Part shown: positions 1 to 64,000 of the stretch, piece by piece
Layout: the number at the start of each line of letters is the position of its first letter
How positions within the stretch are numbered: position 1 is the stretch's first letter
Source: an uncultured Opitutia bacterium
GTDB lineage: Bacteria; Verrucomicrobiota; Verrucomicrobiia; Opitutales; Opitutaceae
DNA: 64,000 bases
Direction of reading: 5' to 3'
Assembly: GCA_903859715.1 (NCBI GenBank)
Contig: CAIONS010000051.1
Span: 1 to 64,000 of the forward strand
Notes under the pieces: model-generated
Seen by the model: the letters and a program-made list of their open reading frames with translations, nothing else
What the model was told of the DNA's origin: nothing
The model's database searches: none
Made by a program: the position numbers and the translations under genes

Positions 1-74
1 ACGATGCTCTTCCCTCCGTCCACCTCCCGCAGGAGGCGGACTTTGTCTTCGGTATTGTAGCGTTTTCCTTTCAT
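1..74 (-). mobile_element. IS3-family transposase OrfA, N-terminal fragment (truncated by window edge)
   Basis: Reverse complement of 1-74 reads MKGKRYNTEDKVRLLREVDGGKSIV, typical of an IS3-family OrfA N-terminus; too short for the ORF track. Confidence 0.7.
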
Positions 75-191
75 GGTCTGGGTCCTTTTTAGGGGCCCAG
101 ACCGACTCTTCAAGCGGCCCGAATAAGCGGGATCACGTCAATGAGGTTTTCCATGACGGGAAGGAGGGAAGGGAGAGGAGGAGGCCGGGAC

Positions 192-281
192 TCAGCGGAC
201 TTTTTCGCAGAAATAGGCGTAGGCGATGCAGAGCGCGAAGAAGGCGACCGGGAGGGCGAGGAAGACGAGGTCGGTGTTCAT
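192..281 (-). CDS. 29-aa single-TM peptide resembling small ORFs upstream of kdpFABC
   Basis: Reverse complement encodes MNTDLVFLALPVAFFALCIAYAYFCEKVR*; the xAFFALxxAYxxxCEx pattern is typical of small proteins next to kdp operons; below ORF-track cutoff. Confidence 0.45.
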   Translation of the reverse strand: MNTDLVFLALPVAFFALCIAYAYFCEKVR

Positions 282-439
282 GGCGGTGAGTATCGCACGG
301 CCGGGCCCGGGCGCCTAATCAAGCGGGGGCGCCGGAGCATCAAGAAAACATCAAGTGCGCGCCGCCGGCGGCGGCCGGCCGCGGGAAAGATACCTGAATG
401 GAAGCTGGCGGTGGGCGGTGGGCAGGTGCAGCGTGCGGC

Positions 440-2230
440 ATGGAAAAACTGCGTTTTGCCGAGCTCGGGCTCTCTGATGAAATTCTCAAGGCTGTCGACA
501 AGATGGGCTTCGAAGAGGCCTCGCCCATCCAGACGGCGGTGATTCCGACCATTCTTTCGGGCCGCGATGTCGTCGGCCAGTCCTCGACTGGCTCGGGCAA
601 GACCGCGGCGTTCGCCATCCCGGCGATCGAGCGCGTGGACCCGAAGATCCGCGCGGTGCAGGTGCTGATCCTCTGCCCGACCCGCGAACTCGCGGTGCAG
701 GTCGCGGAGGAGACGGGCAAGCTGGCGCTCTTCAAGCGGGGCGTCGCGGGTGTGCCGATTTACGGCGGGCAGAGCTACGAGCGGCAGTTCCGGGCGCTGG
801 CGGCCGGCGTACAGGTGGTCATCGGCACCCCCGGGCGCGTCATGGACCACATGGAGCGCGGCACGCTGAAGCTCGACCAGCTCAAACTCGTGATCCTCGA
901 CGAAACCGACCGCATGCTCGACATGGGTTTCCGCGACGACATCGAGAAGATCCTGAAGTCGGTGCCCGCGACGCGGCAGCTGCTGTTCTTCTCGGCGACG
1001 ATCCCGCGGCAGATCCAGGACCTGATCAGCCGCTATTCGAAGGACCCGGCGTGGATCAAGATCGATTCGGTGGCGCAGAATGCGCCGCAGGTGGAGCAGA
1101 CCTACTTCGAGGTGGACCGGCGCTCGAAGATCGAGGCGCTCACGCGCCTGATCGACGTGCACGACTTCCGCTACGGCATCATCTTCTGCAGCACGAAGAT
1201 CATGGTGGACGACCTCGACGAGCACCTGCACGCGCGGGGCTACATGACGGACCGGCTGCACGGCGACATTTCCCAGACACAGCGCGACCGGGTGATGGAC
1301 AAGTTCCGCCGGCGGGGCTTCGAGTTCCTCGTCGCGACGGACGTCGCGGCGCGCGGCCTCGACGTGGACGACTTGGAAGTTGTCATCAATTTCGACCTGC
1401 CGAACGACGCCGAGGATTACACGCACCGCATCGGCCGCACGGGTCGCGCGGGCCGGAAGGGGCAGGCCTTCACGTTCGTCTCCGGGCAGGAAATCTACAA
1501 GCTGCAGAGTATGGTACGCTGGGCGAAGCTCGACATCCGGCGCGGGAAAATCCCGTCGCTGGACGAGGTGGACGAGGCGCGGACGAACGTGTTCTTCGAG
1601 AAGATCCGCAGCACGCTCGAGGCGAAGCAGTTCAAGCCGCACGACCGGATGATCGACCGGCTGCTGGACGAGGGCTATGCGAGCACGGACATCTCTTCGG
1701 CACTGATTCACATGTTGCAGAGCGCTAGTTCGGGCAAGGCGACAGCGAAGCCGGCCAAAGCCGCTGCACCGGCGTCCGCCGGGCCAAGCGAGGCGCCGGC
1801 GCCGAAATCCGCCAAGCCTGCGCCCGCGTGGGTGAAGGCGGCCGCAGCCCCGAAACCCGTGGCGGCGCCGCGGCCGGAGCCGGCGGCGGAGGAATCCGCG
1901 CCCGAGGGCGATGATGATGGGGGCGACCACGACGGTCCGTCGCGCAAGTCGAAGTATGAACGGGCGGCGCGCACGGGTCGCGAGCCGGGCATGGCGACGA
2001 TCTTTCTCAATGTGGGTCGCAAGCAGCTCGTCACTCCCGGGGACATTGTCGGGAAGATTGCGGGCGTCACGCGGTTACCGGCGACAGTGGTCGGGGCGAT
2101 CGACATCCACCAGCGGCATACGTTGGCAGACGTGGCCGAGACCGAGGCGGCATTCATCGTGGAGAAGCTCGCGGGCATCAAGCTCAAGGGCATTGCGCTG
2201 GAGCCGACGATTGCAGCGCAGGACGCGTGA
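440..2230 (+). CDS. DEAD-box ATP-dependent RNA helicase with C-terminal DbpA-type RNA-binding domain
   Basis: Motifs SSTGSGKT, PTRELA, DETD, SAT, HRIGRTGRAGR; C-terminal NVGRKQLVTPGDIVGKIAGVT; start moved to MEKLRF. Confidence 0.93.
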   Translation: MEKLRFAELGLSDEILKAVDKMGFEEASPIQTAVIPTILSGRDVVGQSSTGSGKTAAFAIPAIERVDPKIRAVQVLILCPTRELAVQVAEETGKLALFKRGVAGVPIYGGQSYERQFRALAAGVQVVIGTPGRVMDHMERGTLKLDQLKLVILDETDRMLDMGFRDDIEKILKSVPATRQLLFFSATIPRQIQDLISRYSKDPAWIKIDSVAQNAPQVEQTYFEVDRRSKIEALTRLIDVHDFRYGIIFCSTKIMVDDLDEHLHARGYMTDRLHGDISQTQRDRVMDKFRRRGFEFLVATDVAARGLDVDDLEVVINFDLPNDAEDYTHRIGRTGRAGRKGQAFTFVSGQEIYKLQSMVRWAKLDIRRGKIPSLDEVDEARTNVFFEKIRSTLEAKQFKPHDRMIDRLLDEGYASTDISSALIHMLQSASSGKATAKPAKAAAPASAGPSEAPAPKSAKPAPAWVKAAAAPKPVAAPRPEPAAEESAPEGDDDGGDHDGPSRKSKYERAARTGREPGMATIFLNVGRKQLVTPGDIVGKIAGVTRLPATVVGAIDIHQRHTLADVAETEAAFIVEKLAGIKLKGIALEPTIAAQDA

Positions 2231-2414
2231 GCATTGCGGCTGGCAGGTCGGCAGCAGCCCTGAGCGTGAGCGAGTAGAGGGGACTGCCCGGCGAACGCCG
2301 CGCGCGGAGCGCACGGCCCACCTGTCATGCCCGCGGCCACGGAAGTGACACCGGAAATTGACCGTCCGTCCGCTTGACAGTCTGGCGCGCGCGCCGTTAT
2401 CCCGTTGGCCCCGT

Positions 2415-3032
2415 ATGGAGGCCGCGCTCGATCAACCGGTGCTGGTTTTGAACCGCCTGTGGCAGGCGGTGAACGTCATTGGCGCGCGCCGCGCCTTCGC
2501 CCTGCTGTCGCGGGGCCATGCGCATGTCGTGCATCATCACGACGAGGATTTCCGGACCTTCACGATGATGGACTGGATCGATTTCTCGACGAGCAACCCG
2601 CCGATCGAGGCGCTGGAGACAGTGCACACGCCGAGCCGCACAATCCGGCTGCCCCGGGTCATTCTCCTGTCGTTTTTCGACAAGCTGCCGTGCAAGGAGC
2701 TGAAGCTGACGCGCAACAACGTCTTTGAGCGCGACAAGAACTCCTGCCAGTACTGTGCGAAGGTGCTGCCCCGCGAGCAGCTCAACCTCGACCACGTCAT
2801 CCCGCGCGATTACGGCGGGAAGACCACGTGGGAGAACATCGTGTGCTCGTGCATCAAGTGTAATTCGAAGAAGGCCAACCGCCTGCCGCACGAGGCGCAC
2901 ATGCGCCTGATCAAGAAGCCCGTCCGCCCGAAGTGGCGCCCGGTGATCTCCCTCGTCCTCGGCAACCAGCATCGCGAGATGTGGAAGGATTTCCTCGATC
3001 TGGCCTACTGGAACGTAGAGTTGGACGAGTGA
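2415..3032 (+). CDS. HNH endonuclease family protein
   Basis: CQYCAKVLPREQLNLDHVIPRDYGGKTTWENIVCSCIKCNSKKANRLP HNH motif; start at MEAALDQPVL. Confidence 0.9.
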   Translation: MEAALDQPVLVLNRLWQAVNVIGARRAFALLSRGHAHVVHHHDEDFRTFTMMDWIDFSTSNPPIEALETVHTPSRTIRLPRVILLSFFDKLPCKELKLTRNNVFERDKNSCQYCAKVLPREQLNLDHVIPRDYGGKTTWENIVCSCIKCNSKKANRLPHEAHMRLIKKPVRPKWRPVISLVLGNQHREMWKDFLDLAYWNVELDE

Positions 3033-3049
3033 CGTTCGCGGCGCTTGGC

Positions 3050-3080
3050 TGTAGGGCGGGGTCAGCGACCCCGCCCTACA
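3050..3080. repeat. Palindrome TGTAGGGCGGGGTC-AGC-GACCCCGCCCTACA between convergent genes
   Basis: 14-bp perfect arms, 3-nt loop; abuts the stop codon of the minus-strand ORF at 3081. Confidence 0.9.
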
Positions 3081-3308
3081 TTACTTCCCGGAGAATTTCT
3101 GACGTGCCACCAGCCAGAGCGTGGCCATGACGATCAGGTCGCTGGCGACCAGGAAGAGCCGCAGCGGCAGGGGGAAACGGCGAAGACCCACCAGCACGAG
3201 CACGGCGCTGAGGCCGATGGCGACCAAGGCGATGGTCAGGGCCATTTTCTGCCGGGCGATTTCGCCGGCGCGTGGATCATCCGAGGGCGGGAGAGGTTGG
3301 TCGGACAT
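3081..3308 (-). CDS. Small two-TM membrane protein, hypothetical
   Basis: 75 aa with two hydrophobic segments; convergent with the HNH gene. Confidence 0.65.
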   Translation of the reverse strand: MSDQPLPPSDDPRAGEIARQKMALTIALVAIGLSAVLVLVGLRRFPLPLRLFLVASDLIVMATLWLVARQKFSGK

Positions 3309-3324
3309 GAGGACGGTGAAAGCG

Positions 3325-5070
3325 TCAGCCCTTTACGAGCGGCAGCGTGATGCGCATCGTGGTGCCGCCGGGGCCGGTGGAGACGAGACCGATGTCGCCG
3401 TGATGCGCCTGCAGGATGCGCTTGGCGATCGCGAGGCCGAGGCCGGTGCCGTCGGGGCGGCCGGAGAAGAAGGAGTCGAAGATGCGGTCGCGCACGGCCT
3501 CCGGGATGCCGGTGCCGGTATCGGCGAGATCGAGCGTGACAAAGTCTTCGGTCTCGGGGCCGAAGGAGAGGGCGATGGCGCCGCCGTCGGGCATGGCCTG
3601 CGTGGCGTTGAGGAGGAGATTGAGCAGCACCTGCTGGAGCTGGCCCTTGTTGGCCTCGACGACAAAGGCGGCGTCGGACGGCTCGTAGAGCAGGTGGACC
3701 TTGGCCTGGGCCAGCTTGGGGCGGACGAGCACGAGGGTGTCGGCGATGATGTCGCTGAGCGCCCAGCGGGAGTGCAGGCTGGAGGGCGCCTTGGCGAAGT
3801 TGAGCACGCGGGTGACGATGGACTCGAGCTGGTCGAGTTTTTCCCCGATGACGCGCACGTCGGTCCGGCGCGGGTCATTGACGGCGAAGTCGAGCCCGAG
3901 GCCGCCGTGGAGGAGCTTGAGCACGGTGAGGGGATTGCGGATCTCGTGCGCGATCTCGGCCGCGAGCAGGCCGAGCGTGGTGAGCTGTTCCTGCTTGCGG
4001 AGGGTTTCCTCGCTCTGGAAAACGCGGGTGTAGAGCCGGGCGTTCTGGAGGGCGACGGCGCCGAGGCTGGCGAGGGTGGCGCAGACGCGTTTCTCGTCAT
4101 TGTCGAACCGGTGCGGCCGGTCGGTGAACACGGCCAGCACGCCTAGGATCTCCTGCTCAAAAAGCAGCGGGGTCAGCAGGGCGGCGTGCAGGGTGGGGTC
4201 CTCGGGCAGGTCGGCGATGCTGTGAAAGTCAACGGAGCGGACGTCGGCGAACTCCACCTGTTTTTTCGTGTGGAGCGCGGCGGCGGCAAAGCAGGCGTGT
4301 TCGGACTGTTCGCCCTCGGGCATGACCGGGGCGCCGGGGGCGTCGAGTGCGCCGAACCGCACCGTGCCGCGGGCGGCGTCGTGGAGGTACAGCGCGCAGG
4401 CGCTGCCCTGCAGCATGCGCCGGGTGTCCCGGGTGAGGGTGTCGAGGAGTTCCTGGGACTCGAGCTTGGCCACGAGCGCCTGGCCGGTGGTGAGCAGGGT
4501 TTCGAGCTGGCGGGCCTTGGTCTGCAGGGCCCGCATGCGCCAGAGCTGCTGGACGATGAGCGTGGCCTCCTGGGTGAGCCGTTCGAGCAGAGCCAGGTCG
4601 GCGGGCGTGAAATGACCGGTCCGGTCGGCTTCCAGGTCGATGACCCCGATGACCTGTTCGCCATCGCGCATGGGGGCGGCCATTTCGCAACGGGCGGCCG
4701 GGCGGACGGCGATGTAGCGTGCCTCGATGGAGACATCGGGAACGAGCAGGGCGCGGGCATTGAGCACGCACCAGCCGGTGACGCCGTGGCCGAGCTTGAG
4801 GCCGAAGTCCTCGGCGCCGCTGGGCAGGCCGAACTGCACCTCGACCTCGAGGCGGCCGGTGCCGGGGTTGACCAGGGCGATGGAGCCGGCATCCGCGCCG
4901 AATGTGGCGACAAATTCATCCAGGATTTCCTTCAATGCCGCGCTGGGATCATCGGCCCGGCCCGCGAGCGAGGTTAGACGATACAAAGCCGGTAGCGCAC
5001 GGGAATCTTCCGATTGCGGAGGGCGGATAGCGGAAACCGGATAGTCGGAGAGTTGCGGGCTTGGATCCAC
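3325..5070 (-). CDS. GAF-domain sensor histidine kinase
   Basis: H-box AAEIAHEIRNPLTVLKLLHGG, N-box NLLLNATQAMPDGG, G-boxes DTGTGIPE, GTGLGLAI; GAF-like N-terminal half; true start uncertain because the N-terminus overlaps a repeat. Confidence 0.88.
   Translation of the reverse strand: MDPSPQLSDYPVSAIRPPQSEDSRALPALYRLTSLAGRADDPSAALKEILDEFVATFGADAGSIALVNPGTGRLEVEVQFGLPSGAEDFGLKLGHGVTGWCVLNARALLVPDVSIEARYIAVRPAARCEMAAPMRDGEQVIGVIDLEADRTGHFTPADLALLERLTQEATLIVQQLWRMRALQTKARQLETLLTTGQALVAKLESQELLDTLTRDTRRMLQGSACALYLHDAARGTVRFGALDAPGAPVMPEGEQSEHACFAAAALHTKKQVEFADVRSVDFHSIADLPEDPTLHAALLTPLLFEQEILGVLAVFTDRPHRFDNDEKRVCATLASLGAVALQNARLYTRVFQSEETLRKQEQLTTLGLLAAEIAHEIRNPLTVLKLLHGGLGLDFAVNDPRRTDVRVIGEKLDQLESIVTRVLNFAKAPSSLHSRWALSDIIADTLVLVRPKLAQAKVHLLYEPSDAAFVVEANKGQLQQVLLNLLLNATQAMPDGGAIALSFGPETEDFVTLDLADTGTGIPEAVRDRIFDSFFSGRPDGTGLGLAIAKRILQAHHGDIGLVSTGPGGTTMRITLPLVKG
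5011..5046. repeat. R1 repeat copy 1 (CGATTGCGGAGGGCGGATAGCGGAAACCGGATAGTC)
   Basis: Shares words with copies at 5121, 5671, 8556 and 8701. Confidence 0.8.
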
Positions 5071-5120
5071 GAGGGGCAGAGTTGAGGGAGGGGGCGGGAG
5101 ATGGCCAGATTTCCTTTGAA

Positions 5121-5153
5121 TTGCGGATTTCGGATACCGGAAACCGGATAGTT
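5121..5153. repeat. R1 repeat copy 2, left flank of four-helix-bundle gene
   Basis: TTGCGGATTTCGGATACCGGAAACCGGATAGTT; inverted partner at 5671-5703. Confidence 0.85.
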
Positions 5154-5201
5154 GATTTCAGATCGTGAAGCTGGGCAATCAGGGCCTTGAAGCCTCCGGC
5201 G

Positions 5202-5558
5202 CTATTTTCTACGGCGGGCAGTTTTTATGGATGCCACCGTGATGGCCAGAATCTCCCCGCCTTCCTGCATAAGACCGGCCAATCTCTCTCGTTTCATCCG
5301 GTGGGAATCGATCAGGAGCTCCATCCAAAGCAGGGATTCGTCGGTCTCTTCCTCCACGATACCCATTTTTGAGATGAAGTCCGCGGTGGATCTGGCGCGA
5401 ACGGCTGCCCTGTAGTTGGCAGCGACCGATGTACCCGAGCGCAGAAGCTGAAGGCCAAGCGTTTTAGCCGCCATATCACGGGGAAGGGCATCGACTACAT
5501 TGATCACGCGAAGGGCATAAGCCTTGGTGCGGGCCTTGAATTCCTCGCGGGTCATCAT
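5202..5558 (-). CDS. Four helix bundle protein (TIGR02436 / 23S rRNA intervening-sequence protein family)
   Basis: MMTREEFKARTKAYALRVINVVDALPRDMAAKTLGLQLLRSGTSVAANYRAAVRARSTADFISKMGIVEEETDESLLWMELL is family-typical. Confidence 0.85.
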   Translation of the reverse strand: MMTREEFKARTKAYALRVINVVDALPRDMAAKTLGLQLLRSGTSVAANYRAAVRARSTADFISKMGIVEEETDESLLWMELLIDSHRMKRERLAGLMQEGGEILAITVASIKTARRRK

Positions 5559-5670
5559 CTGCAGGCTATCCGTCCTTTGACATCGGCAATCCAAAATCAC
5601 CGTTGGAACCAATTGCCGGCGGATTACGAAAAGCTCACTGAGCTAAAACCGACCCCGACTTCTTCCGGAA

Positions 5671-5703
5671 AACTATCCGGTATCCGGTTTCCGGAATCCG
5701 CAA
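5671..5703. repeat. R1 repeat copy 3 (inverted), right flank of four-helix-bundle gene
   Basis: AACTATCCGGTATCCGGTTTCCGGAATCCGCAA; reverse complement matches copy 2 with GGATACC/GGAAACC words swapped. Confidence 0.85.
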
Positions 5704-8508
5704 TCAACGCGCCGCGGCGAGCGCCGCGGGCTTGATGATCTCGGCGAGGGTGTCGCGCAGGGTGTGCAGGCGTGTGTCGTCGATGGTGCGGGTGGGCTCG
5801 GAGCTCTCGATGTAGAACGTGTCGATGGCGACGCCGCGCTCGGTGCCGATGCGGGCAAAGGTGATGTCGAAGCCGTGGTCGGAGATGGTCTTGGCCAGCC
5901 GGTACAGCAGGCCGATCTGGTCGCGGGCCTGGATCTCGACGATGGTTCGGGCCATCGAAAGCTCGTGGTAAACCTCGACGGTCGGTGGAAAGGACGTGTG
6001 CAGCCCCTCGCTCGTGGCGGCGAAGGGCCGGGAGGAGGCGACGCGCTTGGCCTGGGCGACGATGTCGGGGTACAGGTCCTTGTTGGCCACCAGGGCGGCC
6101 TCGATGTTCCGGGCGAAGGTTTCCTGCGCGGTCGCGTTCTGGACGACGCCGCGGTCGGGTTCGACGACGTAGAAGGTGTCGATGGCGATGTGGTCGGAAC
6201 GGGAGATGACCTTGGAGCCGAGGATGGAAAGGCCGGCGACGCTGAAGGCGCCCGCGAGCTTGTAGAAGAGGCCGGCGCGGTCCCACGTGACGACGTTGAC
6301 GACGGTGAGCGAGCGGTTGAGGTCGTCCTTCCACTCGATGACCGGCTTGAGCGAGCCGATGGTGTCGGCGTTGGCGATGGACTTGAGCAGCCGGTTCACC
6401 ATCTGGATATGCAGGGTGATCTCCTCCGCATCGGTCTGGATGAAATACCGTTCCGGGAGCAGGCTGAAATGGGCCGCGATTTCATCGGAGCTGATGCCGG
6501 GGATCTTGCGGGCGATGAGGTCCTGTTGGGTCATTTGCTTCTTCTTTTCGTAACTGGCGAGGATGCCCTCGCCAAGACTCAAGCGTTCGAGCGTGGCGCG
6601 ATAGAGGCTGGTGTGAAGGGTGTCCTTGTAACTGTTCCAGAGGCTGACCGCGGTCCCCCGGGCGTCGCAGAACGTATGGACGTAGAGGTTGCGAAGTTGC
6701 TCGGCGTTTCCGACGAGTTCGGCAAATGCAGCGGCAGTCTGGGGATCATCTACATCCCGCTTCTGCCAGAATCGTGCCATCGCGAGATGATTTTTGATTA
6801 CAAATGAAACGAGTTCCCGGCCCTCGGGGGAGACTCCCAGCCGCTCCATGATCGGCCCGGCCAGGCGGACCCCGCTCTCAGCGTGGCCCTGGATGCCCTG
6901 GGCCTTGCCGATGTCGTGGAGGAGGAGCGTAAGATAGAGCAGGGCCGGATCGGTGATCTCGTGGAGGGCCTCGCGGTACTTGAGGGTGATGGGCTCGGCG
7001 TTGGTGAAGATGAGGTCGAGCTGACGGATCGCGTTGAGCGTGTGCACATCGGCCGTGTAACGGTGGTAATATTCGTGCTGCACCAGGCAGGTGAGGGCAT
7101 CGAACTCCGGGATGAACAGCCCGAGCACACCCAGCTCGTGCATGAGCGAAAGCGTGGGATAAACGGCGCCGGCCTCGGACAGGATGGCGCGGAAACTGGC
7201 GATGGCATCGGGTGAGCGCCGGACCTCCGGGGTCATCAGCCCGGGCGCGGCCTGGCGGATCAGCGTGGCCAGGTGGAAGTCCGGCTGGCAGCCGAGTTGC
7301 TGGCAGTGGCGGAAGACGCGGATGAGCCGCGCGGGGTCGTCCGCGAAAACCGTGGGCTGCTGGGCGGCGAGTTCCCGGCCGCGCAGGACGAAGCCGTCGA
7401 GCCGCCGGCTGTGGCGGAAACGGGCGGCGAGGAGGCTCTCGCGCAACGAAATCGGCCCTCCCTGCGCATCGCGGCCGATCGTGAGGGCGAGCCGGCTCTC
7501 CACGACCTTGGAAATGCGGAAGATGGACTGGGCCGCCCGGTAATAGTCCTGCATGAAATGCTCCACGCGCGGGAGCAGGTCGACCTCCATGTAGCCGAGG
7601 TTCTGGGCGACGCGGGGCTGGAGATCAAGGTCGAGCAGATCGGTGGCGCGGCGGCTGAGGAAGTGCAGCTCGTTGCGGACGCGAAGCAGGAAATCGTAGG
7701 CGCGGTTGAATTCGCGCAGTTCCTCCGCGCGGAGATAGTTCTGGGTGACGAGTTCCTCGATGTTGGCGATGCCGAGCTTCACGCGGGCCATCCACACGGC
7801 GTTCTGGTAGTCGCGCAGGCTGCCCACGCCATTCTTCACGTCGGGTTCCTGGAGGAAAACCGTGTCACCATATTTTTCCCGCCGGCGGGCCTGGTCATCG
7901 AGCCGCGCGGCGATGTAGCCCTTGGGGTTCTCGGCCGTGGCGAAGGTCCGGTAGGCTTGGGCGAATGTCTCGTACAGTGCGGTCGATCCGGCGACGAGCC
8001 GCGCCTCCAGCATGGAGGTGAGGGTCTGGATGTCCCGCCGGGCCTCGAGGAAGACTTCGTCCACGTTGCGCGTCGAGTGGCCGACCTTGAGCCCGCTGTC
8101 CCAGAGCGGATAGAGGATTTCCTGGGAAAGATGCTCCAGCAGCGGCTTGATGAAAGCTGGCCGGGTCTTGGCGGGGAAGAGGAACATCACATCGACGTCG
8201 CTCAGCGGGCTGAGCTCGCGCCGGCCGTAGCCGCCCAAGGCGAGGAGCGATACCGGCGCAGGGAGTTTACCGTAGGTGCGCGTGTAGCTCGCGATGGCGT
8301 GGTCGAAGAGCTGCGTGAGCATCGTATCCATCATCGCCGCCCGCGCCTGCACGATGGCCAGTCCGGAGGCGCCTGCCTCATGCTGCCGCCGCAGCGCGGC
8401 ATCGCCGGCCTGGAGGTAAGCCTTGCAGGCCGCGAGCCGGTCGGCGACGGGGGCGTCATCGGCGAAACTCAGGGGTACAGGCTCGGACTGCAGGGTGGAG
8501 ACGGACAT
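5704..8508 (-). CDS. glnD: [Protein-PII] uridylyltransferase / bifunctional GlnD
   Basis: NTase motif LALGGYGRRELSPLSDVDVMFLF, HD motif LLLHDIGKAQGIQGHAE, two C-terminal ACT domains; start at MSVSTLQ. Confidence 0.93.
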   Translation of the reverse strand: MSVSTLQSEPVPLSFADDAPVADRLAACKAYLQAGDAALRRQHEAGASGLAIVQARAAMMDTMLTQLFDHAIASYTRTYGKLPAPVSLLALGGYGRRELSPLSDVDVMFLFPAKTRPAFIKPLLEHLSQEILYPLWDSGLKVGHSTRNVDEVFLEARRDIQTLTSMLEARLVAGSTALYETFAQAYRTFATAENPKGYIAARLDDQARRREKYGDTVFLQEPDVKNGVGSLRDYQNAVWMARVKLGIANIEELVTQNYLRAEELREFNRAYDFLLRVRNELHFLSRRATDLLDLDLQPRVAQNLGYMEVDLLPRVEHFMQDYYRAAQSIFRISKVVESRLALTIGRDAQGGPISLRESLLAARFRHSRRLDGFVLRGRELAAQQPTVFADDPARLIRVFRHCQQLGCQPDFHLATLIRQAAPGLMTPEVRRSPDAIASFRAILSEAGAVYPTLSLMHELGVLGLFIPEFDALTCLVQHEYYHRYTADVHTLNAIRQLDLIFTNAEPITLKYREALHEITDPALLYLTLLLHDIGKAQGIQGHAESGVRLAGPIMERLGVSPEGRELVSFVIKNHLAMARFWQKRDVDDPQTAAAFAELVGNAEQLRNLYVHTFCDARGTAVSLWNSYKDTLHTSLYRATLERLSLGEGILASYEKKKQMTQQDLIARKIPGISSDEIAAHFSLLPERYFIQTDAEEITLHIQMVNRLLKSIANADTIGSLKPVIEWKDDLNRSLTVVNVVTWDRAGLFYKLAGAFSVAGLSILGSKVISRSDHIAIDTFYVVEPDRGVVQNATAQETFARNIEAALVANKDLYPDIVAQAKRVASSRPFAATSEGLHTSFPPTVEVYHELSMARTIVEIQARDQIGLLYRLAKTISDHGFDITFARIGTERGVAIDTFYIESSEPTRTIDDTRLHTLRDTLAEIIKPAALAAAR

Positions 8509-8555
8509 GAAGGCGTTCAGTGAAGGGAAAAGCGCCCGGCGGGCGAGGGGATTTG

Positions 8556-8592
8556 GGGAGATTTCGGATGGCGGATACCGGAAACCGGATAG
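8556..8592. repeat. R1 repeat copy 4, left arm of perfect 37-bp inverted repeat
   Basis: GGGAGATTTCGGATGGCGGATACCGGAAACCGGATAG; exact reverse complement at 8701-8737. Confidence 0.92.
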
Positions 8593-8700
8593 TTCAGACG
8601 CCGAGCACTTCCGGTGCATAAGGGCTTATGGCGCGTGATCCCGGGATAATATAAACCCTCAGCCGCGCTCGTCGTCACTGCCGGTCTCTGGCTCCTCCGT

Positions 8701-8737
8701 CTATCCGGTTTCCGGTATCCGCCATCCGAAATCTCCC
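8701..8737. repeat. R1 repeat copy 5, right arm of perfect 37-bp inverted repeat
   Basis: CTATCCGGTTTCCGGTATCCGCCATCCGAAATCTCCC. Confidence 0.92.
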
Positions 8738-8806
8738 ATCCTCCTTCTCCCTTGCCTCGCACCCGGCTGGCGGGTTTTCTCGGCGGTTCCCGAATCAGCA
8801 TCGCCC

Positions 8807-11515
8807 ATGGCCGAGATCACCAAGAGCTACGAATCGCGCGACATCGAAAAAAAATGGTATGCCGCCTGGCTGCAGGCGAAGTGCTTCTCCGGCCGCGTGC
8901 AGGCCGGGCGCGAACCGTACAGCATCGTGATCCCGCCGCCGAATGTCACCGGCGTGCTGACGATGGGCCACGTGTTGAATAACACGATCCAGGACATCCT
9001 GATCCGCCGCGCCCGGCTGGAGGGCAAGTCCGCGCTCTGGCTGCCCGGCACCGACCACGCGGGGATCGCTACCCAAACCGTGGTAGAGCGCGAACTGCGC
9101 AAGCAGAAGCAGACGCGCCACGATTATGGCCGCGAGAAATTCGTCGAGAAAGTCTGGGCGTGGCGCCAGGAAAAAGGCGGCATCATTCTCGAGCAGCTGC
9201 GCCGGCTCGGCGCGTCCTGCGACTGGGATCGCACGGCGTTCACGATGGACCCGGCTTACTCGGAGCGCGTGCTGCATGTGTTCGTCGAGCTGTTCAACCG
9301 GGGCTTCATCTACCGCGGCAAGCGCATGGTGAACTGGTGCCCGGCCTCGCTCACGGCCTTGTCCGACGAAGAGGTGATCATGAAGCCGGTGAACGGCCTG
9401 ATCTACCGGGTCCGCTATGAATTGGTGGGCCAGCCGGGAACATTCATCGAGGTCAAGACGACGCGGCCCGAGACCATCCCGGGTGACGTGGCGATTGCGG
9501 TGCATCCCGATGACCCGCGCTATACGGCGCTCCTCGGGAAAAAAGTGCGCCGTCCGATCGGGCCCGCGGCGGAACTGCCGATCATCGCCGATTCCGCCGT
9601 CGACAAGGAATTCGGTTCCGGCGCGCTGAAAATCACGCCGGCGCATGACAAAACCGACTACGAGATCGGCCTCCGGCACAAGCTGCCGGTCATCGATGTG
9701 CTCAATCCCAATGGATCGTTGAACGATCTCGCCGGCCCCGAGCTGGCGGGGATGGATCGTTTTGCCGGGCGCAAGAAAGCCGCCGAGCTGCTGAAGGCCG
9801 CGGGTGCGCTCGTGGCGGAGGAACCTTATTCAAACAGCGTCGGCTATTCCGAGCGGGCCGATGTGCCGATCGAGCCGCGCCTGACCGAGCAGTGGTGGCT
9901 GCGTTATCCGAAGATTGAGGAAGCCAAGGCCGCGGTACGCGACGGCCATATCAAGTTTTACCCGGAGCGGTGGTCGAAGGTCTACCTGCACTGGCTCGAG
10001 AACATCCAGGACTGGTGCATCAGCCGCCAGCTGTGGTGGGGTCACCGGATTCCGGTGTGGTACCGCAAGGACGCCGACCGCAGTGATCCGCAGAACTGGC
10101 ATGTTTCCGTCGCCGGCCCGGCCGATCCGCAGAATTGGGAGCAGGAGGAGGATGTGCTCGACACGTGGGCGTCGTCCTGGCTCTGGCCGTTCGCGACGCT
10201 CGGCTGGCCCGACAAGGCGGAGATGGAAAAGGCTGGCTTCGATTATTTCTACCCGACTTCCACCCTGGTGACCGGGCCCGACATCATCTTCTTCTGGGTG
10301 GCCCGGATGATCATGGCCGGGCTGGAGTTCGTGCGGCCGGGCGAGCCGATGGAGCGGCGGATTCCGTTCAAGAACGTTTATTTCACCGGCATTATCCGCG
10401 ACCAGCAGGGTCGCAAGATGTCGAAGTCGCTCGGCAATTCACCCGACCCGCTCGACCTGATCGACACCTACGGCGCCGACGGCCTCCGCTTCGGCATCAT
10501 CTCGATCGCGCCGCAGGGTCAGGACATCCGCTTCCAGGAGGACCGGATCGAGAGCGGCAAGAATTTCTGCAACAAGCTCTGGAACGCCTCGCGCTTCCGC
10601 CAGATGAGCGGCGAGGCGGGCGACAACTCCTCGCTCGCCGCCATCGCGGCGCGGCTCGATGCGGCGAAGTTCGACGCCGACGACCACGCGATCCTTGACC
10701 GGCTGTTCTCCACGACGCGCGAGGTGGACCGCTGCTTTGCGGAGTTCGAGTTCAGCGCGGCGGTCCAGGCGCTCTACGGATTTTTCTGGAACGATTTCTG
10801 CGACTGGTACGTAGAGGTCTCGAAATCGAAACTGCAGTCGCCGGACACGAAGGCCAACTGCCTCGCGATCCAGGACCTCGTGCTGCGGCAGACGCTGCTG
10901 CTGCTGCATCCGGTCATCCCGTTCATCACGGAGGAACTCTGGCAGCTCCTCGGCTACGGTGCCCCCGGCACGTTCATCGAGGATGCCCACCTGGAAAACG
11001 CCTCGCAGCTGGCGTCGGCGTCCCTGCTGCACGGGCTGACGCTGGACCACGCGCAGATTGCCGCGGTGCAGAGTCTCAAGGCGTTCGTCTCGCAGGCACG
11101 GGCCCTGAAGGCCGAGCACAATCTCGCCAGCCGGCGCGACGTGAAATTTTTCGCCATCGCGGGTGACCGCGAATGGGCCGTGCTGTCGGCCAATCTGGCC
11201 AAGGTGGCCCGCCTGATCGGCGCGGCCGAGCTCGTGCGCCGCGAGGTTGTCGAAGGCGCCCCGGCTGTGGTGACGGCCCTCGGGACGCTCTATCTCGACC
11301 TCGTCAGCACGGTGGATGCCGGCGCGGAGAAGATCCGCCTCGCGAAGGAACTCGAGGCCATGGCGAAGCACATCGCGGGCACTGAAGCGCGCCTGTCGAA
11401 CGAGGCCTTTGTCAGCAAGGCTCCGCCCGCCGTGCTGGAAGGCGCGCGGAAGCAGCTGGCCGATCAGAAAGCCAAGCGGGCGGAGCTGGAGCGCTTGCTG
11501 AAATCACTTGGGTAG
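8807..11515 (+). CDS. valS: Valine--tRNA ligase
   Basis: PPPNVTGVLTMGH (HIGH-type), KMSKSLGNSPDP, C-terminal coiled coil, WWGHRIPVWY. Confidence 0.97.
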   Translation: MAEITKSYESRDIEKKWYAAWLQAKCFSGRVQAGREPYSIVIPPPNVTGVLTMGHVLNNTIQDILIRRARLEGKSALWLPGTDHAGIATQTVVERELRKQKQTRHDYGREKFVEKVWAWRQEKGGIILEQLRRLGASCDWDRTAFTMDPAYSERVLHVFVELFNRGFIYRGKRMVNWCPASLTALSDEEVIMKPVNGLIYRVRYELVGQPGTFIEVKTTRPETIPGDVAIAVHPDDPRYTALLGKKVRRPIGPAAELPIIADSAVDKEFGSGALKITPAHDKTDYEIGLRHKLPVIDVLNPNGSLNDLAGPELAGMDRFAGRKKAAELLKAAGALVAEEPYSNSVGYSERADVPIEPRLTEQWWLRYPKIEEAKAAVRDGHIKFYPERWSKVYLHWLENIQDWCISRQLWWGHRIPVWYRKDADRSDPQNWHVSVAGPADPQNWEQEEDVLDTWASSWLWPFATLGWPDKAEMEKAGFDYFYPTSTLVTGPDIIFFWVARMIMAGLEFVRPGEPMERRIPFKNVYFTGIIRDQQGRKMSKSLGNSPDPLDLIDTYGADGLRFGIISIAPQGQDIRFQEDRIESGKNFCNKLWNASRFRQMSGEAGDNSSLAAIAARLDAAKFDADDHAILDRLFSTTREVDRCFAEFEFSAAVQALYGFFWNDFCDWYVEVSKSKLQSPDTKANCLAIQDLVLRQTLLLLHPVIPFITEELWQLLGYGAPGTFIEDAHLENASQLASASLLHGLTLDHAQIAAVQSLKAFVSQARALKAEHNLASRRDVKFFAIAGDREWAVLSANLAKVARLIGAAELVRREVVEGAPAVVTALGTLYLDLVSTVDAGAEKIRLAKELEAMAKHIAGTEARLSNEAFVSKAPPAVLEGARKQLADQKAKRAELERLLKSLG

Positions 11516-11548
11516 CGCAGGCCTGTGGCCTGCCGGTTATACATTCGT

Positions 11549-11623
11549 GGTAGGGCGGGACCGCTGGGCCCGCCGTCGGGCATTTTCTGACAAACACGGC
11601 GCGCCCAGCGGTCGCGCCCTACC
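11549..11623. repeat. Imperfect inverted repeat GGTAGGGCGGGACCGCTGGGCCCGCCG / GCGCGCCCAGCGGTCGCGCCCTACC downstream of valS
   Basis: About 25-bp complementary arms; same word family as 3050-3080 and 24646-24747. Confidence 0.8.
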
Positions 11624-11688
11624 TCAATTCAACTCGAAGCTGATCAAGGGGTACTTGCTGAAATCAGGAGCTTGGGTTCTGCTGCGGC

Positions 11689-12255
11689 ATGGCCAACCCG
11701 ATCCGCATCCTCGCTTTTTCCGGCAGCGCTCGCCGGGAGTCCCTGAATCGGAAGCTGCTCGCCGTCGCGGTGGGCGCGGTGCGCGAGGCCGGCGTCGAGG
11801 TCACGCTGCTCGACCTCAATGAGGTGTCGCTGCCGCTTTATCATGGTGATCTGGAGGACGCGGAAGGCCTGCCGGCCAACGCCGTCAAGATCATCGACCT
11901 CATCACCTCGCATCAGGGCCTGCTTGTGGCGTCGCCCGAGTACAACTCGATGATCACGCCTTTGCTCAAGAACACCATCGACTGGTGCAGCCGCGCCGAC
12001 ATGAACCCGTTCACCGGCAAGGTGGCGGCCGTGGTGTCAGCCTCGCCCGGCATGCTGGGTGGGGTGCGCTCGATGCAGCTGGCCAAGCAACTGTTGCTGC
12101 ACCTCGGCTGCCATGTGGTGCCCGCGCAGTGCATCCTGCCGAAGGCGCACGAGGCCTTCGACGAAAAAGGGGCGCTCAAGGAGCCGCGCACGCAGAAATC
12201 CGTGCAGACGCTGGCGGCGGACCTGGTGCGGACGACGAGACTGCTGGCTCCTTAA
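11689..12255 (+). CDS. NADPH-dependent FMN reductase family protein
   Basis: RILAFSGSARRESLNRKLL, SPEYNSMITPLLKNTIDWCSR. Confidence 0.9.
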   Translation: MANPIRILAFSGSARRESLNRKLLAVAVGAVREAGVEVTLLDLNEVSLPLYHGDLEDAEGLPANAVKIIDLITSHQGLLVASPEYNSMITPLLKNTIDWCSRADMNPFTGKVAAVVSASPGMLGGVRSMQLAKQLLLHLGCHVVPAQCILPKAHEAFDEKGALKEPRTQKSVQTLAADLVRTTRLLAP

Positions 12256-12283
12256 GAGGGCGGGCCGGTATTCGGCGCCGGTC

Positions 12284-12490
12284 GCCAGTAGCAGCCGACG
12301 TGAGGAGGCTGGGTCCGATGTCGGACGAGGCGAACGTCCAACATTCAACGCTGAACATCGAACGTTGAAGTCCGGAGGGGAGCCGAAGGCCGCGGGTCAA
12401 ACTTCGAGGTTGGACGTTCGAAGTTGAGCGTTCGATGTTCGCCCGATTCGGGGCGCGACGGACAGCCTCCTCACGTCGGCTGCTACTGGC
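12284..12490. repeat. Composite element copy 1: R3 outer arms (perfect 28 bp) enclosing R2 permuted-word arms
   Basis: GCCAGTAGCAGCCGACGTGAGGAGGCTG 12284-12311 and its exact reverse complement 12463-12490; inner arms about 12322-12371 and 12401-12440. Confidence 0.9.
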
Positions 12491-12549
12491 CGGAGATGCG
12501 TCGTCAGGCCCGCCTGCGGGCTTGCCCGGGCGCAGTGCGGGCCTAGCGT

Positions 12550-13593
12550 TTGGCTCTCATGAAGAAAGCGCTCATCACCGGGATCACGGGCCAGGATGGT
12601 TCGTACCTTGCCGAGTTCCTGCTGGCCAAAGGCTACGAGGTCCACGGGGTCATCCGCCGCGCTTCCACCTTCAACACGAGCCGGATCGATCACCTTTACC
12701 GCGACCCGCACGTCAACAACGTGAAGCTGCACCTGCACTACGGCGATCTGGCTGACTCGGTGCAGATGGTGAAACTGCTCTATCAGCTCCAGCCCGACGA
12801 AGTCTACAACCTCGGCGCGCAATCGCACGTGCGGGTGTCGTTCGACATCCCGGAATACACCGGCGACGTCGACGGCCTGGGTGCGCAGCGCATCCTCGAG
12901 GCGATCCGCGAGGCGGGCCTCGTGAAGAAGTGCCGTTATTACCAGGCCTCGTCGTCCGAGATGTTCGGCAAGGTGCAGCAGGTGCCGCAGACTGAGACGA
13001 CGCCGTTCTGGCCGCGCTCGCCCTACGGCTGCGCGAAGGTCTATGCCCACTGGCTGACCGTGAACTACCGGGAGAGTTACAAGCTCCACGCGTCGAGCGG
13101 GATCTTGTTCAACCACGAGAGCCCGCGGCGCGGCGAGACGTTCGTCACCCGCAAGATCACCCGCGCCGCGACCCGCATCAAGCTGGGCCTGCAGGACTCG
13201 ATCTACCTCGGCAACCTCGACGCCCAGCGCGACTGGGGCTACGCCAAGGAGTACGTCGAGATGATGTGGCTCATGCTGCAGCAGGACAATCCCGACGACT
13301 ATGTGGTCGCGACCAACGAGACGCACAGCGTGAAGGAATTCTGCCAGGAGGCCTTCGGTTTGATCGGCCTCGATTGGCAGAAGTATGTCAAGTATGACGA
13401 GCGCTACGAGCGTCCCGCGGAGGTTGAGCTGCTGATCGGCAACCCCGCCAAGGCCCGTGAGAAACTGGGCTGGGAACCCAAGGTACGCTTCAAGGAGCTG
13501 GTGAAGATCATGGTCGAGCACGACCTCGAGTTGGCCAAGCGCGAGGCGCAGATCGCGCAACTGCCGGGTCCCTCCAAAGCCCCCTTTGCCTGA
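12550..13593 (+). CDS. gmd: GDP-mannose 4,6-dehydratase
   Basis: [35 protein letters not shown], YxxxK-type [12 protein letters not shown]. Confidence 0.96.
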
Positions 13594-13715
13594 TGATTGG
13601 CCGCAAAAAGGCACAAGGGCTCCAAGGTTGTGAATCGACTCTCCCGCGCGCCCATAGGCGCAATGGAGACGCTGCCGTAGCCTCTGCGACCTTGTGCCTC
13701 TTCGTGGCCATCATC
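13592..13715. repeat. Inverted repeat (GATGATTGGCCGCAAAAAGGCACAAGG ... CCTTGTGCCTCTTCGTGGCCATCATC)
   Basis: Imperfect 26-bp arms in the gmd-fucose synthase gap. Confidence 0.85.
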
Positions 13716-13726
13716 GGATTGCTCGC

Positions 13727-14662
13727 ATGAAGCTCTTTATCGCAGGTCACCAAGGCATGGTTGGGGCGGCATTGATGCGGCGCTTGGCCCATGAGTCGGG
13801 CATCATGCTGCTCACACGTTCCCGTCAGGAACTCGACCTGACTTCGCAGGCGGCGGTGGAGGCATTTTATGCGGCGGAAAAGCCGGATACCGCCATTATT
13901 GCCGCGGCCAAGGTCGGAGGAATCCATGCGAACAGCACGTATCCGGCCGAGTTTCTCCATACGAACCTCGCCATTGCCGCGAACACGATCCACGGCGCCT
14001 ACCGGCATGGCGTGAAGCGGCTGCTCTTCCTCGGCAGCTCGTGCATTTATCCGAAGCTCGCGCCGCAGCCGCTGGCGGAGGACAGCCTGCTCGCCGGTCC
14101 GCTGGAGCCGACCAACGAGGCTTATGCGATCGCGAAAATCACCGGGCTCAAGCTCGCGCAATACTACCGCCAGCAATACGGTGTGCTGTTTCATTCGGCC
14201 ATGCCGACCAATCTCTACGGGCCGGGGGACAATTACGATCTGCAGAACTCGCATGTGCTGCCCGCGTTGATCCGCAAATTTCACGAGGCGAAGGCGGCTG
14301 GCGGGACCGAGGTCACGGCCTGGGGCACGGGCACGCCGCGCCGGGAATTCCTTCACGTCGACGATCTGGCCGACGCCTGTGCGTTTCTCCTGCGGCAGGA
14401 GAATCCGCCCGATTGGATCAACGTCGGCACGGGCACGGATGTGACCATCAAGGAACTGACCGAGACTGTCGCCGCCGTCACGGGCTTCACGGGGCGCATC
14501 GTCTGGGATGAGTCGAAGCCCGACGGCACGCCGCGAAAGCTGATGGATGTTTCGCGCCTGGCGGCCTTGGGCTGGAAGGCGCGGACGAGTCTGCGCGACG
14601 GGGTCGCAAAAACTTACGCGAGTTTCCTCGCGGAAAAAGCGGCCGGCACCTTGCGTAGCTGA
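13727..14662 (+). CDS. fcl: GDP-L-fucose synthase
   Basis: [63 protein letters not shown]. Confidence 0.95.
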
Positions 14663-14704
14663 AGATGAAGCCGATCCCGATACTCACTCCTTTTCTGTCG
14701 GGCA

Positions 14705-14773
14705 GGTGGGCCGGGCGCACCGCGCGCGGTGCGGGGTGTACGGCCTGCCGGGCGGCGGAGCGCCCGGCCCACC
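14705..14773. repeat. Inverted repeat GGTGGGCCGGGCGC ... GCGCCCGGCCCACC between fcl and tatC
   Basis: 14-bp perfect arms. Confidence 0.8.
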
Positions 14774-14806
14774 GTCAGTGATATCATAGCCATGTCTAAC
14801 TGACCG

Positions 14807-15796
14807 ATGAACGACGACGAGGAATTCATACCGGAGACCGAGGCGGCCACGCCGAAGAAATCGTTCTGGGCGCACCTGAACGACCTGCGCACGGCGCTGG
14901 TGCGCTCGGCGATTGCGATCGGGGTCGCGCTGGTCGCCTGCCTGCTGCTGTCGCCCCAGTTGGTCAGGATCCTGGAGTATCCGCTCACGCGGATGAACAT
15001 GTTCGAGGCGCCGCGGCCCACGGTCAGCTTTCAGATCGGCGAGAACAAGCTGGGACCGTACCCGGTGACGCGGGAGCAGTTTGCCGGCCTGCCGCCGGGC
15101 GAGGCGCCGCAGCTGGTGTTTCAGGTCGGGATCGCGAAGGTCGGGCAGGAGCAGGTGGCGACGCTGAAGCTGCTGCCGCCACCGCCGCCCGGCACGACAA
15201 ACCTGGGCGTGCGGCTGCACAACTTCGGCCCGGCGGAGGGTTTCTTCGTGGCGTTCCATGTCGCGCTGTACGGCGCCCTGATTGTCTCGGCCCCGTTCTG
15301 GGCCTTTTTCATGGCCCAGTTTTTCCTGCCCGCGCTGAACCTCAAGGAACGGGGGTTGCTCTTCAGCTGGATCGGCTGGAGCGTGGCGCTCTTCTTCGCG
15401 GGGGTGGGCCTGACCTATTTCGCGCTGCTGCCCCTGGCGCTGCGCGCGGCCGTGGAGTACTCGCAGCTGCTCGGGTTTGAGGCCTTCGACTGGCGCGCCG
15501 ACGAATACATCGGCTTCGTGGCGAAGTTTATCTTCGGCATGGGGCTCGGCTTCCAGTTTCCGGTTGTGGTGCTGCTCCTCGTCAAACTGGGCATGGTCAC
15601 GCACCAGCAGCTGGCGCATTACCGCCGCCATGTGGCCGTGCTCTCGCTGATCCTGGGCGCGGTGCTCACGACGCCCGAGGTCATCACGCAGGTCTGCATG
15701 GCCGTGCCGCTCTACATCCTCTACGAGGCCTGCATTTGGATCGCGTGGTACTGGGACTGGAAGAAGCGCAAGGCGGGCGGGGTGATTGACGTGTGA
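14807..15796 (+). CDS. tatC: Sec-independent protein translocase TatC
   Basis: FWAHLNDLRTALVRSAIAIGVALV; ADEYIGFVAKFIFGMGLGFQFPVVV; multiple TMs. Confidence 0.92.
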   Translation: MNDDEEFIPETEAATPKKSFWAHLNDLRTALVRSAIAIGVALVACLLLSPQLVRILEYPLTRMNMFEAPRPTVSFQIGENKLGPYPVTREQFAGLPPGEAPQLVFQVGIAKVGQEQVATLKLLPPPPPGTTNLGVRLHNFGPAEGFFVAFHVALYGALIVSAPFWAFFMAQFFLPALNLKERGLLFSWIGWSVALFFAGVGLTYFALLPLALRAAVEYSQLLGFEAFDWRADEYIGFVAKFIFGMGLGFQFPVVVLLLVKLGMVTHQQLAHYRRHVAVLSLILGAVLTTPEVITQVCMAVPLYILYEACIWIAWYWDWKKRKAGGVIDV

Positions 15797-16980
15797 TAAA
15801 GGCGGAGGCCGCGAGGCTACTCATGATTGTAATCAAAATCATCCTTAGCCTGATCTTACTAGCGGTCGTGGTGTTTGTCGGCTTTGTCTGCTACTATACT
15901 CATCGGCGGCATGCTTACGAAGGGATGATCGACACGCATGATCTGCAGGCGCAAGTAAACCGTCTGGCTTCGGCTTATGTCATGCCCCGACCACACGTAG
16001 CGTTGGTGGTGGCTGTGACCCAACATGGCAGGCGTTACGTCGTGGGGCTGGGTAACGTAAGCGCTCAAAACTCCGGGCCACCAGACGGGCGCACTTTGTT
16101 TGAAATCGGCTCGATCACCAAATTGTTTACCGCCACGACACTCGCGGCACTCGTTGAACGTGGTGAAGTGAAACTGGACGACCCTGTCAGCCGCTATCTC
16201 CCCGCCACGGTGGTCAGCCCACGGAAAAACAACCGCGAGATCACCCTCGTGGACTTGGCCACACAAACGTCCGGCTTGCCTCGTCTGCCAGATAACCTGC
16301 TGGAGAAGGCGGATCTGCTCGATCCTTACGTCAACTATCGGGTGGCTGATCTCTATCGCGCCCTCGGGACGACCCAACTTCAAAGCCAACCAGGTACCAC
16401 TTACCTCTATTCCAATTTTGGATTCGGTCTGCTGGGTCATTTGCTGGCGCTCAAAACGGGAAAGCCCTACGAGGCGCTGGTGGAAGAGACCGTCTGCGCG
16501 CCTCTCGGAATGGCCAGCACCTGTTTCGCACTGAGTCCGACGCAAAGGAGCCGGCTAGCTGTCGGCCATGATACGAAGGGAAAGGTGGTGCCGAACTGGG
16601 ACCACGATGTGATGGCTCCAGGCGGAGCGCTTAAGTCCGACGCCGACGACCTGCTCAATTTTATCGAAGCGAATCTACAGGAGTCAGGTTCCGCCCTGGC
16701 TCGCGCCCTGGCTCTGGCCCGCCAACCTCACTTCAAGCGTTCCGGCAGTGATGTCGGCCTAGGCTGGCAAATCCGTCGCAGCGTGGAGCGCCAAACCGTA
16801 CTGTGGCACAATGGCGCGACCGGTGGCTATATCAGCTTTCTGGGCTTCGATCCTGAGGCGAAGGTCGGCGTCGTTATACTTTCAAGCTATGGTGACGCCA
16901 TGGCTGCCGATAACTCCGTCGATAAAATCGGCCTCGAGATCCTTCGCGTCGGTTCCAAGGTTTCCCTCACCTCGCCGTAA
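15793..16980 (+). CDS. Serine hydrolase, beta-lactamase/PBP4-like family with N-terminal TM
   Basis: FEIGSITKLFTA (SxxK), YSNFGFGLLGHLL (YxN), WHNGATGGYISF (HxG). Confidence 0.9.
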   Translation: MIKAEAARLLMIVIKIILSLILLAVVVFVGFVCYYTHRRHAYEGMIDTHDLQAQVNRLASAYVMPRPHVALVVAVTQHGRRYVVGLGNVSAQNSGPPDGRTLFEIGSITKLFTATTLAALVERGEVKLDDPVSRYLPATVVSPRKNNREITLVDLATQTSGLPRLPDNLLEKADLLDPYVNYRVADLYRALGTTQLQSQPGTTYLYSNFGFGLLGHLLALKTGKPYEALVEETVCAPLGMASTCFALSPTQRSRLAVGHDTKGKVVPNWDHDVMAPGGALKSDADDLLNFIEANLQESGSALARALALARQPHFKRSGSDVGLGWQIRRSVERQTVLWHNGATGGYISFLGFDPEAKVGVVILSSYGDAMAADNSVDKIGLEILRVGSKVSLTSP

Positions 16981-17117
16981 AGCGCGTATGCTTGAGGGGT
17001 TGATGCGGATCCCTCATTTCCCATGATCCAGCTGATGGCCGAAGGCTGATTGCTGACCGCTCCACTCGGATTTTCCCTTGCGCCCGGTGCCGCCCCGTGC
17101 GGCCATTACGCTTCACC

Positions 17118-18261
17118 ATGATCGCACCCGAGACTTTCAATCACATCGAGAACATCACCAAGCGCGCCGGGCACTTGTGGAGGTTTCTTTGACGTCGACC
17201 AAAAGCAGCGTGAAATAGAGGCCATGGACGCCCAGATGGGCGCGGCGGGATTCTGGGACAACAACGAGCGGGCGCAGAAGCACATCGCCAAGCTGAACAT
17301 CCTGAAGCGCGCGGTGCTGCCGGTCGTCGCTTTCAAGAAGCGCGTGGATGACGTGGCCGTGATGGTGGAACTCGTCGAGGCTGCCGACGGCGCCGAGCGC
17401 GAGATGTACGCCACGGAGCTCGATACCACGGTCGCCGCGATGGTCACGGAGCTCGACCAGCTCGAGATCGCATCCTTCCTCACCGGCCAGTTCGACAAGA
17501 ACAACGCCATCCTTTCGATCCAATCGGGCGCGGGTGGCACCGAGTCCAATGACTGGGCTGACATTCTCTTCCGCATGTACAACCGCTGGGCCGAGCGCCG
17601 CGGCTTCACCGTCGAGGTGCAGGACGTGCAGGTCGGCGACCAGGCGGGCATCAGCAAGGCCACGATCCTGATCAAGGGTGAAAACGCCTACGGCTATGCC
17701 AAGGCCGAGCGCGGCGTGCACCGCCTCGTGCGCATCAGCCCGTTTGACTCGAACAAACGCCGCCACACCTCGTTCTGCGCGATCGACGTGATCGCCGAGA
17801 TCACCGAGGAAATCGCGATCGATATTCCGGACAGCGAAATCCGCACCGATGTCTACCGTTCGTCCGGCAAGGGCGGCCAGGGCGTCAACACCACGGACTC
17901 CGCCGTGCGGCTCACGCACATCCCCTCGGGCATCGTGGTCGTGTGCCAAAACGAACGCTCGCAGATCAAGAACAAGGCGGCGGCCATGAATGTCCTCAAG
18001 GCGCGGCTCTACGAAAAGAAGCAGGACGAGCAGCGAGCCGAGATGGACCGGTTCTATGGCGAGAAAGGCGAGATCGGGTGGGGCAGCCAGATCCGCAGTT
18101 ATGTGCTGCAACCCTACCAGATGGTGAAGGACCTGCGCACCGGCATGAGCACAAGCGACACGCAGGGCGTGCTGGACGGCGACCTCGACCGCTTTGTCAA
18201 TGCGTGGCTCCGCGCCGGCTGCCCGCGTCATCGGAACAAGGATATTCAGATGGAGGAGTAA
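17118..18261 (+). CDS. prfB: Peptide chain release factor 2 with programmed +1 frameshift (17118-17189 / 17191-18261)
   Basis: Frame 0 [24 protein letters not shown] then in-frame TGA 17190-17192; +1 frame [24 protein letters not shown] continues into GGxGG(T)ES-type RF-2 ([39 protein letters not shown]); SD-like GGAGG before TTTCTTTGAC. Confidence 0.95.
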
Positions 18262-18283
18262 CACCCCGCGGGGCGGGGAAATT

Positions 18284-18466
18284 CGAAGGTCGAAATCCGA
18301 AACTCGAAATAATGACTTCCGCTACCGTGAAATTCAAAGGTCGTACTTCAGCAGTCGTTGCAGATTTCTCCACGATGGCATCAGCGGGATCCTCAAATAG
18401 CGAATTAGGGGCCGGGATTTTATTATTCCCGTTTTCGCTCTTTCGAATTTCGGATTTCATCCTTCG
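18284..18466. repeat. Inverted repeat (CGAAGGTCGAAATCCGAAACTCGAAAT ... CTTTCGAATTTCGGATTTCATCCTTCG)
   Basis: About 26-bp imperfect arms in the prfB-downstream gap. Confidence 0.85.
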
Positions 18467-18484
18467 TGCTTAGGTTGACGTCCC

Positions 18485-19900
18485 ATGAGCGACCTGGCCT
18501 ACGAACACATCCGCGCCCTGCTGGCCAACCAGCCGTTGTTTGAGGCGAAGACCTGGCAGCTTTCGCCCGAGGCGTGGCCGCTTACTCCCGACCAGGTTGC
18601 GCAACTCGAAGCCATCGGGGGCGCCTGTGTCGAATTTCACCAGGCACTTGAGACGCTCTACCTGCGTTCGGTCGCGGGCAAAAATCTCCTGCGTAACAAG
18701 CCCCTGCTGGCGCCGTGGGTCGCGGACTACCTTGACCGCGGCAAACCCGCCGAGCTCATCGCCCATGCGCGCGATTCGCGGAATCGCGGCGCGTTTCCCG
18801 CCGTGCTGCGGCCGGACCTGCTGCTGACGGACGAAGGCTTCGCGCTGACCGAGCTCGATTCGGTGCCCGGTGGGATTGGTCTCACGGCCTTCCTCAACCG
18901 GCTGTATGCCGCGGGCGGAGTGCTGGGCGAGAACGACGCGATGATCGCGAATTTCTATGCGGCGCTGGCGGCGCTGCGGCCGGAGACGCGCAATCCGTTT
19001 ATCGCGCTGGTGGTGAGCGACGAAGCGGCGACCTACCGGCCCGAGATGCAATGGCTCGCGCACCAGCTGCAGCTGCAGGGCCGGCGTGTGTTCTGCGTGG
19101 CGCCCGAGGACATTTTCCCGCTGGGCCCGCAGCTCTGCGTCGATATCGACGGCAATCCGGAGAAGATCGATGTCATCTACCGATTTTTCGAGCTCTTCGA
19201 TCTCGCGAACGTTCGCACGGCGAAGTTCATCTTTGAGGCCTGGGCGGCCGGCGAGGTCGCGATCACGCCGCCGATGCGGCCGTTTCAGGAGGAGAAACTC
19301 ACGCTCGCGCTGTTTCACCATCATCTGCTGCAGGATTACTGGGCCGAGGCGCTCAGCGGCCGGGCGCTCAAGCTCCTGCGCGGCCTGATCCCGCCCTCCT
19401 GGGTGATGGACCCGGCGCCGCTGCCACCGGGTGCCGTGCTGGATGCCCCACGGGCCGCGGGCCGCGCGCTGCATGACTGGCGGGAGCTGGCCGGCGCGAC
19501 CCAGAAAGAGCGCGACCTGATCGTCAAGATCTCCGGCTATCATGAGACGGCCTGGGGCGCGCGCAGCGTCATCCTCGGCAGCGATTCATCGCGCGAGGAA
19601 TGGCAGGAGGGCGTCGATCGGGCCGTGGACCTGGCCCCGACGAACCTGCATCTGCTCCAAACGTACAAAAAGCCCCGCCGGGTCCGTCATCGGGTCTATG
19701 AGCGCGAGGCGCCCCACGCGGCCCGCGAGGTCGACGGACGGCTGCGGCTGTGTCCTTATTATTTTGTGATCGGTGGCCAGGCCAGGCTCTCGGGAGTGCT
19801 CGCGACGTTTTGTCCCCCGGACAAGAAAATCATCCATGGCATGCAGGATGCGGCCTTGCTCCCGGCTAGGGTTTTCTCCTTAAACGAAACCCGTGTGTAG
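18485..19900 (+). CDS. Hypothetical protein, possible ATP-grasp-like enzyme
   Basis: Full-length ORF in operon orientation; TELDSVPGGIGLTAFLNRLY and VVSDEAATYRPEMQWLA suggestive only. Confidence 0.6.
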   Translation: MSDLAYEHIRALLANQPLFEAKTWQLSPEAWPLTPDQVAQLEAIGGACVEFHQALETLYLRSVAGKNLLRNKPLLAPWVADYLDRGKPAELIAHARDSRNRGAFPAVLRPDLLLTDEGFALTELDSVPGGIGLTAFLNRLYAAGGVLGENDAMIANFYAALAALRPETRNPFIALVVSDEAATYRPEMQWLAHQLQLQGRRVFCVAPEDIFPLGPQLCVDIDGNPEKIDVIYRFFELFDLANVRTAKFIFEAWAAGEVAITPPMRPFQEEKLTLALFHHHLLQDYWAEALSGRALKLLRGLIPPSWVMDPAPLPPGAVLDAPRAAGRALHDWRELAGATQKERDLIVKISGYHETAWGARSVILGSDSSREEWQEGVDRAVDLAPTNLHLLQTYKKPRRVRHRVYEREAPHAAREVDGRLRLCPYYFVIGGQARLSGVLATFCPPDKKIIHGMQDAALLPARVFSLNETRV

Positions 19901-22900
19901 TTCCGCCGTTTCGCCCCGCGTTTCATTCCTGACCAAGCACCAGCGCTCACTCATCGTGGCCGCGCTGCTCGCCCTCGGTCCGGTGGTTCTGCCGGTGTGC
20001 GCGCAGAACGATCTGGCGACGGTGCGTGCCCGGGCGGACGACGGCGATCCCGAGGCGCTCACCACCCTGGGCAACGCCTATGCCAACGCACAGGGTGTGC
20101 CGCAGAACTTTGCCGAGGCCATTCGTTGCTACAGCAAGGCCGCGGATCGCGGGTTTGCGCCGGCGCAGTTCAATCTCGGCATGCTGACCGAGCTGGGGCG
20201 GGGGATGACGCCCGACAGCGGGGCTGCTTTCCAGCTCTACCTCAAGGCGGCGGAGCAGGGCTTCGCCCCGGCGCAATTCAACGTGGGCAACATGTACGCC
20301 AACGGCATTGGCGTGGTCCGCGATTACTTCGAGGCGGCGCTGTGGTTCCGGCAGGCGGCCCAGCACGGCGTGCCCGAGGCCGAGTACAACCTCGGCCTGG
20401 CCTATGAACTCGGCCGCGGCGTCGTCAAGGACGAGGAACAGGCGCAGAAATGGTACCGGGACGCCGCCACCAACGGCTATGCCCGGGCGCGCTATAACCT
20501 GGCCCTCATGCTGGAGGATGGCCGGGGTTCGGCCCGCGACGAGAAAGCCGCGGCGGAACTCTACCGGCAGGCGGCGAGGCAGAACTTTGCCGCAGCCCAA
20601 AACAACCTTGGCATCATGATCGCGGAAGGTCGCGGCGGGCTCGTGTCATCCCTGCCCGTGGCGTATGCCTGGCTGTCGCTGGCGGCCGACAACGGCGCCA
20701 AGAGCACCGGCCGCGATCTCCTTGCCCAAAAACTCGATGCCGGCCAACTGGCCGCCGGCAAAGCCGAGGCGGTCCGGTTGCGGGGTGAGATCGCGGCGCA
20801 GTTTGCCCAGGCCAAGGCCGAAGTGGCGGCGGTCAAGCCGGCTGCTGCACCCGCGGTGGCGGCACCGGTTGCGCCGGTGGATCCGAAGCTTACCGCCGCC
20901 TTGGCCGAGCTCGGCAAGCTCCGGGCGGACAACGCCGCCCTTACGGCCTCGGTGCAATCCCTGCAGGGAGCGAAAACCACCCTTGAGCAGCGTCTGGCGT
21001 CAGCGGCGGGGCTGGATCAGGCGGCCGCAGCGGCAACGGCGCGCGGGGACCAGCTGTCCCAGGAAAACGCCACCCTGCAGGCGCAAAATCAGGCGGCGGC
21101 CCGCCAGATTGCCGAATTGCAGTCCGCGCTTAGCACCGCCCGGGCGACCACGGCCCGGCTCAGTGCCGACAATGCCCAGGCTTCGACTGCGGCGGCGGCG
21201 GGTGATGCCGCCACCAGCCAGGAGTTGCGAAGCCAGATCGACCAGCTTTCCCGGGACAACGCCAGCCTCGTGGCCCGGCTCAAGGACGCGGATGATGCCA
21301 CCGCCAAGCTCTCGGCCGACAACGCCCGGCTGGCACAGGCGGGCGCCGCGCCGGCCGCCGGGGAGAATTCCAGTCAGGACAGCGCCCGGCTGACCATGCT
21401 CGTGGCGGACAACACCCGCCTGAACGACGAGATCAAGCGCTCCACGGCCGAGCTCAGCTCACTTTACCGCCAGTTGCGCATCGCGCAGGGCAAACTCACC
21501 CAGTCCGGCGACAGCACGAAAGCCGGCTCTGCCGACAATGAGGCCACTCTGGAGGCCGTCACCCGTCAGCTGGAGGAGCAGCGCTCGGCCAACGAAAGGT
21601 TGGTGGCGGAAAACCGCCGCCTCGCCGCCGCCCAACCGGCCGCTCCGGATAATTCGGCCGAGTTGGCGGCGCTGCAGTCGGAGAATGCGCGGTTGAAAAA
21701 GGCGGCCGAGGATGGCGCCGGCGCGCTTCGCCAGTTGCAGGCACAGGTCGAGGATGCGACCAAAGCCCGGACCGCGCTCGCTGCCGAGAAAGCTTCCTTG
21801 CAGCAACAGCTCGCGGCGGCGCAAGCCCGGTCCCCGGCGCTAGATGAACTCGCCGCGGCCAAGCAGGATCTGATCGCCGCCCGGCGTGAGACCGAGGAAT
21901 TGCGCGGCGAAGCCGAAAGCGCGCAGGCGAACCTGAAAGTGCAGGCGGCGAAGTTTGAAACCCAGCTGAACGAGGCGAAGATGGCTGCGGCCAATGCGGC
22001 CACGCAGGCGGCCGGTGACAAGCTGGCCGGCCGGTTGACGGAGGCCCAGGCGCAGATTGTTTCGCTCACCAAGGCCAACGATGAGCTGAAGGTGAAGAAC
22101 GACGAATTGACGGCGCAGACGCAGCAACTGCTCGCCCGGCAGGACGCCGCCAGCCGTGGTGAATCGACCCAGCTCGCGCAACTTCAGGCTGCTCTCACCG
22201 CTGCGCAACAGGCCGGGGCGGCGGATCATGATGCTGCCGCCAAACTTACGACGCAGGTCAGTGATGCCCAGAAGCAGATCGCCGCCCTGACCGGCGCCAA
22301 CCAAGACCTCGGCACGAAGAATGACGAACTGACCGCGCAGTCGCAGAAGCTGCAGGCCCAGCTGGCCAGTGGCAGTCGCTCGTCCGCCGAAACGGCCCAG
22401 TTGAAGGCCTCTCTCGCAGCCGCCCAGCAGGCGCAGGCGGAGGCCCGTGACAGCGTGGCCAAGCTCACCGCACAGTTAGCCGACGCCCAGAAATCCAATT
22501 CCTCCCTGACGAATGCCAATCAGGATCTCGCGACCAAGAACGACGAGCTGACGGGCCAGACCCAGAAACTGCAGGCGCAGCTCGCGGGCACCGGTCGTGC
22601 CGCGACCGAGCTGGCGCAGTTGAAATCTTCCCTCGCGGCCGCTCAAGACGCGCAGGCGGCGGATCACGACCGGCTCGCCAAAGTCCAGGCCGACTTGGAG
22701 ACGGCAAAGCAGGCCGCTGGCCAGGCCGGCACCGCGGTCGCCGAACTTGCAGCGACCAAGGAATCGCTCGCGGCTGCGCTGCTCGCGACAGACAAGGCCC
22801 GGAATGAAGCCGCTGCGGCAGTCTCCGAGAAGGAAAAACTCTCCGCCCAACTGGCTGCGAATAGTGCCGCGTTTGACCAGGCCGCGCAGGCCCAGACCAA

Positions 22901-24635
22901 GCTGGCTGAGGCAGTCGCACAGGTGGCGAACCTCCGGACGGCGAACGAAAAACTGACGGTGGAGAACCAGCGGCTGGCCGCGGGTCAGCAGGCCGGGTCC
23001 GACGATCGCGAGGCCGCGGCCAAGCTTGCTGCGCAGCTGGACGTCGCCGCCCGCTTGCTGGAGGAGAAGTCCAAGGCCGTGGCCGAACTGAGCGCCGCCA
23101 ACGAATCACTGCAGAAGGACCTGGAGGTGGCCAAGCAGAGCGTCGCCGCCGCCCTGGCCGCCCAGGCCGCCGCGGCCAAGGCGGCGCCGAGCGACGCGAT
23201 GAAACTGGAAATGCAGATCACGCAGGACCAGGTCCGCTCGCTTGAGGCGCAGGTCGATGACGACCGGAAGAATTCCGCCCAGGAAATCTCGACGCTGGCC
23301 GGACAGCTTCAGCGTTCGCGCGAAGCCAACAAGTCGCTGGCCGAGGCGAACCGCGTGCTCCTCGAGTCGAAGAGCGTCGAGGACGCCGCGCCCAGTCCCG
23401 AGCTCAACGCGCTGAACGCCAAGGTGCGCTCGCTGACCGCGGAAAACGAAAAACTCCGCGCCGAACAGCAGCGCTTGGCGGCCGACAACGACCGGCTGGC
23501 CGGTGAAAAACAGGCGGCCGAGCTTGCCGCCGCCCAGTTAAAGCAGACTGACAGCGCCTCACGGACGCTGGTGCAAAGCGCCCAGGCTGACGCCGACAAG
23601 GCGCATGCGGACCTCGCGACTTTGCAGGCCAAGTTGACGGAATCGGACAAGGCCGTGGACCAGCACAACGCCAGTGTAGCTGAACTCACCGACCTGAATA
23701 CGAAGCTCACCAGTGAGAAGACCGCTCTCGAGACGCAGCTCGCCCTGGCCAAGCAGGCGGCCGACCAGTTGAACGGGCAGACGGCGGCGAGCGCGTCGAC
23801 CGTGGCCCAGCTGACGGCGGCGAATGACAAACTGCAGGACCAGCTGAAGGATTTGACGGCCAAGCTGGCCGCGGCGCAGACCGAGAGTGCGCGCAGCAGC
23901 CAGGCGGCCGAGGATGCCGCCGCCCTGCGGACGCAGCTCACCGCCGCCCAGGCCAAGCTGGCGGACTCGGACAAGGCCGTGGAGCAGCACAGTGCGAGTG
24001 TCGCAGAGCTGACGGGCGCAAATGACCGGTTGACCGCGGAAAAGACCTAGTTGAAGAAACAGCTGGAGGACCAGAATGCGCTGATCACCAATTTGCGCGC
24101 CGACAGCGACCGGCTCGCGCAGTCCGAGCAGGCGCGGCTCAGCGCCGAGCAGCGGGCCGCCGCCCTGGCGACGGTCACGAGCCAGCTGGCCGCGGCCCAG
24201 CGGGACAACGCCAGCCTGCGCTCGGACAACGCCCGCCTGAACGACACGATGCAGGGCATCGACCGCGACCGCACGACGCGGATCGCGCAATTGCAGCAGG
24301 AAAACGCCGCCATCTCCGCGCGGCTGCGGCAGGCCCAGGGTACGCTTGACCAGATCGCGAATGCGGCCCGGGTGATCGGCGGCGGGGCGTTGACCTCGAG
24401 TGCGAATTTCGCCGCGACCTCGCCGGTGCGTCCGGCGGCGTCCGCGCCTGTGAACGCGGCCCCGGCGGTTCCGGAAGTCCGCACGCATGTGGTGCAAGAG
24501 GGTGATTCACTCACGCGGATCAGCGTGCGCTACTACGGCACGGCGAACCGCTGGCAGGATATTTACGAGGCGAACCGCGAGATTCTTCAGGGGGAGAACG
24601 CCCTGCGGCCGGGGCAGCGGTTGAAGATTCCGTGA
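19893..24635 (+). CDS. Sel1-repeat / very long coiled-coil / C-terminal LysM protein interrupted by an in-frame TAG at 24048-24050
   Basis: ORFs 19893-24050 and 24051-24635 are in the same frame separated only by TAG; signal peptide, about 6 Sel1 repeats, Ala/Gln-rich coiled coil, LysM HVVQEGDSLTRISVRYYGTANRWQDIYEANREIL. Confidence 0.85.
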
Positions 24636-24645
24636 GAACAGAATT

Positions 24646-24747
24646 TGTAGGGCGGGGTCGCTGACCCCGCGTTTCGCGCGGCCAGAGGCTCATCCGGAGG
24701 ATTCGCCCTACCTTTCAAATCGGCGGGGTCAGCGACCCCGCCCTACA
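24646..24747. repeat. Perfect 25-bp inverted repeat TGTAGGGCGGGGTCGCTGACCCCGC ... GCGGGGTCAGCGACCCCGCCCTACA
   Basis: Arms 24646-24670 and 24723-24747 are exact reverse complements. Confidence 0.92.
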
Positions 24748-24792
24748 TTCCCTAAATGAAAAAGCCGGGCTTGTGGCGCGGCTTTGGAGCGG

Positions 24793-25089
24793 TCACATCG
24801 CGAGTTTGAGCGATGGTTCAGGGCCGCTTACTTCTCCGCCGGGCAGCGGGCCCAAGTGATACATGATCACCTGCCGCTCGAGGTCCTGGCGCGACATGGT
24901 GCTGGTCAGGCGGGACGACGTGCCATCGGACAACACATACTCCCAGAGCTGGGCGCGCTGGATGATCTGGCCGGCGGAGTCCAGCTGCTCGTCGAGAAGG
25001 ACGCGGGCGACCGACACCGTGCCCGGAGTTCCGGGGCGGGTGCCGGTCTCGGCGCGCGCGAAACGGATGACGCGGATGCCAGGAGTCAT
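24793..25089 (-). CDS. Conserved-looking small hypothetical protein, translationally coupled to upstream gene
   Basis: 98 aa; overlaps 25086-25343 by ATGA. Confidence 0.65.
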   Translation of the reverse strand: MTPGIRVIRFARAETGTRPGTPGTVSVARVLLDEQLDSAGQIIQRAQLWEYVLSDGTSSRLTSTMSRQDLERQVIMYHLGPLPGGEVSGPEPSLKLAM

Positions 25090-25343
25090 GCCGCGGCTTC
25101 CTTGCTGCGGACCGCGGCGGCGGACTTGGCGGCTTCCGAGGCGAGATGCGCAAAGAAGGTGTCACGCCGTTCGCGGGCGATCTTGACGTCCTTCGTGCCG
25201 AGCGAACGGCGGATGCGCTCCTTGGTGAAGGGCGTGGGATGCACGGTGTAGTGCAGGAACCAGGTCCCGTGGTTGTCCCACAGGTGATGGTTCGGGTTCT
25301 CCGCATCGACGCGGATTCCGGGGAGTTTGGTGAGGTTGGACAT
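25086..25343 (-). CDS. Small protein resembling the N-terminal arm-binding region of tyrosine recombinases
   Basis: GIRVDAENPNHHLWDNHGTWFLHYTVHPTPFTKERIRRSLGTKDVKIARERRD; start at MSNLTKLPG. Confidence 0.6.
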   Translation of the reverse strand: MSNLTKLPGIRVDAENPNHHLWDNHGTWFLHYTVHPTPFTKERIRRSLGTKDVKIARERRDTFFAHLASEAAKSAAAVRSKEAAA

Positions 25344-25390
25344 GATGCGTGAGGATCTGTGGTGGGCAGGTTCGCGCATCAGGGTGTGAA

Positions 25391-25421
25391 AACAAAAAAC
25401 CGACCTGGGCATCAGGTCGGT
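25391..25421 (-). terminator. Rho-independent terminator
   Basis: Minus strand ACCGACCTG-ATGCC-CAGGTCGGT followed by TTTTTTGTT; 9-bp perfect stem. Confidence 0.88.
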
Positions 25422-25640
25422 ATCGTCTTCGGGAGCGCTTTTGGTTCGGAGCCCTTGCGGGTCCCGCACATCCGAGGTTTCCCTCGATCCACCGTGGCCG
25501 CTCCCGGCCCGGTTGGCAGAACCGGCTTGTGGAGGGCCGATTCGTTCCTGATGCAGTGCGGAACATGGAAGTACGCCGCGCGCCGTCCAGCTTTTTTTTC
25601 GGACAGCATCTACCCGAATGCAGGTGCTCTCCGTAATTTC
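25422..25640 (-). ncRNA. Candidate structured RNA upstream of the terminator; class unassigned
   Basis: Non-coding gap ending in a strong terminator; internal hairpins CCGGTT-CTGCC-AACCGG, CCCTCCAC/GTGGATCGAGGG, GTTCC...GGAAC; 5' end undefined. Confidence 0.4.
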
Positions 25641-25686
25641 CTAGTTTTCAGCCGTTTGACGTAAGCGCGGCGGACCAAAAATTTCT

Positions 25687-26796
25687 TCAAACGGCCGGAA
25701 ACAACCGCCGCAATCCGGCCTCGGACGCCTCCGCGACGCCGCGTTCCGTGATAAGACCCGTCACCAAACGCGCCGGTGTCACATCAAAGGCAGGGTTGGC
25801 GGCCGGACTTCCGGTCGGAGTAAGCGCGACGGTCCCGATGGTGCCATCGGCGAGCCGGCCGGTCAGGTGGGTGACTTCACGGGCGGCGCGTTCCTCGATG
25901 GGAATCTCGCGCAGCCCGTCGCGGATCGTCCAATCGATGCTGGACGAGGGCACAGCGGCATAGAACGGCACGCCGTTGTCGCGCGCGGCGAGAGCCTTCA
26001 GGTAGGTGCCGATCTTGTTGCACACGTCGCCGGTCGCGGTGGTGCGGTCGGTGCCGACGATGACGAGATCGACTTGCCCGCGCTGCATCAGGTGTCCGCC
26101 GGCGTTATCCACGATGACGGTGTGCGGCACGCCGTGATTCAGGAGTTCCCAGGCGGTGAGGCTGGCGCCCTGGTTGCGCGGCCGGGTTTCATCGACCCAG
26201 ACATGGAGGGGAATACCGGCGTCGTGTGCCGCATAGATGGGCGCGGTGGCCATGCCAAGGTCGACGCCGGCAAGCCAGCCGGCATTGCAGTGGGTGAGTA
26301 CATTGACGCGCTCGCCGGCGGCCTTTCGCGCCGCGATGGCGCGGAGGAGCGGCAGGCCGGCGGCGGCGATGCCGCGGTTGACCGCGACATCCTCATCACA
26401 GATTTCCACGGCGAGGCGATGGGCTGTCGCGGCGCGGGCGGCCGGGGCGAGCAGCGCGACTTGCGCGCGGACCCGGTCGAGCGCCCAGCGAAGGTTGACG
26501 GCGGTGGGGCGGGTCGCGAGCAGGGTGGCGTGGGCGTGCGAGAGGCCGGCGTCCGAGGCATCGGCGCGCAGCGCGAGCCACATTCCCCAGGCCGCGGTGG
26601 CGCCGATCAGCGGGGCGCCGCGGACAAGCATGGCCCGGATGGCGTGCGCCGCCTCGTCGAGCGTCGTAAGCCGGGCCGCGGCAAATGCGTGAGGCAGGCG
26701 GGTCTGGTCGATGATCTCGACGGACATGCCATCCGCCGCAGGCCAGATCGTACGGTAAGGGCGGCCGGACACGTTCATGGGGAAGGAATGAGGCAA
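25687..26796 (-). CDS. mtnA: S-methyl-5-thioribose-1-phosphate isomerase
   Basis: VRGAPLIGATAAWGMWLAL, NVLTHCNAGWLA, VDNAGGHLMQRGQVDLVIVGTDRTTATGDVCNKIGTY. Confidence 0.93.
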   Translation of the reverse strand: MPHSFPMNVSGRPYRTIWPAADGMSVEIIDQTRLPHAFAAARLTTLDEAAHAIRAMLVRGAPLIGATAAWGMWLALRADASDAGLSHAHATLLATRPTAVNLRWALDRVRAQVALLAPAARAATAHRLAVEICDEDVAVNRGIAAAGLPLLRAIAARKAAGERVNVLTHCNAGWLAGVDLGMATAPIYAAHDAGIPLHVWVDETRPRNQGASLTAWELLNHGVPHTVIVDNAGGHLMQRGQVDLVIVGTDRTTATGDVCNKIGTYLKALAARDNGVPFYAAVPSSSIDWTIRDGLREIPIEERAAREVTHLTGRLADGTIGTVALTPTGSPAANPAFDVTPARLVTGLITERGVAEASEAGLRRLFPAV

Positions 26797-26982
26797 GTCG
26801 TGCCGCCTGCAAAGCCCGAACGCACCGGCAAAGGCGGAGTCGGTTTCCGGGCCTTGACTCCGGGCTCACGCTTGCGCGACTTTGTCCGGCAACGGAGCAC
26901 CGTCTCGCAGGATCACCAACCTGCTTCCCGCAATTCGCCGACGCACCGTCGATCGGTCAGGGCGTGGAAGCGCAGCACAGGA

Positions 26983-27375
26983 ATGTTTCCAATGCAGAAG
27001 GAAAATGACGGAATCAGATTCGGCCGCATTGCGGCCAGTGTGGCGGTGTCGGACATGGCGCGGGCCCTCGACTTCTATGTCGGGATCATGGGTATGAGCG
27101 TGGCGTTTACCAACGGCGATCCGGTGGGCTTCGTCATTCTCAAACGGGACGACGGGGAACTCCACCTCTCGCTCCAGCGGGGTTATCGAAGTTCCACCAC
27201 GAACGCCTGTCACCTCATCGTCAACGACGCCACGGCCCTTCATGCGCACTGCGTCGCCGCGGGAGTGCGCATCATCAAGGGCCTGCGGGATCAGGAGTAC
27301 GGCTTGCGCGATTTTGCGATCGCCGATCCCGACGGCAACCGGATCGACATCGGGCAGCCGCTCAAAAAAGACTAG
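26983..27375 (+). CDS. VOC (glyoxalase/bleomycin-resistance) family protein
   Basis: ASVAVSDMARALDFYVGIMGMSVAF ... DPDGNRIDIGQP; start inside the longer tracked ORF. Confidence 0.85.
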   Translation: MFPMQKENDGIRFGRIAASVAVSDMARALDFYVGIMGMSVAFTNGDPVGFVILKRDDGELHLSLQRGYRSSTTNACHLIVNDATALHAHCVAAGVRIIKGLRDQEYGLRDFAIADPDGNRIDIGQPLKKD

Positions 27376-27397
27376 GGAACGAAAATCCCGGCGGGAT

Positions 27398-28321
27398 TTA
27401 GGACAGCGTAACGCCCTTGGCCTTGGCGGCGCGGAGCAAGGCGTCGGCCATGTCGGAAGGCGTGGCGGCGACCTCGATGCCGCATTCCTGGAAGACAGCG
27501 ATCTTGGCGGCGGCGGTGTCCTCGGCTCCGCCGACAATGGCACCGGCGTGACCCATGCGGCGACCGGCGGGCGCGGTGGCACCCGCGATGAAGCCGGCGA
27601 CCGGTTTCTTGCAGTTGGCCTTGATCCAGCGGGCGGCCTCGACCTCGGCGTTGCCGCCGATTTCACCGATGAGAATGATGGCGTGGGTGTCGGGATCGGC
27701 GTTGAAGAGCTTGATCACATCGAGGTGTGACGTGCCGTTGACGGGATCGCCGCCGATGCCGACGGACGTGCTTTGGCCGATGCCCTTGGTCGTGAGTTGG
27801 AAAACCGCCTCGTAGGTGAGCGTGCCGGAGCGCGAGACGACGCCGACGTGGCCCTTTTTGTGAATATAGCCGGGCGCGATGCCGATGCGGCAGCCGCCGT
27901 TGGAATCCTTGCCGGTGCCGGGCGTGACGATGCCCGGACAGTTCGGGCCGACGAGACGCGTCGAGCTGCCCGACATCGCGCGCTTCACGCGGATCATGTC
28001 CTTGATCGGGATGCCCTCGGTGATGGCGACGGCGAGGTCGAGCCCGGCGTCGACGCACTCGAGGATGGCGTCACCGGCGAACGGTGGCGGGACAAAGATC
28101 ACGGAGACGGTGGCGCCGGTCTTTTTCGCGGCCTCGCTCACGGTATCGAAGATCGGAACCTTGGCGCCCTTGTGCTCGAAGAACTGGCCGCCCTTGCCGG
28201 GCGTGACGCCGGCGACGACGCGGGTGCCGTAGTCGAGCGAGAGCTGCGCGTGCTTGGCGCCGAAGGCACCGGTGATGCCCTGGACGAGGATCTTGGTCTC
28301 GGGAGTGATGAGAATGGACAT
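27398..28321 (-). CDS. sucD: Succinate--CoA ligase subunit alpha
   Basis: [45 protein letters not shown]; start corrected to 28321. Confidence 0.95.
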
Positions 28322-28380
28322 TGAGGGAAAGGCGCTGCGCGTAGATCGGAGATGGAAGATAGGAGATTGAGACGAACTGA

Positions 28381-28749
28381 TCAGTCTTTGAGTTTGCGTG
28401 AGTGCAGGGTGAGCTCGTTGCCGTCGGCATCGGCAACTTGGAACATGCGGCACTGACCGTAGACAGCGAGCGGGGTGACGATCTTATACGCAGCGGCTTC
28501 GACCGCCTGGAGCGCGGCGGTAAGGTCGGCGACCTCCAAGGCGAGGGCGGATGCGGTTTTGCCCGGCATCGCATTCGTGATGGCGAGCGCCTGACCAGCG
28601 ATATCATACTCGATCCACCACTTGCCCGGCGCGAATTCGACCTGCATCCCCACCTTAAGGCCGAGCAGATCCTCGTAGAATTTTCGCGCGCGTGGCACGT
28701 CGGTGACCGGGTGAAAAACGAAGGCGAGTTCTTTGACTTGGATGCTCAT
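28381..28749 (-). CDS. VOC family protein lying between sucC and sucD
   Basis: [34 protein letters not shown]. Confidence 0.85.
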
Positions 28750-28764
28750 GAGAAGGCTTGTTTT

Positions 28765-28837
28765 ACAGAAGGTAACTGAGGGAACTGAGATCGATGAGGG
28801 AGTTTGGATTCTCTGTTCTCTCTGTTTGCTCCTGTGA
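28765..28837. repeat. Inverted repeat ACAGAAGGTAACTGAGGGAACTGAGA ... TCTCTGTTCTCTCTGTTTGCTCCTGTGA
   Basis: Imperfect complementary arms between the VOC gene and sucC. Confidence 0.75.
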
Positions 28838-28841
28838 AAAT

Positions 28842-30023
28842 TTAGGCGACGAGCTTGACGATTTTCTGGGCGGCGTCGGCCATGGTGTCGCCGGAGACGA
28901 GGGCGAGGCCGGAGCCGGCGAGGGTGGCCTTGCCGGCGGCGACGTTGTTGCCCTCGAGGCGCACGACGAGCGGGAGCTTGAGGCCGACCTCCCTGACCGC
29001 CTCGACGATGCCGAGGGCGATGACATTGCAGTCCATGATGCCGCCGAAGATGTTGACGAAAATCCCCTTCACGTTCGGGTCGCCGAGGATGATCTTGAAT
29101 GCCGCGATGACCTGCTCCTTCGAGGCGCCGCCGCCGACGTCGAGGAAGTTGGCCGGGCTGCCGCCGAAATGCTTGATGATGTCCATCGTGCTCATCGCGA
29201 GGCCGGCGCCGTTGACGAGGCAGGCGATGTTGCCGTCGAGCGCGATGTAGGACAGGCTGGCCTTGGAGGCCTCGATCTCCTTCGGGTCCTCCTCGTTGAG
29301 GTCGCGCAGGGCGACGACCTCGGGGTGGCGGAAGAGCGCGTTGTCGTCGAAGGAGACCTTGGCATCGAGGGCGAGCACGTCGCCCGTGGGCGTAGTGATG
29401 AGCGGGTTGACCTCGACCATGGCGGCGTCGGTTTCCCAGTACATCGTGTAGAGGTTGCGGATGAGCTTGGCGGCGTTCTTGGCCTCGGCACCGGTGAAAC
29501 CGAGTTGGAAGACAAGTTCGCGGACCTGGAAATCCGCGAGGCCGTAGGCGGGATCGACGAGGACCTTGTGCAGCTTCTCCGGCGTGTCGTGCGCGACCTT
29601 CTCGATCTCGACGCCGCCCTCGGTGGAGGCGACGATGACGGGCCGCGACGAGGCGCGGTCGAGGAGGATGGCGAGGTAGTATTCCTTTTTGATGTCGCTC
29701 GCCTGGGTGAAATAGATCGTCTGCACCTTCCGGCCGGTGGGGCCGGTCTGGATCGTGATGAGGGTGTTGCCGAGCATCTTGCCGGCCTTCTCCTTCGCCT
29801 CGGCCTTGGTCGGGCAGAATTTCACGCCGCCCTTGAAGCCGTCGGTAAACGTCCCCTTGCCGCGACCGCCGGCGTGGATTTGTGATTTCACCATGATGGC
29901 GCCCTCGGGGAGCGACGCGAGGGCGGTATCAAATTCCGCGGCGGACTTGGCAGTGGCGCCCTTGGGCGCCGGGACGCCAAATTTCTCGAACAAGGCCTTG
30001 GCCTGATACTCGTGGATGTTCAT
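28842..30023 (-). CDS. sucC: ADP-forming succinate--CoA ligase subunit beta
   Basis: [53 protein letters not shown]. Confidence 0.96.
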
Positions 30024-30148
30024 GGGGAGGCGGGCAGTAAGCCAGAAACCCGCCGGGATAGGCACGCAAAAAAGCGGCGGAGGCGGGTTCGTTAGCTGGA
30101 ATGCGCGCGGGATTGCGTTCGGCTAATGCGCGGCCACGATGGCGCGCC

Positions 30149-30652
30149 ATGCAATCGCACGAGGTCCTGCGGGAAGTCTTCAAGAAAACCAGCGCGAAAC
30201 AGATCGCGGCTGACCTGGGGTTGTCGCTTTCGCTGATCTACAAATGGACGGAGCCGCCCTCCGACGATGCGGGCAGCGGCGCTAACAACCCGCTCGACCG
30301 GGTTGGCCAGCTGGTCAAGTCGACCCACGACCCGCGGATTGCCCAGTGGGTAGCGGAGCAGACCGGCGGTTTTTTCATCCGGAATCCGGCGGGGCTGAGC
30401 CATCCCGGCCAGCTCATCCCGTTGACGAACGACATCGTGCAGGAATTCGCCGACATGCTGGCGACGATCGCCTCCTCGGCGGCGGACAACAAGATCACGC
30501 CGGAAGAGGCGAAGAAGATCCGCGCGCGCTGGGAGGAGTTGAAAAGCGTGACGGAAAGCTTCGTGCGTGCGTGCGAGAGCGGAAATTTCGGCGGAGTGCA
30601 TCACGCGGCGGCGGCTGACGCGGTGAAGAAGGCCGGGCGCGCGGAATCCTGA
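30149..30652 (+). CDS. Phage regulatory CII-like / HTH DNA-binding protein
   Basis: KTSAKQIAADLGLSLSLIYKWTEP HTH followed by helical C-terminus. Confidence 0.7.
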   Translation: MQSHEVLREVFKKTSAKQIAADLGLSLSLIYKWTEPPSDDAGSGANNPLDRVGQLVKSTHDPRIAQWVAEQTGGFFIRNPAGLSHPGQLIPLTNDIVQEFADMLATIASSAADNKITPEEAKKIRARWEELKSVTESFVRACESGNFGGVHHAAAADAVKKAGRAES

Positions 30653-30656
30653 AGCA

Positions 30657-30823
30657 AGGCCGAACATCGAACGCTCAACTTCGAACGTCCAACGTCGAAG
30701 CCAGTCTCCTCATGACGGCTGCTACACTCGGACTTGGATGTTCGATGTTCAGCGTTGAATGTTGGACGTTCGCCTCGGCCGAAATCCAATCCAGCATCGT
30801 GACCTCGGCTGCTACTGGACGGA
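30657..30823. repeat. Composite R2/R3 element copy 2 (opposite orientation to 12284-12490)
   Basis: R2 arm about 30657-30700 and inverted arm about 30736-30785; R3 words at about 30701-30731 and 30792-30823. Confidence 0.88.
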
Positions 30824-30829
30824 AGCTTG

Positions 30830-32710
30830 CTAGATGCGCCAAAAGGGATGGTTCGTGATGCCGGCCTGGGTCTTGAGGCGCCAGACTTCGAATTCCTCCT
30901 CGCCGAAGCCCTTGAGCAGCGCGGTCTCGCTGCCGGTGCCGAGCAGCGTGGCATGCTCGGACAGCAGGGTGGCGACCTCGGGATCGTGGCGCACGGCGGC
31001 GGAAAGCACGAGATCCTCGCCGGTGCCGAGGGCGCACAGCCGCGCGGCGATGTTGACCGTGGTGCCGAAGTAATCGAGCCGCTCGTTCTGGTTGATGGCG
31101 ATGCACGGGCCGTGATGCAGGCCGGCCTTGAGGGCCAGCGGATGGGGGGCGTGCGCGGTACTGATGCCGGCGGGCAGTTCGTAGTCGTCGGGTCGCGCGA
31201 GATAGCGCTGGGCCCGGACGAGCGCGCGGAGAGCGGCGCTGGGCTGGGGAAAGACCGCCATGATGGCGTCGCCCATCGTTTTCACGATAGCGCCGTCTTC
31301 CGCGGCGACGGCGGCCTTGAGGATCTCGAAGTGGGTGAGCACGCGGCCGAAGGCGCGGGCGTCGCCGATATCCTTGTAGAGCTGGGTGGAATTCTTGAGG
31401 TCGGTGAAGATGACCGTGAGCGAACCGACGGAAACCTGGCCGCCGGGACGCAGCACCTCGCGCGAAAACAGGTCGCGGAACACCTGCAGCGCGGTAACTT
31501 CGGCGGCGGTAGTGGACTGGTCGCTCCACTCGACGTGCTCGACGATCGCGAGCTGGGCTGCGTCACCCGGATTGGCGAGCGTGAGGGCGCCGCCCGGGGC
31601 GAGCGAAAGTTCGCCGATGATGCTGGATTGGGCGGTGAGGGTGACCTCGGCGGCGCGGCCGGCCCCGGGCTCGACACGGAATGCGACGGGTGAGGCGAGT
31701 CCCGGCGCCCGCACGCGATATCGACCGGGTTTGAGGGCGAGGACCAGCGGCCGGCTCTCCGCCGGCTGGAGGAGCTGCTGGGCGACGATGTGCGGTGTTA
31801 CCTGCGGGCCGCCGACGCAATAATCGACGCGGGGAACCCGGCGGATCGCGGCAGTGGGCGTGAAGGTGAGCTCGACCGACTGGTCGAAGTTGGCGGTGAA
31901 ATCGACGTGGCAAGTATCGCAATGTGCCTGGCTGTTCAGTGTGCCGAGCGAGGCCGATGTCGCCTTCGCGCCGCGGCAATGCGGGCACAGGACATCCCAA
32001 TGGAAGTCGAGCAGGCCGGCGCGCGTGGCATGGAGGAAGAGCTTCAGCGTCTGGCGCCGGTCGCTGCGCCAGAGGTCGGCAAGCGCGTAGGGCCGCATGC
32101 GCTGGCTGGCGAGATCGTCGGCTGTTGCCACGAACTCGGCGAGTCGCGCCACCAGATCGGCGGGTTGCTGCGCGTCGCCTGTCAGCGTCCGACGCGCGGT
32201 GACGAGGCGCTCGGGCGCGCCTTGGGCGAGAGTGGGTTTCTGCGCCAGCTGGGAGACGCGCAAGCCCTGCCGGGCGAATTCGTCGTAGCGCCGGAAGACG
32301 CGCTCGGTGGTCGCGCGGGCCTGCCGGCCGATGGAGAGCGGCAGCGCGAGCCGGCCGAGCAGATTGGAGGGCGTGAGCCGCATCTCGTAGGTGAGCGTGG
32401 TGCCGCCGCCGGCCCGGGGCGCGAGTTCGCAGCGCATGATCATCTGTGAGACCGGTCCGCTGAAGTAGCTGCGCTCAACCGCATAGCGCCACGGTTCCTG
32501 CCATTCGAAGGCGTGCTCCTCCCATTCGATGACGATGCCCATGGCCACGGCGCGCAAGCGGCGATGGGTGGACGTGCTGGGCTGGACGGTGATGTGCGGG
32601 TAACCGCAGTCGCGGTTGAACCGGTCCGTATTCGACACGAGCGGCCAGAGCGCCTCGGGCGGCGACTCCAGCTTCCAGGTCCATTGAAAGAATTGCTCGG
32701 GGTGCGGCAT
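30830..32710 (-). CDS. Adenylate/guanylate cyclase with N-terminal SRPBCC and DUF5939-type region containing a CxxC..CxxC cluster
   Basis: SLTVIFTDLKNSTQLYKDIGDARAFGRVLTHFEIL, KTMGDAIMAVF; LCPHCRGAK...HCDTCHVDF. Confidence 0.88.
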   Translation of the reverse strand: MPHPEQFFQWTWKLESPPEALWPLVSNTDRFNRDCGYPHITVQPSTSTHRRLRAVAMGIVIEWEEHAFEWQEPWRYAVERSYFSGPVSQMIMRCELAPRAGGGTTLTYEMRLTPSNLLGRLALPLSIGRQARATTERVFRRYDEFARQGLRVSQLAQKPTLAQGAPERLVTARRTLTGDAQQPADLVARLAEFVATADDLASQRMRPYALADLWRSDRRQTLKLFLHATRAGLLDFHWDVLCPHCRGAKATSASLGTLNSQAHCDTCHVDFTANFDQSVELTFTPTAAIRRVPRVDYCVGGPQVTPHIVAQQLLQPAESRPLVLALKPGRYRVRAPGLASPVAFRVEPGAGRAAEVTLTAQSSIIGELSLAPGGALTLANPGDAAQLAIVEHVEWSDQSTTAAEVTALQVFRDLFSREVLRPGGQVSVGSLTVIFTDLKNSTQLYKDIGDARAFGRVLTHFEILKAAVAAEDGAIVKTMGDAIMAVFPQPSAALRALVRAQRYLARPDDYELPAGISTAHAPHPLALKAGLHHGPCIAINQNERLDYFGTTVNIAARLCALGTGEDLVLSAAVRHDPEVATLLSEHATLLGTGSETALLKGFGEEEFEVWRLKTQAGITNHPFWRI

Positions 32711-32731
32711 GACGGCCGAGCTGATACGGGC

Positions 32732-33475
32732 CTAACGCCCGAGCAGATGCTTGGTCAGGAACGCGGTCTGGAGGGCGGAGAGCTCCTTCAGTCCCGTTTG
32801 GGCGAGGGCCAGGAGGCTCTGGAGCTGTTCGGGCGAAAAGGTGGATTCCTCACCGCTGCTCTGTACCTCGACGAACTGGCCGCGGCCGGTCATCACGATG
32901 TTGGCGTCGACCTCGGCGTCCTTGTCCTCGACGTAGTTGAGATCGAGCAGCGCGCGACCGCCGCACACTCCGACGCTTACGGCGGCGACGGAATCGGCGA
33001 GCGGGTTCTCGGCGAGTTTGCGGTCATCGAGCAGCTTTTGCACGGCAAGCCGCGTGGCTAGGTAGGCGCCGGTGATGGAAGCGGTGCGCGTGCCGCCATC
33101 AGCCTGGAGGACATCGCAGTCCACCCAGAGGGTGTTGTCGCCGAGCTTCTGGAGGTCGACCACGGCGCGGAGCGAGCGACCGATGAGCCGCTGGATCTCG
33201 ACGGTGCGGCCGTCGAGCTTGCCCTTGGAAATATCGCGCGGCTTCCGCTCCAGGGTGGAGTAGGGCAGCATCGAGTACTCGGCGGTGAGCCAGCCGCCCT
33301 TGACGCCTTGCTGGCGCATCCACGACGGCACTTTCGGCTCGATCATGGCGGAGCAAATGACGCGGGTGGCGCCGAAGGCGACGAGCACGGAGCCGGTGGC
33401 GTGCGGCGCGATGCCGGCTTCGAACGTGATGGGACGCAATTGGGCGGCCGAGCGGCCGTCGGAACGGGAAGACAT
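32732..33475 (-). CDS. rph: Ribonuclease PH
   Basis: GSVLVAFGATRVICSA, KGGWLTAEYSMLPYST, RSLRAVVDLQKLGDNTLWVDCDVLQADGGTRTASITGA. Confidence 0.96.
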   Translation of the reverse strand: MSSRSDGRSAAQLRPITFEAGIAPHATGSVLVAFGATRVICSAMIEPKVPSWMRQQGVKGGWLTAEYSMLPYSTLERKPRDISKGKLDGRTVEIQRLIGRSLRAVVDLQKLGDNTLWVDCDVLQADGGTRTASITGAYLATRLAVQKLLDDRKLAENPLADSVAAVSVGVCGGRALLDLNYVEDKDAEVDANIVMTGRGQFVEVQSSGEESTFSPEQLQSLLALAQTGLKELSALQTAFLTKHLLGR

Positions 33476-33484
33476 GATTGGAGA

Positions 33485-33601
33485 GCGTAGATCGCAGTTC
33501 GCAGTTCGGGAAGGCAGATCGTCGTGCCGGGTGCAGAAAGGTTGGGGTCAGCGCGGGCTTCGAGCGAAGCGGACGACGAACTCCGAACTGCGATCTGCGA
33601 A
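33485..33601. repeat. Inverted repeat AGCGTAGATCGCAGTTCGCAGTTCG ... CGAACTCCGAACTGCGATCTGCGAA
   Basis: Imperfect 24-25-bp arms between rph and hprK. Confidence 0.85.
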
Positions 33602-33611
33602 TTCCGTTCGC

Positions 33612-34616
33612 CTACGGCGAGAGCGGCCCTTCCTCGCGATCCAGGGGCGTGACGGGCGGGAGCTTGGCGCCCGCCTGCTGGGACATGAACGAGATGAGCC
33701 GGTCGTTGAAATCCTTCGCCGGATCGTGGCCCATTTTCTTCAGCGCCTGGGTGAGGGCGGCGACCTCGACGAGGCGGGCCATGTCGCGGCCGGGGCGGAC
33801 ATAGAGCTCGATGTGCGGCACGCGGAGGCCGAGGACCTCGTAGAACTGCTCCTCGAGCCCGGTGCGCTCCTCGACGACCTCGGGGGTCCATTCCTGGAGC
33901 GAGATGACCATGTCGATGCGTTTTTCGAGCCGGATGGATTTAACGCCAAACATCTCGGCGATGTTGATGATGCCGATGCCGCGGCACTCCATCCAGCCGC
34001 GGTTGAGCGGGCGGGACGTGGCCATGAGCTCGCGCTCATCGAGGAGCTTGATGACGGTGAGGTCGTCGGCGACGAGGGAGTGGCCGCGCTCGATCAGGGC
34101 GAGGGCGCATTCGCTTTTGCCGACGCCGCTGCTGCCGCGGAGCATCACGCCGACGCCCTTGATATCGAGGGTGGTGGCGTGCTCGGTGGTGCTGGGGGCG
34201 AACTCGTTGTCGATGCAAAGTGTGGCGAGGTTCACGAAATTCATCGTGATCATCGGCGTGCGGAGGATGGGCAGGTTCATCTCCGTGGCGACCGCCATCA
34301 TCGGGTGCGTGGCATGGTAGTTGCGGGTAAGGATGAGGCAGGGGATCTGTCGCTTCACCATGGCCTGCAGGATCTCGATCTGCTTCTCCTGCGGGAGGGT
34401 CTTGAGATAGGTCATCTCCGCGGCACCGAGGACCTGGATGCGCTTGTTCGCGAAATATTTGAAGAACCCGGTGAGCGCGAGCGACGGCCGGTTGATCGTG
34501 CCTTCCCGGATGAGCCGGTGCAGGCCGGCCTCGCCAGTGATGACCTCCAGCTTCAGCTTCTCGCGGTAGGTCTCGAAGAAGTGCGCGACGGTGATGCCGT
34601 GGATGGCTTTTTGCAT
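33612..34616 (-). CDS. hprK: HPr kinase/phosphorylase
   Basis: Walker A RGSSGVGKSECALALIERGHSLVADD; HPr-K N-terminal domain. Confidence 0.95.
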   Translation of the reverse strand: MQKAIHGITVAHFFETYREKLKLEVITGEAGLHRLIREGTINRPSLALTGFFKYFANKRIQVLGAAEMTYLKTLPQEKQIEILQAMVKRQIPCLILTRNYHATHPMMAVATEMNLPILRTPMITMNFVNLATLCIDNEFAPSTTEHATTLDIKGVGVMLRGSSGVGKSECALALIERGHSLVADDLTVIKLLDERELMATSRPLNRGWMECRGIGIINIAEMFGVKSIRLEKRIDMVISLQEWTPEVVEERTGLEEQFYEVLGLRVPHIELYVRPGRDMARLVEVAALTQALKKMGHDPAKDFNDRLISFMSQQAGAKLPPVTPLDREEGPLSP

Positions 34617-34627
34617 GGGGAGGGAAG

Positions 34628-34727
34628 CTGTAAGCTTTAAGCGGTAGGCTGTAAGCTGAAGCAGCAGAGTGGAAGCTGAAGGGGCGGGTTTGAAGCCTAA
34701 AGCTTGGCGCCTACTGCCTACTGCTTC

Positions 34728-34731
<4 letters not shown>
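34628..34731. repeat. Permuted-word inverted repeat (TGTAAGCTTTAAGCGGTAGGCTG ... CTACTGCCTACTGCTTCTTACA)
   Basis: Complementary, word-shuffled arms; overlaps the lptB stop. Confidence 0.75.
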
Positions 34732-35458
<727 letters not shown>

Positions 35459-35462
<4 letters not shown>

Positions 35463-36013
35463 TTGGCGGGGACGGGTTTCGCGACGCCGTCGCCGGGCGA
35501 GGTGGACTTCGACGAGTCAAAGCCCAAGTCGCGGATCGCAGGGCCGGTGAAGTTGGATTTTTCCACGATGACGCGGCGTTCGCCCCGGAGCATCGTGATT
35601 TTCTCGCCGGCGCTGGTCCAGCCGGTGCCATGGTCGATAAGGACGGGATTGATCGTGAGGATGACCTTGTCGTCATGCGGCAACACCTCGGCGCGGCCGC
35701 AGGTGGCTTCGCGGTCGCCCTGCACGATGACGACATGGCCGGTGGCGATCATGTACTTGAACTTGTCGAGCGTAGGCACGGTGGCGGTCTTGTCGCCGAC
35801 GCCGAGGGCGGAGAACTCGAGTCGGTCGCAGAGGATCCGGAGATTAGTGCCGGTCAGGGTGACAGAGCCGGTGCAGACGCCGTGGGTCTCGTTGCCCACG
35901 CTCCACATGTCAGCGTTGTCGCAATCCAGCGTGGTCTTCTGCGGTGGCTGTTCGGCGCGGACCGGCAGGGAGAATCCGAGCATGCAGCAGAGAAGGGCGA
36001 GAAAGTGTTTCAT
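35459..36013 (-). CDS. lptA: LptA/OstA-like periplasmic protein
   Basis: Signal peptide plus OstA-like repeat region; overlaps lptB by ATGA. Confidence 0.75.
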
Positions 36014-36462
36014 TTGATGAGATTCCTTAATTCAGCGTTGAAAACTATCCGCACGCGGCCGTGCAGCGAAACCTTTTTATGGGCGTGATCGTAGGTCCAC
36101 TGCGTGCCGGTGGCCTCGAGGTCGTCGCGGATAAGGCGCATGCCCTGATCGCCATGGGCTAGGTTTTGATTGGGAAGCACGGTGGCGGCGGTGCTGAGGA
36201 TGACGGTTTCGACGCGGTTGGTGGCGTCGCCGGAGAAGGCCGTGAGATTCAGGTTTACGACATTGATCTCGCCGCCGGCCGGAAAGCTGGCCCGGGAACC
36301 GCGCAGTGTCATCGAGTGGAAATTCTCCTTGGTGAAAAGTGATGACATCCAGTTGATGGCCGGCGCCATCGTCGTGGCGCCGATGGCGGCACCGGCGAGG
36401 CTGCAATAAGCGAGCAGGCAGAGCGGACGGAGAAGGCGTTTCACCGGATCAACGCTAGACAC
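36010..36462 (-). CDS. LptC-like protein
   Basis: N-terminal TM; position between KdsC-like and LptA; overlaps lptA by ATGA. Confidence 0.6.
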   Translation of the reverse strand: MSSVDPVKRLLRPLCLLAYCSLAGAAIGATTMAPAINWMSSLFTKENFHSMTLRGSRASFPAGGEINVVNLNLTAFSGDATNRVETVILSTAATVLPNQNLAHGDQGMRLIRDDLEATGTQWTYDHAHKKVSLHGRVRIVFNAELRNLIK

Positions 36463-36970
36463 GCGAGGTGAGGAGGTGTTCGCAGATCTCCCGCACGGCG
36501 CCCCGGCCGGCGGGCCGGCGGGTGACGTAACGGGCGGCGCGGAGGGCGGCGGGCATGGCCCCGGGGACGCTCACGCCGACGCCGGCCCAGGCCATCGCGG
36601 CGGCGTCAATGTCGTCATCGCCCATGTAAGCGCACTCGGCGGCAGTAAACTTGAGCCGGGCCGCGAGTTCCTGCAACGCGGTGAGTTTGTCGGTGCGGCC
36701 TTGGATCACATGCGGGATCTTCAGCTCGGTGGCGCGGACGGTAGTGGCCGAGGAAGGCCGACCGCTGATCCAGGCGACGGTGATGCCGGCGAGTTCGAGG
36801 CGCTTCAGACCCATCCCGTCGAGAATGGAGAACACCTTGGTTTCGGAGCCATCGGAGCAGATCCGCACGGTGCCATCGGTGAGGACGCCATCAACATCCA
36901 TCGCGAAAAGCCGGATGCGCGACCAGGTGGCGCGGGTGATTTTGGCTGGGGACTTTTTAGAGTGAGGCAT
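36455..36970 (-). CDS. kdsC: KdsC-type HAD phosphatase
   Basis: RLFAMDVDGVLTDGTVRICSDGSETKVFSILDGMGLK, ISGRPSSATTVRATEL, YMGDDDIDAAAM. Confidence 0.88.
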   Translation of the reverse strand: MPHSKKSPAKITRATWSRIRLFAMDVDGVLTDGTVRICSDGSETKVFSILDGMGLKRLELAGITVAWISGRPSSATTVRATELKIPHVIQGRTDKLTALQELAARLKFTAAECAYMGDDDIDAAAMAWAGVGVSVPGAMPAALRAARYVTRRPAGRGAVREICEHLLTSRV

Positions 36971-37304
36971 GGGCGCGGGCACCGGACTTTCCCTGTCATT
37001 CTGCGCTTCGCATGGAATGACAATGCTTATCCAGATTCGGAAGATTGAAAGTGAGGATTCGAGCCACAGGGGGACATCAAATCAATCACTGGTTACAGAG
37101 GCTGCTCGCGGTGAAGGACGAACGCTGGTCATTCTACACCGGCGACGATAGCATGGGCATTTCCGATAGTATTCACTCAAACGTGTCCTGAGCGAGCGCC
37201 GGAGTTCGCTACACTGCGAGAAAGACAGCTGGCGGTTGGTCGGCTTTGTTTTCAATCATTCCAACGTCCCGTTCATCAACCACACCCATCAGGAGACATT
37301 CGTT

Positions 37305-37667
37305 ATGCCCAATCCATTCGTTCACGCCGAACTGGCGACCACCCACGTACCCAAGGCGAAGGCCTTTTATTCGAAACTCTTTAAATGGAAGCTGAAGGAC
37401 TTGCCGATGCCCACCGGCACGTACACGATGATCGACGTCGGTGAAGGCACGGGCGGCGGCATGATGAAGCAGATGATCCCCCGGGCCGGCTCCGCATGGA
37501 TGCCCTACATGCTGGTGAAGGACATCGACGCCTCAACGAAGAAGGCCAAGAAGCTCGGCGCGAAAATCTGCAAAGGCGTGACCGAGGTCGAAGGCATGGG
37601 CTGGCTCAGCATCATCGTCGATCCCACGGGCGCGATGTTCGGCCTGTGGGAACCGAAGGAGGAGTGA
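37305..37667 (+). CDS. VOC family protein
   Basis: FVHAELATTHVPKAKAFYSKLFKWKL ... DPTGAMFGLWEPKEE. Confidence 0.92.
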   Translation: MPNPFVHAELATTHVPKAKAFYSKLFKWKLKDLPMPTGTYTMIDVGEGTGGGMMKQMIPRAGSAWMPYMLVKDIDASTKKAKKLGAKICKGVTEVEGMGWLSIIVDPTGAMFGLWEPKEE

Positions 37668-37833
37668 GCCGCGACGGGAGGAGACCAAGAAGACGCCTTG
37701 GATCCCTGCGGGAGGAGCATTTGGGGCCGCTCGCCGGCGAAATCTTGACGAGAGTCAAGACATGCCCCTTTTCGCGGTTCCAAAAGCATTGACCTTATCC
37801 ACTATTATCGTCGCTCAATGATAGCGCCTCTCT

Positions 37834-39870
37834 TCACTCCATCCAAGCTGTGATCTGTTCGATCAACTTGTCCTTCGTGGGGCGGTAGGCCTCCTCGAGT
37901 TCCGGGGCGAAAGGGACAGGCAGGTCGAGCGCGCCGATGCGGAGCGGGGCGGCCTTGAGCGAAGCGAAGTGTTCCTCGGTGAGGCGGGCGACGAGTTCGG
38001 CGCCGAAGCCGTGCGTGCGACGGCCCTCGTGCACGACCACGAGGCGACCGGTGCGGGTCAGCGAGGCCTTGATGGCGTCGAGGCGGAGCGGAGAGAGGCC
38101 ACGGAGATCGAAGAGATCGAAGCTGTGCTCGTATTCGGCGGTGAAATAATCGCAGACCTCGGTCGCGGTGTGGACGATCTCGCCGTAAGTGACGAACGTG
38201 GCGTAGTCGCCTTTGCGCAGCTGTTTCGGTTTCCAGACGTCACGGTAGGCCGGGTTCCAGACGACGAGCTGTTTCTTGCAGCGGTAGAGCGCCTTGTTTT
38301 CGAACAGAATCACCGGGTTGCCGTCCTCGTAGGCGGCGAGCAGCGCATCGAACGCATCCTGCGGCGTGCTGGGATAGAGCGCCTTGATCCCGGGCATGGA
38401 GAGGAACATCGACTCGAGTTCCTGGGAGTGAAAGGAGCCGAGTTGCACGGTGCCGCACGGAAAACGAAACACCATCGGACAGGCGGCGCCGGAGCGGAAG
38501 TGGTAGGTGGCGGCGTTCTGCGTGATCTGGGTGACGGCCTCGGTGGCGAAGTCGGCGAACTGGAATTCCTCGATGGGTCGGTGGCCGTTGACAGCGAGGC
38601 CGATGGCGTAGCCGGTGCAGGCGCTCTCGGCGAGCGGGGTGTTGAACACGCGCGGGCGGCCGAACTCGGCCAGCAGGTTCTCGGTGACCTTGAAGGCGCC
38701 GCCGTAGACCCCGATGTCCTGGCCGAGGATGATGGACTCGGGGCGCTCGGTGAGAATTTTGTGCAGCGCGGCGTTGAGGGCCTGGGCGAGATTGAGCGAG
38801 AGAGGCGCGGCGGGCTCGGCTTTCCAGGGAAAGGCGGGTGCGTCCGGCGCGAAGAGGTCGGCCTCCATGCCGGCGGGATCGGGCTTGGGGATGCTGAGGC
38901 AGGCCGTGACGCAGGCCTCGATGTAGGCGTGGAGTTCGGCATCGATGGCATCGAGGCGGGCGGTGTGGCCGGCGGCGACGAGCCGGGCGCGGAATTTGGG
39001 CAACGGGTCCCGGGCAAAGTAGGATTCGCTTTCGCCCGGCTTCATGTAGTCGCAGGTGTCGTAGGCGGCATGGCCGCGGAGACGGAGGGTGTGTGCCTCG
39101 ATGAGCACGGGGCGCGAGGTGGCGCGGACCTTGGTGATGGCGGCGGCGAACGCGCGGGTGCAGGCCTCGACGTCGGTGGCGTCGACCGCGAAACCCTCCA
39201 TGCCGTAGCCGGCGGCGCGGCGCCAGAGCTCGGTGCCCTCGGCGAACTGTTCGCTCATCGGCGTCGAGTAGGCGTACTGGTTGTTCTCGATGACGAAGAC
39301 GACCGGGAGCGAAAGGAGGGAGGCCAGGTTGAGCGATTCGTGGATGTCGCCGGTGCTGGACGAGCCGTCGCCGAAGAACGTGAAACCGACGGCGGGCCGG
39401 CCGAGCCGGCGTTGGGAATCGGTGGCGCCGGCGACATTCGAGAGCATGGCCCCGAGATGCGAAATCATCGGGAGCGAGCGGGTTTTCGGGTCGCCGTGGT
39501 GAATGTTGCCCTCGCGGGCCTTGGTGGGGCTGGCGGCGTTGGCGAAATACTGGTTCAGGTGATGGCAGAGATGATCGCTCCACACGAGGTGGCCGCCGAA
39601 GTCGCGGTGGGAAAACGAGATGACGTCGACGGACTTGTCCGCGAGAAGGGCGAGCGGGACGATGAGGCCCTCGTTGCCCTGGCCGCCGGTGACGGTGCCC
39701 TTGATCAGGCCCTGGCGGTAGAGATCGAGGATCCGGTTATCGGCGGTGCGGGCGAGCTGCATCCAGGCGTAGGTGCGCAGCCAGGCATCCGTGGGCGAGT
39801 TCTCGAGCTCCGCGGCACGCAAGTCGCGTGACGCCAGAATGGCGGGAGGTTTGGGGAGGGCCATGTCCAA
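37834..39870 (-). CDS. Fused alpha/beta E1 component of a 2-oxoacid (branched-chain-type) dehydrogenase
   Basis: Alpha TPP motif FGDGSSSTGDIHESLNLASLL; beta part HKILTERPESIILGQDIGVYGGAFKVTENL. Confidence 0.92.
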   Translation of the reverse strand: MDMALPKPPAILASRDLRAAELENSPTDAWLRTYAWMQLARTADNRILDLYRQGLIKGTVTGGQGNEGLIVPLALLADKSVDVISFSHRDFGGHLVWSDHLCHHLNQYFANAASPTKAREGNIHHGDPKTRSLPMISHLGAMLSNVAGATDSQRRLGRPAVGFTFFGDGSSSTGDIHESLNLASLLSLPVVFVIENNQYAYSTPMSEQFAEGTELWRRAAGYGMEGFAVDATDVEACTRAFAAAITKVRATSRPVLIEAHTLRLRGHAAYDTCDYMKPGESESYFARDPLPKFRARLVAAGHTARLDAIDAELHAYIEACVTACLSIPKPDPAGMEADLFAPDAPAFPWKAEPAAPLSLNLAQALNAALHKILTERPESIILGQDIGVYGGAFKVTENLLAEFGRPRVFNTPLAESACTGYAIGLAVNGHRPIEEFQFADFATEAVTQITQNAATYHFRSGAACPMVFRFPCGTVQLGSFHSQELESMFLSMPGIKALYPSTPQDAFDALLAAYEDGNPVILFENKALYRCKKQLVVWNPAYRDVWKPKQLRKGDYATFVTYGEIVHTATEVCDYFTAEYEHSFDLFDLRGLSPLRLDAIKASLTRTGRLVVVHEGRRTHGFGAELVARLTEEHFASLKAAPLRIGALDLPVPFAPELEEAYRPTKDKLIEQITAWME

Positions 39871-39953
39871 AAACCAACGTTGGGCACGCCACGTGCCGCG
39901 GGCAAGCCTGCGTCACTAACTAGAAGCGAATGTCTCCTTGATGGCGCGGTGCA

Positions 39954-40637
39954 CTACACGGTCAGCGATTCGCCCGGCTGCATGACTTTGACGGCGTGAC
40001 CGGCGCGAGTTGCTTCGGCGGCGAAGGCGTTGGGATCGGTGCGGATTTTCGCCGTGGTGTTGTAGTGCATCGGCACGGTGAGTTTCGGCTGAAGAAGGGC
40101 GATTGCTTCCAGGGCATCGGCGGGCCCCATAGTGTAGCGGTCGCCGATGGGCAGGAGCGCAACATCGAGTCCGTGCCGGCCGATCAATCGCATGTCGCTG
40201 AAGAGCGCGGTGTCGCCGGCGTGATACAGCGAACGGCCGCCGGCGCGAAGGAGATAGCCGCTGGCCACGCCCATGGGCTGGTTCAGGCCGCCGGGCAGTT
40301 CGAAGGAAGAGCTGTGGATGGCTGGGGTCATGTCGAGGCGGCCCCACGGGAGCGCGATGCCGCCACCGGGCATGAGGTCGATCGTGGTTGCACCTTGGGC
40401 CGCGAAGTATTCGGCGAGTTCGTAGGGAGCGACGAGCGTAGCCTGATGAAGCCGGGAGAGTTCGAGGGCGTCGCAGGTGTGATCCTCGTGCGCGTGCGTG
40501 CAGAGCACGAAGTCGCAGGGCACGGACGCAGGATCGACCACGTCGTGGGGATTCTCGCTCAAGTAGGGATCGAGCACGAGCCGGACGCCCGCCACCTCCA
40601 CGAGAAAACACGAATGGCCGAAATAGGTGATTTTCAT
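39954..40637 (-). CDS. UPF0173-type metal-dependent hydrolase (MBL fold)
   Basis: MKITYFGHSCFLVEVAGVRLVLDPYLSENP, THAHEDHTCD, MHYNTTAKI. Confidence 0.9.
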   Translation of the reverse strand: MKITYFGHSCFLVEVAGVRLVLDPYLSENPHDVVDPASVPCDFVLCTHAHEDHTCDALELSRLHQATLVAPYELAEYFAAQGATTIDLMPGGGIALPWGRLDMTPAIHSSSFELPGGLNQPMGVASGYLLRAGGRSLYHAGDTALFSDMRLIGRHGLDVALLPIGDRYTMGPADALEAIALLQPKLTVPMHYNTTAKIRTDPNAFAAEATRAGHAVKVMQPGESLTV

Positions 40638-40739
40638 GCAGCGGTCAGGGTAGGGAAAGCGGACAACGGCGCAAAGTGGCGGCGCGACCATTAAAAATCC
40701 GGAGATTAGGGTGAGCCTGCAAACCAGCGACTCTGGAGT

Positions 40740-40857
40740 TTGTCATTCTGAGCGTAGCGAAGAATCCAGTGAGATTTCGCCGCGGATTTCGATTACGTCC
40801 AACTGGATGTCAAACCAGCCCCAAGCGGCTAGACTTCACTTCGTTCAGAATGACAAT
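40740..40857. repeat. Inverted repeat TTGTCATTCTGAGCGTAGCGAAGAATCC ... GACTTCACTTCGTTCAGAATGACAAT
   Basis: Imperfect about 25-bp arms. Confidence 0.85.
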
Positions 40858-40947
40858 CGGGTTTGAAGACACACCCTTAATAAAGGGTGGCCCGGTTTTA
40901 CCGGAAATTGACCACCCCGGGCTGGAGTTGCCCGAGAGGGGTACGCT

Positions 40948-42393
40948 ATGGCTTTAAACCCGTCGAGCCCACCCGCCGCCATGCCTGCCCAAATCCTCTT
41001 CGCGAAAAAACGCGCCACCGAGACCCGCGCCCACTCCATCGTGGTGAGTGACACGGGATTTTATTGGCGGGAGCTGCCGGGCGAGAGGGAGCTGGCGGCT
41101 GCGCTCCGCACCGAGCGTTTTTCCCTGATCATCGTCGATCACGCCGACCTGGCGGAGAATCCGCTGGTCTACGTCGAGTCGCTGCGCATCGGCCAGAAGG
41201 ACACGCCGGTGCTGGTGGTGAGCGAGGAGTTCGCCTTGGAAAACGTGGTGCGGGCGATCCGCGTGGGAGTGAAGGATCTCTTTCATCCTCCCATCGACCT
41301 TGCGGCGATCGTCGAGCGGATTTATTCGGTGCTGAAGCCGGAACTGGGTCCGTCCCGCGGTTCCCGGCTCGACGAATGGCAGGAACTGACCGTGCAGTTT
41401 GCCGACCGGGTCACGATTCCGCCGCTGGTCGACGTCGAACGCCGGGTTGGTCAGCCGCGCCGGGCGGCAGATATTCTCCAAGCCAGCCAGTGGGAGGCGG
41501 AACTGACCGCGACGCGCGACGCGTTGGCCCAGGCTCGGGCGCGTCAGCAGGAACTTGAGCGGGAACTCGCTGAGCACGCTGCGAACCAGCCGGCAAGGGT
41601 GGCGGCCCCGGCCGTGATGGACGGCGTGGCGGAGCAGGAACTGGCGGCGGAGCGGGAAAAGCTGGAAACGGGGCGGCAACTCGTGATGCAGCTGGGCCGG
41701 AAGTTTGAAACGGAGTTTGCCGCCTGGAAGGACTCCGAGCGGACCGCCCGGGCGGAACTTGCCCAGCGCGAGTCGGCCCTGGCCGCGCAAAAGCGGGAAC
41801 TGGCTGCCGCGCAGGAAAAGCTCGAGGTGGAGACGATTCTCCTGAACGAGACCAAGGAAAAAATGGCGCAGGAACGCGTGGCGGCGTCGGACACCCAGGC
41901 GGCGCAAAAGGACGCCTCGGCGAAGCTGAAGCAGCTGGTCGTTGAGCAGTCGGCGCTGACCAAGGCGAAGGCGGAGCTCGCCCAGCGGGAGCAGCAGATC
42001 GCCCAGCAGGAGAAAGAGCGGGCGGCGCTCATGGCGGAACTGGCCGTGGCCGGGGAAAATTTTGAGTCCGAGCGTCTGCTGGCGAGCCAGCAGGCCGCGA
42101 AAACCGCGGAAGAACGGAAGGAACTCGAGGGCCTGCGCGGCCAATTGCTGCAGCAGACCCAGGAGTTGGCCCGGAAGGAAGCGGACCTGCAGGAGATGCA
42201 GGAGCAAGCCCACGTGCTGGCGACGCAGGCGGCGCAGACGCAGCTGCACCTGAAAGCGGAACTTGCGGCGCTGGAGGTGGAAAAAGAAACCTTTGAACAG
42301 CAGGCCGAGACTCTTGCGGAGCGCGTGCGGCTGTTTGAGTCGAAGCAGCGGCAGGCCCGGGAGCAGATGCAGCAACTGTTCGCGGCGGGCTGA
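40948..42393 (+). CDS. Receiver-like domain fused to a long coiled coil
   Basis: FSLIIVDHADLAENPLVYVESLRIGQKDTPVLVVSEEFALENVVRAIRVGVKDLFHPP then Ala/Glu/Gln-rich heptads. Confidence 0.7.
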   Translation: MALNPSSPPAAMPAQILFAKKRATETRAHSIVVSDTGFYWRELPGERELAAALRTERFSLIIVDHADLAENPLVYVESLRIGQKDTPVLVVSEEFALENVVRAIRVGVKDLFHPPIDLAAIVERIYSVLKPELGPSRGSRLDEWQELTVQFADRVTIPPLVDVERRVGQPRRAADILQASQWEAELTATRDALAQARARQQELERELAEHAANQPARVAAPAVMDGVAEQELAAEREKLETGRQLVMQLGRKFETEFAAWKDSERTARAELAQRESALAAQKRELAAAQEKLEVETILLNETKEKMAQERVAASDTQAAQKDASAKLKQLVVEQSALTKAKAELAQREQQIAQQEKERAALMAELAVAGENFESERLLASQQAAKTAEERKELEGLRGQLLQQTQELARKEADLQEMQEQAHVLATQAAQTQLHLKAELAALEVEKETFEQQAETLAERVRLFESKQRQAREQMQQLFAAG

Positions 42394-42404
42394 GCCGCTA
42401 GTTC

Positions 42405-42440
42405 AGGCCCAGCCTCGTTACCTCGGCTGCTACGGGCCGG
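42405..42440. repeat. Solo R3 repeat (CAGCCTCGTTACCTCGGCTGCTACGGGCC)
   Basis: Matches outer arm of composite elements at 12463 and 30792. Confidence 0.8.
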
Positions 42441-42456
42441 GCGGGCCGGAACGGCT

Positions 42457-43446
42457 TCAGTCCGCTACGGGTTTCGAGATGGCGTCGATCCGTTTCATGA
42501 GCTCGGACGTGAGCTGTTCGGCCACGGTGAGCGCGCCGAAATTTTCCTGCAACTGACTGGGCCGCGAGGCGCCGAGGATGACGCTGCTCACGTGGGGATT
42601 TTTGAGGCACCAAGCGAGCGCCAGGCGCGGCAGCGTCGTACCGAGGTCCGAGGCGATACCGGCGAGTTGCTTCACGGCGGCGATTTTTTTGGCGAAAGCA
42701 GGGTCACCGGTCAGGCGGTCGCGCAGCCATTCCATGCCGGGTGAATTGAGCCGCGAGTCGGAGGGAACGCCCTCGTTGTACTTGCCGGTGAGCAGCCCGG
42801 TCGCGAGGGGCGACCAGATCGTGGTGCCCAGGCCGGGCGAGTGGTAGAACGGGGCGTATTCCTTTTCCACGCGGGTGCGATGGAAGAGGTTGTACTGCGG
42901 CTGCTCGACGACGGGACGATGCAGATTCAGGCGGGCGCAAAGCTCGAACGCTTCGTGCAGCTCGGAGGCGCTCCACTCGCTGGTGCCCCAGTAGAGCACC
43001 TTGCCCTGGGTGATGAGATCGTGCATCGCCCGGGCGGTTTCCTCGATGGGCGTCTCGGGATCGGGGCGATGGCAGTAGTAGAGGTCAAGGTAGTCGACCT
43101 GCAGCCGCTGGAGGGCGGCGTGACAGGCCTCGACGACGTGCTTGCGGGAGAGACCGATTTGGTTGGGGCCTTCGCGCTCGGCACCGAAGAACACCTTGCT
43201 CGAGACGAGGAACGTGTCGCGCGGCCAGCCGGATTTCTTCAGGATCGCGCCCATGACGCGTTCAGCCTGACCGTCGGCGTAGGTCTCGGCGTTGTCGAAG
43301 AAGTTCACACCCGCGTCATAGGCCGTGGTCATGAGCTGCTCGGCGACGGGATCACCGACCTGTTTACCGAAGGTGACCCAGGCGCCGAAGGAGAGTGCGC
43401 TGACTTTGAGGCCGGACGTGCCCAGGCGACGGTAGGTCATGCTCAT
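42457..43446 (-). CDS. Aldo/keto reductase (Kv beta-subunit-like)
   Basis: MTYRRLGTSGLKVSALSFGAWVTFG; FDNAETYADGQAERVMG; LDLYYCHRPDPETPIEET. Confidence 0.93.
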   Translation of the reverse strand: MSMTYRRLGTSGLKVSALSFGAWVTFGKQVGDPVAEQLMTTAYDAGVNFFDNAETYADGQAERVMGAILKKSGWPRDTFLVSSKVFFGAEREGPNQIGLSRKHVVEACHAALQRLQVDYLDLYYCHRPDPETPIEETARAMHDLITQGKVLYWGTSEWSASELHEAFELCARLNLHRPVVEQPQYNLFHRTRVEKEYAPFYHSPGLGTTIWSPLATGLLTGKYNEGVPSDSRLNSPGMEWLRDRLTGDPAFAKKIAAVKQLAGIASDLGTTLPRLALAWCLKNPHVSSVILGASRPSQLQENFGALTVAEQLTSELMKRIDAISKPVAD

Positions 43447-43478
43447 GGCGATGAGCATGCAGGTCCGCCGGGGCTTGT

Positions 43479-44096
43479 CTAACGGTCTGCGAAGAATTTT
43501 TGCGCAGCCGCCAAGTCAGCGGCGACCAAGCCGTGGCTGGCGGGCGAAGTCTGCAGGGTCACTGTCGCGCCGCCCGCGCGCAGCAACGCGGCGAGATGAG
43601 GAGGATGCGTGGCGGGGACAATGGGATCCTGTGTACCGCTGGCGATCAGCATGCGTTTGCCGGTGAGCGAACCGGCAGCGGCGGGTTGATCGAGCACGAC
43701 CATGGGACGCAGAAGGACGGCGCCGCCGAGAACGGCGGGGCGCAGCTGGAGGACGGTCGCGGCGATATTGGCGCCATTGGAGAAACCGACGGCGATGAGC
43801 GTGCGGGCGTCGAGGTGGTACCGGGCCGAGGCGGCCGCAATGAAATCGGCGAGCTCATGCGTGCGGCGCGTGACCTCGGCGGGATCGAACACACCCTTGG
43901 CGAGCCGCGCGAAGAAACGCGGTGCGCCATGCTCGCTGACATTGCCGCGCGGGCTGAGCAGCGCGGAGCCGGGCGAGAGTTTGCGGCCGAGCGGCAGCAG
44001 GTCGTGCTCGTCGCCGCCGGTCCCGTGAAGGAGCAGCAGCGGCGGAGCCGAGGGATTGGTGGCGGGTTCGAAGAGGTGATGATAGGAGAGGTTCAT
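43479..44096 (-). CDS. Alpha/beta hydrolase / MhqD-like carboxylesterase
   Basis: LLLLHGTGGDEHDLLPLG; VGFSNGANIA. Confidence 0.88.
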   Translation of the reverse strand: MNLSYHHLFEPATNPSAPPLLLLHGTGGDEHDLLPLGRKLSPGSALLSPRGNVSEHGAPRFFARLAKGVFDPAEVTRRTHELADFIAAASARYHLDARTLIAVGFSNGANIAATVLQLRPAVLGGAVLLRPMVVLDQPAAAGSLTGKRMLIASGTQDPIVPATHPPHLAALLRAGGATVTLQTSPASHGLVAADLAAAQKFFADR

Positions 44097-45031
44097 GGCG
44101 TGATCGTGAGGGCGGGCAGGGCGGCCTCGATTTCGGCGCGGTGAGGCTCGAGGTGCGGGGGCAGGCCGAGCTTGGTGCCGAGGGATTCGATGGGTTCGTC
44201 GATGGCGAAGCCGGGTTGGTCGGTGGCGATTTCGAAGAGCACGCCGGCGGGTTCGCGGTAGTAGATGGACTTGAAATACGCGCGATCGATGATCGGGCTG
44301 ATATGCAGGCCGGTCTTGGCGATCTCGGTATGAGCCTGCGACTGGCTGGCGTCGGTCGGCGTGCGGAAAGCCACGTGGTGAATGGTGCCCGCGCCGTTGA
44401 GGCCGCGGGGCAGGGAAGGATCCGTCAGCAGGTCGACGTAGGTGCCCGGACCGCCGGCGGAGATGGTGTAGCGGGCGCGTGGGCCGTCTTCGGCGGCGAG
44501 ACGATAGCCCATGACCTTGGTCAGGACCGTGGCGGTGGCCTGAGCGTTGACCAGGCCGAGCGTGCTGCTGTGGAAGCCGCGAATGCCATGGGCGGCGGGC
44601 ACGTCCTTGGACGGTGCGGGCGGGCGAAGATCAGGCTCGTGGGTGGCGACCAGCTCAAGGCGGAGGCCATCGGGATCGAAGGCGGTGAGCACCTGATCGC
44701 CGAAGCGCGTGGTGACGGGTTCGGTTGCGATGCCGAGCTTGACCAGACGCTCCTGCCAGAAAGCGAGGGAGCCGGCGGGAATGGAAAACGCCGTGGCGTA
44801 AGCCTGGCCGGTTCCGGGGCGGCCACGGCGCAGACCGGGCCACGGGAAAAAGGTAATAGCCGTACCGGGCGAGCCAGCGTAGTCACCGTAGTAGAGATGA
44901 TAGGTGCCGGGGTCGTCCTGGTTGACGGATTTCTTGATGAAGCGAAGGCCGAGCACGCGGGTGTAGAAGTCGAAGTTGGCGCGTGGATCAGAGGCCATGG
45001 CAGTGATGTGATGGAGACCGAGCAGGTTCAT
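44093..45031 (-). CDS. VOC ring-cleaving dioxygenase, MhqO-like
   Basis: LGLHHITAMASDPRANFDFYTRVLGLRFIKKSVNQDDPGTYHLYYGD. Confidence 0.93.
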   Translation of the reverse strand: MNLLGLHHITAMASDPRANFDFYTRVLGLRFIKKSVNQDDPGTYHLYYGDYAGSPGTAITFFPWPGLRRGRPGTGQAYATAFSIPAGSLAFWQERLVKLGIATEPVTTRFGDQVLTAFDPDGLRLELVATHEPDLRPPAPSKDVPAAHGIRGFHSSTLGLVNAQATATVLTKVMGYRLAAEDGPRARYTISAGGPGTYVDLLTDPSLPRGLNGAGTIHHVAFRTPTDASQSQAHTEIAKTGLHISPIIDRAYFKSIYYREPAGVLFEIATDQPGFAIDEPIESLGTKLGLPPHLEPHRAEIEAALPALTITP

Positions 45032-45081
45032 GGTGGGTTTTGGATTAGGTGTTGGGTTTTATGTGTGAAAGTTGATCGGAG

Positions 45082-45105
45082 ATATACTTTGAACTGGAAG
45101 TATAT
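45082..45105. promoter_or_regulatory. Operator-like palindrome ATATACTT-tgaactgg-AAGTATAT upstream of the dioxygenase gene
   Basis: 8-bp perfect arms, AT-rich, in a GC-rich genome, 51 bp upstream of the start. Confidence 0.6.
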
Positions 45106-45127
45106 GGGATGAATTTAGGGATAAAGC

Positions 45128-45607
45128 TCAGGAATTGGCTGAATCGGCTGGGATGGTGGCCGGAAGGCTGCGGGCGCCGACTTTTTTGCAGAGCCAGCCG
45201 AGGGTGAATTGCTCGGCGGACGAGAGGGCGGCGAACTCGCGGGTGATACTGGCGGCGACTTGGGGGAAAAGTCCGGTGATCAAGGTGCGGCCCTTCTCAG
45301 TGAGTGAAACGGTGATGAAGCGGCGATCTTCCTGGTCGCGCTCGCGGGTCACGAGGCCGGATTTCTCGAGGTTGTCGACGATGAGCGTGAGATTGCCGCC
45401 GCTTTTCAGAAGCTTGCCGGCGAGTTCGCTTTGGCAGAGTGGGCCGCGGTGGAGCAGGGCCTCGAGGACACTAAATTGGGAAAGTGTGAGGTCTTTCGGG
45501 AGAACCGTATGGGCGCGGGCAGTCACAGACTCAGCCGCCCGCATCAGCTTGATGTAGGCGTTGAGGGCATCGACTTCGGCCTTCGTTCCCCGGTAGTTGG
45601 TTCCCAT
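45128..45607 (-). CDS. MarR-family transcriptional regulator (MhqR-like)
   Basis: LTLSQFSVLEALLHRGPLCQSELAGKLLKSGGNLTLIVDNLEKSGLVTRERDQEDRRFITVSLTEKG. Confidence 0.93.
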   Translation of the reverse strand: MGTNYRGTKAEVDALNAYIKLMRAAESVTARAHTVLPKDLTLSQFSVLEALLHRGPLCQSELAGKLLKSGGNLTLIVDNLEKSGLVTRERDQEDRRFITVSLTEKGRTLITGLFPQVAASITREFAALSSAEQFTLGWLCKKVGARSLPATIPADSANS

Positions 45608-45609
45608 AG

Positions 45610-45650
45610 TAATTTGACATGGAATTAATATATGATTCGATGTCAAATTA
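45610..45650. promoter_or_regulatory. Inverted repeat TAATTTGACAT ... ATGTCAAATTA at marR start
   Basis: 11-bp perfect arms, 19-nt spacer, AT-rich, immediately upstream of the marR ATG. Confidence 0.65.
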
Positions 45651-45746
45651 TTTTGATGGAAGTTAACCCGCCCAAGTGAAGATTCTCGCTCTGAGGCCTC
45701 CATCCGGAGTCCGCTGTTCTCCATCGGAGAGCAAGCGGACAGCAAA

Positions 45747-46193
45747 TCAGGCCATGCTGTCCAACTTCTGAATCCGCGGGATATGCCGGCCACCCTCGAA
45801 GTCGGTGGCGAACCAGATGCGGACAATCTTGAAGGCCTCATCCAGGGTGATGGTGCGTTCGCCGAGGGAGAGGCAATTGGCGTCGTTGTGTGCGCGATTC
45901 CAGATGGCGACCTGTTCGGTCCAGCACACGCCGCAGCGCACGCCGCGGACGCGGTTGGCAGCCATGGCTTCGCCGTTGCCCGAGCCGCCGATCACGATGC
46001 CGCGCTCGACTTCATGGCTGGCGACGGCGCGCGCCACGGGGAAACAGAAATCGGGATAGTCGCAGCGCTCGAGGGAGTAGGTGCCGAGATCGCGCACGGT
46101 GTGGCCCTCGGAGAGCAGCAGGCCCTTGATGGCTTCCTTGTAAGTGAAACCGGCATGATCGGAGCCGATGGCGATGGAAAATGTTTTTGGCAT
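45747..46193 (-). CDS. rpiB: Ribose 5-phosphate isomerase B
   Basis: IAIGSDHAGFTYKEAIKGLL; GIVIGGSGNGEAMAANRVRGVRCGVCW. Confidence 0.94.
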   Translation of the reverse strand: MPKTFSIAIGSDHAGFTYKEAIKGLLLSEGHTVRDLGTYSLERCDYPDFCFPVARAVASHEVERGIVIGGSGNGEAMAANRVRGVRCGVCWTEQVAIWNRAHNDANCLSLGERTITLDEAFKIVRIWFATDFEGGRHIPRIQKLDSMA

Positions 46194-46271
46194 GGCGGGG
46201 GTGAACAGCAGGGGGATTGCGCTGTCCATTTGCGGAGTCCAGTTCTGGACCAGCAAACAAAATCCCACCCG

Positions 46272-46691
46272 ATGAACCCTCCGCTCCGCTGCCTGTTGTA
46301 CGCTTCCATCCTGTTAGGCGCGGCGGCCTGCGCCACCACCGAGTCCCGCGTCAGCAGTCATCAGGCCGCCTTTGCTACCTGGCCGGCGGACGTGCAGGAA
46401 AAAGTCCGCGCCGGCCGGGTCGGCGTGGGATTCACGCAGGAGATGGTGCAGGTGGCGCTGGGCGAGGCGGATCGCAAATCCACCCGGACGACCGCTGCGG
46501 GTACGGACGAGGTCTGGGCCTACTTCGATCACCGGCCGAAATTTTCCTTTGGACTTGGGTTGGGTGCCGCGAGCGGCTCCACGGCCTATGGCGGCGGTGT
46601 GGTCGTGGGCGACAGCGGGTTTCGCGACGACGAGGTCATGCGGGTGATCTTCGAAGGCGGCAGAGTGGTCGCGATCGAAACGCGGAAATAG
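46272..46691 (+). CDS. Small lipoprotein, paralogue of 47554-47988
   Basis: Lipobox AAACATTESR; shared VGFTQEMVQVALGEADR / RVIFEGGRVVAIE. Confidence 0.8.
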   Translation: MNPPLRCLLYASILLGAAACATTESRVSSHQAAFATWPADVQEKVRAGRVGVGFTQEMVQVALGEADRKSTRTTAAGTDEVWAYFDHRPKFSFGLGLGAASGSTAYGGGVVVGDSGFRDDEVMRVIFEGGRVVAIETRK

Positions 46692-46755
46692 CGGGCAGCT
46701 GACCACGTGTTTACGTTCGTGGCGGCCACCCGGAAGCCAAAGGGCGAGTCTTGTC

Positions 46756-47442
46756 TCAATCTGCGGCGCCAATCGCGCGCAGGAATGCGGCGGTGTCGCT
46801 TAGATCCGGAAATACGGCGGATGGAGCATGGGTGCGCAGTTCCTCCACGGAGTATTGGCCGGTGGCAACAGCGATGGTCCGGGCCCCGATGATTTTGCCG
46901 CAGGCGATGTCATGGGGAGTATCGCCGATGACGAAGACGCGTTCCGGAGGAAATTCCACGCCGAGCAGTTCGCGGGCGCGGCGCAACGCAACGGGACCGA
47001 GATCGTTGCGCCACTGGCTGTCGTCGGCAAAGGCGCCGAACGGAAAATAATGCGAGAGGCCATGGTGGCCGAGCTTGATGCGGGCACCGCGCTCAACGTT
47101 GCCGGTGAGCAGGGCTTGCGTGAAGTGCGGCCGGGCGGCGAGGGCGGTCAGCGCGGCGGAAACACCCGGCAGGATCCGGGTGCCGGGGTTCTGCAGGGCG
47201 CGGGGCAGTTCGGCGAGGTAGGCGTTGAGAAACCGCGTGAGGTTGGCCTCGGTATCGGGCAACGCGGCCTTGCCGAAAATCTGGCGCATGATCCACCGGT
47301 CGGTCCGGCCGGCGTAGTCGATGTCGTCGAGCGGCCGGGCGAGGCCGAACTCCTGCTGCAGGGCCACCTGCAAGGCATGCATGCCGGCCCCGCCCGAAAG
47401 GGTGAGGGTTCCGTCGATATCCCAGAGCAGCAGCGTCTTCAT
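46756..47442 (-). CDS. HAD-superfamily phosphatase
   Basis: LLLWDIDGTLTLSGGAGMHAL; VFVIGDTPHDIACGKIIGARTIAVATG. Confidence 0.92.
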   Translation of the reverse strand: MKTLLLWDIDGTLTLSGGAGMHALQVALQQEFGLARPLDDIDYAGRTDRWIMRQIFGKAALPDTEANLTRFLNAYLAELPRALQNPGTRILPGVSAALTALAARPHFTQALLTGNVERGARIKLGHHGLSHYFPFGAFADDSQWRNDLGPVALRRARELLGVEFPPERVFVIGDTPHDIACGKIIGARTIAVATGQYSVEELRTHAPSAVFPDLSDTAAFLRAIGAAD

Positions 47443-47553
47443 AGTCGGACCTGTGGATGAACCGGGGTGGGCGGACTGGCGCAAGATTCTTCCGTGCCGG
47501 GGAACCCCAAGGCAGGGTAACTTACCAAGACCGAAAGCGTCCTCATCCCTACC

Positions 47554-47988
47554 ATGAAAACAATTCTCTCACTCCTGATGCTGGCCGGCGGACTCGTTGT
47601 GCTTTCCGGCTGTGCCACCCCGGAGTCCCGCATCAATAAGAACCCGGAGGCGTTTGCCCGCCTGACCCCGGACCAGCAGCAGTTGATCAAGGAGGGCAAG
47701 GTCGCGATCGGCTTTGACATGATGATGGTGAAGCTCGCGCTGGGTGATCCTGACCGGGTCCGGGTGCGCACCACTGCGCAGGGTGAAACCGAGATCTGGA
47801 GCTATGTCACCTACGAGGGCGACGACGGCGTGATCCTCTACCGGGGCTATTATCACCGGTATTATTACGGCGGGATCGATCCGTTGTATCCCTATTACCT
47901 CGGGTATCCCACCCGTCATGAGCACGAGCACTTCCGCGTCATCTTCCGCGACGGCCGCGTGATTCAGATCGAGAAAGAGACCAAATAA
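47554..47988 (+). CDS. Small lipoprotein, paralogue of 46272-46691
   Basis: Lipobox LSGCATPESR; VAIGFDMMMVKLALGDPDRVRVRTTAQGETEIWSYVTYEG ... RVIFRDGRVIQIE. Confidence 0.85.
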   Translation: MKTILSLLMLAGGLVVLSGCATPESRINKNPEAFARLTPDQQQLIKEGKVAIGFDMMMVKLALGDPDRVRVRTTAQGETEIWSYVTYEGDDGVILYRGYYHRYYYGGIDPLYPYYLGYPTRHEHEHFRVIFRDGRVIQIEKETK

Positions 47989-48006
47989 AATTCCGCCCGG
48001 GAATGC

Positions 48007-48939
48007 CTACCGGGCGCGGGCTTCCGCCTGATACTGGGTGGGAGTCCGGCCAGTGAAGCGGCGGAAGACGGTCGCGAAGTACTGCGAACTGGAAAATCCG
48101 AGCTCATGGGCCACGGCGGTGACCGTGGCGGCCGGAACCCGCAGCCGGGCCTGGGCGAGCGCGAGCTTGTGCCGCAGGACGTGCTCGCGGGGCGGCAAGC
48201 CGACTTCCTCGCGAAACCTCGCCTTGAAGCGCGATGGCGAGAGCCGGACCAGGCGCGCTAATTGGGGCACGGTGGGTAGTTCGCCAGCTTGGGCCGCGAT
48301 ATGCGCCAGGCTCCGCTGGATGCGCGGTGACGGCGTGGCCTGCTGGTTGCGATGCGAGGCGCGCAACGTGGCGAAGAGATAGCTTAGGATCAGCGAAGCG
48401 GTGCGGAGACGGTCGAGCTTGGTCCGGGCGAGTTCGATGGAATGGAAAATCTGCTCGAGCAAGTCCTGGGCCCCGGGCTCGGCGGCGAAGTGTCGCGAGG
48501 GCAGGGTGAGCAACGCCTGCCGCAAGGCCTGCGAAGCCGGGCCATCGAGAAAGAGGAGCGGCCGCCGACTGGGATTGAGCCGGAGGAAGAGCCAGTAGAG
48601 CACGCCCTTCTCCTCGGGCATGCCGGCGGAGTCATGCGGCTCGCCGGGAAACACCAGGTATTGGTCACCGCCGCGCAGCCGGTAAATCCGGTTGTTGACG
48701 CGATAGGTCTGCTGGCCGCGGGCGAGAAAACAAATCTCGAGTCCGTCCGGATGGGAGCGAAGCCGCAGGCGCCCGTAGGCGTTGGCGTAACGGTAGCGGC
48801 CGATTTCCACGACCCCGGGAATGCCGATTTCGGGCTCGAATCGCTCCAGCCGCCGGGCCTGCTGCTCGGGCGTCATGACATGCTCGGAGGTGAGGGTTTT
48901 CGCCACCGCCCGGATGTTCGATTTTGTACTGCGCGACAT
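48007..48939 (-). CDS. AraC-family transcriptional regulator
   Basis: Two C-terminal HTH: LARLVRLSPSRFKARFREEVGLPPREHVLRHKL, AHELGFSSSQYFATVFRRFTGRTPTQYQAEA; start may be 48876. Confidence 0.92.
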   Translation of the reverse strand: MSRSTKSNIRAVAKTLTSEHVMTPEQQARRLERFEPEIGIPGVVEIGRYRYANAYGRLRLRSHPDGLEICFLARGQQTYRVNNRIYRLRGGDQYLVFPGEPHDSAGMPEEKGVLYWLFLRLNPSRRPLLFLDGPASQALRQALLTLPSRHFAAEPGAQDLLEQIFHSIELARTKLDRLRTASLILSYLFATLRASHRNQQATPSPRIQRSLAHIAAQAGELPTVPQLARLVRLSPSRFKARFREEVGLPPREHVLRHKLALAQARLRVPAATVTAVAHELGFSSSQYFATVFRRFTGRTPTQYQAEARAR

Positions 48940-48982
48940 TGTCGGACGCCACGTTTCCCCGGGGCGGGTATGCTGTCGAGCG

Positions 48983-49810
48983 ATGAATGCAACGACCCCC
49001 TTGTCCGTCCCGAACTATGCCGCGCCCGCCAAGCTGGCCCCGACCCGCCTGCTGACGCCGGAGCAGATCGCGTTTTTCAAGCAGAACGGCTATCTGGCCG
49101 TCGACAACGTCATGCCGGTGGAGGAAATCCCGCAGGTGCGCGTGATCTATGACCGCCTGTTCAACGAGGACCGCAGCCGCACGGAAGGCGACCTGTACAA
49201 CCTGACCGGGGAGAAGCAGAAGGGGAAGAAGGAGGATGTGGCGCAGATTCTCCAGCCGGGCAAATACGCGCCGGCCCTGCTGGAAACGCAGATGGTGGCG
49301 AACCTCAAGGCCATGATGAAGCAGCTGCTCGGACCGGACACCCACATGGTCGGGGATCACGCCATCAACAAGCCGCCGCACAACAACTCGCCAACACCGT
49401 GGCATCAGGACGAAGCCTATTGGAATCCGGGGAAGGAATATCGCGGCCTGAGCATCTGGGTGCCGCTGCAGCCGGCGACGAAGCTGAATGGCTGCATGTA
49501 TTTCGTGCCCGGCTCGCATAATTTCGAGGTCATTCCGCACCAGCCGATCGGCGACAACCCGCTGACCCCCGGCCTGGAAGTCGTGCCGGGAGCGTTTGAT
49601 TTCAGCTCGGCGGTGTCATGCGAGCTGCCTGCTGGCGGCGCGACGTTCCACTTAGAGCGCACGCTGCACTACACCCCGATCAACCAGTCGGATGACTATC
49701 GCCGGGCCTACATCGCGGTCGGAACGCAGTTCGAGCGTCCGCGGGCTACGCTGCGGAAATTTCCCTGGCAGGAGCGCCAGCTCGCGGCCCGGACGGCCGC
49801 GAAATCGTAG
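48983..49810 (+). CDS. Phytanoyl-CoA dioxygenase family protein
   Basis: LTPEQIAFFKQNGYLAVDNVM; NSPTPWHQDEAYWNPG; GCMYFVPGSHN. Confidence 0.92.
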   Translation: MNATTPLSVPNYAAPAKLAPTRLLTPEQIAFFKQNGYLAVDNVMPVEEIPQVRVIYDRLFNEDRSRTEGDLYNLTGEKQKGKKEDVAQILQPGKYAPALLETQMVANLKAMMKQLLGPDTHMVGDHAINKPPHNNSPTPWHQDEAYWNPGKEYRGLSIWVPLQPATKLNGCMYFVPGSHNFEVIPHQPIGDNPLTPGLEVVPGAFDFSSAVSCELPAGGATFHLERTLHYTPINQSDDYRRAYIAVGTQFERPRATLRKFPWQERQLAARTAAKS

Positions 49811-49817
49811 AGTAGAT

Positions 49818-49907
49818 TCATCGCGGAAACGCGGAGGAGCGGAAATAGGGAAAAAGATCCCGGAGGATCGGCTCCGCATTTCCCCGCTTCTGTGCTTCCG
49901 CGATCAG
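49818..49907. repeat. Inverted repeat TCATCGCGGAAACGCGGAGGAGCGGAAATAGG ... GCATTTCCCCGCTTCTGTGCTTCCGCGATCAG
   Basis: Imperfect about 30-bp arms between convergent genes. Confidence 0.85.
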
Positions 49908-50785
49908 GTTTTTCTGACGGCGGGTAGTGCGCTGCCCAGCAGGATGAGCCCGGCGCCGATGAGTTCGTGCGGCAGAAAATGCTCGTGAAAGAAGACCGCG
50001 CCACCGATGGCGGTGCCGAGCGGCACAAGCATCTGCAGGAGTGAACCCTCCCCGACCGGCAGGTCCCGGAACGACCGCGTCATGCTCAGCTGGCCGGCGG
50101 CAGCACCCAGCCCGGCGAGGATCATGAGCAACCAGGCGAGGGGCGCGGTCGGCGCCCAGTTCACGGCGGCGGGCGTCGCGCAGATCATGAGTCCGAAGAC
50201 GCATTGGGCTGAAAAGATCGTGGCGGTATGCTCACCCTCGGCATGGAGCTGCCGGATGGTCACCACGACGTAGGCTGACGAGAGGGCGGAGATGATGGCG
50301 ATGACGTCATAGAAGCCGATGCCCGCGCCAGTGCCAAAGGCGTTGGTGATGAGGGCGAGGCCGATGATCGTGAGGGCTCCGCCTGCGGCCAGGACCGGAC
50401 GGAGGCGTTCACGCAGCACAAGGACTGCGAGCACCGCGCCCATCGCGAAGTAGGTGCTGTTGATGAACGTCGCCCGGCCCGCGCCGAGGTGCACCACGGC
50501 CAGATAGTAGGTGTAGACGCCGATGGCGCCGCCGAAGCCGCGAAAGATCAGGCGCCGGTTTCGATAGAGATTCCGGGGCTGCAGTGCGTCGGGCCCGGTG
50601 CGAAAAAAGCTGCCGACCACCACCAAGCCGACGGCGAACCGCAGGGAGGTCAGCAGCCAGACATCCACGGACTGGACGGCGCCGAGCGCGCGGATGATCA
50701 GCGTGGTGACGGTGAAGCTGAAAGCGGAGAGCAGCATGAACCACACGCCGCGGGCGTGGTGGGAGCTGGATGGGGAGGCGGTCAT
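49904..50785 (-). CDS. EamA/DMT-family transporter
   Basis: About ten hydrophobic segments; FRGFGGAIGVYTYYLAVVHLGAGRATFINSTYFAMGAVLAVLVLRERL. Confidence 0.9.
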   Translation of the reverse strand: MTASPSSSHHARGVWFMLLSAFSFTVTTLIIRALGAVQSVDVWLLTSLRFAVGLVVVGSFFRTGPDALQPRNLYRNRRLIFRGFGGAIGVYTYYLAVVHLGAGRATFINSTYFAMGAVLAVLVLRERLRPVLAAGGALTIIGLALITNAFGTGAGIGFYDVIAIISALSSAYVVVTIRQLHAEGEHTATIFSAQCVFGLMICATPAAVNWAPTAPLAWLLMILAGLGAAAGQLSMTRSFRDLPVGEGSLLQMLVPLGTAIGGAVFFHEHFLPHELIGAGLILLGSALPAVRKT

Positions 50786-50797
50786 GGGAAGGGAAGA

Positions 50798-50934
50798 GAA
50801 ACCACGAAGGACCACGAATGGGCACGAATATTTTTAACCACGAAGCACACGAAGGCCGGTTCCTCCGATCCTGCATTCATACCGCCAAGAGCGCGAAGGC
50901 CGCCAAAGACGGCCAAGCACGCGAAGACGGAAGC
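50798..50934. repeat. Word-repeat region (ACCACGAAGGACCACGAATGGGCACGAA ... CCGCCAAGAGCGCGAAGGCCGCCAAAGACGGCCAAGCACGCGAAG)
   Basis: Short reiterated CACGAA/GCGAAG/GCCAAG words in a gap upstream of the transporter. Confidence 0.7.
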
Positions 50935-51033
50935 CTGATGGTTTGATTCCGAATTTTGCGCTCTGGGCGACAAATATCCGGATCCGATGGCTTGGTCTTC
51001 GTGCGCTTTGTGCCCTTCGTGGCTAATCCCGGT

Positions 51034-52419
51034 TCAGAGTGCGTGGATCGCGCTCTTGCTGACCGCGAGGCCGGCTTCCTTGACCGCTTCACTCATGGTT
51101 GGGTGTGCATGGATCGTGCGGCCGAGGTCCTCGGCGCTGCCGCCGTATTCCATGTGAGTGACGACCTCACTGATGAGCTCGCCTGCATTGTGGCCGAGAA
51201 TCTGGGCGCCGAGGATTTTGTCGGTCTTCGCATCGGCGATGATCTTCACGTAACCGTCCGTGGTGTCGGCGGCGATGGCGCGGCCGTTGGCGGCGAAATT
51301 GAACTTGCCGATGTTGACGGCGCGGTTCGCGGCCTTGGCGGCGTCCTCGCCGAGGCCGACGCTGGCGACCTCAGGCTCGGTGTAGACGATGGCGGGCACG
51401 AGATCCCAGTTGATGTGACCGGCCTTGCCGGCAATCCATTCGGCGACAGCGGCGCCGTCCTCCTCGGCCTTGTGCGCCAGCATCGGGCCAGCAACCACGT
51501 CACCGATGGCCCAGATGCCGGGGGCAGTGGTCTTGAGGTGGGCGTCGACCTTGACGCGCTTCTTTTCGTCGAGCTGCACGCCGGCCTTTTCCAAGCCGAG
51601 ATTGTCGGTGTAGGGCCGGCGGCCGACGGCAACGAGAACCTTGTCAGCGGGGAATTCGAGCTTCTGGCCGTCGCGTTCCGCAGTGAGCACGCCCTTGGCA
51701 AAGCCGGTGACCTTGGCGCCGGTTTCGATCTTGAGGCCCTGCTTGGTCAGCAGGCGGGTGAAGTTGCGAACAATGTCGTCATCATAGGCCGCGGCGATCT
51801 TTGGAAGAAATTCCACAATCGTGACCTCGCTGCCGAGCCGGGACCAGACGGAGCCGAGCTCGAGGCCGATGGCGCCGCCGCCGACCACGACGAGTTTTTT
51901 CGGCACGGTGGAGAAGGCGATGGCGTGGTCGCTGGACACGATGGTCGTGCCGTCGAACTTCATGAACGGCAGCTCGACGGGTGCGGAGCCGGTGGCGATG
52001 ACGATGTTCTTGGCGGTGACGGTCGTGGTTTCCTTCTCACCCTTCACCTCGAGAGTGTTGGCGGAGGTGAAGGTCGCGGTGCCGGTGAGGACGGCGACCT
52101 TGCGGGCCTTGGCGAGCAGGGCGAGGCCGCCGACATTTTTGGCGACGACCTCATCCTTGCGTTTGAGAAAGGTCGCCAGATCGAGCTCGATGGAGCCGAG
52201 CTTGATGCCGTGGGCAGAGGCGTGGCCCTTGGCGAACGCGAAGTGCTCGCTGGAATGAAGGAGGGCCTTGCTGGGAATGCAGCCGACGTTGAGGCAGGTG
52301 CCGCCGAGGGTGGCGCGCTTGTCGATCAGCGCGACCTTGAGGCCGAGTTGCGCGGCGCGAAACGCGCACACGTAGCCGCCGGGGCCGGCGCCGATGATGA
52401 TGAGATCGTAGGAATCCAT
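51034..52419 (-). CDS. lpdA: Dihydrolipoyl dehydrogenase
   Basis: YDLIIIGAGPGGYVCAFRAAQLGLKVALIDKRATLGGTCLNVGCIPSKALLHSSE. Confidence 0.97.
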   Translation of the reverse strand: MDSYDLIIIGAGPGGYVCAFRAAQLGLKVALIDKRATLGGTCLNVGCIPSKALLHSSEHFAFAKGHASAHGIKLGSIELDLATFLKRKDEVVAKNVGGLALLAKARKVAVLTGTATFTSANTLEVKGEKETTTVTAKNIVIATGSAPVELPFMKFDGTTIVSSDHAIAFSTVPKKLVVVGGGAIGLELGSVWSRLGSEVTIVEFLPKIAAAYDDDIVRNFTRLLTKQGLKIETGAKVTGFAKGVLTAERDGQKLEFPADKVLVAVGRRPYTDNLGLEKAGVQLDEKKRVKVDAHLKTTAPGIWAIGDVVAGPMLAHKAEEDGAAVAEWIAGKAGHINWDLVPAIVYTEPEVASVGLGEDAAKAANRAVNIGKFNFAANGRAIAADTTDGYVKIIADAKTDKILGAQILGHNAGELISEVVTHMEYGGSAEDLGRTIHAHPTMSEAVKEAGLAVSKSAIHAL

Positions 52420-52424
52420 GATTT

Positions 52425-52527
52425 TGAGTCGAGAAGTCGAGAGGCGAGGGGTCGATGAGCCGGTCAGAAAGAGAGCGCTAAATGCAGGATCTGGCTCCTC
52501 GACTTTTCGACGCTCAGCTCTTCGACC
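52425..52527. repeat. Inverted repeat GAGTCGAGAAGTCGAGAGGCGAGGGGTCGATGAGCCGG ... CTGGCTCCTCGACTTTTCGACGCTCAGCTCTTCGACC
   Basis: Permuted-word complementary arms between sucB and lpdA. Confidence 0.82.
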
Positions 52528-52544
52528 ACAGTGAAGGCCGTGGT

Positions 52545-53765
52545 TCAGAGACCGAGCACGAGACGCGCCGGATCTTCGATTGCCTGCTTCACTTTCACGA
52601 GGAAGGTGACGGCCTGTTTGCCGTCGACGACGCGATGATCGTAGCTGAGCGCGATGTACATCATCGGCCGGATGACGACCTGGCCGTTGACGGCGATGGG
52701 GCGCTCGTTGATCGAGTGCATGCCGAGGATGGCGCTCTGGGGCGGATTGATAATGGGCGTCGAGAGCAGGGAGCCGAAGGTACCGCCGTTGGTGATCGTG
52801 AAGACGCCGCCCTCGAGGTCGGCGAGTGTGATCTTGCCATCGCGGGCCTTGGTGGCGGCGAGGGCGATCTGCTTTTCCACGTCGGCCATGTTGAGGGAAT
52901 CGCAGTTTTTCACGATAGGGACCATCAGGCCCTTGTCGGTCGAGACGGCCACGCCGATGTCGTAGTAGTTGTTTTCGACGAGCGTGTCGCCGTCGATCTG
53001 GGCGTTGATGGCGGGGACTTCCCGGAGGGCGTGAACGACGGCTTTGACGAAGAAGGACATGAAGCCGAGCTTCACGCCGTTCTTCTTCACGAAGTCGTCC
53101 TGGTATTTGGCGCGGAGCGCCATCACGCCGGACATGTCGACCTCGTTGAAGGTGGTGAGCATCGCGGCCTCGTGCTGGGCGGCGACGAGGCGCTGGGCGA
53201 TTTTCTGGCGAAGGGGGGACATCTTGCGGCGCGTCTGGCGCTCGCCGGAAGGTTTGGCGGCGGCCGCAGGTGCCGCGGCGGGCGCAGCGGCTGGGACGGC
53301 GCGGGCGGCTTCGGCGGGCTTGGCCTCGGTGGCGGCGATCATGTCTCCCTTGGTCACGCGGCCGGCCTTGCCGCTGCCGGTGACGGCGGCGGGGTCGATG
53401 CCGGTCTCCGTCGCGAGACGGCGGACGGCAGGCGATTGGGTGTCGGCGGCCAGGGCTTTGGCCGGAGCGGCGGGTTTGGCGGATTCAACCGGCGCGGCTG
53501 CTGGCGTTGCCGGGGCAGCGGCGCTGCTGGCGGTAGCATCGATGGACGCGACGACCTGGCCGATCTTGACCTCGGCGCCGGCTTCGACCTTCAGCGAAAT
53601 TTTGCCGGCGGACTCGGCGGTGCCTTCGGACGTGATCTTGTCGGTCTCCAGTTCGAAGAGCGGCTGGTCCTTTTTGACGACATCGCCGTCCTTGACGTAC
53701 CACTTGGCAAGGACGCCGGAATTGATCGATTCGCCCATCGGCGGGATTTTGACTTCAATGGCCAT
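52545..53765 (-). CDS. sucB: Dihydrolipoyllysine-residue succinyltransferase (2-oxoglutarate dehydrogenase E2)
   Basis: [47 protein letters not shown]-terminal [16 protein letters not shown]. Confidence 0.96.
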
Positions 53766-53805
53766 GAGAAAAGGAAGTTGGGAGATAGGAGATGGAAATT
53801 GGAAG

Positions 53806-56604
53806 CTAGAGGGTGAAGGCTTCCTTGAGGAAGGTGGCGAGTTCGTGCCGATGCAAGGCGAGCGAGCCGACCGCGGGTGACGCGGAGGCGTCACGACCGG
53901 CGTAGAGCGGCACAAAGCCACCGAAGATCTCGGTGAGCAGCGGGGCGATGTAGGACCAGGCACCCATGTTCTGGGATTCCTCCTGACACCAGATGACGCG
54001 CGCGCCGGCATATTTCCTGGCGATTTCGGCGATCCGCTTCAGGTGCAGCGGATAGAGCTGCTCGAGGCGCACAATGGCGGTGTCGGTGTGGCCGTTCTTT
54101 TCGCGGTAATCGATGAGGTCGTAGTAAACCTTGCCCGAGCAGAACACGACGCGGGTGGGCGCCTTCGCCGCGGTGGCGAACGGGGCGCGGGTGCCGCTGC
54201 CGGTGGTGGCGAACGCGGGATCGTCGATGATCTCCTTGAACGAGCCGGTGGTGAAGTCCTCGAGCCGCGAGGTGGCGGCGGGGAGGCGGAGCAGGGACTT
54301 CGGCGACATCACGATGAGCGGCTTGAGGAAGTCGCGCTTCATCTGGCGGCGGAGTGCATGGAAGAAATTCGCCGGCGTCGTGATATTCACGATCTGCATG
54401 TTGTCCTCGGCACAGGTCTGGAGGAAGCGTTCGAGGCGGGCCGAGGAGTGCTCGGGGCCCTGGCCCTCGTAGCCGTGGGGCAGGAGCAGCACGATGCCGC
54501 TGGCACGCTGCCATTTCGATTCACCGCTGGCGATGAACTGGTCGATGACAACCTGCGCGCCGTTGGCGAAGTCGCCAAACTGCGCCTCCCAGATGCAGAG
54601 CATGCTAGGGTAATCGAGCGAGTAGCCGTAGTCGAAGCCGAGCACGGCGGCCTCAGAGAGCAGGGAATTATAAACGCAGAACCGCGCCTGCTTCTCATCC
54701 AGGTTGAGCAGGGGGGTGTAGGTCTCGAGCGTCTCGGCGTCATGCAGCACGGCGTGGCGGTGGCTGAACGTGCCGCGCTGGGTGTCCTGGCCGCTGAGCC
54801 GAACCGGCGTGCCCTCGAGGAGGAGACTGCCGAACGCGAGCGCCTCGCCAAAGCCCCAGTCGATGGGCCCGCCCTCCTTGTAGGCTTGGGCCCGGGTCTC
54901 AAGGAAGCGCTTGATCTTCGGGTTCAGTTTGAAGCCGGCGGGTACCTTCGTAAGGCCGCGGACAATCTTCCCGATCTCGTCGGCGCCGATGCCGGTGACG
55001 ATGGGCTTGAAATGGTAGTCGGGCTGGAACACCGCGGTGGAGCCGTGGAATTTCTTCGCCTCGAGCACGGCGGCGCGCTTGGCGGACTTGGCGGTCTCGG
55101 TGGCCTTGGCCTTTTCGAGGTTGGATTCGAGCGCGAGGGTGTACTCGGCCTTGATCGCGTCGGACTCGGCCTCGGTGATTGTACCCTCGGCGACGAGCTT
55201 GGCGCTGAGCACGGCGGATACTTGCGGATGGGCGGCGATCTTGCGGTAAAGGAGAGGCTGCGTGAACGCGGGCTCATCGCTCTCGTTGTGGCCATGCTTA
55301 CGGTAGCAATACATGTCGATGACGATGTCGCGCTGCCATTCCTCGCGGAAATCGAGCGCGAGCTGGGCGATCATGCAAACGGCCTCGGGATCGTCGCCGT
55401 TCACGTGGAAAACGGGCGCCTCGATCATCTTCGCGACATCGGTGCAATAGCGCGTTGAGCGGGCGTCGCTCGGATCGGTGGTGAAGCCGATCTGGTTGTT
55501 GACGACGAAGTGCAGGGTGCCGCCGGTGCGGTAGCCGGGGAGCTGGGAGAAATTCATCGTCTCCGCCACTACGCCCTGGCCGGCGAAGGCCGCATCACCG
55601 TGGATCAGGAGCGGCAGCACACGACGGCGCTCGGTATCGCCGCGGATGCGCTGGCGGGCGCGGGCCTTGCCCTCGACGACGGGGTCGACGATCTCGAGGT
55701 GGGAGGGATTGGCGGCGAGGCGGACCTCGACCTGCGGACCGGCGGCGGTATCGAGGATGGCCTCGTAGCCGAGGTGGTATTTCACGTCGCCGTCACCGCC
55801 GACGGTCTCGGGGATGTAGTTCTCGGAAAACTGCTCGAACAGCAGGTCGAAGTTTTTCCGCATCACGCTGGTGAGGACATTGAGCCGGCCGCGGTGGGCC
55901 ATGCCGAGGACGACCTCCTCGACGGTGACGGCCGGGCAGTGCTCGATGATTGAGTCGAGCGCGGCGATCATGGTCTCGCCGCCCTCGAGGGAGAAGCGTT
56001 TCTGACCGACGTATTTCGTGTGGAGGAACTTCTCGAAGAGCTCCGCCTTGTGGACGCGGCGGAGGATGCGGATCTTCTCGGCGCGGGTGAAATTGGGCTG
56101 GTTGCGCGTGGACTCCATGCGCTCCTGCAGCCAGCGGCGGACGTCGACGTCCTGGATGTGGGTGTACTCGACGCCAATGTGGTCGCAGTAGGTGGTGCGC
56201 AGGGCGATGAGGATATCGGCCAGTTTCATCTGACCGCCGCCGAGGAAGGTGCCGACGTCGAACGACGTGTCCAAGTCCGCCTCGCCGAGCTCGAACTGCG
56301 CGAGCGAGAGCTTGGGATGGGGCGCGGGCGGCTCGCTGAGCGGATCGAGATGCGCTTCCATGTGCCCGATCGCGCGATAGGTGCTGATCAGGTAATGGAC
56401 GTGCGACTGCTTGAGACTGTCGATGATGGGGGCGCCGGCCGCGGCGAGACCGGCAACAGGGGAGCCGCCATTGCTGCCGAGCGTGAAGCCTTGGAAGAAC
56501 GCGCGCCAGGTCGGGTCGACCGAGTCCGGGTCTTGCTGCCATGCCGCATAAGCCGCCTCGATGACGGCGGAATTGGCGCTGGTGGGGACGTTGAGGGAGT
56601 TCAT
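53806..56604 (-). CDS. sucA: 2-oxoglutarate dehydrogenase E1 component
   Basis: [60 protein letters not shown]. Confidence 0.97.
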
Positions 56605-56794
56605 GGAGGGCGATAAGAAACGCGCTCAGCGGACAAACGGCCCGAAGGCGCCTCCACTGGATACGTTATTAGCGATGATTGTCCGAACATTCAGCACGGG
56701 AGGGCGACTTAGACAAGCTCGCGGGGACGGTTTACGGGGATTGCAATCGAGCTTAAGGTGGGTAACAGCGGGATTAGTTTCTTCATTCCGCGCC

Positions 56795-57043
56795 ATGGAA
56801 CCACAGATCAAAGCCTCCCTTATCTCATTGCTGGACGCCATTAAGCGTTCTGATGGGCAGCGCGTCGTGAGTGAAATGGAGCGGCTGGATGGCTTCCTTT
56901 TGCGCGGACAGACGGACGGTTCGTTGCATCCGCAGCTGGAGCATTTTCTTGAGAAGCGGAGCTACGCCAAGGCGCTGATGTTTCTGGGCGGTGAAACCGA
57001 CATCCCGGTGGGAGCGTGCGGCGGCCGGCCGGCGAAAAGCTGA
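56795..57043 (+). CDS. Small hypothetical protein
   Basis: MEPQIKASLISLLDAIKRSDGQRVVSEMERLDGFLLRGQ...LEHFLEKRSYAKALMFLGG; adjacent to the SUI1 gene. Confidence 0.65.
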   Translation: MEPQIKASLISLLDAIKRSDGQRVVSEMERLDGFLLRGQTDGSLHPQLEHFLEKRSYAKALMFLGGETDIPVGACGGRPAKS

Positions 57044-57045
57044 CC

Positions 57046-57438
57046 ATGAGTGGAAGCGGCAAGATTCCGACGGATGGGGGCGGTGGCTTGGGGCAGAATC
57101 CCTTTGCCGCGTTAAGCGCATCGGGCCTGCCGGCGAGTCACGGAAAGCCAGCCGTTCCGGCGCCGGCTCGGCCGGCAGCGGCTGAGGTCCGAAATCGCGG
57201 CCGGGTGGATATCGTTCGCGAGACCGGCAACCGGGGCGGGAAAACCGTGACGGTGGTGAAAGGCTTCATCGGCATCGGGCTGCCGGAGAAGGAGCAGCTC
57301 GCGAAAAAAATGCGTGCGTCGTGTGGCTGCGGCGGAACCGTGAAAGACGGCCAGATCGAGTTGCAAGGTGACAAGCGCGAGCAGGTCGCGAAGATTCTGG
57401 CGGAGGCGGGGTTTCGACCGGTGTTCGCCGGCGGTTGA
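57046..57438 (+). CDS. SUI1/eIF1-like translation initiation factor (YciH family)
   Basis: GGKTVTVVKGFIGIGLPEKEQLAKKMRASCGCGGTVKDGQIELQGDKREQVAKILAEAGF. Confidence 0.92.
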   Translation: MSGSGKIPTDGGGGLGQNPFAALSASGLPASHGKPAVPAPARPAAAEVRNRGRVDIVRETGNRGGKTVTVVKGFIGIGLPEKEQLAKKMRASCGCGGTVKDGQIELQGDKREQVAKILAEAGFRPVFAGG

Positions 57439-58196
57439 TGGCCGTCGCGATCCATCACCCATTGTCCATGCCGTCCGAACCCAAACCTCCGTCGATGCTG
57501 GCCGGCACGGCGGGTGAATGGGAAACATTCGCGCAGGAGGATCCGCTGTGGGCGATCCTGACCGATCCGTCAAAGCAGGGCGGGCGGTGGAAGCTCGAGG
57601 AGTTCATGGCGATCGGTGCGCGCGAGTTCGCCAGCACGATGGAAGTCCTGCAGCGCCTGAATCCTCCGGTGGCGCGGGGCGCGGCGCTCGACTTCGGGTG
57701 TGGGGTGGGACGCCTGACTTATCCCATGGGGCATTTTTTTGCACGCGCAGTAGGCGTGGATGTGGCGCCGTCGATGATTGCGTATGCCGACCGGCTGAAG
57801 GGCGCGGTCACCAATGTGGAGTTCAAGCAGTCGGCCGCGTTGGAGCTGCCGTTTCCAGACCGGACCTTCGACTTGGTGCACAGCATCTTTGTCCTGCAAC
57901 ACATCCCGTTCGAAGCTGCGCTGAATTACATCCGGGAGTTCGTGCGGGTATTGCGCGTGGGTGGTGTCGCCTATTTCGCAGTGCCAGCGCAATTTTTCGG
58001 GGTCGTCGGCCGGCAGAAAGGCGAATCGCGCATTTCCTACGGCACCCGGGAAGCGGTGATGCTCATGCACTGCCTGCCGATTTCGGAAGTGGCCGCGGCC
58101 GTCGAGGCCAGTGGAGCTGTCATCGAGCAGTTGAATTCCGTGCGGCACGATGATTCCACGCTCCAGACCACGTATGTGGTGCGGCGGATGGCGTAG
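57435..58196 (+). CDS. Class I SAM-dependent methyltransferase
   Basis: ALDFGCGVGRLTYPMGHFFARAVGVDVAPSMIAYA. Confidence 0.92.
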   Translation: MMAVAIHHPLSMPSEPKPPSMLAGTAGEWETFAQEDPLWAILTDPSKQGGRWKLEEFMAIGAREFASTMEVLQRLNPPVARGAALDFGCGVGRLTYPMGHFFARAVGVDVAPSMIAYADRLKGAVTNVEFKQSAALELPFPDRTFDLVHSIFVLQHIPFEAALNYIREFVRVLRVGGVAYFAVPAQFFGVVGRQKGESRISYGTREAVMLMHCLPISEVAAAVEASGAVIEQLNSVRHDDSTLQTTYVVRRMA

Positions 58197-58261
58197 ACAT
58201 CGCTAGTTGACTGAGGCGATCAACAGGCCGAGAGCGCTGTTCTATTCCGATGGATGACGAC

Positions 58262-59140
58262 TCAAGCCGCCAATCCTGCCGCCAGCGTCAGCGCGCCCTT
58301 CGCGCGGTTCATGATGTAGATATGGTAGCCGGGTGCGCCTTGTGCGAGGAGATCGCGAATCTGGGTGAGGGCCCAGTCGATGCCGATGGTCTCGACGACC
58401 TCGGTGTTCTCGGCGGCGACTTCCAGGCGCGTGATGAGTTTTTGCGGGAGGGCGGTGCCGCACATCGCGGTGAAGCGCTGGATCTGCTTCAGGGAAAGCA
58501 CGGGCATGATGCCCGGTACGATCGGCACGGTGATTCCGGCGGAACGGCAGCGCTCGACGAAACGGTAGTAGACGGCGTTGTCGAAGAAGAGCTGGGTGGT
58601 GACGAAGGATGCGCCTGCGTCCACCTTGCGCTTGAGGTTCGCGAGGTCGGCCTCGGCGCTGGGTGCCTCCGGATGTTTCTCCGGGTAGCCGCCGACCCCG
58701 AGGCAGAAATCGGCATGGCGCGACTTGAGCAGCGCGACGAGGTCGCTGGCGTAGCGCAGGCCATCCTTGTAGGGAGTGAAAGTCGCCTCGCCCTTGGGCG
58801 GGTCGCCGCGGAGCGTCATGATATTCCGGAAACCGCCGGTGTGAATGCGGTCGGCGATCTCGGACAGGTCTGCGCGCGAATGGCCGACGCAGGTGAGGTG
58901 GGGCATCACCGTGAAGCCGAATTCGCCGCGCAGGATCTCGCTGACCTGTGCGGTGCGCTCGCGCGTGCTGCCGCCGGCGCCATAGGTGACGGAGACAAAG
59001 TCGGGGTTCATGCGCCGGAGGGCGCCCGCGGTGGCGCGGAGCGTCTCGACCCCGGCGTCATCCTTCGGCGGGAAAAATTCCAGCGAACGCAGCGGGCGTT
59101 GCTGCGCGAACAGTTCGGCGATGGGCAGGTCGGGGGTCAT
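58262..59140 (-). CDS. metF: Methylenetetrahydrofolate reductase
   Basis: LRSLEFFPPKDDAGVETL; MTLRGDPPKGE; DAGASFVTTQLFFDNAVYYRF. Confidence 0.95.
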   Translation of the reverse strand: MTPDLPIAELFAQQRPLRSLEFFPPKDDAGVETLRATAGALRRMNPDFVSVTYGAGGSTRERTAQVSEILRGEFGFTVMPHLTCVGHSRADLSEIADRIHTGGFRNIMTLRGDPPKGEATFTPYKDGLRYASDLVALLKSRHADFCLGVGGYPEKHPEAPSAEADLANLKRKVDAGASFVTTQLFFDNAVYYRFVERCRSAGITVPIVPGIMPVLSLKQIQRFTAMCGTALPQKLITRLEVAAENTEVVETIGIDWALTQIRDLLAQGAPGYHIYIMNRAKGALTLAAGLAA

Positions 59141-59143
59141 TTA

Positions 59144-59175
59144 ACGTATCAACGCATAAGCAATCGTTGATACGT
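59144..59175. promoter_or_regulatory. Operator-like palindrome ACGTATCAACG-cataagcaat-CGTTGATACGT immediately upstream of metF
   Basis: 11-bp perfect arms, ends 4 nt from the metF start codon. Confidence 0.7.
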
Positions 59176-59238
59176 GTAAAGATTAGAAAAGGCTCCAAGT
59201 GGCTCAGCGTGGCCGATGCACCTACCGGCTGGCCGGGA

Positions 59239-61101
59239 CTACGATTTGGGCAGAGGCGCGGTCGTGACCTCGAAAACGAGATAGGCGCCGGATTCCCAGG
59301 TTTTCTTCACGGTAAAGAACGGAGCCCGCCACCGGGCGAGCCGCAGCAGGAGTGCGAGTTGAGCCGGTGCGCGGGTCATCACCACGGAATGCAGGCCGGA
59401 TTGCCGCCAGTGGCGCGCCACTTCGACGGGCGTGAGTTTGGAATCGAAGAGCCAGGCCACTTCCGGGCTCCACATGGGCACCACGGTGATGCCGGCGGGT
59501 GCCAGTGAACGGGGCAGGCTGACACATTCGCTCAGGATCCTGGCATGGCCGGGCAGCGTTTGCAGATAGCGCGACAGCTCGGCATCGGCCGCGCGGCTGA
59601 CGTCGACGTACTGGCGTCCCGCGCCGGGCCATTCGCGCGGGGAAAGACGATAGGGATTTTGCGGGAGAGTCAGGGTGGCGGGCAGGGTGGCGAGCAGCAG
59701 GCAGGCCAGGGCGCCCTGCATGATGCCGCGGGACCATGGAGCGCGCGCGGCGGGATAAAGGGCATAGCCCCCGAAAGCCGCGCCCAAGGCGAAGGCCGGG
59801 CTCAGCACGCGCAGCGAATAAAAAAGTCCGCCGCCGGTGTAGGGCACCGAGACGAACCAGAGCACGGCGGATACGCCGACCGCCAAAGCGCACCAGCGGG
59901 CCTCGCGCAGGCCTCGCGCCGCATGCAAGACGAGCACGAGCCAGGAAAAGATGGCCACGGGCGCGCACAGGATCAGGGAAACCACGATTTCCTCCCAGCC
60001 CGCCAAGGTACCGAAGCCCGCGCCGGTGCCTGCGGAGATGCTTGTGGACCAAGCGAGGAAGATCGGGTTGACGGAAAAAACTCCGTCAAGATTCAGACTT
60101 TAGAATGGGTTTCACGTCAGCACCCAGGTACGTAATGGCCAGATGAGGGTGGCCGGCAGGGTGATGGCAGCGAAAATAAACAGCGCGCGCCGCGGCGCGC
60201 GCATGAGGGCGAGCATCCCGAGTCCGAGCAGAGGGAAGGCGAGGCCATACTCGCGCGTGCTCGCGCCGACGACCGCGGCCAGGGCGGCCAGCGCGAGCCA
60301 TCCGGTCTTTCGCGCCTGATACCAGCGGGTCAAGCCGAAGCACAGGGCGCAGACGGCCACGGCGGTGAGACCGGTTTCCTGACCCATGAGGACAGCCCAA
60401 TTCAGGATCGGGGTGGTGGCGGCGAGCAGCACCGCGCGGCGGGCCGCGATTTTTCCTCCCCACTCAAAAGCGAGCCGCCACACCAAGTCATGCAGTGCCA
60501 GCAGTTGCAGCCCCACTCCGATTGAGGCCCAGATCTCGCGCGTGCTCGCGCCGCACAGATAAGCTCAGGCGTGCAGGCCGGCGACGCCCGGCGGGACGCT
60601 TTCTACCCAGAAATATTTGGTGAAATCCGCGGCGCTGCGCGGCGGATAAAAATCCAGCGATCCCTGGTGCAGCATCTGCTCGGCCAGCCAGCTCCAGCGA
60701 AAGTCCACGTCGCCGCCGTTGAGCGGCTGCGTGATGAGCCGCCAGAGGACCACGACCCAGAACACGGCGTAAAGCGGAGTCCACGCGCCCATCTCCTGGA
60801 AAAATGAAAACGGCTGCGTGGCTTCGGCGGGAGGAAGCCGAGAATTTCGCTGCTGCGCCCAACCAGCGGCGGCGAGTGTCACCAGGCCCAGTGCCACGGC
60901 GAGCGTGACCAGCGTGATCGGCACGTGCAGCAGGGCGAAGAGCACGACGCAGGCATAGAGGTTGGCGGCAGACGCAACGAAACTGCCGGCGAGCATCCAC
61001 GGCAGACGCAGGACGCGCAGCACCATCGTTCCGGAGAGGAGTAGGCCCGCGAACAACAACCCGAGCCGGCCCAGGTTGATGAAGATCTCGGCGGCGCCCA
61101 T
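59239..61101 (-). pseudogene. Polytopic membrane protein (glycosyltransferase-like) gene with three in-frame stops
   Basis: ORFs 60565-61101, 60112-60516 and 59239-60006 share one frame; stops TGA 60565-60567, TGA 60112-60114, TAA 60100-60102; no frameshift needed. Confidence 0.8.
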
Positions 61102-61160
61102 GGAGAATAACCTTCGCCCGGCGCCGCGGACGTTTGCAACGCCGTTCCGACGGGTGCTGG

Positions 61161-62276
61161 CTAGACGGTCGCGAGTTCGCGGGCTTTTTCCGTCTTGAGC
61201 CGGAGCTGGCCGCAGGCGGCGTTGATGTCGTGGCCCTTTTCGCGGCGGAGGGTGACGGAGATGGACGCGGCTCGCAGGATGTCGGCGAAGCGTTCCTGCC
61301 GGGTGATCGACGGCCGCTTCCACGGGAGCCCCTCGACGGTGTTGTACGGAATGAGATTCACGTGGGCGTGGAGATCGAGGGCGATGTTGCGGAGAATTTT
61401 GGCCTGCTCCAGCGAATCGTTCACATCCTCAATGAGGATGAATTCCAGCGTAACCATGCGGCCGTGCTTTTCCGAAAATGTCTTCACGGCGGGCAGCAGC
61501 TTGGCCAGCGGAAAGGCCTTGTTCACGGGCATGATCTTTTCGCGCACCTCGTCCGTGGCACCGTGCAGCGAGATCGCGAGGCGGAAACCCAGCGGTTCCT
61601 CGGCGAGCTTGAGGATCTTCGGGACGAGACCGCTGGTGGAAATCGTGATGCGGCGCGCACCGAACCCGAGGCCCCACTCGGCGTTCACGATGGTGAGGGC
61701 GAGGATCAGCGCGTCGTAATTGGCGAGGGGCTCGCCCATGCCCATGACAACGATGTTGTCGAACGACGCGAGCTCCATGCGGGCGCGGGGCGTGCGGGCA
61801 TCCTCGCTGCGGCAGACGTGCAGCAACTGGGCCACGATCTCGCCGGCGGACAGGTCGCGCTTGAGGCCGGCGAGGCCGCTGGCGCAGAACACGCAGCCCA
61901 TGGCGCAGCCGACCTGGGTGGAGATGCAGATGGTCTTGCGCGAGTGGTCGAGCCCGACGCCGTCCTGCGGGGCGCGGATGATGACCGTCTCGATGAGGGA
62001 TTTGTCGCGGAGCTCGAGGAGCAGTTTGTCGGTCACGTCCTCCGAGTGTTTGTTGAGCACAAGCTCGGCGGGCATGAAATCGAATGTTTCGGCCAGCCAG
62101 GTGCGGAGTGGCTTCGAGAGGTTGGTCATGTCGTCCCAGGACGTGACGCGCTTCTTGTAAACCCACTCGAGAATCTGCCGCGCGCGAAATGCCGGCTCGC
62201 CCCGCTCCAGCAAGCGGGCGGTGAGCGAGTCGAGGGTTTCGCCGGTGAGCGGCGGTTTTTCGGGCGCGAATTTCAT
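61161..62276 (-). CDS. rlmN: 23S rRNA (adenine(2503)-C(2))-methyltransferase
   Basis: CISTQVGCAMGCVFCASGLAGLKRDLSAGEIVAQLL; GMGEPLANYDALI; RREKGHDINAACGQL. Confidence 0.97.
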   Translation of the reverse strand: MKFAPEKPPLTGETLDSLTARLLERGEPAFRARQILEWVYKKRVTSWDDMTNLSKPLRTWLAETFDFMPAELVLNKHSEDVTDKLLLELRDKSLIETVIIRAPQDGVGLDHSRKTICISTQVGCAMGCVFCASGLAGLKRDLSAGEIVAQLLHVCRSEDARTPRARMELASFDNIVVMGMGEPLANYDALILALTIVNAEWGLGFGARRITISTSGLVPKILKLAEEPLGFRLAISLHGATDEVREKIMPVNKAFPLAKLLPAVKTFSEKHGRMVTLEFILIEDVNDSLEQAKILRNIALDLHAHVNLIPYNTVEGLPWKRPSITRQERFADILRAASISVTLRREKGHDINAACGQLRLKTEKARELATV

Positions 62277-62300
62277 GACACGGGCAAGACGCGGATTGAA

Positions 62301-63965
62301 TTACCGGGCCAAGGCGCGGTTGAGGGCGCTAACGATCGCCTTGATGGAGGCGAGCTCGATGTTGGTGTCGATGCCGGCGCCGAACAGGCTGAGGCCGCGG
62401 TCGGTCTTGACCTGGATGTAGGAGACGGCGCGGGCCTCGGCGCCCTTGCCGAGCGAATGCTCGGAATAGGAGAGGACCTCGAACTTGGGCAGCGGAGTGG
62501 TGCCGAGCGCGCGCACAAAGGCATCGATGGGGCCGTTGCCCTGCGCAGAGAGCTGGTGGGGCGAGCCGTCGAGCTGGATGGCCACCTCGCACTTCACATC
62601 GCTGTCACGTTCCGTGGTTTTGAAATGTCCGAGCGTAAGCGGGGTGGTGCGCTGGAGATACTCGCGCTGGAAGGCGCCGTGGATCTCGTCCGGCGTGAGC
62701 TCGGTGCCCTTCGCATCGGCGAGATCGTTGATGATCCTGCCGATTTCCCGGTGCATGAGCTTCGGCAGCGTGAAGCCGAATTCGTTCTCGAGAACATAGG
62801 CGACGCCGCCTTTGCCGGACTGGCTGTTGATGCGGATGATGGCCTTGTAACTGCGGCCGATGTCGGCGGGGTCGATGGGGATGTAAAGCACGTCCCACGG
62901 CCGGCCGGGCTGCTGGTGCGGCCACGATTTCTTGATCGCATCCTGGTGCGAGCCACTGAACGCCGTGAAGACGAGTTCGCCGGCGTAGGGCTGGCGTACC
63001 GGGACCTCGAGCTTGGTGCAGCGCTCGTACACTTCGCGGATGCCGTTGATGTCGCTGAAATCGAGCCCGGGATGGATGCCGTGGGTGTAGAGGTTCAGGG
63101 CGACGATGACGATGTCGAGGTTGCCGGTACGCTCGCCGTTGCCGAAGAGGGTGCCCTCGACGCGGTCGGCGCCGGCGAGGAGCGCGAGCTCGGTGGCGGC
63201 AACACCGGTGCCGCGGTCGTTGTGGGTGTGGAGCGAGACGATCGTGCGGTCGCGGCGGGTGAGATGCGTGCACATCCACTCGATCTGGTCGGCGTGGACG
63301 TTGGGCGTGGCGTACTCGACGGTGGCGGGGAGGTTGAGGATGAGCTTATTTTCCAGCGAGGGCGACCAGGCATCGGTCACGGCCTCGCAGATCTGCAGGG
63401 CGAATTCGAGCTCGGTGCTGGTGAAGCTCTCGGGCGAATACTCCAGCTGCAGGCGGGTACCGGCGGAGGTAAGCGGTGTCATCTGGCGCTTGAGGAAGGC
63501 GACGGCCTCCGTGGCGATGCGGATGATGTCGGTCTGGCTCGCGTTGAACACATACTCGCGCTGCTTGGGCGACGTGGAATTGTAGAGATGGAAGATGGCG
63601 TGTTTCGCGCCGCGGAGCGCCTCGAGCGAGCGGGTGATGAGATCCTCGCGGCACTGGCAGAGAATCTGGATGGAGACATCCTCCGGGATGCGTTTTTCCT
63701 CGATGAGCCGGCGGCAGAAATCGAACTCGATCTGGGAAGCGGAGGGAAAGCCGATCTCGATCTCCTTGAAGCCGATCTTCACGAGCAGCTCGAAGTACTC
63801 GAGCTTCTCCTCGACGCTCATGGGCTGGGCGAGGGCCTGATTGCCGTCACGGAGATCGACGCTGCACCAGAGGGGCGCGTGCGTCAGGGTGCGGTTGGGC
63901 CACTGGCGGTTGGACAGGGCGACGGGTGGAAACGGGCGGTATTTCGAAACAGGAGCGGGTTGCAT
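62301..63965 (-). CDS. leuA: 2-isopropylmalate synthase
   Basis: APLWCSVDLRDGNQALAQPMSVEEKLEYFELLVKIGFKEIEIGFPSASQ; SLHTHNDRGTGVAATELALLAGADRVEGTLFGNGERTGN. Confidence 0.97.
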   Translation of the reverse strand: MQPAPVSKYRPFPPVALSNRQWPNRTLTHAPLWCSVDLRDGNQALAQPMSVEEKLEYFELLVKIGFKEIEIGFPSASQIEFDFCRRLIEEKRIPEDVSIQILCQCREDLITRSLEALRGAKHAIFHLYNSTSPKQREYVFNASQTDIIRIATEAVAFLKRQMTPLTSAGTRLQLEYSPESFTSTELEFALQICEAVTDAWSPSLENKLILNLPATVEYATPNVHADQIEWMCTHLTRRDRTIVSLHTHNDRGTGVAATELALLAGADRVEGTLFGNGERTGNLDIVIVALNLYTHGIHPGLDFSDINGIREVYERCTKLEVPVRQPYAGELVFTAFSGSHQDAIKKSWPHQQPGRPWDVLYIPIDPADIGRSYKAIIRINSQSGKGGVAYVLENEFGFTLPKLMHREIGRIINDLADAKGTELTPDEIHGAFQREYLQRTTPLTLGHFKTTERDSDVKCEVAIQLDGSPHQLSAQGNGPIDAFVRALGTTPLPKFEVLSYSEHSLGKGAEARAVSYIQVKTDRGLSLFGAGIDTNIELASIKAIVSALNRALAR

Positions 63966-64000
63966 GGCAGCGAAACGGGCAGGAAAGGATTAAAGGGAGA

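Follow-up and report, generated by a model that had tools for sequence, protein, structure and literature searches.

A PF05635-family gene enclosed by inverted arrays of 7-bp units is a candidate minimal mobile element

To our knowledge, genes of the PF05635 family, for which no function has been agreed, are common among bacteria, and heptameric intergenic repeats, described in several phyla, have no known source. In the 23S rRNA intervening sequences (IVSs) of Coxiella and Leptospira, an S23 ORF of the PF05635 family is enclosed by terminal inverted repeats, which pair into a long RNA stem; these IVSs have been called selfish and proposed to be mobile (PMC4990558). The heptameric intergenic repeats include GGGNATC in Xanthomonas and Nostoc, with a preference in Xanthomonas for four units and convergent pairs (PMC4692102), and TAACTGA (PMC4679880). 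In the Nostoc trnL intron, the P6b stem is built from heptamers, and one class of words has repeatedly been replaced wholesale by another (PMC4476775). Finally, Avd of the diversity-generating retroelements assists retrohoming. Avd and Xcc0516, which are relatives of the IVP proteins encoded by PF05635 genes, are pentamers of four-helix bundles (PMC10053308).

The locus described here occurs in a 64,000-nt stretch of DNA from an uncultured Opitutia bacterium; the whole of this stretch is referred to as the window. Its IVP gene scored 45 bits against the PF05635 profile (cut-off 33.8) and 71.3 bits against the TIGR02436 profile (cut-off 24), and the encoded protein matched the sequence of a solved structure, PDB 2rld, with an E-value of 2.5e-17. 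Judged by these matches, the gene is a genuine member of the family. PF05635 was the only domain matched in the protein; a Y1 (HUH) transposase domain was absent. As stated in the original prediction, the gene lies between inverted copies of a repeat, R1 (Table 1). The two arms are 34 nt each, have a complementarity of 91% and are spaced by 517 nt. Each consists of tandem 7-bp units of the form CGGANNN: CGGATTT-CGGATAC-CGGAAAC-CGGATAG in one arm and CGGATTC-CGGAAAC-CGGATAC-CGGATAG in the other, an order that bears out the reported swap of GGATACC and GGAAACC words. A perfect R1 hairpin without a gene was also found where predicted, its 37-nt arms matching at 100% around a 108-nt loop. Overall, the GGAWACCGGAWACCGGA pattern, allowing up to two mismatches, had nine matches in the window against 0.03 expected. 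The third arm, the 7-bp periodicity and the different arm sequences at the other IVP loci of this genome had not been noted before.

Table 1. Coordinates of the cassette and of associated R1 copies in the window.
Feature	Coordinates	Strand	Remarks
IVP gene (PF05635 / TIGR02436)	5202..5558	-	118 aa from ATG at 5558; sole gene of cassette
Heptamer arm, 3' side of IVP gene	5120..5153	+	G-rich strand inward
Heptamer arm, inverted partner, 5' side of IVP gene	5671..5704	-	Adjoins glnD stop codon
Third R1 arm	5012..5045	+	Direct copy of 5120-5153; within N-terminal part of histidine kinase frame
Histidine kinase upstream region and GTG start	5046..5119	-	Probable weak remnant of an older IVP C-terminus
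Left arm, gene-free R1 hairpin between glnD and valS	8556..8592	+	
Right arm, gene-free R1 hairpin	8701..8737	-	Loop 8593-8700

The gene beyond the gene-free hairpin is presumably valS, named from its own sequence. Like the 23S rRNA IVSs, the cassette has an S23-family ORF inside terminal inverted repeats; unlike them, it is located between glnD and a histidine kinase gene and not in a 23S rRNA helix. A predicted RNA fold paired both arms (z −3.9). Rfam matches in the region (MIR1437 and others) were under their gathering scores, were caused by the long hairpin and were rejected. The third arm is translated as part of the histidine kinase N-terminus; heptamer arms are similarly read as protein at the rfbB–rfbA site (L039/L053), at the N-terminus of RfbA and the C-terminus of RfbB.

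According to profile searches, the window's genome contains six TIGR02436 genes, and IVP genes occur in 126 of 150 genomes of the host's taxonomic family, with up to 19 copies per genome. In the window's genome, four loci are enclosed by clear inverted arms built alike from different words (GGAGAAG, CGGATAC, CAAGNNN and TCGAANN), the arms of a fifth (L001) are degenerate, and no arms were visible at L006 (G000:C33:11103-11309). The L006 gene is a divergent, weakly scoring member and may belong to a different subfamily. We evaluated 154 IVP loci, comprising 76 from the host's family and 78 on named contigs, whose titles include Bacteroidota, Chloroflexota, Planctomycetota, Acidobacteria, Cyanobacteria, Omnitrophota, Clostridiales and Kaiserbacteria. 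At each locus, we took the best inverted match between the 300-nt flanks and set it against the 95% level given by 493 slid control intervals. This level was exceeded at 62/76 (p 1e-38) and 58/78 (p 2e-33) loci, respectively, or 120/154 together, in agreement with the expectation that most family members bear flanking inverted repeats; significant arms were not seen at ∼20% of loci. The best lag was 7 or 14 in 129/152 and 108/155 flanks, as compared to ∼9% of controls, and 8 in a minority. The arms usually contain four units. The G-rich strand faced inward at 76 loci and had the opposite orientation at 9, a stronger polarity than that of purines (70 versus 19). The order of units was complementary between arms beyond the common word (score of 20.4 versus 16.4 with units permuted; p 1e-14), an excess that is partly due to selection because the register was chosen as the best. 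All ten plasmid IVPs examined, nine cyanobacterial and one from Azospirillum, lie in arms of 7- or 8-mers. An 8-bp period was seen at L166, L170 and the plasmid locus L314, mainly in Flavobacterium. In the cyanobacterial plasmids of L310 and L314, the IVP genes are within CRISPR operons, in the cas6/cas4 and cas10/cmr2–cmr3 intervals.

Hairpins between genes commonly act as transcription terminators, and the inverted arms might in principle represent terminators or chance matches. In the control test, the chance level was p 1e-38; moreover, the arms are hundreds of nucleotides apart with a gene between them, and they have a 7-bp period. The control and period tests thus refute this explanation, to which we attach a negligible probability.

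To describe the relationship between arms and genes, we compared arm words with IVP sequences. IVPs at least 60% identical and at different sites had common arm words in 75% of 44 family pairs, versus 1–4% below 60% identity (Mantel 0.004); the independence of these pairs is limited because one subfamily dominates. In loci from different phyla, the correlation between IVP and arm word was 0.25, a value reached by 0/500 permutations. L110, L112 and L115, on contigs titled Actinobacteria, Methylobacillus and Deltaproteobacteria, respectively, encode IVPs 68–72% identical and have related TCAGC/CTGA words. At fixed sites, the arms of one locus were more similar to each other than the same arm was between orthologues (18.1 versus 14.3; pooled p 2e-5, per site p 0.055), by which measure paired arms are drifting together. 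Clear word switches were found at an NtrC-like site (TAAGC versus TCAGC) and at rfbB–rfbA (AGAGGCT versus GGGTNAT). The possibility that the arm word is the genome's commonest word was rejected: it is true in G020, G128, G142 and G071, and fails in G074 and G003. The original prediction had tied the gene to R1 itself. This link was too narrow because each IVP gene has its own heptamer word, as seen in the 154 loci; at the glnD–histidine kinase gap itself, the orthologous gene of a congener (G141) has GCGGATC arms and not R1, an outcome that the original prediction had named as refuting it and that does so as far as R1 is concerned.

The words of three IVP loci in the window's genome recur there as many gene-free inverted pairs. 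In random 20-kb stretches of 13 genomes with IVP genes, totalling 880 kb, 12 lag-7 hairpins were found, distributed over six genomes. By contrast, 707 kb of ten genomes without IVP genes yielded none (p 0.0009; the hairpins cluster, so a test by genome is weaker). The loops of most R1 hairpins are unrelated to IVP and to one another. Descent from an IVP cassette is demonstrated for one hairpin only, described below, and is unproved for most of the others because their loops are without likeness to IVP. Palindromes of a second family (CAGCCTCCTTACGTCGGCTGCTAC) occur inside several R1 hairpin loops or beside R1 arms (L021, L025, L026 and L032, in the window's genome).

The original prediction likened the cassette to REP/BIME systems. 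The resemblance holds insofar as the protein is encoded inside its own repeat pair and gene-free pairs occur elsewhere. More specifically, REPIN/RAYT systems (PMC3116915) are similar in layout and likewise have dispersed intergenic inverted pairs, in which every type of repeat is linked to a gene of its own and many copies are gene-free. Y1_Tnp genes are also present in the window's genome and most relatives. Nevertheless, the cassette is not a REP/RAYT system: the IVP protein is by family a four-helix bundle lacking the Y1 domain, its gene is inside the pair and would move with it, and the arms are tandem 7-mers instead of short REP palindromes. A RAYT was also rejected as the driver, as Y1 genes occur in IVP-less genomes too, including those that yielded no heptamer hairpins. 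It is therefore highly improbable that the cassette belongs to a known REP/BIME system moved by a RAYT (Y1) transposase.

One IVP subfamily, with the arm word GAGTAGC/GTAGCGG, was found at three unrelated junctions: pheS–pheT (L059, L064, L069, L074, L077 and L097), gatA–gatB (L065, L100 and L105) and gyrB–gyrA (L060, L091 and L103), where we take the host genes to be those named on the basis of their sequences. DNA homology across the junctions spans 424–441 nt at 71–81% identity. It extends from 66–76 nt before to 42–65 nt after the profile match, that is, from arm to arm; in the pair L065/L103 it is in two pieces, split by an insertion. No flanking ORFs match across the three junctions. Two of the three are filled in G125. 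The pheS–pheT junction is filled in at least 16 genomes, always with a co-directional IVP gene, and most genomes have no IVP gene at these operon junctions. Within a single genus, this junction is filled with 437 nt in G037 and is an empty 10-bp gap in G093; the 10-bp gap was found in further genomes too. No target duplication was evident between G037 and G093, species whose divergence is too large to be sure. The ∼430-nt unit encodes IVP alone, and no transposase was recognised in it. Finally, the gatC–gatA junction of L105 (298-455) contains both arms together with about 27 codons from the start and a few from the end of this same IVP. Judging from its sequence, this ∼160-nt hairpin is an internally deleted IVP cassette. 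In the pheS–pheT gap of G071, G052 and G015 (L328, L333 and L345), there are other gene-free inverted repeats, apparently with other periods, such as CGCGGATGACGCGGATGAACGCGGAT.

The description of the locus as a repeat-borne cassette is strongly supported by these arm-bounded copies at unrelated sites, together with the inverted flanks found at most IVP loci. The unit resembles insertion sequences with MITE derivatives: a single gene is enclosed by terminal inverted repeats, one copy is internally deleted, sites occur both filled and empty, and homology between copies is limited to the element. It differs from them in that it has no recognisable transposase, its termini are tandem heptamers that vary by subfamily, and a target duplication was not recognised. 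The heptamer repeats of Xanthomonas and Nostoc and the TAACTGA repeats share the 7-bp units; unlike the cassettes, they were described without an associated gene family or a defined mobile unit.

Among the longer repeats of many genomes, heptamers form the most abundant class, and polymerase slippage has been proposed as their source (PMC4679880). Accordingly, slippage and template switching by host polymerases could make heptamer arrays in intergenic DNA where IVP genes land or survive, playing no role in moving or keeping the arrays. The joint drift of paired arms at fixed sites and the mostly unrelated loops of the R1 hairpins are consistent with such passive passengers. By contrast, this explanation does not account for an arm word that tracks the IVP subfamily across sites, for arms and gene being homologous as a single unit at three junctions, for the lack of heptamer hairpins in samples from IVP-less genomes or for the consistent inward polarity. 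We consider it quite unlikely.

Overall, comparison of the loci demonstrated an arm–gene–arm unit, its dispersal, empty sites, a deletion derivative, linkage of word to subfamily and gene-free pairs in the same genome. Because there are arm-bounded copies, an empty site, a deleted copy and word linkage, and because heptamer hairpins turned up in random samples of genomes with IVP genes and in none of those without, we conclude that the window probably contains a copy of a minimal mobile element that is widespread and consists of an IVP gene in two inverted arrays of about four 7-bp units with the G-rich strand inward. We assign a probability of roughly 60% to this reading, including the following mechanism. 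A single strand, either RNA or displaced DNA, would fold such that the two arms form a stem. The IVP protein, as a relative of the four-helix-bundle pentamers Avd and Xcc0516, would bind the stem of its cognate heptamer and recruit replication or repair enzymes of the host, by which the unit would be copied. The copy would enter the few bases separating a stop codon from the next start codon, and gene-free hairpins would be mobilised in trans. That movement is brought about by the IVP protein is our inference; the element was not found to have a nuclease or polymerase of its own, and we know of no catalytic domain in IVP. The predicted fold is homologous to that of Avd; unlike Avd, the window's protein has no cognate reverse transcriptase in its genome, and such a partner was rejected as no RVT_1 was found there (assembly 97.8% complete).

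In G142 (L048, G142:C91, at the site of the L038/L040 group), the orthologous IVP gene, with an identity of 50–73%, mostly 66–73%, has the same neighbours and is inverted between them, as if by recombination across its arms. IVP codons are under purifying selection. This selection, with the long retention at fixed sites, is consistent with an RNA-level device in which the IVP-bound stem processes, insulates or stabilises operon transcripts, past spread of the cassette having occurred by ordinary recombination. The location of cassettes between co-directional operon genes and the predicted RNA fold also fit, and the Coxiella IVS stem, with its S23 ORF, is cut by RNase III (PMC4990558). This explanation is unlikely: most genomes have no IVP gene at these junctions, one orthologous copy is inverted, and the arm-bounded copies at three sites are left unexplained. 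By analogy with the 23S IVSs, a role in RNA processing could exist alongside the mobility of the proposed element.

The pieces of this system (S23 ORF stems, heptamer pairs and REPIN/RAYT) are known singly. In the literature searched, which did not extend to preprints and most subscription papers, nothing connecting S23/IVP genes with heptamer repeats was found, and to this extent the connection is new. We regard the element as a new kind because it lacks a defining feature of each known kind. Its nearest kin are the IVS elements, with which it may be placed if these count as an established mobile kind. It differs from them in its location at protein-gene junctions, gene-free brood, deletion derivative and arm-bounded copies at several sites, and possibly in its subfamily-specific heptamer arms.

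The cassette would explain the orphan gene family as well as bacterial repeats of a puzzling kind. It ties PF05635 genes to heptamer repeats and predicts that the protein binds its cognate arm word, that junctions fall at the arms and that hairpins are lost where IVP is lost. Should the protein be the driver of movement, this would represent mobility without a recognisable nuclease, related to Avd of diversity-generating retroelements, and would bear on the origin of the rRNA IVSs. More tentatively, and with less confidence than in the element itself, we suggest that bacteria contain a class of mobile elements without a transposase. In these, a four-helix-bundle protein resembling Avd would itself confer specificity and mobility; it would recognise the hairpin of its own heptamers, as RNA or single-stranded DNA, and rely on the polymerases of the host. 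Such elements might be the source of most dispersed bacterial heptamer hairpins, including Xanthomonas GGGNATC and Nostoc P6b, with the 23S rRNA IVSs as an rRNA-resident branch.

We also compared the region behind glnD in 12 genomes. The IVP gene was present in the window's genome, G151 and G141. Eight congeners share the gene order and lack IVP, among them G124, in which the end of GlnD is 95% identical. In the twelfth genome, the histidine kinase is missing from this position. In several IVP-less congeners, the histidine kinase upstream region still resembles the IVP C-terminus (G124: 47 versus 13 ± 3 for shuffles); the remnant is clear in congeners and has a p of 0.02 in the window's genome. 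The pattern of presence and absence and the C-terminal remnants therefore indicate a long history of occupation and decay; loss of IVP explains this pattern better than recent gain. In the congener gaps L189, L193, L195, L196 and L198, the GTG start of the histidine kinase and the region upstream of it seem to descend from the final ∼16 codons of an IVP gene.
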